This document shows positions 1 through 64,000 of a stretch of DNA of 64,000 nucleotides, one piece after another. The notes beneath the pieces are model-generated. The model made no database searches and was not told where the DNA came from. It saw only the letters and a program-made list of their open reading frames with translations. The position numbers and the translations under genes are program-made. The DNA comes from an uncultured Schlesneria sp. (GTDB lineage Bacteria > Planctomycetota > Planctomycetia > Planctomycetales > Planctomycetaceae). Where the stretch lies: contig CAIQIR010000055.1 in NCBI GenBank assembly GCA_903871875.1, positions 1-64,000 on the forward strand, given 5' to 3'. Each line of letters opens with the position of its first letter. The first letter of the stretch is position 1.

Positions 1-70
1 CGCCCGTGATCACAATCCGCGTGTCGAGCGAATCCCAATCGGCCAGCAACTTGAAAAACTCGGCGAACAT
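1..70 (-). CDS. 5' end of a gene running off the window, possibly a metal ABC transporter permease
   Basis: An ATG on the minus strand at 70 opens a frame that continues off the left edge; it reads MFAEFFKLLADWDSLDTRIV and a few further residues. It lies 37 bases downstream of the stop of the secreted-protein gene and is probably co-transcribed with it. The short amphipathic start resembles N-termini of planctomycete zinc/manganese ABC permeases as I remember them, but 23 residues cannot prove a family. No strong ribosome binding site is visible, only a purine-rich GAGAAGAAA just before the ATG. Confidence 0.4.
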   Translation of the reverse strand, partial: MFAEFFKLLADWDSLDTRIVITG

Positions 71-107
71 TTTCTTCTCGGAATTCCGAGTGAAAGATGA
101 TGATCTC

Positions 108-1049
108 TCACTTGCTGGGTTTGTCAGGTTTCTCTTGAGGCTTGAAGACAGGAATCAGTTCGATCGTCACTTCGGTTCCCAACGGAGGAATATGCTCGGT
201 GAAAGCTTCAAACATCAGATCTTCATTGGTCGCACTGCTATTGGCAGCGAGATCCAATGTCGCAGAGGCAAAGTTGGCGACGCAGATCAAATCACCCGAT
301 TCGGCCTGATAGAACTTTTCACCCGTCTTTTCATCAGTCAAAAAATAGCTGCCGGCAAAGACCCAATTAGCGTCCATCTTGCGGATCTGCGATTGTTTGA
401 AAATGGATTTGATCGCCGCTTGAAAAGCGGCATTCTTGGAGAATTTCAATGCAGCGTCCCGTTGAGCATCAGACATATGCCCGTACCACAACAATTCCTT
501 GTGCTTGGGATCCCACTTCAGCTCCGAGTCGGCCGGAAGGCTAAATGAATCCGGCAATTCTTCCAGCTTTTCAACGTAATATCGACGAGTCGCATGTCGA
601 ACCCAGGATTGAGCCGGATCTCGATGCAGTTTGCCCTGATCGTCGTTCCAGGTAAAAAAAATATCAATCTGCTGACCCGTGGCCGCTCGGAATTCGGGTT
701 CCCAGCGAACGGGGGTTCCCGGTTGGGCACCCAGCGCCAGCAATCCCGCGTGGACAATTTGAGCTTGCATATCGACCGAGAGCAGCGACTCGTGTTCTTT
801 CGTCTGTTTCAAGCAGACCAACATTTCCAGCAGCCCCTCGCGCAACACGACATGGGACCGTAGTAGTAGCTTCTTCCCTTTGGCATCCAGCAAAACCGTC
901 TTGGTTTTGTTCAATGCCTTCAGATCATCTCGACTGTCCACAGCCGAGGGTCGAGATTCCGTCGCCTGATCCGCGGCCAGCGAGTTGGCAGGAAGCTCCA
1001 TCGCCACAGAGAAGGTAGCGACTGTCAACAAGAACAACCATCGGGTCAT
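108..1049 (-). CDS. Secreted protein of unknown function, 313 residues
   Basis: I do not recognise the family. The protein begins with a clear signal peptide (MTRWLFLLTV, hydrophobic to about residue 20, probable cleavage after SLA near residue 26) and then is hydrophilic with no membrane segment, so it is probably periplasmic or exported. The middle has aromatic and charged stretches (around W-V-R-H-A-T-R-R-Y-Y) and the last residues are Lys/Pro rich. The start at 1049 is chosen because a GGAAGGA motif abuts the alternative ATG at 1058 but sits about nine bases before the ATG at 1049. It is followed closely by the partial gene at the left edge. Confidence 0.75.
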   Translation of the reverse strand: MTRWLFLLTVATFSVAMELPANSLAADQATESRPSAVDSRDDLKALNKTKTVLLDAKGKKLLLRSHVVLREGLLEMLVCLKQTKEHESLLSVDMQAQIVHAGLLALGAQPGTPVRWEPEFRAATGQQIDIFFTWNDDQGKLHRDPAQSWVRHATRRYYVEKLEELPDSFSLPADSELKWDPKHKELLWYGHMSDAQRDAALKFSKNAAFQAAIKSIFKQSQIRKMDANWVFAGSYFLTDEKTGEKFYQAESGDLICVANFASATLDLAANSSATNEDLMFEAFTEHIPPLGTEVTIELIPVFKPQEKPDKPSK

Positions 1050-1173
1050 TTTGAACATTCCTTCCGAAGACGCACTCGTCCGTGTACCAACATCCCGTCA
1101 ACGTATCACAAAACGGGACGGTTGTGCACGGCGAAAGGAAGGAAACTCACGAGCGCAAGAGTGATTGCTCTCG

Positions 1174-4100
1174 TTATTCTACAAGCTCATCCGTCAGATT
1201 TGCTTCGTCGAACAGAGCCCCAGCCTGAGCCTGCCCGCGACTCAGTTTTGACTGAACAGCGGTACGATATGTCCGCAGCGGGCGCAGCATCAGCCGTTCA
1301 ATGACCTGCTTGCGAATTTGCCATTCACGCTCGCCCATACCGGAAGAGGCGGCGAGAAAATCCAAAGCGGCCACCCCCTTTTCGACGGCGATCAAGCTTT
1401 GATCCACATCGTTCAGAATCTTCGAAGAGGAGGACTCTTGGATCTGTTGACGGATCTCCCAACGGATTCTCAAGGTTTGAATCAGGCCGTTTAATGCGTC
1501 GAACCGGGTCGAGTCATCAGGAATCGTGTCGGGATGCGTGGCCAGCGTATCCAGCGCTGTCGCGACGTTGCGCACGGAAGCATCCAAAGTCGGAGCGAAA
1601 TAAATGACATACAACCGATAATCCAGTTCCTGAGCGGTATCTTCACCCGATCGAGCCAGCAGGTCTGCGGTCTCTTGTCGAGCAAAATAGCTGATTAGCG
1701 GATCATACGGTTCCAGATATTCTTCCACGGCAGCGATTTGTTCTCGCGTCGGCTTTGGCCGTTTGGCGGCGTTTCCCAATGCGGCGAAGTAGTCGCGTCG
1801 ATGCACATCCTCGGGGTGCAGCGAATTCTTTTCATCGATGGCTTTGATCTGCTGTACAGCGGTTCGCGGGCGATCCTGTAATTGCTTTCGCAAAGTCTTG
1901 CGGTATTCCCACCAATGGGTGTCAGGATTTTCACGCACCAATTTCTGTTGAGCAACGACTTCTTCCAGTCGCCGCAGTAGTTCTTGCGAGGCTTGAGCAT
2001 CACCCAGCCACTCCACCAATCGTGATTTTCGCGAGAGATGTCGTTCACCCTCCAGAGGTTTCGCCTGCCCCTTGGCATCGGTCCAGAACGGCGCCGGCGA
2101 CAGCCGTGTTGCCGTCAACAGGGTTTGAACGTCCTGCTGCTTATTTCCCCAACGCATCACTTCCAAGGGGGCTTGGGCGGCCAGCTGGCCGTGGAACGCC
2201 GAGTTCGCCGACTGGTGAGATTCGTCGCAGATCTCACCCACCGCAGCGGGATCAAACGCCGGCTGGTTCAACAAGACCGACCAATCGAGTCCGCTGCGGG
2301 CCAGCACCTTTCGAACGTGGGAAGTCTCTAAGCGTCTTGCCAAATCACCAGGGACAAACACATCATCCGAATTGGCGGCGAACAACAGCAATTCACCTGC
2401 CGACGGTTCGACAACGATGACGCTTCGAAAGGCCGTCCGCAGTGCTTTTAACACCAACTGAATCGGCTGGGGGCCGTAATCAACACACTCGAATCGCTGA
2501 CAAAACAAACCCCGTTCCGCGAGCCGCCGGGAAGCACGTTGATAGAATTCCTGGGTAAAGGAAGCCGCTCCCTCTGTCGTGGAAGAGGATGATGGACTGC
2601 TCAGGATCACATCAAACGGCTCTTCGGCTTTCGCCATGAGCGTCAATTCAGGGCAGACTCGTCGCAACGTGACGCGATCGTCGGCCAACGGATCGAAGCC
2701 CGTTTCACGCTTCAGCGGCCCCTGAACAAGACCGATCAGGCCGGCATCGTCCTCGACACAAACAGCTTCGCGGATCGGAAAATTGAGACAGGTCGATAGC
2801 GGAACTCCTGCAGACAATCCCAATAGCAGAACACGATCAGGCCGATCGGATAAGACCATCGAATAGACGGCTTGAAGGACTTCTGGCGCATACTGTGGCA
2901 CGGCGTCAGCACTTTTGGTCACGACCGCTTTGGGAAGACCGGCGTCACGGACATAAAGTTCGGCCACCCGTCCTCGCCAGAGAGTCAGCGGTCCCGATTT
3001 TCCTTCCAGCCGATCGAGCATTCGCACGTCATCGAGATACGGCAAATGCTGAATCTCCCATCCCGATCGAAACGCCATGAAGGCGGGAGCTGAAAACAAT
3101 AACTTCGCCGTTCGAGAAGCATCGTCGCAAGACCGCCAGAGCGGTAGCGACAATGTCATTAAACAAAGTCCCCCCATTCCGATCGCAGTCGGCAGCGGGA
3201 AACTCCAACCTGACGAACGAATTCGCAAACAACAGGCTCCAATCGACAGCAAACCGCCGCAGATCGCCATCAACGGGGTCAGACCGATCTTTCCGGCCAA
3301 GAGGAACAAGGCGACACCCAACCCCACCGAGAACGGTGTGCCCCAGGCAACGAATCGCGGTACCGATTCACCGTCAGTGGAATCGGCAATCCAGGCCAGA
3401 GCGATACCAAACGGAAGTGCCACGGCCATCAACAACATCGCACGGACGCCCAGCAGAAACGTAACCGTCGTGAGTGACGAACTGAACCAGAGTGACAGAT
3501 CCACCAGTAATGGCTGAACAGCGAGCAATAGGGTCGATGCCGCAGCAACGAACAGCCCTCCCCACGATGCCCGATCAGCAGTCCCTCTCCGAAAGGAGGC
3601 AAGAAAAAAGCCGAAAGCAACCCCCAGAAAGACACCAGCAAATTGAACATTGATGACAAAGGATCCATGCGGCATCAATTGATTAACAAGCCGCTGGTTG
3701 CACGCCATCAGCCCTCCCACCAGAGCTGCCATTCCCCAGCGGACCCAAATCGAAGTTGAAGAAGCTGGAGGAAGGTGTGTGAATGCGGCCTGGACTTCGC
3801 GATCGCGAAGTGGCGTCACAGCGCGCAATCTCCATCCGACCGCACTGGCCAGGACCGATATTCCGATAGTGGGTGCGAAGACACCGAGCCAGGGTGCGAG
3901 GACCAGCGAATCAAGCAGCAAACCGCTGGCGATTCCGCTCAGAATCATGGCGAACATTCGCCGATCCGAGGAAAACTCTCCCTTCACCCCTTGGATACCG
4001 TGTGCGATCAAGCCCGACCAGAGCATTCCGGGAACCGTCCAGCCGAGACCCGCGAGCGATAACATCACCAGTGGCTTGGTAATTCCATTTTCGAAACACG

Positions 4101-4446
4101 AGAGTGGCAAGAAACCCGTCAATGTCGTTAGTGCATCAACCCAGAACGGATGCAGGATCGACCAGGCGGCCAGACAACAAATCAGGGATGCCACCGATTG
4201 ACCGTCGGGAGCAACCGCACGAGAAAGCTGCCAGCGTTGCCCCAACCAGAATGTCAGCGACAGCACCAGCGACACGGCCAACAGGAATTCCGTGTCCTGA
4301 CCAAATGTCAAGCTCCACTGCTGCCACATCGAAACGGCGATGATCCCCAGGAACATCCCCAGTCCGAAACATGCGACCGACGCCGATCGAATCGCGGCCA
4401 GACCGCGTTTACAACGATTCCACGTCAACCAATTTACTGCGTGCAT
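1174..4446 (-). CDS. Large membrane protein with a degenerate spermidine-synthase-like domain
   Basis: The 1090-residue protein has about ten to twelve hydrophobic segments in residues 20-445, then a Rossmann-like methyltransferase region (about 535-690), then a helical soluble tail to the end. This order is that of the membrane-fused spermidine synthase-like proteins common in bacteria of this type. The usual SAM-binding GGGDG motif is replaced by LLLGLSAGVPLS (about 540-551), and the strand normally carrying the catalytic Asp reads DVILSSPSSSS. It is therefore unlikely to make spermidine; a role as a membrane protein with a relic or altered transferase domain is inferred. The ATG at 4446 is preceded by AGGGA at good spacing. 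Confidence 0.75.
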   Translation of the reverse strand: MHAVNWLTWNRCKRGLAAIRSASVACFGLGMFLGIIAVSMWQQWSLTFGQDTEFLLAVSLVLSLTFWLGQRWQLSRAVAPDGQSVASLICCLAAWSILHPFWVDALTTLTGFLPLSCFENGITKPLVMLSLAGLGWTVPGMLWSGLIAHGIQGVKGEFSSDRRMFAMILSGIASGLLLDSLVLAPWLGVFAPTIGISVLASAVGWRLRAVTPLRDREVQAAFTHLPPASSTSIWVRWGMAALVGGLMACNQRLVNQLMPHGSFVINVQFAGVFLGVAFGFFLASFRRGTADRASWGGLFVAAASTLLLAVQPLLVDLSLWFSSSLTTVTFLLGVRAMLLMAVALPFGIALAWIADSTDGESVPRFVAWGTPFSVGLGVALFLLAGKIGLTPLMAICGGLLSIGACCLRIRSSGWSFPLPTAIGMGGLCLMTLSLPLWRSCDDASRTAKLLFSAPAFMAFRSGWEIQHLPYLDDVRMLDRLEGKSGPLTLWRGRVAELYVRDAGLPKAVVTKSADAVPQYAPEVLQAVYSMVLSDRPDRVLLLGLSAGVPLSTCLNFPIREAVCVEDDAGLIGLVQGPLKRETGFDPLADDRVTLRRVCPELTLMAKAEEPFDVILSSPSSSSTTEGAASFTQEFYQRASRRLAERGLFCQRFECVDYGPQPIQLVLKALRTAFRSVIVVEPSAGELLLFAANSDDVFVPGDLARRLETSHVRKVLARSGLDWSVLLNQPAFDPAAVGEICDESHQSANSAFHGQLAAQAPLEVMRWGNKQQDVQTLLTATRLSPAPFWTDAKGQAKPLEGERHLSRKSRLVEWLGDAQASQELLRRLEEVVAQQKLVRENPDTHWWEYRKTLRKQLQDRPRTAVQQIKAIDEKNSLHPEDVHRRDYFAALGNAAKRPKPTREQIAAVEEYLEPYDPLISYFARQETADLLARSGEDTAQELDYRLYVIYFAPTLDASVRNVATALDTLATHPDTIPDDSTRFDALNGLIQTLRIRWEIRQQIQESSSSKILNDVDQSLIAVEKGVAALDFLAASSGMGEREWQIRKQVIERLMLRPLRTYRTAVQSKLSRGQAQAGALFDEANLTDELVE

Positions 4447-4583
4447 GGCGTCCCTGCCGTTGAATGGCCGTCTAAACCTGCGCGGACTCCGTCCGACATG
4501 TTCCGTGAACGGCAGTTTCTACCGGAAGACGCCAATTTCCAGCAAGACCGACCCAGATGCCTGATCTCGACGATTCTCTCTAT

Positions 4584-5216
4584 TCACAGACTCAGTTGCT
4601 TTTGAATGTCTTTCTGGACCTGTTCGATACTCAGGGAACCATTTGTCTGAATGACCAGTTCCTTGCGTGCAAACAATTCCAGGACAGGCTCGGTCTGCGT
4701 ACGATAATCGCGCAAACGCTGCCGCAACCCTTCTTCATTGTCGTCACTTCGAATGACCAATTTGCCGCCACAGACATCACATTTGTCGACGGTGGCCGGG
4801 CGATGATGAATCAAGTTGTAATCCAGACCGCATTGACTACACAGTCGTCTCGCCAGCACGCGTTCGAAGACGACTTCATCCGGTACGACGATGTGAATCA
4901 CGGCGTCGATGTCATAACTCTCCAGAAAGAATTCCGCCTGCGTCCGCGTTCGCGGAAATCCATCAAGGACAAAGCCAAAATTCCAATCGTGCTGGGCCAA
5001 TCGATCACGAATGATCTGTTCGACCGTCTCATCTTCGACCATCCGGCCGTCGGCAATCAGCCGCTTGATTCGCGCCCCCAGCTTCGTATGTGACTGAATA
5101 TGCCAGCGGAAAATGTCGCCAACAGAAATATGGACAATGTCAAAATTCTGCTTCAACAACTTCGCTTGTGTTCCCTTGCCGCACCCTTGCGCACCCATGA
5201 TGACGAACTTGTGCAT
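4584..5216 (-). CDS. adk: Adenylate kinase
   Basis: Adenylate kinase (ATP + AMP = 2 ADP) is cytoplasmic and sets the adenylate energy balance. The 210-residue protein starts MHKFVIMGAQGCGKGTQ, with the P-loop GAQGCGKGT at residues 8-16, the AMP-binding stretch DGFPRT, and a LID domain with two Cys pairs (CSQCG and CDVCGG) that should bind zinc. Length is normal for the long-LID bacterial type. The start is the ATG at 5216; an upstream in-frame TTG would add 16 hydrophobic residues ahead of the P-loop strand and is unlikely. It is followed downstream on the same strand by the spermidine-synthase-like gene, 137 bases away, so a shared transcript is possible. It is not next to ribosomal protein genes as in many bacteria. 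Confidence 0.96.
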   Translation of the reverse strand: MHKFVIMGAQGCGKGTQAKLLKQNFDIVHISVGDIFRWHIQSHTKLGARIKRLIADGRMVEDETVEQIIRDRLAQHDWNFGFVLDGFPRTRTQAEFFLESYDIDAVIHIVVPDEVVFERVLARRLCSQCGLDYNLIHHRPATVDKCDVCGGKLVIRSDDNEEGLRQRLRDYRTQTEPVLELFARKELVIQTNGSLSIEQVQKDIQKQLSL

Positions 5217-5376
5217 AACGATCTCGATCCGACTGTTGAAAGTGAAGAAGAAAAGGAGGGACAATAGAGAACTTCGCGAAAAAAAGGCGTTCTGAAAGCC
5301 TAATGATGAATGAAACAGCAGCTCGTGACAACGGAATTACCATCCTCACGCTGCTCTCGACGAACCCCGCCGGTCG

Positions 5377-6321
5377 TCAAAGGGGCGGTTGACCAAACGC
5401 AGTGCGAAGATGATCAGAAATCTCTTGAATCCCTTCATGGGCCATGTCGAATTGCTGGACCCGTCGCATGAAGGCATGAATCATCCCGTCGTAACGACGC
5501 AACGTCGTTTTGACACCCGCCTGTTCAAGGGCCACCGCATACGCTTCACCTTCGTCGCGTAACGGATCATATTCAGCCGTGAGCACGAACGCGGGTGGAA
5601 GATCACGATGCGATGAGACCTTCAGCGGAGAGGCATACGGTTCGTGCATCTGTTCTGGCGATGCAACATAGTGGTTCCAGAACCAGATCATCTCGCGACG
5701 GGTGAGAAAATACCCTTCGCCGTTGGCGATATAGGAGGGTCTCTGGAAGTCACAATCTGTGATCGGGTAAATTAATGCCTGGAAAGCGATTTTTGGCCCT
5801 TTACGATCGCGAGTCATCAGGCAGACAACAGCAGCCAAATTACCACCCGCACTGTCCCCCGCGACGGCAATCCGGTGAGCATCGCAGCCCAGTTGAGCCG
5901 CATGGTCGTGAACCCATTCCACGGCCAGGTAGGCATCTTCCGCCGCCGCAGGATATTTGTGCTCCGGTGCCAGCCGGTATCCGACATTGACGAAGACGCT
6001 GCCGGAGACGGCTGCCAGATGTCGGACCAGATCGTGGTGAGTATCAATACTGTTAAGTACCCAACCACCACCGTGGAAGTAGAGACAAACGCCAAATGGC
6101 CCCGTCCCGTGCGGAACATAGATTCGTATCGGCAATTCCGTTCCGTCGGGTCGTCGAATGTTCAGATTCTCGATTTTCGCCAGGCTGGGTGACGATGAAG
6201 TTGTCCCACTGCCCAATACCGCTGCTCGACGCGTGACATCTAGCGGCAACGAATCAAGGGATGGAGTTTTCAGCCTCGCCATTTGTTCGAGAAAGGCCGC
6301 CGCTTGAGGGTGTAATGCCAT
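5377..6321 (-). CDS. Alpha/beta hydrolase, hormone-sensitive-lipase family esterase
   Basis: A 314-residue esterase of the HSL (family IV) type that should hydrolyse short acyl esters. The oxyanion motif HGGGW is at about residue 84, the nucleophile elbow GDSAGG places the catalytic Ser at about 157, and the acid and His are in DPLRDEG and in the HAFMRR stretch near the C-terminus. There is no signal peptide, so it is probably cytoplasmic. It lies 25 bases downstream of the mscL stop on the same strand. The natural substrate cannot be read from the sequence. Confidence 0.9.
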   Translation of the reverse strand: MALHPQAAAFLEQMARLKTPSLDSLPLDVTRRAAVLGSGTTSSSPSLAKIENLNIRRPDGTELPIRIYVPHGTGPFGVCLYFHGGGWVLNSIDTHHDLVRHLAAVSGSVFVNVGYRLAPEHKYPAAAEDAYLAVEWVHDHAAQLGCDAHRIAVAGDSAGGNLAAVVCLMTRDRKGPKIAFQALIYPITDCDFQRPSYIANGEGYFLTRREMIWFWNHYVASPEQMHEPYASPLKVSSHRDLPPAFVLTAEYDPLRDEGEAYAVALEQAGVKTTLRRYDGMIHAFMRRVQQFDMAHEGIQEISDHLRTAFGQPPL

Positions 6322-6346
6322 ATTAGCTCTCGGGCCGATGCCGCCG

Positions 6347-6778
6347 TCATCGGGTCTTTAGTAAGTCGCGAATTTCCGTCAACAGCTTTTCGGTCGAGGT
6401 CGGCTCGGAGGGTGCCGCGGGAACCGTAGCGGGTGCGGCCTTCAACGAATTCATTGCCTTAATCATGAGAAACACGCAAACGGCAATGATCAGGAAGTCA
6501 AAGGTCGCTTGGAGAAAATTTCCGATGTTCACCGTTGCCGGTTCGAGCTTTTGAAACTGCCCGAGATTGAGCGGATCAGGAATCGGAACTTCGGGAAGAG
6601 TGAACTTGATGTCGGTGAATTTCTTGCCACCCACAACGTATCCGATCGGCGGCATCAATACGTCGGCGACCAACGAATTGAGGATTTTCCCGAATGCTCC
6701 ACCCATGATCACGCCAACCGCCAAATCAACGACATTGCCACGTTCAACAAAGGCTTTAAATTCGGAAATGAAACCCAT
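6347..6778 (-). CDS. mscL: Large-conductance mechanosensitive channel MscL
   Basis: MscL opens under membrane tension to release solutes during osmotic downshock. The 143-residue protein starts MGFISEFKAFVERGNVVDLA, matching the amphipathic N-terminal helix and TM1 of the family (GVIMGGAFGKI follows), then a periplasmic loop (about 52-80), TM2 (LQATFDFLIIAVCVFLMIKAMN), and a C-terminal helical bundle ending LTEIRDLLK. The pore-lining Gly/Ala pattern of TM1 is intact. The start at 6778 is chosen because the family begins at this Met; the frame extends 13 residues further upstream without similarity. Confidence 0.96.
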   Translation of the reverse strand: MGFISEFKAFVERGNVVDLAVGVIMGGAFGKILNSLVADVLMPPIGYVVGGKKFTDIKFTLPEVPIPDPLNLGQFQKLEPATVNIGNFLQATFDFLIIAVCVFLMIKAMNSLKAAPATVPAAPSEPTSTEKLLTEIRDLLKTR

Positions 6779-6971
6779 TTGGTTGCTCCAGATATTCCCA
6801 AGATGATTCCTCACCACCGACGTCTATTATCCGCGAAATTCAGGTACGGGCCAGGGCTTAAATTAATAGGGAGGATTTAGTCCCCTGCCCCTCACCAGTC
6901 AGCGATTTTCTTATTGAAATAAGAATACCGATGGCATTCTCTGGCCTGTCGAGAGACCTCTCTTCGCACGA

Positions 6972-8375
6972 TCAGTGCGTGGGCGTTTGCTGAAGACTAT
7001 TGGCTGTAGCAGGACGAAAATTGGGTAGTGGAAGTGATTTGAGAATTGTCGTCAGTTCTTCGATCTCTTCACGTTCTTTCTCGAAATCGACGTTGGATTG
7101 TTCGAGAAAGCCTTGCTGGATTTCGCCCAGACCGTTGGACATTGGCGATCCGAGCACCACCGCACCGGACTCGGCATTCGCAATCAACAGGCTATTCCCG
7201 GCCGGTTGCAATCGTGCGGGGCTGGGTACCTGAGCCAGTTGCAGATTCCCAATCGTAGCCAATGTTGTTTCACCCGACTTCAATGCCGTCACAACACCAT
7301 CGGCAGAGACTTGAATCTCGCGGATATCAAGTGGAATCTTGATCACCGGCTGCAAAATCGCATCGTCATTGGTCATCGCAAGACAAAGTCGACGATCACT
7401 GTCCAGGGTGAAGGCTCCACAGCGAGTCAGAAACTCTTTCTCGCCACGGCGAACGACAAAAAATCCTTCTCCATCAATGGCCATGTCAAATTGTCGAACG
7501 GTTTTCTTGAGGCCACCTTGCTTCAAATCGAGTAACAATGATCCAATCCGGCACCCTTCCCCTTGAACGGCGATGCCATGCGATGGTTCTGGACGGGGTT
7601 CATCAGTCGAGTTGGATTCTGGCCAGTTACAACTATAGGCATCGACCAGAGTCACGCGCAAGCGTTTGAATCCCGGGGTCGCGGCATTCGTCAGATTGTG
7701 TCGCATTTGGGAAACAGCCGCTTCCAATGCCGCTGTGGCCGAAACGTAATCGGGTGCGTTGAATCGGATTTTCTGAGACGCCGGTTCGGCAGCAATTTCA
7801 TGAGTTCGCCCCGAAATGCCGGGATCGGCGGATGCGAGTTTTTCTGGCATGCCGCCCAGCAGCCGCGGCAAGGCATGTAGCTGCTTTCGGACCTGCAACA
7901 GGTCGCGTACCACACCCGCCGGCAGCGATTTCAATTCGTCGAACCAAATCTCTCGTTCTTCGCGAGATGCGTGCGAAAGTTCGTGTTCAATAACCTTGCG
8001 TACGGCAGACGTATCGATATCAAGAGCCAGCGTCTCATCTGACGGAGGGATTTCGACCGGGACGGCGTCATTCGGGGCGGGTACAGGAGTAGGAGGATCT
8101 CCCACTCGTTGCACTCGTCCGAGTTGATGATCACCTTGGATATCAACAGCCGGAAGCACACGTTTTTCCGGTGATACGTCGGCTAGGAACCGGGGGATGT
8201 TGAACTGCTTCAACTCGGACGCGGTGAACGGAAGATTGGGCGACCTGAAATCGGTTTCGTCGAGGTTAACAAGACGCGCCCCTCGTTCGAAATGCTTGTG
8301 GATGGCGAAATGGCCAACCAGCGTTGCCAGCAGTGCCAGCGAAGCCACAAACCCTGTTTTCCACGCGAACTTCAT
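6972..8375 (-). CDS. Membrane-anchored FlgG-like flagellar rod/hook-basal-body protein
   Basis: The last 250 residues match the flagellar basal-body rod/hook family: an N-terminal helix motif with NLTNAATPGFKR (about 228-239), the D-G-E-G-F-F-V strand (about 302-308), and a C-terminal helix with QQGFLEQSNVDFEKE. Unusually, about 200 residues precede this, including a single transmembrane or signal-anchor segment (about 8-26) and a Pro-rich linker. Normal FlgG is about 260 residues and has no anchor. No other flagellar gene is near. The ATG at 8375 lies six bases after AAGGAG, better spaced than the ATG at 8378. It could be a rod protein or a derived cell-envelope protein. Confidence 0.75.
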   Translation of the reverse strand: MKFAWKTGFVASLALLATLVGHFAIHKHFERGARLVNLDETDFRSPNLPFTASELKQFNIPRFLADVSPEKRVLPAVDIQGDHQLGRVQRVGDPPTPVPAPNDAVPVEIPPSDETLALDIDTSAVRKVIEHELSHASREEREIWFDELKSLPAGVVRDLLQVRKQLHALPRLLGGMPEKLASADPGISGRTHEIAAEPASQKIRFNAPDYVSATAALEAAVSQMRHNLTNAATPGFKRLRVTLVDAYSCNWPESNSTDEPRPEPSHGIAVQGEGCRIGSLLLDLKQGGLKKTVRQFDMAIDGEGFFVVRRGEKEFLTRCGAFTLDSDRRLCLAMTNDDAILQPVIKIPLDIREIQVSADGVVTALKSGETTLATIGNLQLAQVPSPARLQPAGNSLLIANAESGAVVLGSPMSNGLGEIQQGFLEQSNVDFEKEREEIEELTTILKSLPLPNFRPATANSLQQTPTH

Positions 8376-8874
8376 CATCGACTCCTTTCAGCGGGTATCA
8401 CATGCGATCACCGGGGACCGTTCGTGATGCATCAATTGCCGTAGTGCTGGGGTCCTCCCGAATCGATGACGAACCGGCGCTCTACGGACAATGTTCCTTT
8501 CGAGGCAATCCGTGCCTCCGCTCCGTGGGACGGTAGTGGAATCAGGCAAATTCGGCAAGCCGCAATCCACTCGACAGTATGACAGAAATGGTCCTGCACC
8601 AGTGGTTGCGAAGCGCGTTTCTCGCTTTAATCAACGTCTGGGACTCCTCTGGAGAAGTCAGTGGTTTTCCGGTTAGAAACGGCTCTCGGAAAGGGTCACG
8701 TCCTTGGTTCCGCTGGACAATCGCAATGGGCGCTTGATTTCCCTCCACCAAGCCTGCCAGAATACGCGCTCTACTTAAAGTGCCTAAGATTCTGCTTAGC
8801 CTGACGATACAATTCAGATTCGCGCGAAAACCTCAATTCCAATACGCTTCTTGACTTCAGGGAAAACACGACTC
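8376..8874. other. Divergent intergenic region between the FlgG-like and Hsp70 genes
   Basis: About 500 bases separate two divergent starts, so promoters for both genes must lie here. I see no convincing gene. A small perfect hairpin (GAGGCA 8502-8507 with TGCCTC 8513-8518) is present. A TACAAT at 8808-8813 could be a -10 element for the Hsp70 gene, but no matching -35 is found at 16-18 bases. No CIRCE-type heat-shock operator is visible. Confidence 0.5.
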
Positions 8875-10452
8875 ATGAAATTTCTTGCAGGCCAAACCGT
8901 CGGCATCGACTTGGGAACGACTTACTCGGCAATCGCGCAACTCACCCCTGATGGCCAGCCGTTTTCGCTCTTGAATGCTGATGGTCGCAATATTACTCCG
9001 TCGGTCGTTCTGCTGGGTGAGGACGGCCAGATCGTCGTCGGCCCCTCGTTCGAGCGAATTTCGCAGGAAGCGCCAGACCGGATCGTCGAAGCCATCAAAC
9101 GGCAGATGGGTAATAAAGACTACTTTGTCGTCTATCAGAATAAGAAGTTGACGGCCGAATTCATTTCCGCACTGATCCTGAAAAAGCTGAAGCAGGACGG
9201 CGAAAAAACGATCGGTCCGATCGCCAACGCAGTCATTACGGTTCCCTATTATTTCAACGATGTTCGGCGTAAAGCCACTCAAGATGCAGGTCGGATTGCC
9301 GGCCTGAACGTTGTCGACATCATCAACGAACCAACTGCCGCGACGCTCGCCTACGCCTGGATGAAGGGTGAACTGGGACGATCCGATTTGAAGCAGGATT
9401 CCAAGACCATTCTCGTTTACGATCTGGGGGGCGGTACGTTCGACGTAACCGTCGTTCGTTACACACCGGTTCAGTTCCGCGTGCTCGCTACAGACGGCGA
9501 TGTGATGCTGGGTGGTATCGACTGGACGAAGCGGATTACCGATCACGTGGCGGAACAATTCTTCCGCAAATTTGGCGACGACCCCCGCAATGACAGCGAA
9601 GCGATCCGCAATTTCACGGTGGAATGCGAAGACGCGAAGCGGGCACTCAGTACCAAACAGCAAGTTCCTTTGTCGGTCTATTTCAAAGGCAAGACTCTGA
9701 CGCTGCAGTTCACTCGTAAAGATTTCGAGCGCATGACGTCCGATCTGTTGCAGCGAACACGCGACACAACGGAACTGGTCCTTCAGCAGGCAGCCGTTGA
9801 TCCTCGGATGCTGGACGAAGTGGTCCTGGTGGGTGGTTCGACCTATATGCCCGCCGTGGAAACGATGCTGTCCGAAGTCTGTCAGCGAAAGCCGTCTCGC
9901 GATCTGCGACCGGAAGAAGCGGTGGCGCAGGGTGCGGCCATCCATGCCGCGATCCTGGAAGCTCGCGAAAATCGCGGCATCGCCGGATTGAGTGACCTGG
10001 TCACCGCGCGGCTGAAATCGGTCAAAACGAACGATGTCAACTCGCACTCATTGGGCGTGAAAGTGTCGAGCCCCGAGGATCGCAATCGCAAGATCAATCA
10101 CATCATGATCCCGAGAAACTCCGCGATCCCGTTCAGTATCAGTCAGCGATTTGTTACCAACTCGGCCAACCAGAAGACGATTCACGTTTACATTCTAGAA
10201 GGAGATGCGTCCGATCCAGACGCTTGTACGCAAATCGGTGACTTCCGTATCGTCGGGCTGCCGCCCAATCTACCAGCCAATTCTCCCGTCGAAGTCACCT
10301 ATAGCTACGACGCGAACGGACGCATCCATGCTGTTGCCAAGGAATTGACGGGCAATCGTGTTGCCACAGCCGAAATTGTTCGAGATTCGGGACTGAGCGA
10401 CACCGGCGTGAATGATTTTGAAATGCTGGCGCGAGACTATCACGTCGAATAG
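8875..10452 (+). CDS. Hsp70/DnaK-like chaperone lacking the C-terminal lid
   Basis: A 525-residue Hsp70-family ATPase. The nucleotide-binding domain has the phosphate-1 motif GIDLGTTYSAIA (about 9-20), the phosphate-2 motif VYDLGGGTFDVTV and the adenosine motif EVVLVGGSTYMP. A beta-sandwich substrate domain follows, and the protein stops at about 525, whereas DnaK runs to about 640 with an alpha-helical lid and a GrpE/partner tail. It is thus a dedicated variant, not the housekeeping DnaK. The ATG at 8875 begins directly before the first strand (MKFLAGQTVGIDLG). It is followed by a J-like gene on the same strand. Confidence 0.92.
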   Translation: MKFLAGQTVGIDLGTTYSAIAQLTPDGQPFSLLNADGRNITPSVVLLGEDGQIVVGPSFERISQEAPDRIVEAIKRQMGNKDYFVVYQNKKLTAEFISALILKKLKQDGEKTIGPIANAVITVPYYFNDVRRKATQDAGRIAGLNVVDIINEPTAATLAYAWMKGELGRSDLKQDSKTILVYDLGGGTFDVTVVRYTPVQFRVLATDGDVMLGGIDWTKRITDHVAEQFFRKFGDDPRNDSEAIRNFTVECEDAKRALSTKQQVPLSVYFKGKTLTLQFTRKDFERMTSDLLQRTRDTTELVLQQAAVDPRMLDEVVLVGGSTYMPAVETMLSEVCQRKPSRDLRPEEAVAQGAAIHAAILEARENRGIAGLSDLVTARLKSVKTNDVNSHSLGVKVSSPEDRNRKINHIMIPRNSAIPFSISQRFVTNSANQKTIHVYILEGDASDPDACTQIGDFRIVGLPPNLPANSPVEVTYSYDANGRIHAVAKELTGNRVATAEIVRDSGLSDTGVNDFEMLARDYHVE

Positions 10453-10465
10453 CAGTGACGACGAT

Positions 10466-10506
10466 GGCCTGCCTACAGACGGTTTCTTTCCGCCTGTAGG
10501 GGGGCC
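10466..10506 (+). terminator. Long hairpin between the Hsp70 and J-like genes
   Basis: CCTACAGACGG (10472-10482) pairs with CCGCCTGTAGG (10490-10500) with one mismatch, and flanking GGCC (10466-10469) can pair with GGCC (10503-10506). There is no T tract, so it may attenuate or stabilise the transcript rather than fully terminate between the two genes. Confidence 0.55.
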
Positions 10507-10555
10507 TTTCACGCTCAGACCGCCGTATCGATGACCAACACAGGAGGATCCCCTG

Positions 10556-11596
10556 GTGACGATGGACGTCTACAAAGAATGGCTAGGTATCCCCGAAGGC
10601 CCTCGACCGCCTGATCACTACCAATTGCTGCGTTTGATCCAGTTTGAAGACAATATCGAGAAGGTGCGCAAGAACTACAAGAAGTTGAACGCGCATGTTC
10701 GCAAATACGCCACGGGGCAGTACTCGAACCAGTCACAATCGCTGCTCAACGAACTCGCGAAAGCCATGCTGTGCCTGACCGACGAAGAGTTGAAGCAGGA
10801 ATATGATCGCGGTCTCGGTCGAGTGGTCGACGATCGCGATGAATCAGGACGCCGTCCGATGACCTCTTATCTTCAAGATGAAGGTCTGATCACATCTGAT
10901 CAGGCACGTGAGGTCAAAGCCCATGCCGAACGGACGGGACTTTCGGTTCGCGATGCCATTGTGCAGTTGAAAATGGTGGATCAAGAGACAGCCGCCAAAG
11001 CGTTTGCGAGCGAAGTGGGACGATCGTATGTCGACCTGGCCGATCTGGTGCCCGAGAACGCCGCGATGGACATGGTTCCCAAAAATGTGGTCCGCCGCCA
11101 CAACTGTCTGCCGTTATTCATTGACGAAAACGACATCGTCGTCGCTTGTGCCGACGAACCAGATTCCGAGCTGGAAGACGAAATTCGACTCCGTTTTGGC
11201 AAACCGATCCGTCCAGTGATCGCCTCGGGAAAATCGATTAATCAGGCGATTGCCACCAACTATGCCGAGGGATTGCGAAAGGAAGCAGCCGAACCAGTCA
11301 AAGCCGCAGGGAAGGCGAAAAGTACGGCAAACCACGCAGTAGTCCAATCAAAACCCAAAGCCGAAGTTCTGACTGACGACGAAATCGCCCAGCGACGCCA
11401 ATTGGGAATGATCTTCATGTGTTGGTCATTAGTCATTCCAACGCTGCTCGATGTGTTTGTGCTATGGGATCTGGTCTGGAAGAAGGTTCTGCCGCGCGCG
11501 CTGTTCTTTTTGGAATGGGTCCCTTTGTCGACTCTGGCAATTGGCTTACCACTGGCATTCATGTTTTATAACACGCATGTCAAAGCGAAGAAGTGA
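10556..11596 (+). CDS. J-like/GspE-N membrane protein, partner of the adjacent Hsp70
   Basis: A 346-residue protein. Residues 1-85 begin VYKEWLGIPEGPRPPDHYQL and form a J-like helical domain in which the HPD motif is missing; a helix pair ending KQEYDRGL follows. Residues about 95-245 look like the N-terminal domain of type II secretion/type IV pilus ATPases (GspE-N/MshEN: L...G.I...Q...A......, then VPKNVVRRHNCLPLF). Two transmembrane helices close the protein (about 285-310 and 322-340), which places the domains in the cytoplasm. GTG at 10556 is chosen because AGGAGG lies eight bases upstream; an ATG two codons later is possible. Position next to the Hsp70 suggests a membrane-bound client or recruiter. 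Confidence 0.82.
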   Translation: MTMDVYKEWLGIPEGPRPPDHYQLLRLIQFEDNIEKVRKNYKKLNAHVRKYATGQYSNQSQSLLNELAKAMLCLTDEELKQEYDRGLGRVVDDRDESGRRPMTSYLQDEGLITSDQAREVKAHAERTGLSVRDAIVQLKMVDQETAAKAFASEVGRSYVDLADLVPENAAMDMVPKNVVRRHNCLPLFIDENDIVVACADEPDSELEDEIRLRFGKPIRPVIASGKSINQAIATNYAEGLRKEAAEPVKAAGKAKSTANHAVVQSKPKAEVLTDDEIAQRRQLGMIFMCWSLVIPTLLDVFVLWDLVWKKVLPRALFFLEWVPLSTLAIGLPLAFMFYNTHVKAKK

Positions 11597-11913
11597 TCGC
11601 GGGACGGGCCACCGCGCTTCGAGACATCCGCACGGCACTGTCGATTCCTCGACTGCGGGGAAAATAATCCCGCGTGGATGTGTCCGTCGCGATGTCGTTC
11701 AGCAGCATCGCATTATCACGTTTTCATGAGTTAATCGTGCAATGACGATGCGTGAGCTTCTTCTCGCTCGTGACCTGACCGGAAATTGAGCCGGCAATTT
11801 CTGCCGAACCGGTCTGGACACAATTGGCATCATCCTTACAATCCCGCCCGATCCGACGCTGGGGGGCGGCGGTGCGTCGACAGTTCTGTGTCCGTTCCTT
11901 AAGGACTGGTCGC
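11597..11913 (+). other. Intergenic region before the Gly/Pro-rich lipoprotein
   Basis: No gene is seen in these 317 bases. The stretch holds a hairpin whose arms AAATT and AATTT are flanked by ACCGG and CCGGT (about 11778-11812), followed by a good candidate promoter listed separately. Confidence 0.5.
11815..11842 (+). promoter_or_regulatory. Candidate sigma-70-type promoter for the lipoprotein gene
   Basis: TGGACA (11815-11820) and TACAAT (11837-11842) each differ from the consensus -35 and -10 boxes by one base and are 16 bases apart. Transcription would start near 11849, about 65 bases before the ATG. Confidence 0.45.
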
Positions 11914-12813
11914 ATGCGAAACCGGTTTGCTTTCATCGTTGGGATCATCGTTTTGGCGAGTCCCGGCTGCATGTATCACGGGGGTTACTACCCCAACGGC
12001 TATAACAATGGCTATTACGGCGCAGGCCCCTCCGTCCTGCCGCCGCAGCAGCCTTGGAACGCCTATCCCAGCGGGCCGCCGATGAATCAGCCGATCTATA
12101 CTCCCGGCGGTACGGGCCCCACTCCTTTAGATGGAGGCGGAACGACCGTTCCCAGCGGTGGCACCCAACCCGGCAGCTCTCCGTCAACGTGGCAGACCCC
12201 GTCGACATATGACACTCCTGGGGGAGGCGGGAATAGCGCACCTCCGTTCAACCCGAATCCCGGAACCAGCGGCGGCAGCGTGCCGAATCCGCTCGATGAT
12301 CCGAATAGCAGCCGTTCTCCGGGAGCGCAGCGCCCCATGCTGAGTCCCACCTCCACTTCGCGGGTCTCAGATGACGTTTCCTCGCCATTCAGCCAAGAAG
12401 ATTCCAGTCGCCTGCCGCGTAATTTCGCCGACGAAAATGTCGTCGAAGCGGACGAAGCTTTTCAGACTCCCGTTCGACAAACATCAGGATTTGGTGACGG
12501 TGACGTTCAACAAGCCAATCGAACCACGCTGCCATCTCAAGCTTCCTCCAAAATGTATGGACATGATCGCCAATTCCAATGGGTGAAGGGGGTTGTTGAG
12601 TTCGACGAAATGAGCCGGAACTATGTGATCATATACGACAATAATCCTCCGCCATCCGATCAATTCGGCGGTGAACTGACGCTCGCAGAGCACCCGGACC
12701 TGGCCAATTTGCGGAACGAAGACAAAATCCGCGTCGAAGGAACGCTTGATCAAACGGTCACCGACTCGCGTGGTTTCCCGGTGTTTCGCATCACGCGATT
12801 GAAGAAGCAGTAA
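11914..12813 (+). CDS. Gly/Pro/Ser-rich lipoprotein of unknown function
   Basis: A 299-residue lipoprotein: signal MRNRFAFIVGIIVLASPGC with the lipidated Cys at about residue 19, then a Gly/Tyr/Asn-rich and Pro/Ser/Thr-rich disordered stretch (about 22-170), then a compact C-terminal domain (about 215-299) with the look of a small beta-barrel (QWVKGVVEFDE, DKIRVEGTLDQ, FPVFRITRL). The family is not known to me. The C-terminal domain is probably the functional part held away from the membrane by the flexible linker. The ATG at 11914 is eight bases after AAGGA. Confidence 0.78.
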   Translation: MRNRFAFIVGIIVLASPGCMYHGGYYPNGYNNGYYGAGPSVLPPQQPWNAYPSGPPMNQPIYTPGGTGPTPLDGGGTTVPSGGTQPGSSPSTWQTPSTYDTPGGGGNSAPPFNPNPGTSGGSVPNPLDDPNSSRSPGAQRPMLSPTSTSRVSDDVSSPFSQEDSSRLPRNFADENVVEADEAFQTPVRQTSGFGDGDVQQANRTTLPSQASSKMYGHDRQFQWVKGVVEFDEMSRNYVIIYDNNPPPSDQFGGELTLAEHPDLANLRNEDKIRVEGTLDQTVTDSRGFPVFRITRLKKQ

Positions 12814-13196
12814 GGTTCTGTTGTCGCGGTTTCCCTCCCGACCTTGGCGTCGATGTTGGGAATTCGCGGACAGTCACAATTCGAGCCGGTGATCAATGTC
12901 GCGAATATGATTCTCGCTTGATCACCGCCGAGGGGAGTTAGACGACCGCCCCTGCGTAATGACGTTTCTTGAGAGCTCTTTTTGGTTTCCAGGAAGCCCT
13001 TCAGGTGGACAAGACACTGAATGACTTCCGTTTGGCGATCAGCCGACTTCGGTTGACCGAATATATCTGGCCAAAACTCTCCGATTTTCATCGATCCAAG
13101 CCATCGATTCGACCCGTTTTTCTGCCGACGACGAATCGTTGCGACTCCGCCTGCCCTCGTAGTAAGCAACGAAATCCACTCTAGATACCAGACTGG
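12814..13196 (+). other. Intergenic region with a long inverted repeat
   Basis: The stretch holds the 10-base inverted repeat listed separately and no clear gene. The sigma-54 activator start downstream is uncertain, so the true non-coding region may extend to about 13322. Confidence 0.45.
12887..12927. terminator. Perfect 10-base inverted repeat, candidate terminator or operator
   Basis: CGGTGATCAA (12887-12896) is the exact reverse complement of TTGATCACCG (12918-12927). The 21-base interval contains a nested GCGA/TCGC pair, so a long stem with a small bulge can form. There is no T run after it, so an operator role is also possible. Confidence 0.5.
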
Positions 13197-15338
13197 GTGG
13201 ACTCGCGCGTGGTGATCGGTATCATTACGATCCGTTATCCACACGTTTGTGAGATCATTCTCCCCCAAAGCTATCGATTTGATACCAGGTCGTCTGTGTT
13301 CGACCGGAAAGCGAGTTCGCTCGTGTCCACCAAATGGATTGCGTGGCAGCAGGTTGCATCACTGATTCAAGCCGACGACGCCGTTCGAGTACTTCAAGCG
13401 GTTGAACAACTAGTTGATGTCGCGGTTTCGGCCACTTCCACCGCCGACTTTCTACGAACGCAACTGCCGGAACTGGCAGGTGAACTGGCCGCAAATTCGG
13501 CCGGTGTCTTCTTACGGACCCCCGACTGGGTTGCCTTGGCACAACATGGGCGAATCGGTCTGAACGAAATGCCCAAAAGCCTCTTGATGGATGTCGTTGA
13601 TCGCGATGCTGGAGTGGTGGGGCCTGTCGACAATCTGCCAGGAACCTTCCTCGCTGCAACGCCTTTGCGAAGCCACAGCCATCCCGGAGCGGTTCTTGTA
13701 TTCGCAGGACGAAGCTTTCCCGACGACGTGCTACCTTCGGCAATGTTGATGTCCAAAGCGGTCGGCGCATGTCTGGACTTTCTTGCTCGACGCGGTCAGG
13801 CGGATCGACGCATCGAGCAATTGCAAAGCATTCTCAAAATCTCGCTGAATCTGTCGGCCGTTCATGAAACGGAACCACTGCTGGAATTGATCGCCCGCGA
13901 AGCAATTAGACTGCTCGACTGCGATCGAGCTAGCATCTTTATTTGGGATAAGGACCATCACGAAGTTGTCGCCTGTCCGGCGATTGGCGTTGAAGGAAAT
14001 TCGCTACGACTGCCCGACAGTACCGGTATCGTCGGTGAAGTCATTCATTCCGGAAAGACACTGCGCGTCGACGACGCTTATCACGATTCGCGGTTCAGTC
14101 GAAAAGTTGATTCCGCCAGCGGCTACAGGACACAAAACCTGCTTTGTGGACCATTGTATGGCTCCGACAAAAAGTTGCTCGGCGCGTTTGAGGTGATCAA
14201 CAAGAACTCGGGGTCTTTCACAGCGGACGACGAATTGGCGCTGGCGGATCTGTCTCTACAAGTGGCCGCCGCCCTTCAGAACACACGAGAACGAGAATCG
14301 CTACTTCGATCGCATCGCCAGTTGACCGAGCAGGTGATCAAGGGTGTGACGATCATCGGTGACAGCCCCGCCATGCAGGCCATGCGCAGCACAGTTCGTC
14401 GTTTGGCGACAACGGATTTGCCCGTGCTGATCTTGGGCGAAAGCGGAACAGGTAAGGAAGTGATCGCACAATCTTTGCACTATCAGGGACCACGCGCGAA
14501 TCGTCCATTCATTGCCGTAAACTGCGCAGCACTAACGGAAACGCTCCTCGAAAGCGAGCTGTTCGGACACGAGAAGGGAGCATTTACAGACGCCCGTGAA
14601 ATGCATCAAGGCAAGTTTGAGGTCGCCGAAGGGGGAACGATCTTCCTCGATGAAATCGGTGACATGAGTCCCGGTGGCCAAGCAAAACTGCTTCGAGTCC
14701 TCGAACAGAAAGTCATCACTCGAGTTGGCGGGTCACAGTCGATTCCTATCAATGCACGGGTCATTGCCGCGACAAACGCTCATCTCGCGGACGCCGTTCG
14801 CGCCAAAAAATTCCGCGAAGATCTTTATTTTCGCTTAAACGTTGTGACACTCGATCTGCCCTCGCTTCGCGATCGCCCCGATGACATTTTGCCGCTCGCT
14901 GAGTATTTTCTGAACATGTTCGCCATCCAGGCTCGACGACCTAATTTACAATTGTCGTCCGAAGCCCGGTCGCGATTGCAGACCCACGCGTGGCCTGGCA
15001 ATGTTCGCGAACTCCGCAATCTGATGGAACGCGTCGCCTTTCTGGCCCCCGGTGAGAAAGTGGAACCGGACGATTTGGCCTTCATTCTCAGCCCCGAACA
15101 GCAGAACGTTTTTGAGCCGTCGCTCGATCTGGGACTGGGAGAAGCCACCAACGGCTTCCAGCAGACCTTCATCCGCCGAGCGATCAAACGGGTGAAAGGG
15201 AACATGAGCGAAGCCGCACGACTGCTGGGCCTGCATCGGTCGAACCTCTACCGAAAGATGCGGCAACTGGGCATGAACGAAGCGGGTGGTAAAGGCGACG
15301 ATGGAGAAGACGATTTCATCGGCGTCGATGAAGTATGA
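13197..15338 (+). CDS. GAF-domain sigma-54-dependent transcriptional activator (Fis-type HTH)
   Basis: An enhancer-binding protein that would drive sigma-54 promoters. Residues about 85-195 look like a divergent GAF-type domain and 215-365 a clear GAF domain (DCDRASIFIW). The AAA+ domain has Walker A GESGTGKE (414-421), the sigma-54 loop GAFTDA (461-466) and Walker B FLDEIGD (483-489). A Fis-type helix-turn-helix (SEAARLLGLHRSNLYRKM) follows at about 670-700. The GAF signal is unknown; no kinase is nearby, so a small ligand or redox signal is inferred. The GTG start at 13197 has no good ribosome binding site; GTG at 13323 is a plausible alternative. Confidence 0.88.
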   Translation: MDSRVVIGIITIRYPHVCEIILPQSYRFDTRSSVFDRKASSLVSTKWIAWQQVASLIQADDAVRVLQAVEQLVDVAVSATSTADFLRTQLPELAGELAANSAGVFLRTPDWVALAQHGRIGLNEMPKSLLMDVVDRDAGVVGPVDNLPGTFLAATPLRSHSHPGAVLVFAGRSFPDDVLPSAMLMSKAVGACLDFLARRGQADRRIEQLQSILKISLNLSAVHETEPLLELIAREAIRLLDCDRASIFIWDKDHHEVVACPAIGVEGNSLRLPDSTGIVGEVIHSGKTLRVDDAYHDSRFSRKVDSASGYRTQNLLCGPLYGSDKKLLGAFEVINKNSGSFTADDELALADLSLQVAAALQNTRERESLLRSHRQLTEQVIKGVTIIGDSPAMQAMRSTVRRLATTDLPVLILGESGTGKEVIAQSLHYQGPRANRPFIAVNCAALTETLLESELFGHEKGAFTDAREMHQGKFEVAEGGTIFLDEIGDMSPGGQAKLLRVLEQKVITRVGGSQSIPINARVIAATNAHLADAVRAKKFREDLYFRLNVVTLDLPSLRDRPDDILPLAEYFLNMFAIQARRPNLQLSSEARSRLQTHAWPGNVRELRNLMERVAFLAPGEKVEPDDLAFILSPEQQNVFEPSLDLGLGEATNGFQQTFIRRAIKRVKGNMSEAARLLGLHRSNLYRKMRQLGMNEAGGKGDDGEDDFIGVDEV
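13235..13243 (+). promoter_or_regulatory. Single perfect DnaA box
   Basis: TTATCCACA matches the strong DnaA-box consensus exactly. It is isolated: no other box is seen nearby, and it lies in or just before the 5' end of the sigma-54 activator gene. It may be chance or a regulatory site. Confidence 0.3.
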
Positions 15339-15553
15339 AACCATCAGAGGATCACCTGCCAACTCGCGGCGACGATGGGCCGACGAAAAAATTGCTCAAA
15401 TTGAATCGAAATTCTCCGCAGGACATCTGTTACACTTAAGGACGGATGGCCGGTTTCTTCCGAGAGGTCTGATTCGATCGCACGGCAGCGAGACCCGTTG
15501 GCAACCGTCGTCCCGTCACCAGCTGAACAGGTATCATTTCTGGAGACATCGTG

Positions 15554-17113
15554 ATGGCGATCGTGAATTCAACACGGTTCAGTACCAAACGAGTCATCGC
15601 AACCATCATTCTCGCATCGTTGTCAGGTCTGCCAAGTCATGTGTCTGCGCAAGAATCAAAGCCCGCGACATTGCCCGATGGTCTGGTTCTCAAAACACCC
15701 ACCATTCCTGCGGAGGTGACGGGTACTCTTCGATCTCTCAATGAATCCCTTTCACACAACTTATCGCCCTCGGACAACGCAGCCGTCTACCTGGTTCAAC
15801 TGTTCGGAGAAAATGTCTTCGAACCCAAACTGCGAGCAAATTCCCTCGACATGTTGGGGATTGAACACCTGTCGAAGACTGCACCGCAGTTTGTTTATGT
15901 CGAGCCGTTTGTCAGATCTCAAGGCGTGACGACACGCGAAGGTGCAGCGCGAAACGATGCGGCGCTGCCAGACCAGATTGTCATCGGCAGTGAGAAGCCC
16001 TGGAACCGAACGCAGTATCCAAGCCTCTTTGCCTACCTCACGTTCAACCGTGGGGCACTCGATGATGTTGTGGCACTATCGGAGAAGCCAAGATACTACT
16101 GCCCTGTTCTGACCGACCAGGATCCTCCACAAATCCTGACGGCCTCGTTAGCAGTTGAGCGCCGGCTGCCATTTCTCGTTCAAGTTCTGACAGCCAGAGC
16201 CATGCTTCGCTTCGCGGAACACAAGGTCGTCCCAGCCCTGGACGATCTGCTGGCCTGTCAAAGACTCGGCTTGCTACTGGCGGTGGGATCTCCCCTGGAC
16301 GTCTCTGCACCCAAAGCCCAATTGATCAACGAAATCGTCTGTCATGCGTCGATCGCAATTCTCCAAAGCGGCCAATTGAGCGGCGAACAAGCTACTACGT
16401 ACCTGAAAAGACTGGAACGAATTCCCTATCTCCCACCTCCAAATGTGGCAGCCAATCAGGGCGAAAGAGCAATCCTGCATCAAGAAATTGAATTATTGAA
16501 ACGCGAGGATACGTCACTGCGGGAATTCTTCGACCTACCCGACACCGAGGGTTTGAAACATCTGGAACAGATTCGATTGTCCGAAATCCGATGGGATCAG
16601 GCGATCCAACGGGCCGATGAGATTCAGGATCAAATCGTGCAGGCGCTCGCGATTCACGATCGCAAAGAACAATATCAACGGTTTCAAAAATTGGATCTGG
16701 AAAACGCCGATTGGAAAATGAACTCTGACGAGAAGACTCTTGAGATCGCGGAATCCGTCAATAAGGATCTCGAACCGATCAGTCGCTGGATCGGGGAAAC
16801 GATGGCCATGTCGCTAAGACCCTGGTATTGGCAACGCCGGCTGTCCGATGATCGCTCACATGTTCGCCATGATCTGGTGACCGTCGGAATGGCACTTGTC
16901 GCCTTCGGCGGTGACCACGGCGAGTATCCTTCCAAATTGGCGGAACTTGCACCGAAATATCTCGAGACCATTCCGCTCGACGCTCATTCAGACGCACCTT
17001 TCAACTATGTCCGATTGGAGAAGAATCGGGCTCGCTTGTTCACGTGGGGCATCAATTGCCAGGATGACGCGGGACGAATTCAGAACGACGATCGAACCAT
17101 TGAGCTTCGTTAA
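15554..17113 (+). CDS. Secreted protein of unknown function, 519 residues
   Basis: An N-terminal signal peptide (hydrophobic about 16-28, probable cleavage after VSA near 33) is followed by a long soluble protein with no further membrane segment. The last 90 residues (VGMALVAFGGDHGEYPSKLA, later FTWGINCQDDAGR) resemble the C-terminal half of secreted planctomycete proteins with a pseudopilin-like end, where a Gly-Glu-Tyr-Pro turn and an Asp pair recur. The family is not known to me. The ATG at 15554 lies eight bases after GGAG; the GTG just before it is less well spaced. Confidence 0.75.
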   Translation: MAIVNSTRFSTKRVIATIILASLSGLPSHVSAQESKPATLPDGLVLKTPTIPAEVTGTLRSLNESLSHNLSPSDNAAVYLVQLFGENVFEPKLRANSLDMLGIEHLSKTAPQFVYVEPFVRSQGVTTREGAARNDAALPDQIVIGSEKPWNRTQYPSLFAYLTFNRGALDDVVALSEKPRYYCPVLTDQDPPQILTASLAVERRLPFLVQVLTARAMLRFAEHKVVPALDDLLACQRLGLLLAVGSPLDVSAPKAQLINEIVCHASIAILQSGQLSGEQATTYLKRLERIPYLPPPNVAANQGERAILHQEIELLKREDTSLREFFDLPDTEGLKHLEQIRLSEIRWDQAIQRADEIQDQIVQALAIHDRKEQYQRFQKLDLENADWKMNSDEKTLEIAESVNKDLEPISRWIGETMAMSLRPWYWQRRLSDDRSHVRHDLVTVGMALVAFGGDHGEYPSKLAELAPKYLETIPLDAHSDAPFNYVRLEKNRARLFTWGINCQDDAGRIQNDDRTIELR

Positions 17114-17648
17114 ACACTCTCTCAACCAAGATCCAGAAGACATTGTAGGTCATCGCCGAGTCCACCTTGCATTCAAAAAGTTGACTGCAGCATTCCGGCC
17201 GAAGTTGGGCTGTGACGAGTTACCTCAGTTCGATTCTTGAAGACCTGTTCGCCAAATCAAGCAGTGCCCCCATCTTGAAACTGGATAACGCGAACAATCC
17301 CGATCCCATTGATTCGCTTCAACTTTCGTCGCGCAGAGTAGATTCTCGTTGTTGCCAGTTTGTTCGTTTCTTGCGAAGCCGAATCGCGCAAACTGACTTT
17401 CAAACCGGACGCTGTGACCTCATATACCCGCCATGTGAATCCGGGAAAACTGCGATGAATTTGGCAATTGATCTGATCGTCCGACACGATCGATCATCAC
17501 AATGCGAATCTCGATCTTAACCCTCAAAACCGTCACACCTGCAACAACCCGCTCGACGATCACTATGCCATGGCGCTGAACGTCAGCGTGCCGGTGTCAA
17601 TCGGCAAAAACTGCAGATGAATGGCTGGATTGGTGCGAGGAGATGGCG
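17114..17648 (+). other. Intergenic region without a recognised gene
   Basis: About 535 bases between two plus-strand genes. Short open frames exist but have no family features or ribosome binding sites, and I see no terminator or RNA gene in it. The promoter of the YHS-domain protein should lie at its end. Confidence 0.4.
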
Positions 17649-19544
17649 ATGAGTTATCGAAAATGCGACAAGTTGCGGACGTGGGTGCTCGGCGCGGCCA
17701 CCACCGGACTCTTTTGGCCGTCGATTCCGGCAATCGGACAGACCGGGTATGCCGTCGTTCCCAATCAGAAATCAATTGCGGGAAAGAACGCTGCCGTTCA
17801 ACAAACCCGCACCTTGCCTATTCCTGCTGGTGCAAACACCGGGGCGGAATCTGTTCAGCAAGTCTCGCAAACGGATGGTACCCCCGGTGACAATAGGTCC
17901 GAAGTCCAGCGACAACTCGAGGCGCTGTATGAACAGGATGGCCGGGAAATGCCCGGTAATATGAGTTTCAACCTTCAGCCAATTAATCCTGGTGCGACCT
18001 CGACGCAGCAATCCGCCAGCACCAATTCTGCAACGCGTCCAGTCCAGACGACTCCTCAGCCGGCACCTAAACCGGTTCGATCAACACAGGGCCATACTCA
18101 GTACCAGCCTCGAAGCCAGGCGACGCCATATCCTCCTCAAACCAGCGTACAACCTCCGCGTACTGTTAGCCCAGCCATTGAAACTCAAATGCCATCACAA
18201 GTCCCGTCACGACCAAATGCGGTAACCGGCTTCTTCAAGAAGCTGACGAGGACCCATAGCAATAAGCCATTGTCGACCGAAGCACCGATTCCACCTGACT
18301 ACGTCGATCAGGCACAAGGTATTGCGGCCAATCAGGTACCTAGTGTTCCACCCGCGTCACTTCCCACCGCGGCCATCTCACCCGTGAATCAACCGACAAT
18401 GAGATACGCGGCTCCGGTACCACCGACGAATCAGGTGGGACGATCGGCGATGCAGCCAAAATTGGCAAATGCCAACCAGAATACAAATTCCAATCCGGCT
18501 TCAGGGAATGTGCAGATTGTCGCCGGGATTCGGTCGACGTCGTCCGAATTGGCCAAGCCAACCTTGCCATTACCGCCGCTGGCTCAACAGCCATTGCCGA
18601 TCCAGGGCGCGCCACTGCCGATTGAGAATACAACTGTACCGACCGCATTACCTCCTTTAATGACTGAAGTTCAAATGCCGGCGACGTCAGCGCCACAAGT
18701 CGCGAAGGTCGGAGAACCAAATGGCCAAGCCGCTACTGATTTCCCGAACCCATTCCCCGAGACAACTGAAGTTGAAGCAGACGGTAAAATCTCGTCAGCC
18801 AAATCAGCCCCCGCGATTTCGCCACGCAGCGTCCCTGAAGTGATCAACAAAGTGGACCCGATTGTGACGAATCCAGTTGTCGCGACTCCGGCCGAACCCG
18901 TGAAGGAAATCGAAGAGGAGTCCGAACCCGCAGCACTTCGTTCAGACGAAGATCCCTATGCGGTTGAAGCCAAAGATTTTGTCGAACCTTCGATCACCGA
19001 AGACGTGCCGCCCGCGATCGATCCGACGGCCCCCTCATTGGGCGACCAGCCAGCTGTCGCTCCCCTGCCATTCCAAGAAGATAAGAGCGTTACGGAACCG
19101 AAACTGATCGTCGAATCCCCCGCCGTTGACACCCGAGAGCTGCGACCTGCGTCAAAGGCACGCGAACCTCACATGGATAAGATGCGCCGGATTCGCGAAC
19201 GATTTGGAATGAAGGGCCTGAAGGGATTCTGTCCCGTCACCCTTCGTGAAGAACGAGAACTGGTCGACGCACGAACCGAGTTTCATGCTTTGCACCGCAA
19301 TCAGAAATTCCACTTTGCCTCGGCCGAAGCCCGTGACAAATTTGAAGCGAATCCGTTCCGATACGTGCCAGCCGCCTATGGCGCCGACGTCGTAGCACTT
19401 AGTCGCGACAAAGACGTTCTCGAAGGCACCCTCGATTTTGCCGCCTGGTACAAAGGACGCCTCTACTTGTTCGGCTCGCAATCGAATTGTGATACCTTCA
19501 CAGCAGATCCCACCCAATTTGCAACGCTCGAAGGCATCGAGTAA
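17649..19544 (+). CDS. Pro/Ser-rich exported protein with C-terminal YHS-like domains
   Basis: A 631-residue protein. A signal-like segment (about 12-30, ending near SIPAIGQ) precedes some 450 residues of low-complexity Pro/Gln/Ser/Thr sequence with little predicted fold. Residues about 515-630 hold a pair of YHS-type modules: GFCPVTLREERELVDA, HFASAEARDKFEANPFRYVP, and a second partner reading GRLYLFGSQSNCDTF. YHS modules occur in metal-handling proteins and often bind metal through a Cys; this one keeps one Cys in each module. The ATG at 17649 is six bases after AGGAG, whereas the ATG at 17643 abuts it. A strong terminator follows the gene. Confidence 0.75.
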   Translation: MSYRKCDKLRTWVLGAATTGLFWPSIPAIGQTGYAVVPNQKSIAGKNAAVQQTRTLPIPAGANTGAESVQQVSQTDGTPGDNRSEVQRQLEALYEQDGREMPGNMSFNLQPINPGATSTQQSASTNSATRPVQTTPQPAPKPVRSTQGHTQYQPRSQATPYPPQTSVQPPRTVSPAIETQMPSQVPSRPNAVTGFFKKLTRTHSNKPLSTEAPIPPDYVDQAQGIAANQVPSVPPASLPTAAISPVNQPTMRYAAPVPPTNQVGRSAMQPKLANANQNTNSNPASGNVQIVAGIRSTSSELAKPTLPLPPLAQQPLPIQGAPLPIENTTVPTALPPLMTEVQMPATSAPQVAKVGEPNGQAATDFPNPFPETTEVEADGKISSAKSAPAISPRSVPEVINKVDPIVTNPVVATPAEPVKEIEEESEPAALRSDEDPYAVEAKDFVEPSITEDVPPAIDPTAPSLGDQPAVAPLPFQEDKSVTEPKLIVESPAVDTRELRPASKAREPHMDKMRRIRERFGMKGLKGFCPVTLREERELVDARTEFHALHRNQKFHFASAEARDKFEANPFRYVPAAYGADVVALSRDKDVLEGTLDFAAWYKGRLYLFGSQSNCDTFTADPTQFATLEGIE

Positions 19545-19574
19545 CGGGTTGGTACAATGCGGTTTTCCCCTGTC

Positions 19575-19610
19575 GGGCGGCGTCAAGAATTTGACGCCGC
19601 CCAACTTTTT
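19575..19610. terminator. Strong intrinsic terminator between convergent genes
   Basis: GGGCGGCGTCAA (19575-19586) pairs perfectly with TTGACGCCGCCC (19591-19602) around the loop GAAT, and a T run follows at 19606-19610. It ends the YHS-protein transcript; read on the minus strand, the same hairpin follows the SDR stop codon and probably serves both genes. Confidence 0.88.
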
Positions 19611-20400
19611 ATGTCAGTGGAATCGGCCATTGCATGCCACAGGTAATTCCACCATCGACATAGATCACCTGACCGGTCAGAAATTTGGACGCATCACTCA
19701 CCAGGAAAATCGCGGCACCGATGAGATCTTCCGGCTGGCCCAATCTCTTCATGGGACAGTTGGCATCGTTCCAGGCCTGCATTGTCGGGTTCGACCACAA
19801 CTTCTGGGTGAGATCCGTCAGGATGAATCCCGGCGCAATCGCGTTGACACGAATACCATGTTCACCCCATTCCATCGCCAGACCACGCGTCATCGCCGAA
19901 ATCGCCGCTTTGCTCATCGCATACGGCTGTACGGCTTTTAGTGGGCGAAAAGAATTCAGAGAATCAATGTTGATAATCGTTCCGCCCGTTCGCTGGGCGA
20001 TCAACCGTCGTCCCACTTGTTGCGCCACCAGGAACGCACCCTTCAAATTGATGTCGATGATCTTGTCAAATTCTTCAACTGAATAGTCCTCGGCTCGTTT
20101 GCGGATATTAATTCCCGCGACATTCATCAGGCTGTCGATACGTCCGTATTTTTTGATCACAGTATCGACCATGGCCACAATCTCGTCAGGCTGTGCGACG
20201 TCACAAACAACGAATTCGACAAGATGCGGCCCTGTCGAGATCTCGTGAGCCGTTTGTTGCAGCGTGGCAGCATCACGCCCTGAAATCATCACTCGTGCGC
20301 CTCGCTCGGCGAGCCCCTTGGCCAGAGCACGACCGATCCCTCGACTTCCGCCGGAAACGAGTACGATGCGATCTTGAACCGAAAACAACGAATCAGTCAT
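19609..20400 (-). CDS. Short-chain dehydrogenase/reductase, gluconate-5-dehydrogenase-like
   Basis: A classical SDR of 263 residues. The NAD(P)-binding motif is GGSRGIGRALA (about 16-26), the structural N-V-A-G sequence at about 93 is intact (NVAGINI), the catalytic Tyr and Lys are in YAMSK, and the C-terminal I-Y-V-D-G-G element is present. This oxidises or reduces a sugar- or alcohol-type substrate with NAD(P); the closest-looking subfamily is gluconate 5-dehydrogenase, but this is only a resemblance. It lies downstream of the Gfo/Idh/MocA oxidoreductase on the same strand, which fits sugar or sugar-acid metabolism. Its stop codon overlaps the shared terminator. Confidence 0.9.
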   Translation of the reverse strand: MTDSLFSVQDRIVLVSGGSRGIGRALAKGLAERGARVMISGRDAATLQQTAHEISTGPHLVEFVVCDVAQPDEIVAMVDTVIKKYGRIDSLMNVAGINIRKRAEDYSVEEFDKIIDINLKGAFLVAQQVGRRLIAQRTGGTIINIDSLNSFRPLKAVQPYAMSKAAISAMTRGLAMEWGEHGIRVNAIAPGFILTDLTQKLWSNPTMQAWNDANCPMKRLGQPEDLIGAAIFLVSDASKFLTGQVIYVDGGITCGMQWPIPLT

Positions 20401-20536
20401 TTGTCATCTCTTTGTACACAACGAATTTCAACGTCTTTCCACGTTTCTTCCCATCATGGCCGGAAGAGGTCAGAGGAGGAGTCCGCCCTGACGGGTAACG
20501 GCAATGAACGGAAAAAGAATCTCGATCCACGCGATC

Positions 20537-21487
20537 TTATGATACTTGAACGACGGTTCCCAATGCGGCCGATTGCTCGATGAGTTCGACTAACTTCATC
20601 ACCTCCGCCGCATCCGTCAGCGTCGGCAATTTCGAGAATTCACCCTGCCAGGCCGAAACCAATTCTTCGATCAACGGATCCGCGACGGATACCGGACGAG
20701 CCTGAGGTTCATCTACGATTTCTCCAGCGGGCGTGACCGTGTACAACCTGTCCGCGCGATAGCTGCCGATCGTCCCTTCCAACATCCACCCGGTGCGGTG
20801 CGCGAGCCGCGATTGAGTCTGCAATTCGATCTGGGCTGTGCAACCACTGGCAAATTCGATTGTGGCCAAGAAACCATGTTCTCTGTTTTCGCCGGCAGTC
20901 GTAAATCGTTTGGCGAAAACTCGCACAGGGGTCGATTCGGCGAGCAGAAGTAACTGATCGAGCCAATGGAAACCAAATTCCCGCAAGACTCCAGCAGATG
21001 ACGCATCCGGCGGAAGAGCCATCTCGCACGACGTCAGTCGAATCGAATGCAAAGCACCCAGCCGACCCGTGTTCTTCGCCGTCAATGCCGCCAGAAAGTC
21101 TGACGAGCCACGCCGGGGACATGCCATCGTCGCGAGACACTTTGAAGAAGCGGCCTTTTCAGCTAAGTCTCGCAATTCTCGCGACGACAATAACCAGGGC
21201 CGTTGAACCACGACATGCTTACGGTGAAGCAAGCTGGTCGAGATCAGATCGTAAGAAATGCCCTCCACCAGAAAAACGGCATCCGTATCGTTCGAGACGA
21301 CAGCCGAATGAGGTTGGTCCCAAAGATGACAACCGATATTCACAGCCAGATCGCGTCGCCGAGGCGAATCGTCAACGATTCCGCTGATCTGGATTTCAGA
21401 AGAAAGGCTCAGCCGTTCAAGCAGAAACAGACCGAGGGGGCTCATACCGACAATTCCAACCCGCCAAGTCCGCGCCGCTACCGTCAT
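20537..21487 (-). CDS. Gfo/Idh/MocA-family oxidoreductase
   Basis: A 316-residue NAD(P)-dependent oxidoreductase with an N-terminal Rossmann fold: GIVGMSPLGLFLLERL (about 9-24) replaces the usual GxGxxG with G-M-S-P-L-G. The middle strand reads VVQRPW where the family commonly has an E-K-P catalytic triad, so the canonical Lys is Arg here and the next residue is Pro. The C-terminal half has the family's beta sheet (FASGCTAQIELQTQSRLAHR). The start at 21487 follows GAGGAAAAGAA at normal distance. Because both the glycine motif and the catalytic Lys differ from the norm, activity should not be assumed. Confidence 0.82.
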   Translation of the reverse strand: MTVAARTWRVGIVGMSPLGLFLLERLSLSSEIQISGIVDDSPRRRDLAVNIGCHLWDQPHSAVVSNDTDAVFLVEGISYDLISTSLLHRKHVVVQRPWLLSSRELRDLAEKAASSKCLATMACPRRGSSDFLAALTAKNTGRLGALHSIRLTSCEMALPPDASSAGVLREFGFHWLDQLLLLAESTPVRVFAKRFTTAGENREHGFLATIEFASGCTAQIELQTQSRLAHRTGWMLEGTIGSYRADRLYTVTPAGEIVDEPQARPVSVADPLIEELVSAWQGEFSKLPTLTDAAEVMKLVELIEQSAALGTVVQVS

Positions 21488-21520
21488 TTCTTTTCCTCGA
21501 GGATTGTGTGATATCAAATC

Positions 21521-22246
21521 TTAGGGCGTATGCACTACGCCAGCGAGTTTAAGCTTTAAATCGCCCATGCATTTGGCACCCGGCGGAACATTGACTTTCA
21601 AATACAGATCGCCGTCGTCCTTGGGTATAAAATCGTATTTGGATTTGATGGCAAACGGTTCAGGTGGCTTTTTCTCTTTTCGATTTGTCTCGGTGACAAT
21701 CATTCCCATCAAGGCTCCTGTGGGAACCTTTGCCAGCAGATCATGCGCGAGATCTTCCGAGGGAAACCCGTCAGGCCCGACACTCGTGACAGCCAGGTTC
21801 AACTTGTACTCACCGCTGGCTTCGACCCGTGCGGGATTGTCTTTGTGAACAGTGCCAACGAGTGTCCAATCGCTGCTGGTCTCAAACCGTCGGTCATATT
21901 CGGTCCGCTCCAAAACACGATTATCCAGTTCGGCGATTTTTTTCTTCACGACCTCGTTCGTCGGATCGAGCTTGAGCAGCACCTCCAGCAGGAACTTGGC
22001 TCGCTCAAATTGGCCGGATCGTTCGTACCCCTCGATAATCGCAGTTGACTCAATGGAAAACGTTTCTTGCAGCTTTTCCAATCGCGCATCGATCTGCTTG
22101 ACTTCATTCGCCGTCGGCGGTTTCACCAGTTTGGACTTCGCCTTGCCCAATTGCGCTTCCGCGATCGGATGGCCACCTTGCGAAACCATCAACGTTGCCA
22201 ATATCAACGCCGTCGAGATGATGCCAATACGCGGAAGATGAACCAC
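21521..22246 (-). CDS. Secreted protein with a helical repeat region and a C-terminal beta domain
   Basis: A 241-residue exported protein. A signal peptide (hydrophobic about 9-22, cleavage near AEA at about 31) is followed by TPR-like helices (about 42-108: ARLEKLQETF, then FERAKFLLEVLLKLDPTNE). A beta-rich end (about 125-241) carries TGALMGMIV and LYLKVNVPPGAKCMGDL. This end resembles a PA-IL/LecA-type carbohydrate-binding fold in its spacing, but I would not assign a sugar ligand. The GTG at 22246 is preceded by AAGGA at about eight bases. It is 33 bases upstream of the oxidoreductase gene and probably in one operon with it. Confidence 0.72.
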   Translation of the reverse strand: MVHLPRIGIISTALILATLMVSQGGHPIAEAQLGKAKSKLVKPPTANEVKQIDARLEKLQETFSIESTAIIEGYERSGQFERAKFLLEVLLKLDPTNEVVKKKIAELDNRVLERTEYDRRFETSSDWTLVGTVHKDNPARVEASGEYKLNLAVTSVGPDGFPSEDLAHDLLAKVPTGALMGMIVTETNRKEKKPPEPFAIKSKYDFIPKDDGDLYLKVNVPPGAKCMGDLKLKLAGVVHTP

Positions 22247-22690
22247 GATGACATCCTTTCTTTACGAGAGGAATTCGACGATATCGCTACGACTCAATTG
22301 GTCGCAGCCGAGACACCATTAAATGCGATCAATCCTGCATTGGCAATCGGTGCCGTTCGAGAGATCACTGATTTGGAAAGGAACGGGATTCAGAGGACGA
22401 CCACCAATGACCCGTCTTCGCAGGTGCAACTTTGCCCCCTTCTGATGCCCAAAATTGAATCGGTTGAATTTCCTGACGTCCTACGATCACCGGAGAATTC
22501 CGGAAATCCATAGACCAGACCCGCTCTCTGAGCCTACACTCACTGGAAATAATAGAAACCGCCCAATTGCAATAGAATTGTCGTTTTTAAGGAATTCAGG
22601 CGAGGGACTCGTGTTCAGGTCCCTACGCCTTTTTCTCGGGCGGATGTCGATACGCAAATGGTCGTGTCGACCGGTTCAAGGTTCAAATGC
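22247..22690. other. Divergent intergenic region between the secreted TPR protein and the RND pump
   Basis: About 440 bases between divergent starts. An imperfect inverted repeat with CCGGA and TTCCGG (about 22490-22503) is the only structure seen. No MerR-type or CueR-type operator pattern is evident, so metal control cannot be claimed. Confidence 0.4.
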
Positions 22691-25600
22691 ATGCTCGAAA
22701 AACTAATCGATCTCTCGCTCGCCAATCGAATGTTGGTGATTTCGTTAGCTCTGATCATGGGCGGCCTGGGTGTCTACTCGGCGCTGAACCTGCCGATTGA
22801 TGCCGTGCCTGACATGACGAACATTCAAGTTCAGATAGTGACCGAAGCAGGTGCATTGTCGCCGTTGGAAGTCGAGCAATACGTCACGACACCAGTCGAA
22901 CTGACGATGAGCGGACTTCCGAATGTCGAAGAGATTCGTAGCATCTCGAAATTTGGGCTGTCGCTGGTCACGGTGGTCTTTGCCGAAGGAACAGACATCT
23001 TCCGCGCCAGACAGTTGATCGCCGAACGTTTGATTGACGCGGCCGAACGTGTGCCCAAGGGATATGGAATACCCAAAATGAACCCACTGACAACCGCCTT
23101 GGGTGAGATCCTGCAATTTGAAGTGCGGGGTGAGGGGTATTCACCGATGGCACTGCGCACAATCCTGGAGTGGCAAATTGCACCACGCCTAAGGCAAGTT
23201 CCAGGTGTGACCGAAATCAACTCGCATGGCGGATACTATCAGTCCTTTGAAGTACGCCCGGATCCAGATCGACTGGCCAGTTTCGGAGTCTCGTTACAAG
23301 AACTGTTTCGGGCAATTTCTTCCAACAATGGAACTGCCGGCGGCGGCTATGTCGTTCATCATGGCGAACAACGTTTCATTCGCGGACAAGCCCTGCTGAC
23401 GAACGAGACCGATATCGAAAATGTCGTCATTCGTGGAAGTCGCGAGGGAACTCCAGTACTCGTTCGCGATGTGGCGGACGTTTCGATCGCTCCACTGACA
23501 CGCCAGGGTGCCGTCACGCGGGACGGTCGCGGTGAAGCGGTGATGGGCATGGTCATGATGCTGTGGGGGGCGAATTCGCGAACTGTTGTCTTGGCCGCGA
23601 AAGAGCGATTGGAAGAAATCAATAAGACGCTACCGACGGGCGTTTACGCGGAAGTCACTTATGATCGCGCCGATCTGATTAACCGGACGCTCGACACCGT
23701 TCGAACAAATTTGATCGAAGGGGGGACACTGGTCATCATTGTCCTGTTGGTCATGTTGGGTAGCCTGCAGGCCGGCGTTATCGTCGCGCTGGCCATTCCG
23801 CTGTCGATGCTGTTCGCGGCGAATATGATGGCCATGACCGGCATCACCGCCAGCTTGATGAGCCTTGGTGCGATCGATTTCGGATTGATCGTCGACAGTT
23901 CGGTGATCATGGTCGAGAACTGTATCCGGCGGATATCACACAACAAAGATGATCGTTCTCATCTGCAAGTCGTACGCGACGCTGCCATTGAAGTCCGCAA
24001 GCCAACCATGTTCGGTGAGCTGATTATCGCGATCGTTTATTTGCCCTTGCTCTCGCTACAAGGAACAGAAGGGAAACTGTTTCGACCAATGGCACTAACA
24101 GTCTTATTTGCTCTGGCCGGTTCGCTGGTGCTGTCGCTGACCCTGATGCCCGTGCTCGCTTCGCTGGCGTTGCCCCGCCAGATGAAAGAAAAAGAAATCC
24201 TGGTCATCCGCCTATTTCATCGCGTGTATCATCCCCTTGTCCATCAATCGATATTGCATCCTCTGATGACGACAGGCGCTGCACTGTTGTTGTTCATCGT
24301 CAGCATCCCCATTGCGATGCATCTGGGGGGCGAATTCATGCCGAAACTTGAAGAAGGTGATTTGCTGATTGAGATCAACCGTCTGCCGAGTGCCACATTG
24401 GAAGACTCGATTCCAATGGGCCGGCAAGTGGAAACCTTGCTGCGGCGTTTTCCGGAAGTCCGGACGGTGTTCTGTAAAACAGGCCGCCCCGAAATTGCCA
24501 ATGACGTGATGGGGGTACAACAAACGGATGTATGGGTGCTGCTCAAGCCCGAACACGAATGGCCAAAACACAAATCTCGCGTCGAAATCATCGATGAAAT
24601 GCGGGTCGTTCTAAACGACAACGTCCCAGGCGCTTTGTTTGCCTTCACCCAGCCGATCGAGATGCGCGTGGACGAACTGGTGGCTGGCGTGAAAGCGAAT
24701 GTCGCGGCACTGATCTATGCGCCGAATGGCTCGCTTTCGGCGGAAGGAGATGTGTCGCATCTCAAGGAATTGGAAACGCTCGGCAAGCTCGGGAAACGGA
24801 TCGAAAAAGTCCTGCATGGCATTCCCGGAGCCGTCGATGTGAAGGCCGAACACCAGGCGAACCTGCCAACCGTCCGGATCGAAGTCAGACCCGAAGCCCT
24901 CGCTCGTTATGGCATTGATGCCGACCAAGTCATGCAGACGGTTGCCACAATGGGTGGGCACAAGGTGGGCGAAGTGTTTCGCGGCCGCATGCGATTTCCT
25001 ATCATGGTTCGCATTCCTGCCGAGTGGCGAACTGATCTTTATCGGTTGGAACAGATGCCGATCTTCGGCGCTAACGGTCGACAGATCCCGCTGGGGGAAC
25101 TGGCCGATCTGATTATGGAAGAATCTCCCCCCGGAATCGATCACGAACGCACGCAGCGGCGTACTTTCGTTCAATGCAATGTCCGAGGCCGTGACGTAGA
25201 AAGCTTTGTGCTTGATGCCCAACGAGTCATCGCTCGCGAAGTCAAACTGCCGACCGGTTATGAAATCCAATGGGGTGGCGACTTCAAGAATCTGCAATCG
25301 GCAAAACAACGGCTGATGCTGGTCACGCCGGTCGTCCTGTTGTTGATCTTCCTGCTGCTACATACAACGTTTCATTCGGGCCGTCTCGCAAGCCTGATCT
25401 TTCTTGCAGTCCCGATCGCCGCTTCGGGAGGAGTTTTTGCGCTGGCCCTGCGTGCCATGCCTTTCAGTATTTCCGCTGGAGTCGGCTTTATCGCCTTGTT
25501 CGGAGTGGCAGTGTTGAACGGTTTGGTGTGGGTGAGTGCCGCGGAACACCTTCGTCAAATGGGACATTCGCCGAAGAAGGCGGCTGAAGAAACCGCTCTT

Positions 25601-25819
25601 AACCGGTTACGACCGGTGCTAATGACGGCCCTTGTCGCAGGCCTGGGATTTCTTCCCATGGCCCTTTCACATACGGCAGGCGCCGAAATCCAGCGACCAT
25701 TGGCCACCGTCGTCATCGGGGGGTTGATCACATCAACCCTGTTGACGGCGCTTGTCGTACCTGCCATCTACCCTTGGTTTGCAAAAAGAACAGAACAAAA
25801 GATCACGGCAGAGGTTTAG
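22691..25819 (+). CDS. Heavy-metal-efflux RND transporter, CusA/CzcA family
   Basis: A 1042-residue inner-membrane proton-driven pump of the HME-RND subfamily. It has the expected layout: TM1 (about 10-30), a large periplasmic loop, six membrane segments containing DFGLIVDSSVIMVEN (about 410-424; the Asp for proton relay), a second periplasmic loop starting at the MPKLEEGDLL motif, and five final membrane segments. Length is normal. It lacks the adaptor (CusB/CzcB) and outer-membrane channel genes normally encoded beside it; neither is in this window. The ATG at 22691 is preceded by AAGG at about nine bases and begins directly before TM1 (MLEKLIDLSLANR). Confidence 0.93.
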   Translation: MLEKLIDLSLANRMLVISLALIMGGLGVYSALNLPIDAVPDMTNIQVQIVTEAGALSPLEVEQYVTTPVELTMSGLPNVEEIRSISKFGLSLVTVVFAEGTDIFRARQLIAERLIDAAERVPKGYGIPKMNPLTTALGEILQFEVRGEGYSPMALRTILEWQIAPRLRQVPGVTEINSHGGYYQSFEVRPDPDRLASFGVSLQELFRAISSNNGTAGGGYVVHHGEQRFIRGQALLTNETDIENVVIRGSREGTPVLVRDVADVSIAPLTRQGAVTRDGRGEAVMGMVMMLWGANSRTVVLAAKERLEEINKTLPTGVYAEVTYDRADLINRTLDTVRTNLIEGGTLVIIVLLVMLGSLQAGVIVALAIPLSMLFAANMMAMTGITASLMSLGAIDFGLIVDSSVIMVENCIRRISHNKDDRSHLQVVRDAAIEVRKPTMFGELIIAIVYLPLLSLQGTEGKLFRPMALTVLFALAGSLVLSLTLMPVLASLALPRQMKEKEILVIRLFHRVYHPLVHQSILHPLMTTGAALLLFIVSIPIAMHLGGEFMPKLEEGDLLIEINRLPSATLEDSIPMGRQVETLLRRFPEVRTVFCKTGRPEIANDVMGVQQTDVWVLLKPEHEWPKHKSRVEIIDEMRVVLNDNVPGALFAFTQPIEMRVDELVAGVKANVAALIYAPNGSLSAEGDVSHLKELETLGKLGKRIEKVLHGIPGAVDVKAEHQANLPTVRIEVRPEALARYGIDADQVMQTVATMGGHKVGEVFRGRMRFPIMVRIPAEWRTDLYRLEQMPIFGANGRQIPLGELADLIMEESPPGIDHERTQRRTFVQCNVRGRDVESFVLDAQRVIAREVKLPTGYEIQWGGDFKNLQSAKQRLMLVTPVVLLLIFLLLHTTFHSGRLASLIFLAVPIAASGGVFALALRAMPFSISAGVGFIALFGVAVLNGLVWVSAAEHLRQMGHSPKKAAEETALNRLRPVLMTALVAGLGFLPMALSHTAGAEIQRPLATVVIGGLITSTLLTALVVPAIYPWFAKRTEQKITAEV

Positions 25820-25828
25820 AAAATTCGA

Positions 25829-26269
25829 TCAATTGTCGCCTTTGGTGATTCGCCCGCCGGCGTTCTTCGTAATGTGGAATATCGGAGCAATGATCAGCTT
25901 GGTGTCAGGCGTAACGTCCGGCGGCATTTCCACCGCGGCCGCGGTCTCGTCGGCCAATTGAGTTTGACCATCCTGCCGATAGCAATTGCTGAGAGCCAAA
26001 AGAGCCCGTTGATTGAATGGAGCCGGAAATAATTGTGCCGCCCGATTCAGCGGAGCGATGGCATCAGCATACTTTTCTTGTGCCTGCAAGGCCTCACCCC
26101 GGAACAGTTCGGCGATCGGCGCAAATGGCCCCGGATCCGTCACACTGTTCAGTTCCGCCAAGGCATAGTTCGGTAAGCCCAGCTCAAGGTAACCTTCGGC
26201 GGCTGCCAGTCGCCGAACCACAATTTGCGGATTCATCCCCGTCACTGTTGTCGCATCTTCAGTTGTCAT
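25829..26269 (-). CDS. Small TPR-like protein of unknown function
   Basis: A 146-residue hydrophilic protein with no signal or membrane segment. Two helical repeats resemble TPR motifs (AAEGYLELGLPNYALAELNS and LFRGEALQAQEKYADAIAPL), and the tail ends ITKGD. It probably mediates protein contacts in the cytoplasm. It converges with the RND gene, with only nine bases between the stops. The ATG at 26269 is five bases after GGAGG, which is clearly better than an upstream start at 26320. Confidence 0.65.
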   Translation of the reverse strand: MTTEDATTVTGMNPQIVVRRLAAAEGYLELGLPNYALAELNSVTDPGPFAPIAELFRGEALQAQEKYADAIAPLNRAAQLFPAPFNQRALLALSNCYRQDGQTQLADETAAAVEMPPDVTPDTKLIIAPIFHITKNAGGRITKGDN

Positions 26270-26822
26270 CACAGCCTCCGTCCCATTGGGTAGAAGACCA
26301 AAATTGCATGAGCAAGTCATTCGCCAACATGGCGAATTTATTACTATGCACCCGGCGTGCCAAATCTTTCAGCAACTGGCACGAAGGGATTCATATTCAA
26401 CAATAGACGGAAGTTAAGACACGTCAAGGGCGTCAGGGTTCGGATTTTTATAATGTCAAAATGACAATAACTGAGATCGAAATGGACCAAGCCGCGTCTG
26501 CCCATCGAATGAGCATTACTGCTCTCAAAAAGAGGGAAACCCCGATTGCCGTGGCAACTAACCGCCAAATTCCTCGTTCCGCCAAGGAAAAGTCCCTGAA
26601 CCGAGAAAGAGAGAAATGAGTAAGCGAAGAAAGACGCCAGAAACTCTGACTCGGTGAAGGGAAACCGACGACCAGGAAGCGAAATGCAAAAATGCCTGTA
26701 CGACTACTGGTAGAAAATTTCCCACCAAAGGCACAGGCATTCCTGCTTGGGTCTCCCCGTGATTTCGGGTGCCTGCCCAGACGAAATCCATCAATCACTT
26801 GGCGGCACAACTAACAGACGCC
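26270..26822. other. Intergenic region with one inverted repeat
   Basis: About 550 bases upstream of the small TPR-like gene and downstream of the glucan phosphorylase gene. Small open frames on the minus strand have no ribosome binding site or family signal, so I treat them as non-coding. AATGCCTGT (26691-26699) and ACAGGCATT (26733-26741) form a perfect 9-base inverted repeat with a 33-base interval. Confidence 0.4.
26691..26741. repeat. Perfect 9-base inverted repeat
   Basis: AATGCCTGT and its reverse complement ACAGGCATT are 33 bases apart. It lies about 80 bases past the glucan phosphorylase stop codon, but no T run follows it on the minus strand, so a terminator role is uncertain. Confidence 0.5.
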
Positions 26823-28985
26823 TTACGGCATCCGGCCCATTTCGCACGAAACTCCACCCGCAGCCGGAATGTAGGCTTGCTGCACGTAATCCATCACCAT
26901 CCGGTCAGCATTAAATCGCCAGCCAAGGGTCCGAACCGATCGCTTCATCCTGCCGATCCATTCCTCGGGTAGACCATCTTCGTCGTTGCGGTCGAAGAAC
27001 AATGGAATCACCTCTTCGAGCAGGACGCGAGTCAACGATTTGGCATCACGGTCATCTTGGATGTCCTGATTGGTGTGCGAGCGACCGTTTCCGATCGTGA
27101 AGCCATTATGTCCGTCATACGCCTCCGCCCACCAACCGTCGAGAATCGAACAATTCAGTCCACCATTCAACACGACCTTTTGACCGCTGGTGCCCGATGC
27201 CTCTAGCGGCCGACGAGGATTGTTCAGCCACACATCAACCCCCTGGACCAGATGCCGTGCTAGATTGATGTCGTAATCCTCAAGCAAAACGATTTTCCCT
27301 TTGAACGCCGGTTCCTGAGTCAGTTGGAAAATCCGCTGCAGGATGGCCTTACCATTATCGTCGGCCGGGTGGGACTTGCCGGCGAAGATAAACTGAACGG
27401 GATGCTGCGAATCGCAGACAATCTTGCCCAACATCTCGATATCACGCAACACCAAGTCAGCTCGTTTGTAGGGCGCAAAACGACGTGCGAAACCGATCGT
27501 CAACGCTTCCGGATCCAATGCCGTCGAGATTTCTGACTTTTCCGTTTCCGAGAGTCCCAAACGTTCGGCTCGTCGCTGCATACGGTTTCGAGCGAAAAGG
27601 ATCATCCGATTTTTCAGTGATTGGTGAGTTTCCCATAGTTCACCGGGAGTGACATTTTCAAACCCCGCCCAGACTTCGGGTTCGCCCGAACGAAGGTGCC
27701 ATTCCAGGGGCAAGACACGGTCGTACAGCGATCGCATTTGCGGTGCCAGCCAACTTGAGACGTGGACACCGTTCGTGATGTGACCAATCGGAATTTCTTC
27801 CTCACTGCGCCAAGGCCACAAACCAGTCCACATCCGGCGGCTGACCACTCCGTGCAGATTCGAAACGGCATTCGCCCGTCGACTGCATTTGAATGCCAAA
27901 ACGGTCATGCAGAACGTTTCATTCGAGTTATTGGGGTCGACACGTCCCAAACCGATTAATCCCCCCGCGCCAATTCCCAACTGGTCGGCGATGGGCCCAA
28001 GATGTTCGTCGAACAATCCCCAATCGAATCGGTCATGGCCAGCGGGAACTGGCGTATGAGTCGTGAAGCAGCAATGCCAGACTGTATTCAGCATCGCTTC
28101 ATCGAATGATTTTCCGTCATCGGCCATCCGCATCCGAATGAATTCCAGAGGAGCAAACGCCGAATGCCCTTCATTCATATGGATGACACAAGGGTCATAA
28201 CCCATTGCGGTCAACGCGCGTGTTCCACCGATACCTAAAACTAATTCCTGGCGAATACGGATCCGTTGGTCGCCGCCGTAAAGTCGCGCCGTCAACTTGC
28301 GATCTTCGACCGAATTTTGCTCGACATTGCAGTCGAGCAAAAACAATTTGATGCGTCCGACATCGACCTGCCAAGCTTGGGCATAGATCGTTCCCGTTCG
28401 CGTCTCGACGTGCACAACAACTCGTTCGCCGGTGGGCGACATCGCAGGCTTGATCGCCAAACGCGTATTTTGAACATAAGGATAGATTTCACGCTGCCAG
28501 CCGGTCTCGTCGATCTGCTGCGAGAAATATCCTTCCTGATAGAACAGTCCCACGGCAACGAGTGGAACGCCCAAATCGGAAGCGCTTTTCAGGTGATCGC
28601 CGGCCAAAACGCCCAAACCACCCGAGTAATTTGGCAGCGACTCATGAATCCCGAACTCTGCGGAGAAATAAGCCACCGGTCGATGTCCCAGCAGACCCGC
28701 GTGAGTATCACCCCACGTATGCTTCGAAGTCATATATTCCAGCCAGCGGCGGTAGGCATAGTTCACTCGCGAGTGAAGGACTGCTTCGCGCCCCCGTAAC
28801 TCCAGCTTCTCTGGCGTGAATTCGTCTAAGAGCAGGATCGGATTATGATCGAATTGTCGCCAACGAACCGGGTCAAGATCTCGAAAAATCGAAACCACTT
28901 CAGGCTGCCAGCACCACCAATAGTTGCGAGCGAGTGCGTCGAGTTTTTCGGAGAAGCTGCGTTGGGTCACTTGTGGCGGAACCAT
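26823..28985 (-). CDS. Alpha-glucan phosphorylase
   Basis: A 720-residue GT35 phosphorylase that releases glucose-1-phosphate from glycogen or maltodextrin in the cytoplasm. The N-terminus ([20 protein letters not shown]) is the DUF3417-type start of the bacterial alpha-glucan phosphorylase group. The active site is rich in expected motifs: [16 protein letters not shown], and near the C-terminus [17 protein letters not shown], whose Lys binds pyridoxal phosphate. It is shorter than the 800-850-residue E. coli/rabbit type, as is normal for this group. No other glycogen gene is next to it in this window. Confidence 0.95.
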
Positions 28986-29410
28986 GAGTTGTCTTCCCTG
29001 CGATCGTGGTGTAGTTCTGTCCGTTCACTGAGGTCTTGAGATGGCGATCTTCTGACGGCTTCGCTGTCTGTCGCGAATCACCCGTACCGACGTCCCGAAT
29101 TGTTCAAAAGTTCTTTTTTCTCAAGATCATTGCGAGGGAGCATTGATGACTCGAGAATCGGTGACGAAAAAAATGAACCCCGCGCAAAATGTAAGCGGCC
29201 CTTAACGCAAATCCTAAGCCGATTGAAAACCCGACCTCTCACAAGGGCAGTATATCAGCGAGTTTCGCTCGCTTCGAGGCACCGCCTTCGTAATCGTCCG
29301 GCGATCCGCGAAGGCAAGGTTGACCAGGAACATTGCTGGCAAAATAGGCAACTGTGCCTGTCGACAAATTCAGTTGTGGAAACCGCACCCAGGCGAATAG
29401 AAACAGCGTA
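28986..29410. other. Divergent intergenic region between glucan phosphorylase and GNAT genes
   Basis: About 425 bases without a recognised gene. It should hold the promoters of both flanking genes. A small AGGCA/TGCCT hairpin near 29347-29360 is the only structure noticed. Confidence 0.4.
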
Positions 29411-30343
29411 ATGACACTCACCGTCTCTCTCGTGACACCAGAACAACAAATAGTTGCGTTACGCCTATTGTTCGCCCGGTTCCCGATTCACGAACAGCCC
29501 ATTAGATTGACAGATGCGATGCAGTCCGCCGAACGGGGCAGTTTGAACCTCGATGGCCTGTTGATCGCCCGCGAAAATGGCCAGCCTGTCGGGGCAGCAT
29601 TGGCAATGCATCAACAAGACGGCATCAGTCTCGTCTGGCCTCCGGTCACCTCTTGTCAAGCTGTCGACAGTCAGGCGGTGGAACAGGGGCTGATGGTTCG
29701 GATCTGCGACGAGATCGACCTTGCCGGCTCGCAATTGGCTCAAGTTTTACTGGCTCCTGATGATATTTCCGAGATCGAGCTGTTGGAAAAACACCGCTTC
29801 GAACATTCCGCGGACATCTTCTTTCTGGCGCGGCCATTGACTCCCGACGATCTGAAGGGAACACCGAATGACGGCACTTTTGAGCATGATACTTTTAGCC
29901 AAGCCCGCATCGACCGATATGAGTCGGTTATTGAACGAACTTACCAAGGAAGCCTCGACTGTCCATTTCTCAACGAATTCCGCAACGGACGAGATGCGAT
30001 CGTCAGCCACAAACTTTCGGGTCGCTTCGACCCCGCCGGTTGGCGGATCTATCGCATCGGCGAACAGGACATCGGTGTGATGTTGATGAATGAGCATCCC
30101 GATCAAGATGCCATCGAACTGGTTTACTTTGGAATTGTTCCGGAGTTTCGCGGCCGTGGACTTGGCCGCCGGTTGCTGGCCGATGGCCTGCAAGCCGCGG
30201 CAATCACTGGTCGCGCCCTTCTGTTTCTGGCCGTCGATTGTGGAAATATCTATGCAAATGCTCTTTATGGCGAATTTGGATTTGAGGAACTGGCTCGACG
30301 GCGAGTAATGATCCGCCGCTCGTCACGACTGGCACGCGAGTAA
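29411..30343 (+). CDS. GNAT-family N-acetyltransferase
   Basis: A 310-residue protein whose C-terminal half (about 180-300) is a GNAT fold: the acetyl-CoA loop is in PEFRGRGLGRRLLADGLQAA and the closing helix in NALYGEFGFEELARR. The N-terminal 170 residues look like a second, weaker GNAT-like half (PVGAALAMHQQDGIS; EIELLEKHRFEHSADIFFLA), so this may be a tandem-GNAT protein. The substrate amine is unknown. The start at 29411 is chosen by the first strand (MTLTVSLVTPEQQ); the upstream frame is short and unlike the family. It lies 392 bases before dnaA. Confidence 0.85.
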   Translation: MTLTVSLVTPEQQIVALRLLFARFPIHEQPIRLTDAMQSAERGSLNLDGLLIARENGQPVGAALAMHQQDGISLVWPPVTSCQAVDSQAVEQGLMVRICDEIDLAGSQLAQVLLAPDDISEIELLEKHRFEHSADIFFLARPLTPDDLKGTPNDGTFEHDTFSQARIDRYESVIERTYQGSLDCPFLNEFRNGRDAIVSHKLSGRFDPAGWRIYRIGEQDIGVMLMNEHPDQDAIELVYFGIVPEFRGRGLGRRLLADGLQAAAITGRALLFLAVDCGNIYANALYGEFGFEELARRRVMIRRSSRLARE

Positions 30344-30735
30344 TCCACACGGTTTGCACATTGACTGGCGAGGAGCTGGAGGACCGATCGGACAATTCGC
30401 GATGAAGCAAGTCGGCTCAATGAAGGGACTTTGGCGCGTCTGGAAATGATTGATGAAATTCGTGCGAATTTTCTCATCCAGTTTGGTTTGACTCACACGT
30501 GCCGCAAGATAGGATCGTGCTCGATCGAACGACATTCTGAACGGGGTCGACAACTGGCTCACACCAGTCGTCGGCTTCTCTTTTCTGGTTAGCTCTACCG
30601 CTCTCAATCTCCAGCTTTCGTCGTTGCGGCGGCGAGGTTGGTGCGTTGTGTTCGCACTGTCAGAAGGATCTGTGGCGCTCTTTTTGCGCGCCGGCGGAAG
30701 ACTGGCAGCGGTTTGGCTTGTTAAGGGGGTGCAAG
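30344..30735 (+). other. Intergenic region before dnaA
   Basis: No gene is supported. It contains a hairpin (GACAACTGG 30549-30557 with CCAGTCGTC 30564-30572, one wobble) and only weak, isolated DnaA-box-like words, such as TAATCCACA near 30342. It does not look like a replication origin. Confidence 0.4.
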
Positions 30736-32265
30736 ATGCAACCCGGCATGACGCCGACCGTCCGCGCGGAGATGACCTTCGCGACAACTGATTCCTTAGC
30801 GGAAGATTTGACTCAAGCCGTGCTTGTTGAAATACAAGAACGGTTGGGAGCCAAGCGTTATGGGCTATGGTGCGATGGCAAAATCCGACTTTCCATTTCC
30901 GATGATCGTTTGACGATTTCGGTGGGAAGCCCGTTTTTGCTGAACTGGATGCAGAAGCAATTTCGAGAAGAAATGAAAGCGGCTGCGCAGGCCGTTTTGG
31001 GACATTCTGCTCAGGCAGCATTCGCCGTCGACTCGACGTTGGCTGTCGGATCGCATATTCCGAAAACGGCGGTCGCCGCAGTCACTTCAGTGATTAACGG
31101 AGTCGTTGCGAAACCGAATTCTGCCAAAGCAACAAATCTGGTTCAAGACATCAAACCGACCAACATCGTTGCGCCTGCGCACAACCAGATGTCAGGTTCT
31201 TTACCAAATTCGTCCCCTCAGCGCGGCCGACGCCTGGCGGATCTCTGCGATTTCGTACCCGGACCTCAGACGGAATTGGCTCTAACAGCCGCGCGTCAAT
31301 TGGTCAGCGGCCAGCACGTTCCTTTCAATCCGCTCTATATTTGTGGACCGGTGGGCTCAGGCAAGACTCACCTGTTGGAGGGCATTTGCCGACATCTGAA
31401 GCGGACACAACCCACTTCTAATGTCTTACTGATCACCGCTGAAGCCTTTGCCAATTATTTCACCCAGGCATTGCGAGATCATTCTCTCCCCAGTTTCCGA
31501 CAACGTTTTCGAGGTGTCGACACCTTGATCGTCGACAACGTCGAATTCTTTGAATCGAAACGAGTTTTTCAAGAAGAGTTTCTGCATACGTTCGCTGATT
31601 TGTCCGATCACGGTCGAACAATCGTCCTGAGCGGCCTGCGCCATCCTCGAGTGTTGACCAAACTGAGCGATGAGTTGGTCTCGCGATTCCAGTCGGGACT
31701 GGTCTGTCGACTCGAAACACCTGATGTCGCTACGCGATTAAAAATCGTCGAAGTGAAAGCGGCTCGGTTATCGGGAGAATTTTCCCCCGAAGCGCTCGAA
31801 TATATCGCTCAACGTTTCCAGGGAAATGTGCGTGAACTCGAAGGGGCTCTGAACTGCCTGCATACCTATTTCACGATGACCCGCCAGCGAGTCACCCTGT
31901 CGGCCGCACGAGAGGTGCTTGCCGACCTCGAACGCGACTGCCTGCGATTGATTCGTCTGCCGGACGTCGAGCGAGTCGTCTGCAATTTGTTTGGCGTCCG
32001 ACCAAAGGATCTTCATTCCGAAAGTCGCGTTCGCACCATTAGCCAACCTCGCATGTTGGCCATGTTTCTGGCTCGCAAACACACTCCGTCCGCCTACTCG
32101 GAAATCGGTCAGCACTTTGGCGGTCGCAATCACAGCACAGTGATGTCGGCGGAACGAAAAGTTCAGCAATGGCTGGAACAGAACGAAACGATCAAAGTCG
32201 CGTCACAAACGTGGTCGATTGGCGAAATTCTGCAGACTCTCGAACAACAACTTTTGGCCAGTTGA
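30736..32265 (+). CDS. dnaA: Chromosomal replication initiator DnaA
   Basis: A 509-residue DnaA. Domain I is about residues 14-90, followed by a linker rich in Ala/Val/Ser. Domain III has Walker A GPVGSGKTH (about 205-213) and the Walker B strand DTLIVDNVEF, where the second acidic residue of the usual D-D is Asn. The Arg-finger stretch reads SRFQSGL, and the helix-turn-helix of domain IV reads YSEIGQHFGGRNHSTVMSAERK instead of GGRDHTTV. Planctomycete DnaA proteins look like this in my memory, so it is probably the main initiator. The ATG at 30736 is six bases after AAGGGGG. dnaN, recF and gyrB are not adjacent. Confidence 0.88.
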   Translation: MQPGMTPTVRAEMTFATTDSLAEDLTQAVLVEIQERLGAKRYGLWCDGKIRLSISDDRLTISVGSPFLLNWMQKQFREEMKAAAQAVLGHSAQAAFAVDSTLAVGSHIPKTAVAAVTSVINGVVAKPNSAKATNLVQDIKPTNIVAPAHNQMSGSLPNSSPQRGRRLADLCDFVPGPQTELALTAARQLVSGQHVPFNPLYICGPVGSGKTHLLEGICRHLKRTQPTSNVLLITAEAFANYFTQALRDHSLPSFRQRFRGVDTLIVDNVEFFESKRVFQEEFLHTFADLSDHGRTIVLSGLRHPRVLTKLSDELVSRFQSGLVCRLETPDVATRLKIVEVKAARLSGEFSPEALEYIAQRFQGNVRELEGALNCLHTYFTMTRQRVTLSAAREVLADLERDCLRLIRLPDVERVVCNLFGVRPKDLHSESRVRTISQPRMLAMFLARKHTPSAYSEIGQHFGGRNHSTVMSAERKVQQWLEQNETIKVASQTWSIGEILQTLEQQLLAS

Positions 32266-33183
32266 TTTTCGGACGCGTCGCGTGATCGGCTGCAATCCGG
32301 TTCACAGTACGCGATAAACGTCTTTTTATCGGATTGTCCTGGCTCTTGTTCGGCAAGGCGACGCGAGATCTTTCCGCCGAAGTGAATGCACGCGGACTGG
32401 TGGCTCAACGACGATCGTTCTTTCGATTTTCGGCGGGCCGTTGCTGGACCAAGCCCATCGTACGGAAGGAACTTTTTCATTGCCGGTGGAACAGACGGGA
32501 TGCTTTTCCATATGGCATTTTTCAGCGGATTGGGACTGATTCCTTTCCTGGCAGCGGTGATGATGGGTTCCAACACTGATGTCGAATGGGTCGTGACGTC
32601 AGGCTCGTTGATCTTGTTTTGCGAGTCAGTCAGTGCAGCAGGCCTTCTAGTGCGGCGTACATCACATTTGGTGTTCTGACGCGCCTCCTCATATTTGTCT
32701 CGCCGGTGTACGCCGACGAAGTCGTTCTGCTCGCCATCACTTTGACTTGCTTATCAGGGCGTTGTCTGGCTTGTCATGCCAATGTCTTATTGCGGGTCAA
32801 TTTTTGAACTCGAAGTAAACAGAGACAACTCCCGCGAAAACAGGGTATCTGTTGGCCGAGTGACCGATCGGGCGATTGCCACGCCAAAGCGCCGGCAAGT
32901 CATTAAAGAAGTCGCCAATTCAAAGATCCGAATCTTCCTGATGCCCATTTCCATGGTTGAGGAATAAACGGGGATTGAATGGCAGGGAGCGACGGTCTAC
33001 GATCTTCGTTATCGGTAACCCGTACTTGGTCGGGTTGCCGATGGGACAATGAGAACTCGTAAAAAGAGAAAGCCTTCGGCAATCGGACTGGATTGCCGAA
33101 CTGTCCAAAAAAACTCCCGAATGTTTTGACGCGGAAATGGGAGCTCAAGATTCGCTCAACGATCGCCGCGAGAAAATACTCTC
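32266..33183 (+). other. 918-base region downstream of dnaA with tandem hairpins
   Basis: No well-supported gene. A frame at about 32386-32679 would give a 97-residue protein with a hydrophobic middle (MAFFSGLGLIPFLAAVMM), but there is no ribosome binding site and no family. DnaA boxes are absent. The 3' part carries two hairpins close before the nucleoside-hydrolase gene. Confidence 0.45.
33011..33100 (+). promoter_or_regulatory. Tandem hairpins with alternative pairing, candidate leader or attenuator
   Basis: Hairpin 1: ATCGGTAACCCG (33011-33022) pairs with CGGGTTGCCGAT (33031-33042), one G-U wobble. Hairpin 2: TTCGGCAATC (33075-33084) pairs perfectly with GATTGCCGAA (33091-33100). The 3' arm of hairpin 1 (TTGCCGA) can instead pair with the 5' arm of hairpin 2 (TCGGCAA), so the two states exclude each other. 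The pair lies about 85 bases before the nucleoside-hydrolase ATG. No T run follows on the plus strand, so a classical terminator is not shown. Confidence 0.45.
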
Positions 33184-34152
33184 ATGCCACAAAAGATCAT
33201 CATTGATGCAGATCCTGGGATTGGCGATGCCTTGGCGATCGCGATCGCCTTGGCCGATCCCGAACTAGACGTCATTGCCTTGACCGCTGTCGGTGGAGCA
33301 GTGTCAGCCGTGCAGGCAGGGCGAAACCTGCAAGCATTGGTCGAAGCACTCGATCCTCCCAAATGGCCCCGCATCGGGCAGGCCGACGGCGCACAGCGGA
33401 TGGTCGAAGCAGAATGCGCGGCCCCATCTCCAGATTGGCAAACTCATCAGCGGTTGCTACACGGAACACACGGATTGGGCGACTGGCCTGTGGCCAGTGC
33501 CGATCTGCACCACCCCCGAGATGCAGCGAAATTGATGACGGAATTAGCGCGGGATTATCCCGATGAAATCACCTTATTGACGCTGGGCCCCCTTAGTAAC
33601 GTGGCCTTGGCCGCCGACCGGGACGCGGGATTCCTTGGTAGTTTGCGGAGTTTGGTTTGTCTGGCGGGGACTGTCGCGAGTGAAGGAGACGTTACGGCGG
33701 TCGCCGAATTCAATGTCTTCCATCACCCCGAAGCAGCTCGAGTGGTTTTGAAATCGCCCACGATGAAATCGATCGTTCCCCGTGACGTGAGCCAGCGAGC
33801 AATGTTAACGTTCGATCAATTCGATCGGCTGGGGTTAACAGAATCGACTCGTTGTGGTGGTTTATTTCGCCATTTGCTGCCATTTGCCTTGCGCGCCCAT
33901 CGACAACATCTGGGCGTCGAAGGGATCTGGTTGGCTGAATTGACGGCACTAGCGGCCGTCTCGCAACCGCGATTGTTCAAGCAAACGACGTTATCTGTGG
34001 ATGTCGAAACGGAAGGCCGCCTCACGCGGGGCATGACGGTGTTTGATCGTCGTCAACAGCCTGCCTGGCACCATAACGTCGAGGCGCTGCTCGAAGTCGA
34101 CACGCAGGGGGTACTTGATTACTTCGTGCAGATGTTGCGACGAGCGGGCTAA
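33184..34152 (+). CDS. Nucleoside hydrolase-family protein with substituted active-site residues
   Basis: A 322-residue IunH-fold protein; family members split nucleosides into base and ribose using a Ca2+-bound water. The N-terminus IIIDADPGIGDALAIAIAL aligns directly with the Crithidia enzyme (DCDPGLDDA): Asp8, Asp10 and Asp15 are kept, but Asp14 is Gly. The next motif, TVGGN in active enzymes, is AVGGAV here, so the Asn is lost. TLGPLSNVALA and AEFNVFHHPEA are intact. The late H-D pair (LHDALAV in others) is replaced by A-E (LAELTAL). Activity on nucleosides is doubtful; ligand binding or an altered reaction is possible. Confidence 0.85.
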   Translation: MPQKIIIDADPGIGDALAIAIALADPELDVIALTAVGGAVSAVQAGRNLQALVEALDPPKWPRIGQADGAQRMVEAECAAPSPDWQTHQRLLHGTHGLGDWPVASADLHHPRDAAKLMTELARDYPDEITLLTLGPLSNVALAADRDAGFLGSLRSLVCLAGTVASEGDVTAVAEFNVFHHPEAARVVLKSPTMKSIVPRDVSQRAMLTFDQFDRLGLTESTRCGGLFRHLLPFALRAHRQHLGVEGIWLAELTALAAVSQPRLFKQTTLSVDVETEGRLTRGMTVFDRRQQPAWHHNVEALLEVDTQGVLDYFVQMLRRAG

Positions 34153-34192
34153 GAAGAAGCAACTCGAACGCACCAAAAGTTAAGGGTTGTGA

Positions 34193-35338
34193 ATGCCAGA
34201 CAAAGTATCGGCTGATCGATTTTCACTAAGGCGTCGATTCCCTGCGCTGAGAATTTTAGAAGCCGCAGGGATCGCTCTTTCACCCGCATCCGTCGTAATT
34301 GCCACCGTCACCTGGGTCTTGCTGGGTATCACTACTGGGCTTGTTGATCGAATTCTGCCCATCGATCGTTCTGTTGTGGTAACGGAAATGACCGTCGAAA
34401 CTTGGCCGAACACATTGAAAGCAACGCCATTCATTGTATCCGGCGACGCTCAAACGCTGGCAGGCCCCTGGCGAAGTGTGGTTCAGCCTGCGGTGTTCGC
34501 ATTGCGGACGACGGCGGGAACCGCAGCCCAGTTGAACGGAGTCATTCAATTTGTATTGGCCATCGGCGTCTGGTCACTGGTGGGCATCATCCTCTGTCGA
34601 CGGTCCGCTTTCTTGTTCGCAGGCAACGACGAATCCACCGTTCAACGCGCCGTGGATTACGGAATCAAAAGGTGGGCAACCGCCCTTGCCGCTCCACTGA
34701 TCCCCCTCACGGTCACTTTGCTGATTGGAATCTCCATCGCAATGCTCGGATTGTTGGGACGTCTGCCGTTTCTGGGATCAATCTGGCTGTTTGTGATATC
34801 ACCCTTGGCGGCGATCATGGGATTCGCCATGGCGATCTTGTTGTTGGCCACCCTTTTCGGTTGGCCGCTGATGATCGCCGCGGTTTCGACAGACGACTGC
34901 GACAGCTTCGGCAGTCTCAGTCGAGCTTATAGCGGATTGACAGGACGATCCTGGCATGCGGCAAGCTATTTATCTCTCAGCCTGTTGGTGGGACTCGTGC
35001 TGACCGTCGTGGTTAAGTTTGTTGGCGACGCCACCACCTGGTGTGCCCTGTCCACCGTGGCATTCGGCTGCGGAGATGAGGCTGCTCGCGGATCGATGCT
35101 CGGACCATTGAGATTACTAGTCACTTCGGTGGAGAGTGGGGTGAGTATTAGTTTCTCCTGGTCTGCTGCGTCCGTGATCTATCTCTTATTGCGGCAGGAC
35201 GTCGATGGAGTCCCACATGACCATATCGCCGCCGACGATGCCGATCGCCCGGCGCGCGAAGCGCTACCGGTTGTGGGAATCCCCGCGACAGATTCTCGAG
35301 TCACCTCGAACGGCAAAGTCCATTCTGAGAACGGCTAA
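34193..35338 (+). CDS. Multi-spanning membrane protein of unknown function
   Basis: A 381-residue protein with about six hydrophobic segments (roughly 33-52, 117-135, 167-188, 196-230, 258-278, 318-335) and a charged C-terminus rich in Asp and Arg. No family motif is recognised; the repeated 'Ser-Arg-Ala-Tyr-Ser' stretch near 243 resembles planctomycete membrane proteins of unknown role. The ATG at 34193 is six bases after AAGGG. It is 40 bases past the nucleoside-hydrolase stop, so the two are probably co-transcribed. Confidence 0.75.
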   Translation: MPDKVSADRFSLRRRFPALRILEAAGIALSPASVVIATVTWVLLGITTGLVDRILPIDRSVVVTEMTVETWPNTLKATPFIVSGDAQTLAGPWRSVVQPAVFALRTTAGTAAQLNGVIQFVLAIGVWSLVGIILCRRSAFLFAGNDESTVQRAVDYGIKRWATALAAPLIPLTVTLLIGISIAMLGLLGRLPFLGSIWLFVISPLAAIMGFAMAILLLATLFGWPLMIAAVSTDDCDSFGSLSRAYSGLTGRSWHAASYLSLSLLVGLVLTVVVKFVGDATTWCALSTVAFGCGDEAARGSMLGPLRLLVTSVESGVSISFSWSAASVIYLLLRQDVDGVPHDHIAADDADRPAREALPVVGIPATDSRVTSNGKVHSENG

Positions 35339-35489
35339 CCGCACTGTTCGAATCGGTCGGTGGAATCCATTGATCGATGACAGATTTGCGGTCAATGTTG
35401 ACTGCTGACGAAAGAACGGTCACGAATGTGTGGGCAAATTCTCCGGTTTCTGTCTGTTGTGACCTGTAATACGGTGGTTGAGATTCGCG

Positions 35490-36236
35490 ATGTCAAGTGA
35501 AAAGTCCGAAGGTTTGATTCTGCGGGTCACGGACTTCAGCGAAACCAGTCGGATCGTGGTCATTTTCACACGTGAATTTGGCAAAATTTCGGGGTTGGCG
35601 AAGGGTGGGCGGAAGCTTAAAGGACCGTTTGAATCCGCTCTTGACCTTCTCTCGACGTGTCAGATAGTGTTCCTGCGGAAGAGCACGTCTGGACTGGATT
35701 TACTCACCGAAGCCAAACTCGTTTCTCGATTTCATCCTCAAGAACGGGATTTGACTTGTCTCTATGCTGGTTATTACCTCGCCGAATTACTGTTAGGACT
35801 GACGGAAGACTACGACCCACATCTGGCGCTGTATATCGCTGCGCAAGAGGCGTTGGAGATGTTTCGAACCACAGACACCCTGATGCTGGGTGTCCTGCGA
35901 TTTGAATTGGTGTTACTGCGAGAAATTGGACAATTACCGGACTTTGAGAACTGTGCCGCGTGCGGTGCAACACTGACAGAAGGGCGCACGTTTGGTTTTT
36001 GGGTTTCCGAGGGAGGCCTGATTTGCCCGGAATGCCAGAAAGAAGAGTACACACAGATTTCGATTCATGCCGGGACAGCCGCCGCCTTGCGGTTGTTGGC
36101 CGGCGAGAGTGAACAAGCCTGGAAACGCCTGAATCTGACGCCGCAACAATTAAAAGAAATCAAACACGTCACAACTGCCGCGATGAGTCACGTCTTGGGC
36201 CGCCGCCCGAAAATGTTGAAATATCTCGATCTCTGA
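35490..36236 (+). CDS. recO: DNA repair protein RecO
   Basis: RecO loads RecA at gaps with RecF/RecR and anneals single strands. The 248-residue protein has an N-terminal OB fold (EGLILRVTDFSETSRIVVIF, then GKISGLAKGGRK), a helical middle, and a four-Cys zinc module (CAACGA at about 152 and CPEC at about 182). The length fits the family. The ATG at 35490 is preferred to an in-frame TTG four codons upstream. It is followed 31 bases later by the BamD-like gene. There is no recR or recF near. Confidence 0.93.
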   Translation: MSSEKSEGLILRVTDFSETSRIVVIFTREFGKISGLAKGGRKLKGPFESALDLLSTCQIVFLRKSTSGLDLLTEAKLVSRFHPQERDLTCLYAGYYLAELLLGLTEDYDPHLALYIAAQEALEMFRTTDTLMLGVLRFELVLLREIGQLPDFENCAACGATLTEGRTFGFWVSEGGLICPECQKEEYTQISIHAGTAAALRLLAGESEQAWKRLNLTPQQLKEIKHVTTAAMSHVLGRRPKMLKYLDL

Positions 36237-36267
36237 CTATCGCCCTGCGGCGGTAATACGGTCACGG

Positions 36268-37776
36268 ATGACCATGAACAATAAGATGCCTTGTCAATTC
36301 ACCGTCACACGCGGGCCTTTGGTCTGGGTGGTGGCGTTGTTGTATTTGACGGCAGGATGTGCGACGCCTTGGGAAAAATCGGCGTTGCTGAAGGACACCT
36401 CTCCCAACCTCGATCGGATTCAAGGCCCTACCCAGCGGTCGTTGACGAACCTGTTCAAGAAGAAACAAGAAGAGGAAGATAAGGTCGCGGACGATTCACT
36501 AAAGCCGATCAAGGGTACACCGCAATACCTTGCCGCAACCGAGCTCTTCAAAGAAAAGAAATATCAAGAGGCAGAAAAAGCGTTCAAGAAAGTCGCGAAA
36601 GAATTCAAGAAGAGTGAGATCCGCGAAGATGCGCTGTTCATGCAGGGCGAAGCCGCGTGGGAGCAAGAGCACTATGCCGTGGCCCACGACGCTTATGCGG
36701 TCTTGCTTAAGGATTTTCCGTCGACAAGGCACATGATTGTGGTCAGCGAACGTCTGTTTAAGATCGGTCGACTGTGGCTCGACTTCCCTGAAGTCGCCAC
36801 ATTGGAAGAAATCAAACAGGTCAACTTCGAAGATCCGACGAAAGCTCTGCCTTCGGAAGAACCGCCGAAAGTTCCCCAAAAGAAGCCGATCTTCTATCCG
36901 AATTTCCGGAACAAGAAAGAACCTCTATTCGACACGGCCGGCAACGGCGTTGCCGCGCTGTCAGCTGTTTGGATGAACGATCCGACCGGCCCGCTAGCCG
37001 ACGACGCGATGATGCTGGTGGCCAGCTACCATGCCCGTCGTGCCAACTATGTCGAAGCCGATCGTTACTTTCAGATGCTTCGTGAAACATTTCCCAACAG
37101 TCCTCACGTTCAAAATGCGTTCGTGCTGGGATCTCACGTGAAATTGATGTCCTATCAGGGTCCCGCTTATGAAAGCCGCACGCTTCAAGAAGCGCAGTTC
37201 CTGAAAGAAAGTACGCTACGTCTGTATCCCAATCTCAACGAAGCAGACCGCCTACGGGACGAACTCGCACGAATCGAAGATGCGAAAGCCCTCGTCATCT
37301 GGACGGAAATTGAGTTCTACTTGCGCAAGAAGCTCAAACGTTCCGCCGCCGTCTATTGTCACCAGTTGATCGGTCAGTACCCCAAATCCCAATATGCGGA
37401 GAAGGCGAAAGCGAAACTGGTGGAATTAGGTCCGGAATATGAGAGCGGAGCGATCTTCTTGACCTCCATCGAAAAGAAAAAGACAAATCCCTGGGACCGG
37501 ATGGTGGAATACGTAGCACCTTCGACGCCCAAAAAGAAAAAGCACAGCAACACCAGTTCGACGCAATCCGGCAAGTCGAAGGCTAGCTCCAACTCGAACG
37601 ACGGCACCGACAAGCCAACAGATCCGTCCGACGATAAGGAATATGATGGTCAGACGGACGAGACCGAAACACCTCGGAACGTCGACCCAGAAACTCCCAC
37701 CAAATCTCGTCGACTTTGGCCGTTTGGTTTGCCACCGCGAAAACTGCCGGAAGACGCCGACTCGGGTACGAAATAA
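36268..37776 (+). CDS. BamD-like outer-membrane assembly lipoprotein
   Basis: A 502-residue lipoprotein with the lipobox LTAGC (lipidated Cys about residue 31). TPR-like helices follow: ATELFKEKKYQEAEKAFKKV, AHDAYAVLLKDFPS, and a later YVEADRYFQMLRETFPNSPH, the pattern of BamD. It is twice the length of E. coli BamD and ends in a Lys/Ser/Pro-rich tail. BamD works with BamA to fold beta-barrel proteins into the outer membrane; the LptE-like gene 53 bases downstream strengthens this. The start among three nearby Met codons is uncertain by a few residues. Confidence 0.82.
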   Translation: MTMNNKMPCQFTVTRGPLVWVVALLYLTAGCATPWEKSALLKDTSPNLDRIQGPTQRSLTNLFKKKQEEEDKVADDSLKPIKGTPQYLAATELFKEKKYQEAEKAFKKVAKEFKKSEIREDALFMQGEAAWEQEHYAVAHDAYAVLLKDFPSTRHMIVVSERLFKIGRLWLDFPEVATLEEIKQVNFEDPTKALPSEEPPKVPQKKPIFYPNFRNKKEPLFDTAGNGVAALSAVWMNDPTGPLADDAMMLVASYHARRANYVEADRYFQMLRETFPNSPHVQNAFVLGSHVKLMSYQGPAYESRTLQEAQFLKESTLRLYPNLNEADRLRDELARIEDAKALVIWTEIEFYLRKKLKRSAAVYCHQLIGQYPKSQYAEKAKAKLVELGPEYESGAIFLTSIEKKKTNPWDRMVEYVAPSTPKKKKHSNTSSTQSGKSKASSNSNDGTDKPTDPSDDKEYDGQTDETETPRNVDPETPTKSRRLWPFGLPPRKLPEDADSGTK

Positions 37777-37829
37777 AAAAATCCCGTTCAGTCGATCAAA
37801 CTGACCGCTGATGTTCGTGATGATGTCAA

Positions 37830-38477
37830 ATGAATACGAAACGATGTCCCACAATTAGTATTCGTCACACCGTGAGACGGGCTGCGTGGACGTTGTGTTC
37901 TTCGATTCACTCAGACGCATCACCGCACTCACTTCGTTTAGGATCCGCGCCGATTCAGCGTCGATGCTTTCTCCAATTTGCAGGCTGCTTGTGGCTTGCG
38001 ACGACGTTGACGGGTTGCGGCTATACGGTGGGAAATAATTTCTCCCGCGATATCAAAACGGTCTCTGTGCCGATCTTCGAGAACTTGACCACTCGCAGGG
38101 GCCTGGAATTTCAGCTGACCGAAGCCGTCCAAAACGAACTCACGAAACGCTCGTCTTATCGCCTGGCCAAAGGGCTGGATGCCGATACAAAACTGACCGG
38201 ACAGATCGTCAGCTTTCGCAAAGACGTGCTGGGCGAAACACGCTACGACGATCCGCGAGAGTTACAGATTTCATTGATGGTCAAAGTCACCTGGGAAGAT
38301 CTTCGATCGGGACAGGTCTTGGCCCAACAAGAAATTCCGCTTTCCCCCGAAGCCATTCCCATGACGGCGCAGTCCGAATTCGCGCCGGAAATTGGTCAAT
38401 CACTCGCCACGGCAATGGACGATGCCTACCAATCGATGGCACGCAAAATTGTCAATCTGATGGAAGTCCCCTGGTGA
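37830..38477 (+). CDS. LptE-like LPS-assembly lipoprotein
   Basis: A 215-residue protein whose mature part fits LptE, the plug of the LptD LPS translocon: the lipobox is TLTGC (Cys about 64), followed by G-Y-T-V, then VPIFENLTTRRGLEFQLTEA, ALLELD-like strands, TKLTGQIVSFRKDVLGETRY and a C-terminal amphipathic helix. The N-terminus is long before the lipobox, and contains RRCFLQFA, a twin-Arg-like feature, so the true start may be later, e.g. GTG at 37872. It follows the BamD-like gene closely, which fits outer-membrane biogenesis. Confidence 0.8.
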   Translation: MNTKRCPTISIRHTVRRAAWTLCSSIHSDASPHSLRLGSAPIQRRCFLQFAGCLWLATTLTGCGYTVGNNFSRDIKTVSVPIFENLTTRRGLEFQLTEAVQNELTKRSSYRLAKGLDADTKLTGQIVSFRKDVLGETRYDDPRELQISLMVKVTWEDLRSGQVLAQQEIPLSPEAIPMTAQSEFAPEIGQSLATAMDDAYQSMARKIVNLMEVPW

Positions 38478-38487
38478 GCATCGGTGC

Positions 38488-39435
38488 CTAAGATGCGGGA
38501 AAGGCGTCGTTATTTTCGGGGCGTCCTTCCACATAGAACCAGTTGTGGATCGGCTTCAAAATCGTCTGTACCTCTTCGAGCAATTGTTTGTCGAGCGGTT
38601 CGGCGGCCCATTTCGCCCATTCTCGAATCCGTCCCGGCCGTGCCGATCCCGTAATACAGGACGTCATATTGGGGTTGGCGAGCGAGTACTGAAGAGCCAG
38701 CTTGGCGATGTCGCTACCGCGACTGGCGCAGTGGTCCGCAGCCGCTTTTGCAATCCGACGAACTTCGGGCGTCGCCTTATGCCATGGCGGCAAGGGGTCA
38801 TTCGTCAGCAATCGGGCTGAGAAGGGCGCGGCATTCATGATGCCAACGTTCTTCGACTTCAAATATGGGACAAGATCACCATACATCGTGTTTTGCAATG
38901 TATAGTGGTTATACGAAAGCACGACGTCGAGATCGATCTGGTCGAGAATGAACTTAAAGATCTTCATCGGGTATCCGGAGATACCGACAAAACGAACCTT
39001 TCCCTGTCGTTGAACGGCCCTGAGCGCGGGCAGCGTCTCGTCAACGATTTGCTGCATTTCGACAAATTCAATGTCATGACACAGACAGATATCCAGATAG
39101 TCGACTCCCATTCGGTGCAGGCTGACATCCACGCTTTCGACCACCCGACGTGCGGAAAAATCGAAATGCGATTTATCGTATCGGCCCAGTTTTGTTCCGA
39201 GCATATATTTGTCGCGAGGAATGCCACGCAGCGCTGTTCCCAACAACACTTCGGACATGCCCCGGCCGTAAAACGGTGAGGTGTCGATGAAGTTCATCCC
39301 CGCGTCGAGCGCGGCAGGAACCGCAGCAATCGCTTCGTTAATGTCGACGGGACGAAATTCTGCTCCCAATGACGATGCACCGAAACTTAAGGCGGAAAGC
39401 TTGAGTCCGGTCTGGCCGAGCGTGCGATATTCCAT
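38488..39435 (-). CDS. Aldo/keto reductase, galactose-dehydrogenase-like
   Basis: A 315-residue NAD(P)H-dependent TIM-barrel oxidoreductase. It has the AKR N-terminus (EYRTLGQTGLKLSALSFG), the catalytic Asp-Tyr-Lys-His set in FIDTSPFYGRGMSE, LGTKLGRY and LCHDIEF, and the cofactor end ITGSARPGRIREW. It resembles L-galactose/fuconate-type reductases by eye; the sugar or other carbonyl substrate is not defined. It converges with the LptE-like gene, with ten bases between stops. The second ATG (39435) is chosen over the one six bases before, which nearly abuts GAAAGA. Confidence 0.9.
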   Translation of the reverse strand: MEYRTLGQTGLKLSALSFGASSLGAEFRPVDINEAIAAVPAALDAGMNFIDTSPFYGRGMSEVLLGTALRGIPRDKYMLGTKLGRYDKSHFDFSARRVVESVDVSLHRMGVDYLDICLCHDIEFVEMQQIVDETLPALRAVQRQGKVRFVGISGYPMKIFKFILDQIDLDVVLSYNHYTLQNTMYGDLVPYLKSKNVGIMNAAPFSARLLTNDPLPPWHKATPEVRRIAKAAADHCASRGSDIAKLALQYSLANPNMTSCITGSARPGRIREWAKWAAEPLDKQLLEEVQTILKPIHNWFYVEGRPENNDAFPAS

Positions 39436-39458
39436 TTGCATTCTTTCACAAGCCCATT

Positions 39459-40226
39459 TCAGCGGGCAACAAATTCATTGCGGATCCAACCATCGCCAAT
39501 ATTCTCGAAATGGCCGAAAGTCCAATCGGACGCTTCACTCAGTACTTGAAACTCAGCACCATCACGAAGCGGTTGATCAAACGCCGCTTCGTAGGACGTC
39601 CCAATTCCTTTTCGAGCAATCGTCTCTCCGGTAATCACGGCGCGGCGTGACCCCATAAAATCGGCGTAGCCCAAGGCGACATCGATACCCATCGCCAGCG
39701 AGATGATCAAGAGTCCGCCCGTAACAAAATTCAGACGTGGACGACGAAGCAAAACAGCCGATGCTATCGAAATGGCCACCAAAGCAAGTTCAACGAAGAC
39801 GACCTTCACTTTCGTGGGATAAGACAGCCATTCGGTCCAAAACAGCACGTGCGTCCACCACGGGGCGGGACTTTCGGTCAGATGTCCTGGAGCAGAGATA
39901 AGTGCTTGTGCGAGGTTTGCCGCCAAATAGGGATCACGCGGTCGGAACAATTTTGCCTTCCGATAATTCAAAATCGCGCGACCGTATTCACCAGCCCTGT
40001 AGTAGGCATTACCAAGATTGTAATACACAGCGCCGCTGCGATATCCGTCAGCCAAAATTGACTCCAGCACTTTCGCAGACTCTCGATAGTCATCCGGCGA
40101 CTGAGCAGAATCAAAAAGTTCGAGTGCCCGCACGAACGAACGCTCGCGCACACCCGAATCGCTGGCGAACAGATTTGCCAACAATGATCCCAACAGCAAT
40201 AAACAAATTGGAAAGGCCTTGCTCAT
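39459..40226 (-). CDS. batE: BatE: TPR membrane protein with an SH3-like end
   Basis: The last gene of the Bat operon. The 255-residue protein has a signal or anchor segment (about 7-22), TPR repeats (AVYYNLGNAYYRAGEYGRAILNYRKA at about 90-115), two membrane segments (about 145-190) and a C-terminal SH3-like domain (RDGAEFQVLSEASDWTFGH). BatE acts with the BatA/B von Willebrand proteins in the envelope, in a stress/aerotolerance role that is poorly understood. The start is the ATG at 40226 or the GTG before it; the GTG is directly adjacent to the batD stop codon, so translation is coupled. Confidence 0.85.
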   Translation of the reverse strand: MSKAFPICLLLLGSLLANLFASDSGVRERSFVRALELFDSAQSPDDYRESAKVLESILADGYRSGAVYYNLGNAYYRAGEYGRAILNYRKAKLFRPRDPYLAANLAQALISAPGHLTESPAPWWTHVLFWTEWLSYPTKVKVVFVELALVAISIASAVLLRRPRLNFVTGGLLIISLAMGIDVALGYADFMGSRRAVITGETIARKGIGTSYEAAFDQPLRDGAEFQVLSEASDWTFGHFENIGDGWIRNEFVAR

Positions 40227-40229
40227 CAC

Positions 40230-42167
40230 TCAGAATCCTCGTTCAAGCAAGGGAGAAATTCTCGCGATCAAAGTAGTAGCTGTTTCGATGGCGGCGGCCG
40301 GATCGGCAGATCGCCCCCCACCGTACTCGGCCGATTCGATCGATTCCAACAATTGCAATACGTCGGAACGGTCTTCTACTGGGACTGCGGCCGTGGACAG
40401 AATCTGGGCCACATCCACTGTCGTCAGCCCTTCGGCAATCCGATTCTGCGTGTCGGCTACCAACCCAATGATTGCCGATCGAGCCTGTCCCAACGCTTCG
40501 TCGGACCGCCCCTCAGCAAGAGACGTTCGAGCTTCCGTCAGTTTACGCTGGGCCGATCGGCGAGCCTGTTGACGTCGTTGCCAGACGAAATCGGATGACT
40601 TACGCCCATAAAGGGGCACGATCAACATCAACAATCCGGCCATGGCCCAGATTGCCAAAACCGCTTCGCTCCACGCGATCAGACTCAGGCGTTCATCTCG
40701 TAATTCGGACGGATCGATAATGTTCTGCGAGATCCCTTCCGCCCGCGTTTTGATCGTGTTGGAACCCGTAGATGGCATGCTTCCGACCAAATCGCCGCCC
40801 GTCACACGCCCCGATTCAGAGACCTCCAATGGAATCGCCGACGTTCCCGTCTCCACAAATTCTTCAGTCTGCGGGTCGAATGTCGAAATCGACAGCGCAG
40901 GGATACTCACATCCGGGCGTTTGGGCCGAATCGCGTAGGCAAACTTTTTGACCGATCCTTCAATTCGTCCCGTTGGATTTTTATCGATCAAGTCAAAATC
41001 AGCCGCCAGCTGAGTGTTCTTCGACAGATCGGGAGCCGAGATCAATTCGAGCGAGCCCGATTGGGCCCCCCGCTCAAAATCGAGCATCAACGTGAGTGGA
41101 TCACCAACACGGAGCGTCGTGGGACTGGCCGCAGCCGTTACCTGATATTTTCCGATCCCACCACAAAAGGTGGGAGGGCGCGGTGAAGGAACTTCGCGAA
41201 CTTCGACCGTTGTTGCCGGAGCAATTGCAACCAGCCTTCGCGCCACATATTCCCGTTGCTCGACCCCCGAAACAAATGTTCCTTTCACAATTATCGGCCC
41301 GAACGAATAATCACCCGTCTTTTCAGGTGTGATTGTCCGCGACAGTTCATACACGAAATAGCGGATCGGCTTATCATCGAGTCCGTCGCGAACTTCCCGG
41401 CCTTTGGAAAGTGCCAGCACAGCGCTACGGTCACCATCAAAGAACGATCCAGTGCGAATGGCGACATCGTTCAACGTAAAGCCAATTCCATCATTGGTGA
41501 GAAGTGGTTGCAACCACCGCGTCTTTTCCTCCACTTTCAGTCCTGATTCCGGATCGACCCAGTTGACCTGAAGATGCGGCGGTCGCCTTCGAAGGGGTGA
41601 CAGGGGATTGAGATCACCGTCGTTGGGCAGCGGACGAACCAGAACCCGCGCTGTCACCGTGAAAGGCTGGGTCGGATAGACCTTCGCGTGACTGATTTCG
41701 ATTTCGACAAGTACCAGGTCTTGCTTTTCCGGTTCGATCACCCGCAACGCGACTTCGTTGCCGGAGAGCATCTTGCCATCAACGGTCGCTGTCACCGCCG
41801 GGATCGTCAGTTTTCCAGCCGTCTTCGGAATCAGACGAAAATGATAGACATGGCTGAAAACGCTTTGCTGAGTCACGCGTCCATTGATAATAAAAGTTGA
41901 CGATTGATTCCGCGATTCGTCACCGTTCGCGACGACTTCGAATTCCGCTTTGACGGCCGACATGTCAGGTGCCGAAGGATTTTTTGAGTTCCGGATTTCG
42001 ACATGAAAGTCGACGCTATCGCCAACAAAGATTTCGTCCGCACTGATCGCCACCTGGATCTCGGGTTCATCAGCGGCCCACGACAGACCGGTCCCGAGCC
42101 AGATCGCCAACATGACTAGACCGGCAATACCATGTCGAAAGATGCGTGAAGGAGAAGACCGCGTCAT
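40230..42167 (-). CDS. batD: BatD: signal-anchored protein with Ig-like oxygen-tolerance domain
   Basis: A 645-residue BatD. A signal segment (about 14-30) precedes a large beta-rich region of the BatD/oxygen-tolerance type (IQVAISADEIFVGDSVDFHV at about 37; DYSFGPIIVKGTF; PLTLMLDFERG), and a membrane segment lies near residue 505-525 (AIWAMAGLLMLIVPLYG), with a cytoplasmic tail. It probably sits in the periplasm with the BatA/B proteins. The ATG overlaps the stop of batBC by one base (TAATG), a sign of translational coupling. Its own stop touches batE. Confidence 0.87.
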   Translation of the reverse strand: MTRSSPSRIFRHGIAGLVMLAIWLGTGLSWAADEPEIQVAISADEIFVGDSVDFHVEIRNSKNPSAPDMSAVKAEFEVVANGDESRNQSSTFIINGRVTQQSVFSHVYHFRLIPKTAGKLTIPAVTATVDGKMLSGNEVALRVIEPEKQDLVLVEIEISHAKVYPTQPFTVTARVLVRPLPNDGDLNPLSPLRRRPPHLQVNWVDPESGLKVEEKTRWLQPLLTNDGIGFTLNDVAIRTGSFFDGDRSAVLALSKGREVRDGLDDKPIRYFVYELSRTITPEKTGDYSFGPIIVKGTFVSGVEQREYVARRLVAIAPATTVEVREVPSPRPPTFCGGIGKYQVTAAASPTTLRVGDPLTLMLDFERGAQSGSLELISAPDLSKNTQLAADFDLIDKNPTGRIEGSVKKFAYAIRPKRPDVSIPALSISTFDPQTEEFVETGTSAIPLEVSESGRVTGGDLVGSMPSTGSNTIKTRAEGISQNIIDPSELRDERLSLIAWSEAVLAIWAMAGLLMLIVPLYGRKSSDFVWQRRQQARRSAQRKLTEARTSLAEGRSDEALGQARSAIIGLVADTQNRIAEGLTTVDVAQILSTAAVPVEDRSDVLQLLESIESAEYGGGRSADPAAAIETATTLIARISPLLERGF

Positions 42168-45064
42168 TACCAATCCTTGTCAACCGGTGCTCGCCCGAGA
42201 AACTGTCCTTTGAACTTGCGATCTCGTTCCCGTTTTTCCTGCTGCCGTTCACGAACCTTCCGCAAGGCGTCTTCAACCCGATCCTGTGACACTTGCTGTT
42301 GTTGTTTGGGATCTTGTTCTTGCTGGTCTTCTTTTGATTGTCTGTCGTCGGGCTTGGACTGCGGCTGGTCTTTCTGGCCGTCCTGCTCTTTGTTTTCACT
42401 TTTCTGTTCGTTGGCCTTTTGCTGCTGATCATCGCCCTGTTGTTGATCCTGCTTCTGTTGATCTTGTTGCTGGTTATTTTTCGGTTGCGCTTGTTGAATC
42501 TCTTCCAGAATTCGTCGGGCGTCCTCGGCTCGTTGTCTAGCAGTCAATCGATCCTTTTGCTGCAGGGCTTTGATGGTCTGTTCCATTTGCTCGACGGCTT
42601 GGGGTGCCAGTTCGATCGCTTTACGGTAGCCGGCTTTGATCTGTTCAGGATCGACCTGCTGCGATTGAGAAGCATCATCAAGATCGTGGGGTTTGTCGTC
42701 ATCGGCAGCGATCGGTGACGACGGCTCGTTTCCCAGTCGATTGAGCTCTGCTTCGGCTTTGGGAGCCAACAGTCGAGTTCTCTTCAAAGTCCGGGTCTGA
42801 CTTTCTTCCGACTTCACCAGGTCGTCATCAGCGATCGTGATGGACGACGATTCCGCAACCCGGTTTTGCGTATTCGATCGATCAGTGTTTTCTTCCTTCG
42901 AAGCACGTGGATCGTCGATACTGAGTTTCTCTGTGGGGTCCGCCGAATTCTCAATCGGGTTTTCGCCATCAACAGAAGGTGGCATTAGTGTTTTCGCAAT
43001 CGATGTCTGCTCAACCAGCTCGGCGGCAAGCAACGGATGAAACGGAACAACGGCGTCCCAGATCTTCTCCAATTCCTCAATCGCCGCCTGTTGCTCGACA
43101 ACCGCCTTGTCGGGTTCTCGAACTCCGATCTGCCGTGAGGCGGCTGACATCTTTTGCCCTGCAGTATCCGCCCAGCCTTGCAGTAGCGTGATGCCCTCTT
43201 CCACTTCTTTCGAGACCGGTTGATTGGACGGGGCGTTGGGGTCTGGTTGCGGACGCAGATCCTTGTCGATCTTTTCCCGTAGCGTCGGTATTTCTTCGCG
43301 GAGTTCTTCTTGAGCTCGTTTCAATTCGGCGAAGTTATCGGTAGTAACGGCCTCAGGTAGACGATTGACTGCTTCCCGCAAAACGGTTTGCGTTTTCATC
43401 AGGAATTCCAGAAACACAAGCAAGTTCGATTCATCTCGTCGTTTCTGACGATCCTGTTCGTGCCAGCGGTCGGTGTAGTACTTGATCCATTGTCGAACCA
43501 GTTCTAGATTGCGCCGTGCTGGCGCATGATCGGATTGCAACTCCAAACAATGACGATAGGCAGCAATGGCCTGTGCAAGCTGCTCGAGAATCGGCGGCCG
43601 CTTATCGGGCGGAACGTTTTCGGGATGATCACCGCACAAAGTGCGGGCCTGTTCTGCCGCCAGCGTTCCCAGATTAAAATGCGCGGCGGTTGCAATTGAT
43701 CGCTCCTGACTTAAACCAGCCCGCAAATAACAGTCGCGAGCGTGCTCCAAATCACCTTTGCGATGATAGGCACATGCTTCATCAAAAGCGGCAACAGCCG
43801 CTGCAGCTGATTTTTGTTTGTCGAGTTCTTCATTGGCCGCTGCGAATTTTTCTTGTGCTTCGTCGAATTGATCCTTCGCATAGAACTTCAACCCCTCGCG
43901 CACTTCCGTGTATGGCTCGGTCGCCCGACAAACCTCGCTAACACAACTACCAAGCGCCAGGACGATCATAGAGACTTGGACTGGCAATGATGTCCTTGGT
44001 TTGACCGAGCCCTGGCGTCCCGAAGCTTGGTTCGTCGATTGGTCTTCCTCGTCAGGAGACAATCGCGAAACGCGGCGAAACGAGGTAATAGACAGATCAA
44101 CCAGCAGGGAGATCAGAGCAATCGCGAGGAAGATCTGAAATCGTTCTGAACGACGAATTCGCTGTTGAGTCGCCGCATCATCGCTTCGCCGACCTTGCAG
44201 ATGGCTCGTATAAAGTTCACCCAAGTCATACGCACGCGTACCCGCGGGAATATACACGCCCGCGGTCTTGAGCGCAATCTGCTGCAACAGGTCACTATCG
44301 AGTTTGCTCCAAACCTGTTCGCCTTGATATTCGAGAAACGTTTTGGTGTTCGCCTTTTGAGGGACTCGCGCGCCACGCTCGGCATCACCCAAACCCAACG
44401 TAAAGATCGTCACGTGCCTCTCGGCCGCGATGGCAGCGGCTTCCAGCGGATACGACTGCTGATCGTCTCCATCAGTGATCAGCAACACAGCTTGGTCACG
44501 GTCCGACTTCGCGTGAAAGACTTCGATCGCTTTGCGAATCGCGTCGCCGATGGCGGTACCGCCGCGCGGCGCACTGTCGGGATCGAGTTCCTCAAGCGCG
44601 CGGCGGAAGGAGTCGTAGTCGACCGTCAGCGGGCACTTCACAACGGCCTGACCAGCAAACGCAATCAAACCGATCCGCTCGCCTTCCAGACGGTTGACGA
44701 GAGACAACACATCGGCCTTCGCCCGCCCCAACCGCGACGGTGGCACATCGTCGGCCAGCATGGATCGGGAGACATCAATCAGAACGTAAAGGTCGCTTCC
44801 TCGCGGCACGACTTGTTCGTATTCCATCCCAAAACGTGGTCCAGCAAGTGCCGTCAGGCCAAAAATGATCGCGACTTCACGCAATGCCAGCTTCATCCAA
44901 AATCGCAGCGGAGATTGTTTCGGGAAGATCCGCGACCACATCGTCGTCGCGGCGAACGTCTCGCAAGCGACCTGCCGCCGACGGTTCGAATACAGTGTCA
45001 GTCCAAGCCATGCTGCGCAAAGCGGCAAGATCAAATACAACGCTTCCGGGTGCTGCCATTCCAT
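42167..45064 (-). CDS. BatB-BatC fusion: von Willebrand membrane protein with TPR and Gln-rich tail
   Basis: A 965-residue protein. Two N-terminal membrane segments (about 8-25 and 60-78) flank a basic stretch, followed by a VWA domain with the metal site DVSRS (Asp97, Ser99, Ser101) and further MIDAS elements (GGTAIGDAI). After a third membrane segment (about 310-330), a TPR region (about 395-520; EKFAAANEELDKQ, ARDCYLRAGL) corresponds to BatC. A long acidic/Gln-rich tail follows (about 845-945). In many bacteria BatB and BatC are separate genes; here they are one protein. Ser/Asp pattern implies Mg2+/Mn2+-dependent ligand binding. Confidence 0.85.
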   Translation of the reverse strand: MEWQHPEALYLILPLCAAWLGLTLYSNRRRQVACETFAATTMWSRIFPKQSPLRFWMKLALREVAIIFGLTALAGPRFGMEYEQVVPRGSDLYVLIDVSRSMLADDVPPSRLGRAKADVLSLVNRLEGERIGLIAFAGQAVVKCPLTVDYDSFRRALEELDPDSAPRGGTAIGDAIRKAIEVFHAKSDRDQAVLLITDGDDQQSYPLEAAAIAAERHVTIFTLGLGDAERGARVPQKANTKTFLEYQGEQVWSKLDSDLLQQIALKTAGVYIPAGTRAYDLGELYTSHLQGRRSDDAATQQRIRRSERFQIFLAIALISLLVDLSITSFRRVSRLSPDEEDQSTNQASGRQGSVKPRTSLPVQVSMIVLALGSCVSEVCRATEPYTEVREGLKFYAKDQFDEAQEKFAAANEELDKQKSAAAAVAAFDEACAYHRKGDLEHARDCYLRAGLSQERSIATAAHFNLGTLAAEQARTLCGDHPENVPPDKRPPILEQLAQAIAAYRHCLELQSDHAPARRNLELVRQWIKYYTDRWHEQDRQKRRDESNLLVFLEFLMKTQTVLREAVNRLPEAVTTDNFAELKRAQEELREEIPTLREKIDKDLRPQPDPNAPSNQPVSKEVEEGITLLQGWADTAGQKMSAASRQIGVREPDKAVVEQQAAIEELEKIWDAVVPFHPLLAAELVEQTSIAKTLMPPSVDGENPIENSADPTEKLSIDDPRASKEENTDRSNTQNRVAESSSITIADDDLVKSEESQTRTLKRTRLLAPKAEAELNRLGNEPSSPIAADDDKPHDLDDASQSQQVDPEQIKAGYRKAIELAPQAVEQMEQTIKALQQKDRLTARQRAEDARRILEEIQQAQPKNNQQQDQQKQDQQQGDDQQQKANEQKSENKEQDGQKDQPQSKPDDRQSKEDQQEQDPKQQQQVSQDRVEDALRKVRERQQEKRERDRKFKGQFLGRAPVDKDW
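42250..42475 (-). repeat. Gln/Lys/Asp low-complexity coding repeat in batBC
   Basis: Repetitive codons for Gln, Lys, Asp and Glu (read on the minus strand) encode the disordered tail. This compositional repeat is in-frame and not an independent element; on the plus strand it gives a run of Leu/Phe-like codons with spurious open frames. Confidence 0.7.
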
Positions 45065-45097
45065 AGTCGACGATGATTTTCCGATGGATTCTTGACG

Positions 45098-46174
45098 TTA
45101 CGGCAATGAGCGAAAACGGGTTTCATTCAAGACACCAACCACCATGGCCAGCGCAAACCCTGGTCCGGCGAACCAGGGAAAGAGTTCAGTATATTCCGAG
45201 TATTTCGTTTCGGCGAATTCCGACTTCTCCAATCGATCAATCTGAGCGTAAACCTTGGCGAGTCCAGAGGCATCGGACGCATGAAAATATTCTCCTCCCG
45301 ACGTCTGAGCCATCTCGCGTAGCAAATCTTCGTCAATCGGAAACCGCCTCGCGACCAGGATTCGTTTGCCAAATTCGTCTTCCATAGGGAAGGGGACTTC
45401 GCCATTGCGCCCGATCCCGATCGTATACATTTTGATTCCCAACTCGCGTGTGATCGTCGCCGCTTCGCGAGGATCGACGGCACCCGCGTTGTTGTCTCCA
45501 TCGGTCAAAAGCACCAGCACCTTGCTTTTGGCTTTCGCACTTCGCAGCCGATCCAAACCCAAAGCGACGCCATCGCCGATTGCGGTGGCTAATTCTTCCT
45601 GAAGGGCCTGCTGGTTGATGATTCTCCCGCGCTGGTCACGAACCGGCTTCGGAATTTCCAGTCCATTGACGATATCGATCAACGCACCATGGTCGAGCGT
45701 CAATGGACATTTGCTGTCGGCAAAACCTCCAAATGCCACCAGGCCAACTTGATCATCTCGACGCCCGACAAGACCGTGGGCGGGCGAACCTAGTACAAAC
45801 TCGCCGATCACATGCTTAACGGCGTCTAATCGGCAAACATCCTTACCGGCCAGTTGAAAATCGAGAGCTTCCATCGAGCCCGAGATATCCAACACCAACT
45901 CGATGGCGATCCCTTCGCCCGTGACTCGTGATTCCGATTTACCCGATTGCGGTCGAGCCAGCGCGGCGATGATCAAACACAGACCAACACCATACAGGGT
46001 CGGCATTGTGCGTCGAATCCGCTGCAGGGGCGTCACGGGCAGTCCCTTCAGATCCGACACGCTGGAAAAAATCACAGCCGGTCGGCGCCGTTTGTTGAAT
46101 CGCCAACGCAAAATCACGGCGACCACCGGCACAGTTAACAGCCAGATCCATGAATGAAAACGAAAGGAATCCAT
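45098..46174 (-). CDS. batA: BatA: von Willebrand membrane protein
   Basis: A 358-residue protein with an N-terminal membrane segment (about 8-24), a second near 58-72, a VWA domain with the metal-binding DISGS (Asp96, Ser98, Ser100) and the MIDAS Thr/Asp elements VLVLLTDGDNNAG, and a last membrane segment close to the C-terminus (about 335-353; PWFAGPGFALAMVVGVL). This is the BatA layout; the VWA faces the periplasm. The stop lies 33 bases before the batBC start. The gene begins four bases past the NPCBM-protein stop, so it is clearly in the same operon. Confidence 0.88.
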   Translation of the reverse strand: MDSFRFHSWIWLLTVPVVAVILRWRFNKRRRPAVIFSSVSDLKGLPVTPLQRIRRTMPTLYGVGLCLIIAALARPQSGKSESRVTGEGIAIELVLDISGSMEALDFQLAGKDVCRLDAVKHVIGEFVLGSPAHGLVGRRDDQVGLVAFGGFADSKCPLTLDHGALIDIVNGLEIPKPVRDQRGRIINQQALQEELATAIGDGVALGLDRLRSAKAKSKVLVLLTDGDNNAGAVDPREAATITRELGIKMYTIGIGRNGEVPFPMEDEFGKRILVARRFPIDEDLLREMAQTSGGEYFHASDASGLAKVYAQIDRLEKSEFAETKYSEYTELFPWFAGPGFALAMVVGVLNETRFRSLP

Positions 46175-46177
46175 CGA

Positions 46178-47446
46178 TTAGTTTTCTTCCTTGGAATGCG
46201 CTGAGTCGACGATCAACACCGCATCGCACCAATCTGCATAGTCCGACACATCCGCATACTGTCCGAAATCAACCAGCAACGTCAGCTTTTTTTTCCCCTG
46301 AAGTGTCAGTTCAGGAACGCTGATCACGGCTGATTTCCCCGTGAGTTCCGGGCTAGTCCAGACCCGCTTACCATCCACATCGACGGCGAAGACCACACTG
46401 CCTGCGCCATTGGCCACATCATCGATCCCGACAACACTTTGAAATGCCTGTTCGTGACCACGTAGATCGTATGTGACTGCCATCCGGCTGTGGGTTCCCA
46501 GACCCGTCGCAAACTCGGTACCTCGCAGTACGAGAGGTCCATGCCAGACATTGGCATTACGAACGAGCGGCCAGGTTGACGATAAAAACGGAGTGAATTC
46601 GACCTTGGACGGTTCATAGTCACTGATCGGAATCACCCGTCCACCGAACAACGAGCAGCTGACCACATTCTTCAAAGATAAGATCACTTTTCCCAGTCCC
46701 AGCGAATTGACCTCCAGCATGTCCCCGTTCGATTCAAGGCTGGTCGCCGTCAGTCGGCTGCCGTCCGTCAACGACAGCAGGAAACGAAGACTTTTTGTCC
46801 GCGTGGCATTCGTCAATTCGGGGTTCAATCGAATTGCGCGGGTTCGGCTTCGGTCGAGTTTGAGCAAATTCTTGTTCGCCTTCAATTCCACGAATGACGC
46901 ATCCAATCGCTGAAATTCGCCAGTTGAACGGTCGCCGTTTATCAGCATCACCAGATCGCTTCCTGGCGGAAGAGTTTCGAGGTCGGCAAACAGACGATAT
47001 TGATCGAACATCGTCGCAGGCAGCTCAAAAATGATCGCGGAAAGTTTCTCCAGTGGGATCGGTTTAGGATCGACAGAACCCAACAGAGGCCATGATACCG
47101 TGAGTAGATCATCGGTCACTTTGATTGGGTGGGCCGAAAGTCGATCACCATTGGAAAACCAGATGAGGGATTGGCCACCCGAGACACCATTTGTCGGATG
47201 TTCGAAGGTGACTGATCGAATGGTCGTTCGAGAGATTTCTTGCAACGATCCCGTATCGACAATCAACTTGTCGGCAGACCACGATATCAGCGTGCCATTG
47301 GTTTTGTGTCCTTCGATATCGGTCACAACGATCGTCTCGGCCGCCGAACCAGCCTGGAAAAAAACGACGATCCCCAACGAAAGCAGAGGCACGAAATATT
47401 GGGAGAATTGGGCGTTGTTCATGCGCGAACTTAGTTGTCCAGACAT
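46178..47446 (-). CDS. Secreted NPCBM-domain protein in the Bat operon
   Basis: A 422-residue exported protein: signal segment about 18-36, then a beta-rich middle of unknown fold, then a C-terminal NPCBM-type carbohydrate-binding domain (about 275-415) with HGPLVLRGTEFATGLGTHSRM, VVGIDDVANGAGSVVFAVDV, and DYADWCDAVLI. NPCBM domains bind glycans in planctomycete enzymes. Its place between the prenyltransferase-fold gene (11 bases) and batA (three bases) makes a common function likely. The first of two in-frame ATGs is used; the second (47422) would also leave a full signal peptide. Confidence 0.82.
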   Translation of the reverse strand: MSGQLSSRMNNAQFSQYFVPLLSLGIVVFFQAGSAAETIVVTDIEGHKTNGTLISWSADKLIVDTGSLQEISRTTIRSVTFEHPTNGVSGGQSLIWFSNGDRLSAHPIKVTDDLLTVSWPLLGSVDPKPIPLEKLSAIIFELPATMFDQYRLFADLETLPPGSDLVMLINGDRSTGEFQRLDASFVELKANKNLLKLDRSRTRAIRLNPELTNATRTKSLRFLLSLTDGSRLTATSLESNGDMLEVNSLGLGKVILSLKNVVSCSLFGGRVIPISDYEPSKVEFTPFLSSTWPLVRNANVWHGPLVLRGTEFATGLGTHSRMAVTYDLRGHEQAFQSVVGIDDVANGAGSVVFAVDVDGKRVWTSPELTGKSAVISVPELTLQGKKKLTLLVDFGQYADVSDYADWCDAVLIVDSAHSKEEN

Positions 47447-47457
47447 TGATCAGATCG

Positions 47458-48669
47458 CTATCGCTGAAAAATTGGCAGAACATTGTTGGGCATCTGGAGC
47501 ACCAGGCAAGACATCGCTGTGCCATATTCCACATTGATTGTGGGGTCGGCCCAGCCCCCGTCGGGCATTTGACGGCTGATCAATTCGTCACGAATCGCAG
47601 GATACCATTGCCGCCAGTAATCGTCTCCGGCATGCCACATCGCCTGAGCCGCATAATACTGCCCATAAAAATAATGAGCATCATGCCGCAGCAAATCGCC
47701 GCGCGGGGGAGATCGCAACAAATAGGCCAAGCCCCGATCGAGATCGCGTCCATCGCTAATGCCTGCATTATACAAGACCACCACACCCGCTGCTGAACGA
47801 GGAAAATCACTCATCGGTCGCCCGACAAGCTGATAACGAAATCCCCCGTCCGCATTCTGACATTTGCGAACATATTCGACGCATTGATCGACTGTCGTCT
47901 TGGGGACAGCGATCCCGCAGTTCCTGGCGGCACGCAGAGCCATCATTTGGCAGACGGTCACCGAAATGTCGGCATCTTTGCCGTCGGGCATGTATCGCCA
48001 GCCACCCTCTTTATTCTGCGAATTGACAATCAGTTGAATCGCAGATTTCAATGCCTCGCGGATTTCCTTTTTGGGGCTCATCCCGTAGACCTCGGCGAGA
48101 AACAACGTGGCAAAACCATGGCCGTACATCGGTCCATGCTCGTTACTGTCGTGCCGCTTGATGAATCCCGACGGACTTACGCTCGAAAGCAGATATTCGA
48201 TTGATTTATCGACGTTCTTGGCATAGGGACCGCGGCCAGGGACATGTCCGGCGGCCAGAAAGGCCATCCCCGCTAACGCCGTGACGGCCACGTTCCGTTT
48301 GTAATTACCACTACGACCGTAGGAACCGTCCACCTCCTGGTGAGTCGCCAGATAGGCAATTCCGCGATCAATCACCTTTTGCGTTTCGGGTGTGACGAAA
48401 TCTTGTCCCTGCGACTCGAACGATCGGCCGGCCTTGGACTGCCCGTACGCCTGAGGCGAGTTACCCGCAATAAACAGCAGGCCGAATAGAAACAATAACC
48501 CTGTCGATTTCGACCACCGGACAATCAGACTTTCAGGGTAGCCAAGAAGGTACTGTGGCGACCGGGGTTGCCCCCGGTGGTGATCGCCAGATCGGTTGGA
48601 CCGGGAATTGGGCGACTCCACCTGATGGAGAAGAATCCAAGGAATATTTTTGTTGTTGAGGAAAGCCAT
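47458..48669 (-). CDS. Secreted prenyltransferase/squalene-cyclase-repeat protein
   Basis: A protein of alpha/alpha-barrel repeats with QW-like words (VDGSYGRSGNYKRNVAVTAL, KEGGWRYMPDG, NADGGFRYQLVGR, PDGGWADPTINVEYG). These match the prenyltransferase/squalene-oxidase repeat found in secreted planctomycete proteins, not an active cyclase: the DXDD motif is absent. A signal peptide reads LLFLFGLLFIAGNSPQAYGQ. The start is unclear: ATG at 48669 would overlap the lipoprotein gene by 137 bases with a hydrophilic lead, while the natural signal peptide begins at about 48528, where only CTG is available. It lies upstream of the NPCBM gene in the Bat operon. Confidence 0.75.
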   Translation of the reverse strand: MAFLNNKNIPWILLHQVESPNSRSNRSGDHHRGQPRSPQYLLGYPESLIVRWSKSTGLLFLFGLLFIAGNSPQAYGQSKAGRSFESQGQDFVTPETQKVIDRGIAYLATHQEVDGSYGRSGNYKRNVAVTALAGMAFLAAGHVPGRGPYAKNVDKSIEYLLSSVSPSGFIKRHDSNEHGPMYGHGFATLFLAEVYGMSPKKEIREALKSAIQLIVNSQNKEGGWRYMPDGKDADISVTVCQMMALRAARNCGIAVPKTTVDQCVEYVRKCQNADGGFRYQLVGRPMSDFPRSAAGVVVLYNAGISDGRDLDRGLAYLLRSPPRGDLLRHDAHYFYGQYYAAQAMWHAGDDYWRQWYPAIRDELISRQMPDGGWADPTINVEYGTAMSCLVLQMPNNVLPIFQR

Positions 48670-48919
48670 AGGCAGCCTTGAGATATCGCAAATCAAGATC
48701 TTTTCGAGTGTCACTATACGGCTTCATAAAGGCCCTCGGACGAGTCCCTGTCATCGGCCCGGCATCCTCATCAGGAAACGGATCATGAACATTATAAGAC
48801 AGGGATTCGATCGCGGCCGGCCTGGGACGACACGAAAGATAACGGGTCTCAGGCGTGCCACAACCCGACAAGACCAGAATGAACAGTAGTCCGATCGTGC
48901 GCTTCATCGTACGGTCCAT
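48533..48919 (-). CDS. Small lipoprotein of unknown function
   Basis: A 128-residue lipoprotein with the lipobox LSGC (signal MKRTIGLLFILVLSGC; Cys about residue 20), then Pro/Arg/Ser-rich hydrophilic sequence ending SWLP. No family is recognised. It heads the run of minus-strand genes leading into the Bat operon and its 3' end overlaps the uncertain 5' end of the next gene. GGAG lies eight bases before the ATG at 48919; a second ATG four codons later is possible. Confidence 0.7.
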   Translation of the reverse strand: MDRTMKRTIGLLFILVLSGCGTPETRYLSCRPRPAAIESLSYNVHDPFPDEDAGPMTGTRPRAFMKPYSDTRKDLDLRYLKAAYGFPQQQKYSLDSSPSGGVAQFPVQPIWRSPPGATPVATVPSWLP

Positions 48920-49062
48920 ATCCGTCGCTCCTTCTTTGGATTAATCCGCCGGTCCATCGGCAGATTCCGCCGCAATCGATTATAGGCGAGGACGCTTTTA
49001 GCCGGATAGGTCGGATCCAAAAAGGAATCGCAAAGTAGGTCGCTCGGCGATTCTCAAGCGAG

Positions 49063-50064
49063 TCAATCCGTCTCCGAAACTCCGGATGCGGCCGTCAACG
49101 GCACCACGGAGGCGAAATGTTCGCGAACCAAGCGACGGAAGTCCTGAATGTTTCTCACTTTCTGAATGGACGAGCGAAAGCCGGCGAAGTCCGACAAGAA
49201 CTTGGCAAAATAACAACTTGTCCGGGGAAGGCGCTTCAGCGCCAGATGATTCCCGTAGTAGTCGAATTCGCCTTCGACCAAATGCAACAGGACGCGAGCC
49301 CGTTCTGCAGCGGACGGGGGCGCAATCGTGGCGCCGCCCAGAACGAGCGATCTGGCTTGCTGAAAAATCCACGGGTTGCCTAAACAGCCACGACCGATGG
49401 CGACGCCGTCCGCACCGGTTTCTTTCAAAAAACGAACGACGTCTGCCGCTTCGCGAATGCCACCACTTCCCAGTACGGGAACCGAGACCGCTTGTTTAAC
49501 GCGAGCAATCACCGACCAATCAGGGCCGCCCACATACGACTGGGCGACGCTTCGTGCATGGACGTCAACCGCCGCCGCACCAGATCGCTCAGCCAGCCGG
49601 GCCACCTCGGGTGCGGTTTCGTGCTCACCATCCGGACCTGAACGGATTTTGAGTGTCACAGGAATGCTCACCGCCTTCACGACCGCCTCGACGATTCGCG
49701 CAATTGCGGCCGGATCCGACATCAATGCGCCGCCTTCTCCGCGTCCGATCAGACGGCGAATCGGACATTCGAAATTCAGATCGACAATCGAAAACCCCTG
49801 CGATTCGACAACTTTGGCCGCTTCGGCCATCTCATGCGGATCCCGGCCGCTGATTTGACCCACCGCGGGACGTTCTCCTGGGGCCGTCGACAGCAACCGC
49901 ATCGCGCGACGATCACGTTTGGCGACATCACAAGCATCGATTCGTTCGCCACAAACCAGACTGGCGCCATGTTGCTTCATCAATAGACGAAACGGGGGAT
50001 TCGTATGTTCCTCCATCGGCGCAAGCGTGATCGGATGGGCGACAGAGACGGAACCAATGCGCAT
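49063..50064 (-). CDS. tRNA-dihydrouridine synthase (DusB-like)
   Basis: A 333-residue FMN-dependent enzyme that reduces uridine to dihydrouridine in tRNA. The N-terminal strand ITLAPMEEHTNPPFR carries the Ala-Pro-Met FMN-binding turn, the catalytic Cys is in NFECPIRRL (about 100), followed by GRGEGGALM, and the phosphate-binding strands read GSGGIREAADVV and GVAIGRGCLGNPW. Length and order match the Dus family; which subgroup (DusB-like) is a judgement by eye. The next gene in the same direction is 143 bases away. Confidence 0.92.
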   Translation of the reverse strand: MRIGSVSVAHPITLAPMEEHTNPPFRLLMKQHGASLVCGERIDACDVAKRDRRAMRLLSTAPGERPAVGQISGRDPHEMAEAAKVVESQGFSIVDLNFECPIRRLIGRGEGGALMSDPAAIARIVEAVVKAVSIPVTLKIRSGPDGEHETAPEVARLAERSGAAAVDVHARSVAQSYVGGPDWSVIARVKQAVSVPVLGSGGIREAADVVRFLKETGADGVAIGRGCLGNPWIFQQARSLVLGGATIAPPSAAERARVLLHLVEGEFDYYGNHLALKRLPRTSCYFAKFLSDFAGFRSSIQKVRNIQDFRRLVREHFASVVPLTAASGVSETD

Positions 50065-50146
50065 CGGCGAGAAACCTCCTTCAAAAATGTGTGGAGGTCC
50101 ACCATACCACTACGGCGTTGGATGTCGAAACCGTGTTGATCGGATT

Positions 50147-50866
50147 TCAAGCAGCTTTCCGCCGCGAATCGAATTTCGAAGCCGATTGTCGTGAAAACAT
50201 CTGCTCGGCCTCTTCGTTCAGTCGATCCATCCCTTGCTGAGCAACATCAACATAACGCTCTAATTGCTCACGAGGGGCGTCGGCAACAACCGAAATCGGT
50301 TCACCGGCAATCAGATAGATCGTAGTAAAAGGCATCGGAATCACCAGATCTGTCCAACTTCCTCGCACACGCCAACCATGTTTGACGACAAACGCACCCG
50401 GAAGCAGTCCCCGGCCCATTTGAGAGGCCAAAAACACAGCGCCGACCTTCATCTGTCGCCGCGGACCTCGTGGGCCGTCGGGAGTAATGATGATGTGACG
50501 ACCCGCCGTATCAGAAATCAACTCCCTGATCGCCTCGGCACCGCCGCGTTTGCTGGAACCTCGCACGGTTTTATAGTCCAACCAGGACATGGCATCTGCG
50601 AGATACGATCCATCCTGATGTTTACTGACCAGGCAGCAGCATTGTTTGCGTATTGTTTTCGGGGCCGCGAACGTCGGTAGCAGCAATGCATCGTGCCAGA
50701 CCAGCAGAATGTAACGCTCGGCATCGGCTTGATCGTACGAGGGCTTCAAGCCGTCTTCAAGAATCTTGCCAATGAACCGCTTGCGGCAAGTTGCAAAAAG
50801 CACGCGACAGGCGGCGACCGCACAAAATGCCGCGACCTTCGTCAGTAAGCGGCTGCGAATCTTCAA
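50147..50866 (-). CDS. DUF374-type lysophospholipid acyltransferase-like protein
   Basis: A 239-residue membrane-associated protein with the DUF374/LPLAT layout: a short hydrophobic N-terminus, WHDALLLPTFA (an H-D acyltransferase-like motif; about 58-68), SKHQDGSYLADA, and TPDGPRGPRRQMKVG (about 135-150), the family signature. It probably transfers an acyl group in lipid A or phospholipid assembly. The window also has LptE- and BamD-like genes, so it may serve the outer membrane. It starts 82 bases before the Dus gene on the same strand. Confidence 0.85.
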   Translation of the reverse strand: MKIRSRLLTKVAAFCAVAACRVLFATCRKRFIGKILEDGLKPSYDQADAERYILLVWHDALLLPTFAAPKTIRKQCCCLVSKHQDGSYLADAMSWLDYKTVRGSSKRGGAEAIRELISDTAGRHIIITPDGPRGPRRQMKVGAVFLASQMGRGLLPGAFVVKHGWRVRGSWTDLVIPMPFTTIYLIAGEPISVVADAPREQLERYVDVAQQGMDRLNEEAEQMFSRQSASKFDSRRKAA

Positions 50867-50929
50867 AATCCCAAACTCCCTGACAGGCTGTTCTGAACGT
50901 CCTTTAGATCGACCAGGAAATGTACGAGA

Positions 50930-50948
50930 ATTCCCGCCGATCGGGAAT
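50930..50948. promoter_or_regulatory. Short perfect hairpin in the divergent region
   Basis: ATTCCCG (50930-50936) pairs with CGGGAAT (50942-50948) around a five-base loop. It lies between the divergent acyltransferase and MFS genes and could be an operator; no regulator is known. Confidence 0.3.
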
Positions 50949-51120
50949 GTCAGTCCATTTTTGCCCTGTTTTTTGAAGAAGTTCGGTTCGAATCGGTCTT
51001 TGCCGAAAAGGACATCTCTGGTAGAAACCCAATCTCTCCTGAAACTTCCTTTCCTGAATCATCGGCAGCGCGAAACAATCTCTATTCGCGGAACGTCGAC
51101 TTCACCCGGATGAACTTATC

Positions 51121-52599
51121 GTGTGGCCTTTGAAGGGTGCGAAGCGAGCGATTATTGTCGCTGGCTGTCTCGCCGCAGCGTATACCCAACTGACGACTTC
51201 GCCCGCGACGATCGAATACATTCGATCCATTGGTGCGAATGAGTTTCATATCGGCGTTCTGGGTGCGCTACCGACACTCATGCTGTTCATGCAGTTTGTC
51301 GCTGCGATCGTCGTGAACCATCTGGCCTATCGCCGGCGCATTTGGTTTTGGACAGCACTCGCCCACCGACTAATGCTCTTGCCGACGGCTTTGGGACCGT
51401 GGATGTTTCCCGGCCTGTCAAACGAGTTCTGGGTCTGGATACTGCTCGCGACGACAGCCATCAACCAGGGCCTGCTCCATTTCAGTTCGCCACTTTGGCT
51501 CAGTTGGATGGGAGATTACCTGCCCCACAAGGGCCTGAGCAGCTATTGGGGTCAGCGACAAGTCTGGATGCAGATCGCGGCGGCCATCTCGCTGTGCGCG
51601 GCGGCATTTATGATCCACGAAAGCGGCCTGTCCACGGAAGTCAGTTACGCGGTGATGACCTGCGTCGGAACCCTCTGCGGCGTGATCGATCTAATGTTGT
51701 TTTACAAGGTGGCCGAACCACCGGTTCAACAAGTTCCCATGCCACGGTTAAGAGAGGTGTTCGCCGAACCATTTCGCAATCGCGAGTTTCGCCGCTACAT
51801 CGGATTCATGTGTTTCTGGAACTTCGCGGCCATGGCCGGCGCCCCGTTCATCAGCCTTTATCTGCTGGCAGAGATTGGCATGGATCTGTATCACGTGCTG
51901 CTGCTTTGGACGATCTCATGGGTGGGTGGTGCGACGCTATCGCGGACACTGGGCCGCTGGGCCGATTCACATGGTTCGCAGCCGGTGCTGGTCATGTGCG
52001 TGGCCCTCAAATCCAGCAACATGCTGGCCTTGCTGATGATTCCCCGATCGCCCACTATCGCGTTCTGGATTCTGGCACCTTGCTTCATGCTCGACGCGGT
52101 TCTCAACGCCGGAATCCTGATCGCCAACAACGGATTCATGATTAAGAATTCGCCCACGGCCAATCGCACGATGTATATCGCGGCCACGCAGGCGATCGCC
52201 GGTATGGTGGGTGGTTTAACGTCGATCTTCGCCGGATTGGCGATGGAATTGATGTCGGGACGTCAGTGGCAAGTCGCCAGCTGGTCACTCGGACAATTCC
52301 AGGTGATGTTCCTGACGAGTATCGTCCTGCGATGGGTGGCCTTGGGCCTGACTCGTTATGTTCACGAACCCAATGCACGCACCACCTGGGACGTCGTTCA
52401 GGAATTGGCCAGTGAAATGCTGGATCGCTTGGATGTAAGATCCTCTCTCGCTGATTCTCAGGAAATCACTCTCGAGTCGACCAAGAGTGATTCAATGCGG
52501 ATTCCGTCGGCATCACATCCCCGCGTGCCCAAACCAAAACACGCTCGAGCGATCAAAATTCGCGGTTTTCGAAGAAGCCGTCGGAAGCAATCGTTATAG
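51121..52599 (+). CDS. Major facilitator superfamily transporter
   Basis: A 492-residue inner-membrane transporter with about twelve membrane segments, from IIVAGCLAAAYTQL (about 10-24) to MFLTSIVLRWVALGL (about 400-415). A cytoplasmic charged tail of about 70 residues ends in Arg/Lys-rich sequence (KIRGFRRSRRKQ). It lacks a signature that defines substrate. The GTG start at 51121 follows GGA at about ten bases; an in-frame TTG three codons later is the only near alternative. The neighbouring divergent gene is the acyltransferase. Confidence 0.85.
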   Translation: MWPLKGAKRAIIVAGCLAAAYTQLTTSPATIEYIRSIGANEFHIGVLGALPTLMLFMQFVAAIVVNHLAYRRRIWFWTALAHRLMLLPTALGPWMFPGLSNEFWVWILLATTAINQGLLHFSSPLWLSWMGDYLPHKGLSSYWGQRQVWMQIAAAISLCAAAFMIHESGLSTEVSYAVMTCVGTLCGVIDLMLFYKVAEPPVQQVPMPRLREVFAEPFRNREFRRYIGFMCFWNFAAMAGAPFISLYLLAEIGMDLYHVLLLWTISWVGGATLSRTLGRWADSHGSQPVLVMCVALKSSNMLALLMIPRSPTIAFWILAPCFMLDAVLNAGILIANNGFMIKNSPTANRTMYIAATQAIAGMVGGLTSIFAGLAMELMSGRQWQVASWSLGQFQVMFLTSIVLRWVALGLTRYVHEPNARTTWDVVQELASEMLDRLDVRSSLADSQEITLESTKSDSMRIPSASHPRVPKPKHARAIKIRGFRRSRRKQSL

Positions 52600-52741
52600 T
52601 GGCGAATAAGGTCTGCGTGGAGCAAGACATGTCGTGTTGATTGAACCAAAATCTGGCGTGTCACCCTGATTTTTGGGACGTTAAGTCGACAACAGATTCA
52701 TTGCACTCCGCCAATCCCGGAAAAGATCTCCTTCACTTTCT

Positions 52742-53380
52742 TTAGTGGTGGTGTTCTCGCAGCCAGTCTTGCACTGGTATACGATCCATTTTGAACAGAT
52801 CCGAAGTCTTGGCATACCACCCTGCACCGTGCATACGCCCAATCAACTTCAATGCGGGGGTGTCCACATAATGTTTACTGGCATCAATCACCGCATCGTC
52901 GCGAATATGCATCGCCAGGACCCGACCCAAGACTAATCCACTCGCTGACCCCAAGCTCACGACCTGGATCAGTTCGCATTCGAATGCCACAGGGCTTTCC
53001 GCAATGCGAGGTGGCTTCACATGGATCGAGGGAATCGTCGTCAGCGACGCCTCTTTCAATTCGTTCACACCGTAATCGAATTCAATTGCCGTCACGTTCA
53101 TCGCCCTCGCGTTTTCTTCCGCGACCAGATTGACGACAAACTGACCGGTCTTCTCGATGTTGACGCGACTGTCTTTCGGACGATCCGGCTGATGACTGCC
53201 CATGCCGATCCCAATGACCGGAGGGTCACCCGATAGCGCGTTGAAGAAGGAAAACGGAGCGGCATTCAACACGCCTTCGCCGCTCTGACTGACAACCCAG
53301 GCAATCGGACGTGGCGTGATGGTCGAGACCAGTAACTTGTACTGCTCTTTCGGATCGATCTGCGCAAAATCAAAGAACAT
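52742..53380 (-). CDS. Flavin reductase-like FMN-binding protein
   Basis: A 212-residue protein of the split-barrel flavin-reductase family: LLVSTITPRPIAWVVS (about 16-31), LNAAPFSFFNALSGDPPVIGIGMG and FVVNLVAEENA contact FMN in relatives. Family members reduce flavin with NAD(P)H or act as flavoprotein reductase partners. The ATG at 53380 is chosen because the fold begins at MFFDFAQIDPKEQYKLL; the upstream extension has no similarity. No monooxygenase partner is adjacent. Confidence 0.85.
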   Translation of the reverse strand: MFFDFAQIDPKEQYKLLVSTITPRPIAWVVSQSGEGVLNAAPFSFFNALSGDPPVIGIGMGSHQPDRPKDSRVNIEKTGQFVVNLVAEENARAMNVTAIEFDYGVNELKEASLTTIPSIHVKPPRIAESPVAFECELIQVVSLGSASGLVLGRVLAMHIRDDAVIDASKHYVDTPALKLIGRMHGAGWYAKTSDLFKMDRIPVQDWLREHHH

Positions 53381-53541
53381 GCACTTACTCGCAACCCAGA
53401 TTGATACGTTCCTCGCCAACCGGACTCGACGAATCGCAACGCAGGACACACGAAGACGGGCTCGGAAGCATCTCCGCCAAAACCGATGTGCCGCTTGAGA
53501 ACGCTGCGATTCGACTTACCAGAACGTGGTGAGACCATCGG

Positions 53542-54546
53542 CTACTTAACTCGTACCAGCTTCATCAGGCGACCCGAAACGTTCCAGTCCTGAACGTACA
53601 GGTTTCCATCTTTGTCCCAATACGAACCGTGTGTCCCGCTAAAAACACCTTCGATCCATTGATCCTGGGGAACGTTAAAGTTCACTCTTTTGGCGGCATC
53701 AGAATTGTGACCCAGGACAGCAATGATCGTGTTACTTTTGTCGAGGATCACAAGGCGACCGTGCAAATCGGGCACAGAGACGTAGTCGCCCTGGACCGCG
53801 GCAGATGTCGGCATCCCCAAGCCGGTGACGATCTCGTCGATAAATTCTCCATTCAAATCATAGTGCAGCAAACGGCCTTTGGGTTCGTGATTACGGTCAC
53901 AAATCAAAAGTCGAGGCGGATCATAGCGGGTATCCAAGGTCATGCCGTGAGCCGTATTGAATTGCTTGAGGTCGTTGCCTTTTGACCCAAAGTGCATCAG
54001 ATATTTCCCGGTCTTGTCGAACTTGAAAATATGGTTACTCGCGTAGCCATCGGACAGAAAGATATCACCGTTAGGTGCGACCGTAATCGCCGTCGGACTG
54101 ATTTTCGTCAGCTTCAACCCTGACTCTTCCGGAAAGGGCAGCTTCAAAACAATATTGCCAGATTCGGCATTGAACTTGATGCCTTCGGCGTTGTTGTTGC
54201 GAGCACCATAAATAAATTCACCGTCCGCTTCGTCGCAAATTTCCATGTCATGAATATTGGTGTATTCGTCTCCGAGAAATCGCCGAATCAACTTGCCGTC
54301 CGGAGAGAAGACGAAAACTCCCAGATTGGCACTGGTATAGATATTGCCAGTCTTGTCGATGACAACACTGCCGTGCGTCGGACCAATCAATGATTTTCCG
54401 TCAGGTCCCAGCCCCCAACCGGGAACCGTATCGAACGTCATCAGGCCACATCCCATGCGTACTGGCTGAACCTTCTCGGCTGCAGATGCCGACAGCATAG
54501 GACCGAAAAACAAAGCGACAGCGATGCCAAACAAGCAGTTCTTCAC
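53542..54546 (-). CDS. Secreted NHL-repeat protein
   Basis: A 334-residue exported protein with a signal peptide (hydrophobic about 5-18; cleavage near SASA). The rest is a beta-propeller of NHL-type repeats: GPTHGSVVIDKTGNIYTSA, ITVAPNGDIFLSDGYASNHI, HGMTLDTRYDPPRLLICDR and GSYWDKDGNLYVQDWN. Such proteins are common in planctomycetes and are thought to bind proteins or ligands, or act in peptidyl-amidating-like roles; no catalytic set is seen. The GTG at 54546 is chosen because AGGAGG lies nine bases upstream. It is the gene downstream of the Pls/PosA synthetase. Confidence 0.85.
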   Translation of the reverse strand: MKNCLFGIAVALFFGPMLSASAAEKVQPVRMGCGLMTFDTVPGWGLGPDGKSLIGPTHGSVVIDKTGNIYTSANLGVFVFSPDGKLIRRFLGDEYTNIHDMEICDEADGEFIYGARNNNAEGIKFNAESGNIVLKLPFPEESGLKLTKISPTAITVAPNGDIFLSDGYASNHIFKFDKTGKYLMHFGSKGNDLKQFNTAHGMTLDTRYDPPRLLICDRNHEPKGRLLHYDLNGEFIDEIVTGLGMPTSAAVQGDYVSVPDLHGRLVILDKSNTIIAVLGHNSDAAKRVNFNVPQDQWIEGVFSGTHGSYWDKDGNLYVQDWNVSGRLMKLVRVK

Positions 54547-54869
54547 GGCCAGAGACCTCCTGGTAGTTTCATCGTCATGAGAGAGTTCGATAACACATGC
54601 CAAACACACCAAATCATGACGGAGTGAGATGTGCCGTGCGCGAACGAATTGTCCCGTTGCACGGTCGGTATTTCAACCTGGACCATGACTACAGAATATC
54701 GAGATGCTGCGACCGTCGAATGACGAACCACGCAGGGTGGCTGATTCCACTCGATGAAATGAAGGATTGTTCCGCGAACCACCGCCTCATGTCGATGGCG
54801 GATGAGTATGTACCATCACTACGAAACAAGCAGTTCAGCCTGAAGGCTTCAGCCCCGTAATTCGTTCGA

Positions 54870-57800
54870 TCAAGAATAAGGATTGTCACCGCGATTCAGT
54901 CGTCGACCCGGGATGCCTGTCCATGAGGTATTGGCAGGAAGCGTTTCACCCTTCATGACAAGTGAGAGATCCCCGACGGATGCATCTGACCCCAATTCAC
55001 TGTCATAAAGAACCAGCGACATCGCGCCGAGACTGCATCCGTCGCCGACTTTGATCGCCGACATCTTCATGACCCGGTCTTCAAACAGATGCGTCTGAAG
55101 TGTGCAGTCGAGATTGATGGCGACATCGTTTCCGATCTGGACGAGATCGAACTCCGTGAGTTCGGTGGTGTCCAGATAGACCCTCTTGCCAATTTTGGCT
55201 CCCAAAAGACGGAAGAACCAACAAATGTGCGGTGTACCGGCGAGCAAATCGAGAAAAAATGGCGAGGCAAAATTGTCGAGCAGTGATGTGACAACTTCCG
55301 TCCGCCACACGAAGGGACTCCAGAGGGGACGCTCGCAAGGGCGATAACGGCCGATCAGAACCCATTTGAAACCGACCATCACCAGCGCCGCCGCGTTTCC
55401 GGTAATCACATACAGCAACGGAAACAGCACGACGATCTGCCAAAGTGGCATCGCGTCCCGCATCAACAAAATTGCGGACAACAATACGTTGGTGAATATG
55501 ATGAATAACGTGGACGGCAGTGTGATCCGAAAGAATTCAATCAATAACCGTTGAGCTACTAACCACGAGGTGGGACGAAACGTTTCTTCCTCAGTGAATT
55601 CAGTACTCGTTTGCCGTTGCGGCAGGAAGAAAGAGGGGGAGCCAAGCCACGACGAACCATCGGCCATGTCCGTCGTTGGCGGAACGGAAAGACATCCGAT
55701 CAAACTGTTATTCGGAATCGTCGCACCAATCGGAACCAGTGCACTATTGCCAATAAATGTCCGTTGGCCAATGTACGTATTGTCGATCGTCATGGTGCCA
55801 TTTTGCACGCGGGCCGCTCCCAGCGACACTGCGTCAGCGACGAAACTTTCATCGCCCACGTAAAGACAATCGGGCGAGACAAACGAAGCGGTTGAGATCT
55901 CGGTTCGACGACCGATCTTCGCTCCCAGCAAGCGATACCAGGGGGCCAGATAGAGTGTCGAGTAGAGCGGGCCGATCACATCCAGACTGAGATGCAACAA
56001 ACGATCGACAAACCATTTCCGAAAATAGAAGCTGTGATGCAGGGGGTACGTACCAGGACGGACCCGCCCTAGCAATAGCCACTTCACCGCGACAATCTCA
56101 CAGCTGATCAGAAAAACAAACGATGTGGCAACAAACGGTGCAAGGACCAGATAAGAGTAATGCTCATCGAGATAGTTCAAATGAGCCATCACAACCATGC
56201 CGGGGAAAAAAGCAACCATGGGCAACAGAGGAAAAACCAGGATGCCAGCAACATACAGCCAACCATACGCGAAGCGACGCCAGAACGAGGGCTTCGCCAC
56301 CGTTGGTGACGGCGACCAGTCGGCGGGCTTTTCAACGGGCCGCGCTGGCGAACCTTTCCAGGATTGACCGGTTGGAATTGTGTCATCAGAGCACAGCAGG
56401 GAAAGGTCGTCCAGTTCCGAATCGTCCGACATTCGCGCACCTGGCCGTAGCACGGTGCGCGTTCCCACATAACATCGCTGGCCAATTTCGATCGGTCCGA
56501 GAATTAGCCAACCGTTTTCCACCGTCGCACAGGTGAAGTGCGAATCGGCTCCTAAACAGGTGTCGTCACCGATTGTTAATAAATCGTAGGCCTGCCCACC
56601 ATCATTCCCGAGATAGACGTTGGATCCAATCCGCGATCCCATCAGACGATAATAACAAGTCAGCAGCGGAGTTCCGGTCAAATAACTGGTGGGCACGATA
56701 TTGCGAATCGCCTGGACGAACCACCAACGAAGAAAATAGGTTCCCCACAGGGGGTATCGCCCCGGTTTGATGCGGCCAATCACAACCCATTTCACGACAA
56801 TCGAGAACGCCAACATGACGGGATAGAGCACGATGAGTGTTGCCAGCGATAGCAAGACCGCTTCAAAACCGGGATATCCGTCATCGAGTAGAAAGGTATA
56901 GGTCAGGTACGGCGCCAGCCACTGCAACGAGAAAAAGCCGACGATGAAGTACAGCCCCACCGTTTGGACAACCGAGCACCAGGCGTGTCGCCGCGAAGAT
57001 TTTCGCTGCTTTTCATCATTTACCGGAACATTCGTTGTGGCCTCAGCCGATGTCGGGGCACCATGCCGGACGCGCAGGACCGTTGCCAATTGTGCGATCG
57101 TCGGATGCTGATAAACGTCAAGCATCGAGATGTCTGCAAATTCGGGAAATCGCCGTAATGACGACACCATCCTCGCGGCCAGTAAGGAATGTCCACCCAG
57201 ATCCATGAAGAAGTCCTCATCTGGACCGATCGTGCTCGACGAAAAGACCTCACTCCAGGTCAGCGACAATTGCCGCTCGAAATTATTCTGGGGGATCCAG
57301 TCGTTTGCGGCGTCACGGGTTGGCCTGATCGCTCGAGAGCGAGGAGCAGGCAATTGCTTGCGGTTGACTTTGCCGCTGGTCAATGTGGGCAATGATTCGA
57401 TCGATTCGAACAGCGATGGAATCATGTAAACCGGCAGTGTCTCTCGAAGGTGGTGGCGCAACTGGTCTTCGTCAAATTCTTCAGCCGTTCGAGAGACCAG
57501 GTAGGCAATTAACTGCTGGACGCCGAGTGCATCTTCTCGTACCGTAACTGCGGCGGCGCGAACGCCTGGGCATCGCAGTAGTTCCGATTCAATCTCGGAA
57601 AGTTCAATGCGAAATCCTCGCAATTTGATCTGGCCGTCGGCTCGCCCGAGAAACTCCAACTGTCCGCCAACTGTCCAGCGTGCCAGATCCCCGGTCCGGT
57701 ACAGCCGGCGAGATTGCTCACCCGAAGCGAAAGTGGAGTTGAAAACGAAACGCTCTCGCGTCAAGTCGTCTCGTCCGACATACCCGCGCGCAAGACCAGC

Positions 57801-58883
57801 CCCACCGAGATAGAGTTCACCCGTTTCACCAGATGGCAACTCGTGGCCTTCTGCGTCCATTACGAAAGCGGAATAGCCGGGCAACGGTTCACCGATTGTC
57901 ACCGGTTTTGCTCGATCGCATTCGGTCCAGGTCGCAATGACCGTCGCTTCCGTTGGGCCATAAGTGTTGAACATCCGCCGGCCCGGCACACACCATCGAG
58001 CAACAAGGTCGGGTGAACAGGCTTCACCACCCACAATCAAAATACGGACGGTGGGTAATTCCCCTTCCATCATCGCGAGAAGTGTCGGAACGCACGAAAG
58101 AATCGTGATACCCAATTCGGTCAATTGACGGGGCAGGTCTGGCCCAGCGTGGACCATTTCGGAGGTTGCCGCCACAAGCGTCGCACCGCCGCACCAGGCC
58201 AACCACAACTCTTCAACCGACGCGTCAAACGCGATCGAGAATCCCTGGTAGACGCGATCATCGGGCCGAATTGCGAAACGCGCCGCTTCGGTGCGGGCCA
58301 GATGAACGGCATTACGGTGCTCGATTTGCACGCCCTTTGGCTTGCCGGTCGAGCCAGATGTATAAATGACGTAACAGAGATTTTCCGGTGTCGATTCGAT
58401 TCCACCGTCAGGCAAACGATCTGGTAATTGCAAAGCGATCGTTGGCCAATCGTTGTCGATGAAAACGACTTGCCCATCAAAGCCGGCCAGCTGATCCGCA
58501 TACTCAAGTGTCGAGATCACGATTCTGCTGCCAGAATCTGACAGAATATAAGTGACGCGATCCGTCGGGTATTCGGCATCGAGTGGAACATACGCGCCGC
58601 CCGCTTTCAGAATCCCCATCAAGGCCACATAAACATCTGCGGAACGTGGTAGCCAAAAGGCAACGCTCGCTTCAGGACCGACACCCAGCGAGCGAAGGTA
58701 TCGCGCCAGTTGATTCGCGGCCTCGTCCAAGGCGAGGTAGGTCATTCGGAATGAGCCACATTCGACGGCAATACTCTCTGGATGAAGGTCGACCTGAGCT
58801 TCGAACAGATGTTGTAATTGTGGGACGCGTTGCAATCCCCGTTCGTTGAGTGACGAACGGGACACTTCGAGAGCGACAGGCAT
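54870..58883 (-). CDS. Pls/PosA-family nonribosomal peptide synthetase
   Basis: A 1337-residue enzyme: adenylation domain (about 20-510), carrier domain (about 535-605, phosphopantetheine Ser566 in LGGHSL), then three blocks each of membrane segments and a left-handed beta-helix acyltransferase-like domain. This is the layout of epsilon-poly-L-lysine synthetase (A-T-TM-C repeated), about the same length. Core A motifs are intact: YTSGSTGKPKG, NTYGPTEATV, YRTGDLARW, and SGKVNRK. A hand-aligned specificity code gives D-A-E-S-I-G-T-V-I-K, close to the published Lys code as I recall it. There is no condensation or thioesterase domain; the tandem C-domains would join monomers. ATG at 58883 is seven bases after AGGAAGG. 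Confidence 0.88.
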   Translation of the reverse strand: MPVALEVSRSSLNERGLQRVPQLQHLFEAQVDLHPESIAVECGSFRMTYLALDEAANQLARYLRSLGVGPEASVAFWLPRSADVYVALMGILKAGGAYVPLDAEYPTDRVTYILSDSGSRIVISTLEYADQLAGFDGQVVFIDNDWPTIALQLPDRLPDGGIESTPENLCYVIYTSGSTGKPKGVQIEHRNAVHLARTEAARFAIRPDDRVYQGFSIAFDASVEELWLAWCGGATLVAATSEMVHAGPDLPRQLTELGITILSCVPTLLAMMEGELPTVRILIVGGEACSPDLVARWCVPGRRMFNTYGPTEATVIATWTECDRAKPVTIGEPLPGYSAFVMDAEGHELPSGETGELYLGGAGLARGYVGRDDLTRERFVFNSTFASGEQSRRLYRTGDLARWTVGGQLEFLGRADGQIKLRGFRIELSEIESELLRCPGVRAAAVTVREDALGVQQLIAYLVSRTAEEFDEDQLRHHLRETLPVYMIPSLFESIESLPTLTSGKVNRKQLPAPRSRAIRPTRDAANDWIPQNNFERQLSLTWSEVFSSSTIGPDEDFFMDLGGHSLLAARMVSSLRRFPEFADISMLDVYQHPTIAQLATVLRVRHGAPTSAEATTNVPVNDEKQRKSSRRHAWCSVVQTVGLYFIVGFFSLQWLAPYLTYTFLLDDGYPGFEAVLLSLATLIVLYPVMLAFSIVVKWVVIGRIKPGRYPLWGTYFLRWWFVQAIRNIVPTSYLTGTPLLTCYYRLMGSRIGSNVYLGNDGGQAYDLLTIGDDTCLGADSHFTCATVENGWLILGPIEIGQRCYVGTRTVLRPGARMSDDSELDDLSLLCSDDTIPTGQSWKGSPARPVEKPADWSPSPTVAKPSFWRRFAYGWLYVAGILVFPLLPMVAFFPGMVVMAHLNYLDEHYSYLVLAPFVATSFVFLISCEIVAVKWLLLGRVRPGTYPLHHSFYFRKWFVDRLLHLSLDVIGPLYSTLYLAPWYRLLGAKIGRRTEISTASFVSPDCLYVGDESFVADAVSLGAARVQNGTMTIDNTYIGQRTFIGNSALVPIGATIPNNSLIGCLSVPPTTDMADGSSWLGSPSFFLPQRQTSTEFTEEETFRPTSWLVAQRLLIEFFRITLPSTLFIIFTNVLLSAILLMRDAMPLWQIVVLFPLLYVITGNAAALVMVGFKWVLIGRYRPCERPLWSPFVWRTEVVTSLLDNFASPFFLDLLAGTPHICWFFRLLGAKIGKRVYLDTTELTEFDLVQIGNDVAINLDCTLQTHLFEDRVMKMSAIKVGDGCSLGAMSLVLYDSELGSDASVGDLSLVMKGETLPANTSWTGIPGRRLNRGDNPYS

Positions 58884-59007
58884 GAGAAGGCCTTCCTGGC
58901 GATTTGCCCGGTTCAATAGACATGGCGATCAGAGGTTATGAGATCCTTCTCAAGCGAGCTATATGAGATTGTACGCTCATTTATAGAGAGGGAGGGTTAT
59001 TTAATGG

Positions 59008-59031
59008 GCATCAGAGAGGGTCTTCTGATGC
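59008..59031. repeat. Perfect 8-base hairpin upstream of the synthetase
   Basis: GCATCAGA (59008-59015) and TCTGATGC (59024-59031) form a perfect stem with an eight-base loop, about 125 bases before the synthetase ATG on the minus strand. It could be a leader structure or an operator. Confidence 0.4.
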
Positions 59032-59629
59032 ACCTGATTCGACGGAGGCCAAACGCAGAAGAAGACGATGTCACATCTCTGATCGATTCCTGAGCGATCG
59101 GAAATGCGTCAGAACTCCCCTCCCAATCGGCGACAAACGTTTCCACCGAATTTCAATTCCAATACACAACCGCGTTGGAGTCGAAATCGACGATATGCCG
59201 AATGATCCCCTCTCGAAGCATTAACGGCTTCTTGGGTCACATCGACGGTTGTAAGGAACGATGGCCAACACCAAAAAAGCCCTGTTTTTCTTGGTAAAAT
59301 TTCCACCCGAGGTCACTTAGCAGATCTTAATTGCTGCAAACTGTTCGGATTTTGGAAGTTTCTTCGCCAGCCCCAAAATTGCGATCCACAACACGCCCCA
59401 GAAAACTCCGGAAAACACGAGCCGAGTGAAGAAATTCACAATTTTTTCGCAAGGAAATAAGTCGCTGTTCGACTTCGACTTAGGCCGGTTGTACGGGTCC
59501 TGACGACAGCAGTTTGGATTCAGACTGTTGACTTTCCGAGCCGTGATTTTTATTGTGGCTTTCCTACAGCCGTTACCACATGTAGCGTCAAATACACATC
59601 AGAACCGCTACCCGTTGTGTCGATAAGGA

Positions 59630-59658
59630 TTGACATCTACACCGGTGGATTCTACATC
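59630..59658 (+). promoter_or_regulatory. Candidate promoter for ribonucleotide reductase
   Basis: TTGACA (59630-59635) matches the -35 consensus exactly and is 17 bases from TACATC (59653-59658), a weak -10. It is about 70 bases before the chosen ATG. No NrdR-box pair is evident. Confidence 0.35.
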
Positions 59659-59729
59659 TGAAAATGGATTCTTCATGCCATCTGCCAGGCTTTGGCAGTT
59701 TTTTTGACTCTGGAAATCGAGGAGTGTGC

Positions 59730-62700
59730 ATGATGCACCAGTCCAATGGAATGACTTCGTCCGGATCCACCACGGCCACGACGACTGCTCCCGGCGGTCA
59801 GGGTCTGTCAGGGCGACAACTGCCCGAGACGCGTGCCATGTCGGTTCCCCCCCGTTTCTGTCCCGCCGATACTGATCCGTTCGCCACAGTCGAATGGGAT
59901 TACCGTACTGCCGCCATTAAAGATGAAAATGGAAAGGTTCTGTTCGAGCAAACCAATTGCGAGATTCCAGCCTCTTGGAGCCCATTGGCGACTAACGTCG
60001 TGGTCTCGAAGTATTTCTACGGCGAGCATGGAACACCTGAACGGGAGACCAGTGTAAAACAGGTCATCCACCGAGTTGCCCGTACAATCGCAGACTGGGG
60101 TATTGCCGGAGGCTACTTTGCCAGCCGTGAGGACGGTGAGAATTTTTACCGTGACCTGGCTTGGATGTGCCTGCATCAGTATGGCTCGTTCAATTCCCCG
60201 GTGTGGTTCAACGTCGGGCTGTATCACCAATACGGAGTGAAGGGTGCCCGCGGCAACTACCACTTCAATCCTGCGACGCAGGAAATTGAGCGGCCCGCGA
60301 CGTCATACGAGCTTCCGCAAGCGTCGGCCTGCTTTATTCAGGCAGTCGATGACAACATGGAAGACATCATGCGTCTGGCGACCAGCGAGGCGATGCTGTT
60401 CAAGTTCGGTTCGGGCACCGGTACCGACCTCTCAACGATTCGGGGATCGAAAGAAAAACTGTCGGGCGGCGGAACCCCCTCTGGCCCGCTGTCGTTTATG
60501 CGAGTTTACGATCAAATTGCCGCTGTGGTGAAATCGGGTGGTAAGACCCGCCGGGCTGCGAAGATGCAGTCTCTTAAAGACTGGCATCCCGATATTCTGG
60601 AATTCATCCAGTGCAAGAACAAAGAAGAAAAGAAAGCTCGAGTTCTGATCGACAGTGGTGAATACGATGCCAACTTCAATGGCGAAGCGTATTCATCAAT
60701 CATGTTCCAGAACGCCAATCTTTCTGTTCGTTTGAGCGACGAGTTCATGCGAGCTGTTGAGGAAGGCAAGAAGTGGAAAACACGCTGGGTTACCGACCCC
60801 TCCAAGAATGGCCCCGAATACGACGCTAAATACGTGCTTCGCCAAATGGCCGAGGGAGCCTGGGCCTGCGGTGATCCGGGTGTTCAGTACGACACCACGA
60901 TCAACAAATGGCACACCTGTCCAAATTCGGGCCGCATCAATGCATCGAACCCGTGCTCGGAATACATGTTCCTAGATGACACGGCTTGTAACCTGTCGAG
61001 CCTTAACCTTCGCAAGTTCCAGCGACCCGAGGGCGGTTTCGACGTCGAACGATTCCGGTCAGCAGCGTCTGTTTTTATCACGGCACAAGAGATTCTGGTC
61101 GACAACGCCAGCTATCCAACTCCCGCGATCGCCAAGAACAGCCACCTGTACCGACCGCTCGGTTTGGGCTACGCCAATCTCGGTAGTTTGTTGATGTCGA
61201 TGGGGATTCCCTACGATAGCGACGCCGGTCGTGGGATCGCCGGAGCGATTACGGCCCTGCTCACCGGTCAAGGTTATCTGACATCCAGCCGCATCGCCGG
61301 ATACCTAGGCCCGTTCGCCGGGTATAAAGAAAACGCCGAACCGATGTTGCGCGTGATGCGTATGCACCGAGATGCGGTAGACCGTATTGATGCGACATGC
61401 CCAGAATATCTTCGCAACGCCGCCGGCAAGGTCTGGGACGAATGCGTGGATTCAGGGCGACAGTATGGTTATCGCAACGCTCAGGCTACGGTGTTGGCAC
61501 CGACCGGAACCATTGCCTTCATGATGGATTGCGACACAACGGGTATCGAACCCGATATCGCTCTCGTCAAATACAAGCAATTGGCCGGAGGTGGCATGAT
61601 GAAGATCGTGAATCGCACGGTTCCACTGGCGCTCAAGACGCTCGGCTATGACTCGCCGGAAATCGAACGGATCGTCAAGCACATTGAAGATTCGGAAACG
61701 ATCGAAGGTGCTGCTGATTTGAAGGCCGACCATGTCAGTGTCTTCGATTGTGCATTCAAGGCCAATAATGGCACGCGAACGATCCACTGGAAAGCACACA
61801 TCAAGATGATGGCAGCCGCCCAGCCGTTCTTGTCGGGGGCGATTTCGAAGACCGTGAATATGCCCACGGACAGTACGGCCGACGACATTGAAAAGGCCTA
61901 TTTTGAAGGCTGGCGTCTCGGCCTGAAAGCTCTCGCAATCTACCGCGACGGCTCCAAGCAAAGTCAGCCGTTGTCAACGACGAAAGAAGGCGATCGCAAG
62001 AAGGGCGGATCCGGCGGCGACCGACCGGCTCGCCGACGTCTCCCACCGACTCGCAATTCGCTGACGCATAAGTTCTCGGTGGGTGGCCATGAAGGCTATA
62101 TCACGGTGGGTTTGTTCGAAGACGGCACGCCCGGCGAATTGTTCATCAGCATGGCAAAGGAAGGCAGCACCATCGGTGGGCTGATGGACGTCATCGGCAC
62201 CGAAACCTCGATGGGCCTGCAATATGGGGTGCCACTCGAAGTTCTGGTGGAAAAGTTCTCGCACTCGCGATTTGAACCGAGTGGTTGGACGCCAAATCCT
62301 GAAATTCCGAATGCCAAAAGTGTGGTGGACTACATCTTCCGCTGGCTCGGCATTCAGTTCCTTCCCGGTTTCCGCGAAGCCAATGCACCGAAGCGTGCAG
62401 AGACTTCGGTATTCGGCGATAGTGAGGACGCCGGCGAAAGTCATCGTCTGGCCGAAGTCGCTTTGATCAAGGCTATGCCTGCGACTTCGGCCCCCTCGAC
62501 GAACGGCCAGACCAATAATGGGAACGGCACCAATGGTCACCATGGCTCGAACGGGAAAACACCCACAGTGATCGCTCAGCGAATGACGTCATCACTGAAA
62601 GTACTGCAGACGACAGTCACTTCATTGGAAGCGACGGCAACCCGTAACCAACAGTTTGCCAAGTTCCAATCAGATGCCCCCAGTTGCAGCAACTGTGGAG

Positions 62701-62768
62701 CAATTACCGTTCGCAACGGCAACTGTTACTTGTGCCACAACTGTGGAACCAGTCACGGCTGCAGTTAG
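59730..62768 (+). CDS. nrdJ: Cobalamin-dependent (class II) ribonucleotide reductase
   Basis: A 1012-residue enzyme that reduces ribonucleotides to deoxyribonucleotides using adenosylcobalamin. Residues about 45-700 hold the alpha-barrel core: Cys201 in SACFIQA, the active-site motif NPCSE (Asn407, Cys409, Glu411) and a Cys420 in TACNLSSLNL. A Ser/Thr-rich N-terminus and a Gly/Asn-rich linker flank it, and the C-terminus has a Cys-rich end (CSNCG and CHNCG, about 986-1012) for zinc and reduction of the active-site disulfide. The ATG at 59730 is five bases after GAGGAG, unlike an upstream in-frame ATG at 59664 without one. It replaces or adds to a class I enzyme. Confidence 0.94.
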   Translation: MMHQSNGMTSSGSTTATTTAPGGQGLSGRQLPETRAMSVPPRFCPADTDPFATVEWDYRTAAIKDENGKVLFEQTNCEIPASWSPLATNVVVSKYFYGEHGTPERETSVKQVIHRVARTIADWGIAGGYFASREDGENFYRDLAWMCLHQYGSFNSPVWFNVGLYHQYGVKGARGNYHFNPATQEIERPATSYELPQASACFIQAVDDNMEDIMRLATSEAMLFKFGSGTGTDLSTIRGSKEKLSGGGTPSGPLSFMRVYDQIAAVVKSGGKTRRAAKMQSLKDWHPDILEFIQCKNKEEKKARVLIDSGEYDANFNGEAYSSIMFQNANLSVRLSDEFMRAVEEGKKWKTRWVTDPSKNGPEYDAKYVLRQMAEGAWACGDPGVQYDTTINKWHTCPNSGRINASNPCSEYMFLDDTACNLSSLNLRKFQRPEGGFDVERFRSAASVFITAQEILVDNASYPTPAIAKNSHLYRPLGLGYANLGSLLMSMGIPYDSDAGRGIAGAITALLTGQGYLTSSRIAGYLGPFAGYKENAEPMLRVMRMHRDAVDRIDATCPEYLRNAAGKVWDECVDSGRQYGYRNAQATVLAPTGTIAFMMDCDTTGIEPDIALVKYKQLAGGGMMKIVNRTVPLALKTLGYDSPEIERIVKHIEDSETIEGAADLKADHVSVFDCAFKANNGTRTIHWKAHIKMMAAAQPFLSGAISKTVNMPTDSTADDIEKAYFEGWRLGLKALAIYRDGSKQSQPLSTTKEGDRKKGGSGGDRPARRRLPPTRNSLTHKFSVGGHEGYITVGLFEDGTPGELFISMAKEGSTIGGLMDVIGTETSMGLQYGVPLEVLVEKFSHSRFEPSGWTPNPEIPNAKSVVDYIFRWLGIQFLPGFREANAPKRAETSVFGDSEDAGESHRLAEVALIKAMPATSAPSTNGQTNNGNGTNGHHGSNGKTPTVIAQRMTSSLKVLQTTVTSLEATATRNQQFAKFQSDAPSCSNCGAITVRNGNCYLCHNCGTSHGCS

Positions 62769-62783
62769 TTAAACCGGTTGATT

Positions 62784-62818
62784 GAAAGCCCTGCCTGTCT
62801 TGGTTGGGTAGGGCTTTC
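62784..62818 (+). terminator. Hairpin after nrdJ
   Basis: GAAAGCCCT (62784-62792) pairs perfectly with AGGGCTTTC (62810-62818). It starts 16 bases after the nrdJ stop. No T run follows, so termination may be partial. Confidence 0.55.
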
Positions 62819-62898
62819 GAGAGACGTAAACCATTGCTTAACAGAAAGATTCCGACCGCCGAGAGCTGATGGATCGGTGCATAACGCGGTACTCGGGA

Positions 62899-62940
62899 CG
62901 CCCCGGTTCATTGGATATTGAACCGGGGCGTTTTTGTTTT
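62899..62940 (+). terminator. Strong intrinsic terminator
   Basis: CGCCCCGGTTCA (62899-62910) pairs perfectly over 12 bases with TGAACCGGGGCG (62919-62930), with an eight-base loop, followed by TTTTTGTTTT (62931-62940). This is a textbook Rho-independent terminator on the plus strand. Confidence 0.92.
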
Positions 62941-63175
62941 CACGGACGATTTCCCGAGACTGGCGGCAGATCCCGCCGAATTTGGGCAAATTCATCAAAA
63001 GTGATCCCCAAGTATCGTTCCGCCGCCGACTTCGTATTGACGAGACTTCGGCGCTGTGCAGAATACCGACGCGTCCTCATCCGCCAATCGTGAACCGTGG
63101 AGTCGGTTTGCACGACGGATGCGACAACACAACTGAAATTCCGTCCGTTCGGCCACGCAAAGGAGTGCATCAGCC

Positions 63176-63871
63176 GTGAAGAAAGTTATCGTTTCCGCAT
63201 CCGCAATCGCCCTGTTGGCTGGTGTGCTCTCGCTCACGCGGGATGCCTGGAGTCAACAAGAAAAGGGCGCCTCTCCGAGCATCCCTCACAAGGTTGGCCT
63301 GATTGACATGGCCTACGTCTTCAAGAACTACAAAAAGTTCGAGACGCTTCGAGAAGACCTGAAGGTGGAAATCGCTGCCAGCGAAGAAAAAGCCAAGTTG
63401 ATGCAGCAGGACACTCAAACCCTGCAAGCGCAGCTGAAGACCTTCACGGAAGGCAGCACAGAATACGCCAAGATCGAAAAACAACTGGTCCAGAAAGCGG
63501 CCGACTTCGAAGGCTTTCGTCGCCAGATGTCGCGTGAATTCCTGAAAAAGGAATCACAGATTTATCTGCAGGTCTATAATGAAGTCTCGACGATGGTCAC
63601 GAAGTACGCCGAGCACTTCAAGTACACGCTCGTGATGCGGTTCAACCGGGAAGATCTAGATACCGAGAATCCCGCGCAACTGCTGCAAGGCATGAACCGC
63701 CAAGTCGTTTACTACCGCGCTGACGACGATATCACCGAACAAATCCTCGCCGAACTCAACAAGCGGATCGAGAAATCTGGCGGAGCCAAGCCAAAGACGG
63801 AACGCGCAACTGATTCAGCGGATCGTCCAGAACGTGAAGCGACGAAGCCCTCGCGAGCATCTAAGAACTAA
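63176..63871 (+). CDS. OmpH/Skp-family periplasmic chaperone
   Basis: A 231-residue exported protein with a signal peptide (MKKVIVSASAIALLAG, cleaved about residue 27) and an OmpH/Skp-type coiled coil: VGLIDMAYVFKNYKKFETL starts the fold, followed by long charged helices (TQTLQAQLKTFTEGSTEYAK, VQKAADFEGFRRQMSREF). Skp trimers hold unfolded outer-membrane proteins in the periplasm. The C-terminus is Lys/Pro/Ala rich and longer than usual. GTG at 63176 is about ten bases after AAGGAG. In many bacteria lpxD or bamA is adjacent, but the window ends here. Confidence 0.88.
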   Translation: MKKVIVSASAIALLAGVLSLTRDAWSQQEKGASPSIPHKVGLIDMAYVFKNYKKFETLREDLKVEIAASEEKAKLMQQDTQTLQAQLKTFTEGSTEYAKIEKQLVQKAADFEGFRRQMSREFLKKESQIYLQVYNEVSTMVTKYAEHFKYTLVMRFNREDLDTENPAQLLQGMNRQVVYYRADDDITEQILAELNKRIEKSGGAKPKTERATDSADRPEREATKPSRASKN

Positions 63872-63898
63872 CGTGAATCTCTGTTCTTGAGCAAATCC

Positions 63899-63934
63899 CC
63901 ATTGGCCAATCCATTGGCCAATCCGTTGGCCAGT
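63899..63934 (+). repeat. Three tandem copies of a 12-base repeat
   Basis: CCATTGGCCAAT is repeated twice exactly, followed by CCGTTGGCCAGT. A frame opening with TTG at 63887 runs through it to the window edge, so it could also encode a Pro-Leu-Ala-Asn-type repeat at the start of a gene; this is not proven. Confidence 0.6.
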
Positions 63935-64000
63935 GGGGCCGCTCATAGAACAACGACTGGGAAAGGTACTGCGGAGCCAAGCTGCAGATTCGCTTCTCCA

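Follow-up and report, generated by a model that had tools for sequence, protein, structure and literature searches.

A probable epsilon-poly-L-lysine synthetase encoded by an uncultured planctomycete

Which amino acid, if any, is polymerised by the Pls/PosA-type synthetase that is encoded in this planctomycete genome? The window (here, the whole stretch of 64,000 nucleotides that was analysed) belongs to a genome in which 65 PSCyt2 domains, a planctomycete marker, were detected, whereas none of 14 control genomes gave a match over the cut-off. Our reading is that the window gene probably encodes a membrane-bound epsilon-poly-L-lysine synthetase. Passages of PMC8117764 name epsilon-poly-L-lysine as an approved food preservative, those of PMC7179176 describe it from actinobacteria and fungi and mention Bacillaceae as producers, and the biological role of the family's polymers is termed unclear in a passage of PMC9606270. 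The preliminary description of this DNA held that a cationic homopolymer made by a planctomycete would be new. This was overstated, since the family has been published from many phyla (PMC10522769) and a table in PMC12402505 credits the planctomycete Singulisphaera acidiphila with a single predicted NAPAA cluster; what stands is that no poly-lysine product or substrate assignment from a planctomycete was found in the titles and selected passages of the literature searched. We regard the novelty of the synthetase as moderate.

The coordinates given in the preliminary description were correct and frame analysis added the strand, which it had omitted. The gene is intact on the minus strand, running from an ATG at 58883 to a stop at 54870 with no internal stop, and the plus strand of the same interval holds many stops.

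54870..58883, minus strand: Pls/PosA-family homopoly(amino acid) synthetase of 1337 amino acids, P0001 (TIGR02353 and open frame)
58891..58897, minus strand: likely ribosome-binding site AGGAAGG, 7 bases 5' of the ATG (sequence)

The GC content of the gene is 54.5% against 54.0% for the window, and its GC3 of 59.2% falls inside the range of six neighbours (56.3-67.3%); there is therefore no compositional sign of recent transfer, and such a transfer was rejected.

Membership of the family is established by the match to TIGR02353 (the Pls/PosA model, NRPS_term_dom), which scored 678 bits against a cut-off of 423.1. Pfam and NCBIfam place an A domain at residues 27-505, a carrier at 544-602 and a terminal domain at 638-1325. 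The order previously proposed, of A domain, carrier and three membrane/beta-helix blocks, agrees with these matches, with hydropathy, with hexapeptide matches and with an AlphaFold2 model. Condensation and thioesterase families were likewise absent, as had been claimed, from the five Pfam families reported for the protein. The features within the gene are as follows.

57339..58817, minus strand: adenylation domain, residues 23-515, with the code DAESIGTVIK at residues 220, 221, 224, 263, 283, 285, 307, 315, 316 and 505 (alignment; AlphaFold2 pLDDT 84.5)
57078..57254, minus strand: peptidyl carrier domain, residues 544-602, with the phosphopantetheine serine S566 in GGHS (PP-binding match)
54909..56972, minus strand: NRPS terminal (polymerising, membrane) domain, residues 638-1325 (NCBIfam)
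56778..56996, minus strand: helix pair 1, residues 630-702, predicted transmembrane (AlphaFold2 and hydropathy)
56334..56579, minus strand: left-handed beta-helix block 1, residues ~769-850 (AlphaFold2 and hexapeptide matches)
56073..56285, minus strand: helix pair 2, residues 867-937, predicted transmembrane (hydropathy and AlphaFold2)
55644..55889, minus strand: left-handed beta-helix block 2, residues ~999-1080, with invariant D1017 and N1046 (AlphaFold2, hexapeptide matches and alignment)
55356..55568, minus strand: helix pair 3, residues 1106-1176, predicted transmembrane (hydropathy and AlphaFold2)
54918..55142, minus strand: left-handed beta-helix block 3, residues ~1248-1322 (hexapeptide matches and AlphaFold2)
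55089..55097, minus strand: Q1263-T-H1265, candidate catalytic motif of the terminal domain (alignment)

The AlphaFold2 model (pLDDT 82.0, pTM 0.86) predicts six long helices arranged as three pairs, with a beta-helix after each pair. Each block gave a separate, individually weak hexapeptide/beta-helix match to solved structures (best E about 2e-6 for block 1, 5e-4 for block 2 and 0.03 for block 3), and the sequence search found no solved structure of the whole terminal domain among its hits, which were hexapeptide-type proteins plus a handful of unrelated chains with weak scores (E up to 1). With a limit of E 10, Foldseek returned 365 matches, of which 20 reached 0.001 or below. The best 50 of the 365 were all left-handed beta-helix proteins (acyltransferases and gamma-carbonic-anhydrase-like chains, including complex I subunits), with TM scores of 0.08-0.16 by query length, so that these matches cover single blocks only.

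By analogy with characterised relatives, the A domain would activate L-lysine as lysyl-AMP and the lysyl group would be loaded onto the phosphopantetheine of S566, a residue conserved in at least 97% of 97 family members. The genome encodes a phosphopantetheinyl transferase with a WTCKEA motif, which looks to be of the Sfp type and would be on hand for this step. The terminal domain, with its three units of helix pair and beta-helix in one chain, would then join the lysines by isopeptide bonds between side-chain amine and carboxyl, dispensing with classical condensation and thioesterase domains; the enzyme would sit in the membrane and its polymer may have an antimicrobial or surface role. It is possible, if rather doubtful, that lysine is activated and the cell makes short oligomers, or places lysines on an acceptor (lipid, polyol or cell-surface amine), instead of free epsilon-poly-L-lysine, an outcome compatible with the main reading as to substrate. 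Chain lengths in the family extend from 7-12 to about 35 units and the Pls product is found esterified with polyols (PMC10522769, PMC7179176, PMC8117764, PMC9606270), and in trees the window protein falls in a separate clade from the actinobacterial enzymes with the code DAESIGTVVK. Against this, the terminal-domain residues that are invariant in the 97 members compared (W721, D1017, N1046, Q1263 and H1265) are all present in the window protein; Q1263 is found in 96 of the 97 rows (1 gap) and H1265 in 95 (2 gaps), with no substitute residue in either column.

The choice of lysine as the likely monomer rests on the specificity pocket. Alignment to references returned DAESIGTVIK at the ten specificity positions, the same residues that had been read by hand in the preliminary description. 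In the same columns, a bacitracin-type locus of Bacillus paralicheniformis (L093) reads DAESIGSVCK and then DVGEIGSVDK, which we take, in residue order, to be the expected Lys-Orn pair of bacitracin synthetase. The published lysine code cited in the preliminary description, DAESIGSVCK, is thus real and matches the window code at eight of ten positions, although L093 is an ordinary multimodular synthetase and no homopolymer synthetase. Streptomyces albulus Pls (PDB 7wew) has the code DAESIGTVVK, nine of ten positions being the same and the sole change a conservative one, from Val to Ile at position 9; belonging to the family itself, it is the better reference of the two. Actinobacterial relatives from 32 distinct loci (33 rows) carry DAESIGTVVK as well. 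Among 199 A domains from 72 loci not recognised as belonging to the family, none matched DAESIGTVIK at nine or ten positions and four did so at eight, one of the four being the L093 domain that reads DAESIGSVCK. Within the genus, every readable gene (11 of 11) carries DAESIGTVIK, and in 10 congeneric proteins the wider pocket is invariant at 34 of 34 residues, against 219 of 459 across the rest of the A domain; 24 of the 34 are common to the window A domain and 7wew.

As a control of the method, the Acinetobacter baumannii homologue L034, taken as the delta-poly-L-ornithine synthetase PosA, reads DMEHNGTVSK, which is the published PosA code (PMC10522769). The window A domain has D220 and E224 at code positions 1 and 3, the conserved acidic pair that binds the two amines of the substrate (alpha and side-chain), and Ala at position 2, a residue linked to lysine enzymes as Met is to ornithine and Phe to DAP/DAB (PMC10522769). 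Codes also agree with gene context in two other enzymes of the family: a Streptomyces enzyme with DFECLSAVTK adjoins DAB transaminase and aspartate kinase genes, and a planctomycete synthetase with DGESVSVVNK, from another genus of the same family, adjoins a lysine-2,3-aminomutase-like gene, the published beta-lysine code being DGESISVVNK (PMC10522769). This agreement supports the reading of substrates by code. Pockets of the ornithine, DAB/DAP, beta-lysine and Bdellovibrionales types were compared with the window code, and all fitted worse.

A lysine-like code has misled before, and a same-family homopolymer synthetase for another diamino acid, above all L-ornithine (delta-poly-L-ornithine), is an unlikely alternative. 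The PosA code is nearest to the lysine domain of bacitracin synthetase, yet the enzyme favours ornithine above lysine by a factor of over 160, and the M218A variant, with Ala at position 2, still prefers ornithine (474 vs 27.6 M-1 s-1; PMC10522769), so that Ala at this position alone is not decisive. Nor is overall similarity decisive, the window A domain being 42% identical to that of L034, 44% to another PosA-code enzyme and 44% to Pls. PosA shares with the window protein its family, architecture and pocket Asp/Glu pair, and its gene also stands alone (PMC10522769), but the two proteins are 37% identical. In the seven rows of PosA-code type (DMEHNGTVSK or DMEHNGTVTK), of which PosA alone is characterised, positions 2, 4 and 5 are occupied by Met, His and Asn, where the window has the Pls run D-A-E-S-I-G-T-V. 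Activation of beta-lysine, giving epsilon-poly-beta-lysine, is most improbable: the DGESVSVVNK synthetase beside its aminomutase-like gene provides a precedent and is a weakly supported tree neighbour of the window protein, but the window has A, G, T and I at positions 2, 6, 7 and 9 in place of G, S, V and N, and there is no aminomutase among the adjacent window genes examined.

Lysine remains the substrate that we favour, and what speaks against it is Ile at position 9 (Val in Pls, Cys in bacitracin synthetase), an A domain just 44% identical to 7wew, and a protein that over its whole length shares 33-36% identity with the actinobacterial DAESIGTVVK enzymes and branches elsewhere in the tree. 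The likeness to Pls comprises domain order (for Pls, from the literature), code and pocket; the terminal domain is 31% identical between the window protein and the Pls-code relatives L057 and L146. Trees that group the lysine-coded A domains into one clade are not rejected by the AU test (p 0.395 and 0.439), and the lysine pocket may have had a single origin. Since the gene is intact and nine of ten pocket residues are those of a poly-lysine enzyme, the planctomycete may credibly be counted as a new producer of a compound of known kind, not as a new kind of system. If this is true, a separately placed, lysine-type planctomycete enzyme would be a new source of epsilon-poly-L-lysine, and Val versus Ile at position 9 together with the distant terminal domain would offer a natural comparison for monomer choice and chain length.

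Planctomycete genomes were searched for the gene and its neighbours, a check proposed in the preliminary description. The gene is present in at least 12 of the 14 other genomes of the genus, a lower bound like our other genome counts, as few first-look candidates were scored per genome (10 for congeners; 2, 4 and 3 elsewhere). It was not found in one single-contig genome, and this distribution lends itself to a comparative test of the polymer's role. Against four congeners dN is 0.17-0.26 and dS is saturated (a single pair gave a value, 7.3, and the other three could not be computed); on these sequence comparisons the gene is under purifying selection. An inherited relic, silent or decayed and without product, is very unlikely given this conservation and the intact frame, even though a culture of C. 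variabile lacked epsilon-poly-lysine while the gene of that species proved functional in a Streptomyces host (PMC8117764).

In the window the synthetase is flanked by genes for a beta-propeller protein and a class II ribonucleotide reductase. Comparison of the window with nine congeneric loci revealed no gene neighbour in common; a conserved cluster was therefore rejected, and the result is in keeping with a monomer that is proteinogenic and requires no precursor gene of its own. Downstream, a set of genes (LigD_N-like, TPR, oxidoreductase, permease and hydrolase) is common to four close congeners only and offers no clue to a precursor pathway. The pls genes of Streptomyces and Corynebacterium adjoin a pldII-type peptidase gene (PMC8117764), whereas none adjoins the window synthetase, a point against the main reading.

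A profile scan of contigs, mostly filled by ordinary A domains, yielded at least 80 loci and is not a family census. The phylum also holds, in the same enzyme family, the DGESVSVVNK synthetase (L027/L209) and DSECYGGVTK synthetases at 11 loci or more. They differ from the window protein in their pockets, which match two published types, beta-lysine and Bdellovibrionales, and are predicted to make other polymers. A SET-domain gene lies near the DSECYGGVTK synthetases in just three loci and was rejected as a conserved neighbour; genes here were called as longest ORFs, a rough method for GC-rich DNA that overlooked even the synthetase in 3 of 11 loci. On balance we lean towards near genus-wide production of epsilon-poly-L-lysine, by synthetases of a lineage separate from that of actinobacteria, in a phylum with at least three cationic homopoly(amino acid) chemotypes: lysine (the window gene), beta-lysine (L209, which has an aminomutase-like gene beside it) and the DSECYGGVTK type. 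Outside the phylum, an uncharacterised homologue (L198, genome G1030, from the phylum of the Chamaesiphon locus) has the identical ten-residue code, 28 of the 34 pocket residues and 43% identity overall.

The synthetase is encoded by a single gene, and translation of the plus strand over 54870-58883 gave many stops.

54870-58883, minus strand: synthetase gene (1337 aa), a single gene with ATG at 58883
58891-58897, minus strand: likely ribosome-binding site in the sequence upstream of this ATG

Residues 638-1325 were assigned to the Pls/PosA family in NCBIfam (TIGR02353; 678 bits vs a cut-off of 423.1), and of the five TIGR02353 matches in the genome this was the sole one over the cut-off. The protein carries the Pfam families AMP-binding, AMP-binding_C and PP-binding as well as two hexapeptide families. 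Neither a condensation nor a thioesterase family was found in the Pfam search of the protein, consistent with the preliminary description, which had reported no condensation domain or releasing enzyme. The genome is that of a planctomycete, as judged from its 65 PSCyt2 domains, presumably a planctomycete marker, vs none above the cut-off across 14 control genomes. A class II (B12-dependent) ribonucleotide reductase gene (59664-62768) lies divergent to the synthetase across a gap of about 780 bases. The neighbours include no pldII-like peptidase, whereas in Streptomyces and Corynebacterium a pldII peptidase gene is found beside the synthetase (PMC8117764).

A MAFFT alignment returned DAESIGTVIK at the ten specificity positions of the A domain, the same residues that had earlier been read by hand. 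The positions follow a residue mapping to gramicidin synthetase A, and the wider pocket was taken as 34 positions. In the same columns, a Bacillus paralicheniformis bacitracin-type locus gave, in order, DAKDIGVVDK, DGFFLGVVYK, DAESIGSVCK and DVGEIGSVDK, which fit the Glu, Ile, Lys and Orn module order that we take to be that of bacitracin synthetase. The Acinetobacter baumannii homologue taken as PosA (L034) gave DMEHNGTVSK, the PosA code printed in PMC10522769, and the residue mapping is thus checked by both controls. DAESIGSVCK, which the preliminary description had given as a lysine code, is a real one since it occupies the expected Lys module. The Streptomyces albulus Pls (7wew chain; DAESIGTVVK) is a closer lysine reference, as alignment to lysine references, the check proposed earlier, gave a 9/10 match with a single difference, Val in Pls and Ile in the window protein. 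In a comparison set of 199 A domains, drawn from 72 loci that were not identified as belonging to the Pls/PosA family, no domain reached 9/10 and four reached 8/10, one of these being the bacitracin-type lysine domain. DAESIGTVVK was also read in 33 rows of actinobacterial relatives, representing 32 distinct loci because L057 and L137 are one gene; this gene, from Nocardioides sp. 1609, carries the Pls lysine code beyond Streptomyces.

The substrate of the window synthetase is likely lysine. According to PMC10522769, Asp at code position 1 and Glu at position 3 bind the two amines, while chain length is tuned by residue 2, which is Phe in enzymes for DAP/DAB, Met in those for ornithine and Ala in those for lysine; the D, A and E of the window code fit these roles. 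The code is identical in 11/11 congeneric genes in which it is readable, a count that excludes pieces without the code region (L025 in G004, L024 in G014) and a separate N-terminal piece in G014. Across ten congeneric proteins, 34/34 pocket positions are invariant vs 219/459 elsewhere in the A domain. In one Streptomyces locus the enzyme, which carries Phe as its second code residue, is encoded next to DAB transaminase and aspartate kinase genes. In a different genus of this planctomycete family, a synthetase (within locus L209, G029:C228, 1954-8081) has the code DGESVSVVNK, which nearly equals DGESISVVNK, the published beta-lysine code (PMC10522769); its start is overlapped by a lysine-2,3-aminomutase-like radical SAM gene (203 bits, under that model's cut-off of 525) and an AAT/C45 Ntn-hydrolase-like gene lies behind it, such that L209 is likely an epsilon-poly-beta-lysine locus. 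The fit of both enzymes to their gene context supports the reading of substrates from the code. PosA calls for caution, as its nearest code is likewise a lysine domain but ornithine is preferred more than 160-fold, and still preferred in the M218A mutant, which has Ala at position 2 (PMC10522769). Overall A-domain similarity cannot decide the substrate because the identities are near equal (44% with 7wew, 42% with L034 and 44% with a further enzyme that has a code of the PosA type). Confidences in rival explanations are not mutually exclusive.

Family members for lysine, ornithine, DAB, DAP and beta-lysine are already published, and the family has been reported from many phyla and also from fungi and archaea (PMC10522769); "planctomycet-" is absent from the main text of that paper. 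One NAPAA (non-alpha poly-amino acid) cluster is listed for Singulisphaera acidiphila in PMC12402505, and our literature search returned no substrate or product assigned to any planctomycete family member. The window gene is a further member of this known family from a new host lineage, and its predicted substrate is unusually clear.

Lysine would be adenylated by the A domain, loaded on S566 and polymerised by the terminal domain. Two ACPS-family genes, one Sfp-type in appearance, are present in the genome. An AlphaFold2 model (ten sequences; pLDDT 82.0, pTM 0.86) has six long helices arranged as three pairs, with a left-handed beta-helix after each pair. W721, D1017, N1046, Q1263 and H1265 are never substituted, gaps aside, in 97 full-length members, and the location of the invariant histidine suggests that the catalytic centre may be in the third block. 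The three tandem domains have reportedly been studied by mutation (Kito 2013, cited in PMC7179176). The published PosA model agrees with the predicted layout (PMC10522769). A sequence search found no solved structure of the terminal domain, and the matches listed in a fold search with the model were all to beta-helix proteins, over single blocks each.

In a full-length tree (50 rows; quick method without bootstrap) the genus formed its own clade (support 100), apart from the actinobacterial DAESIGTVVK enzymes, and the lysine-coded groups were likewise separate in an A-domain tree (51 rows, code columns removed). A single clade of lysine-coded A domains was not rejected by the AU test (p 0.395; 0.439 with L198). 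L198 (G1030:C434), from the phylum of the cyanobacterial Chamaesiphon locus, has the same code as the window gene at 43% identity overall.

The gene was found in at least 12 of the 14 other genomes of the genus, three of the 12 holding fragments only; the other two, one of them single-contig, gave no match. Full-length members occur in at least 1/22 other genomes of the family (G029) and at least 1/22 of the class (G047). When the phylum was sampled evenly (392 genomes, the window genome included), TIGR02353 matches with an E-value of at most 1e-50 were present in at least 15 genomes, and at least two exceeded the cut-off; the codes in these 15 were DSECYGGVTK (11), DAESIGTVIK (one, the window genome) and too partial to read (three). 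The DSECYGGVTK synthetases (L038-L041, L043-L046, L048-L050) are of the Bdellovibrionales type, whose A domain has modest arginine activity (PMC10522769); among the neighbours identified, only a SET-domain gene recurred (3/11 loci). At E 1e-150, protein matches were obtained in at least 51/150 genomes of the Streptomyces atratus genus, at least 2/194 of the Chamaesiphon locus's phylum and at least 27/398 of the Caulobacter locus's phylum. At one locus of the last phylum (L173, G746:C14), a full-length open frame encodes the unusual pocket DVEANGTGSK.
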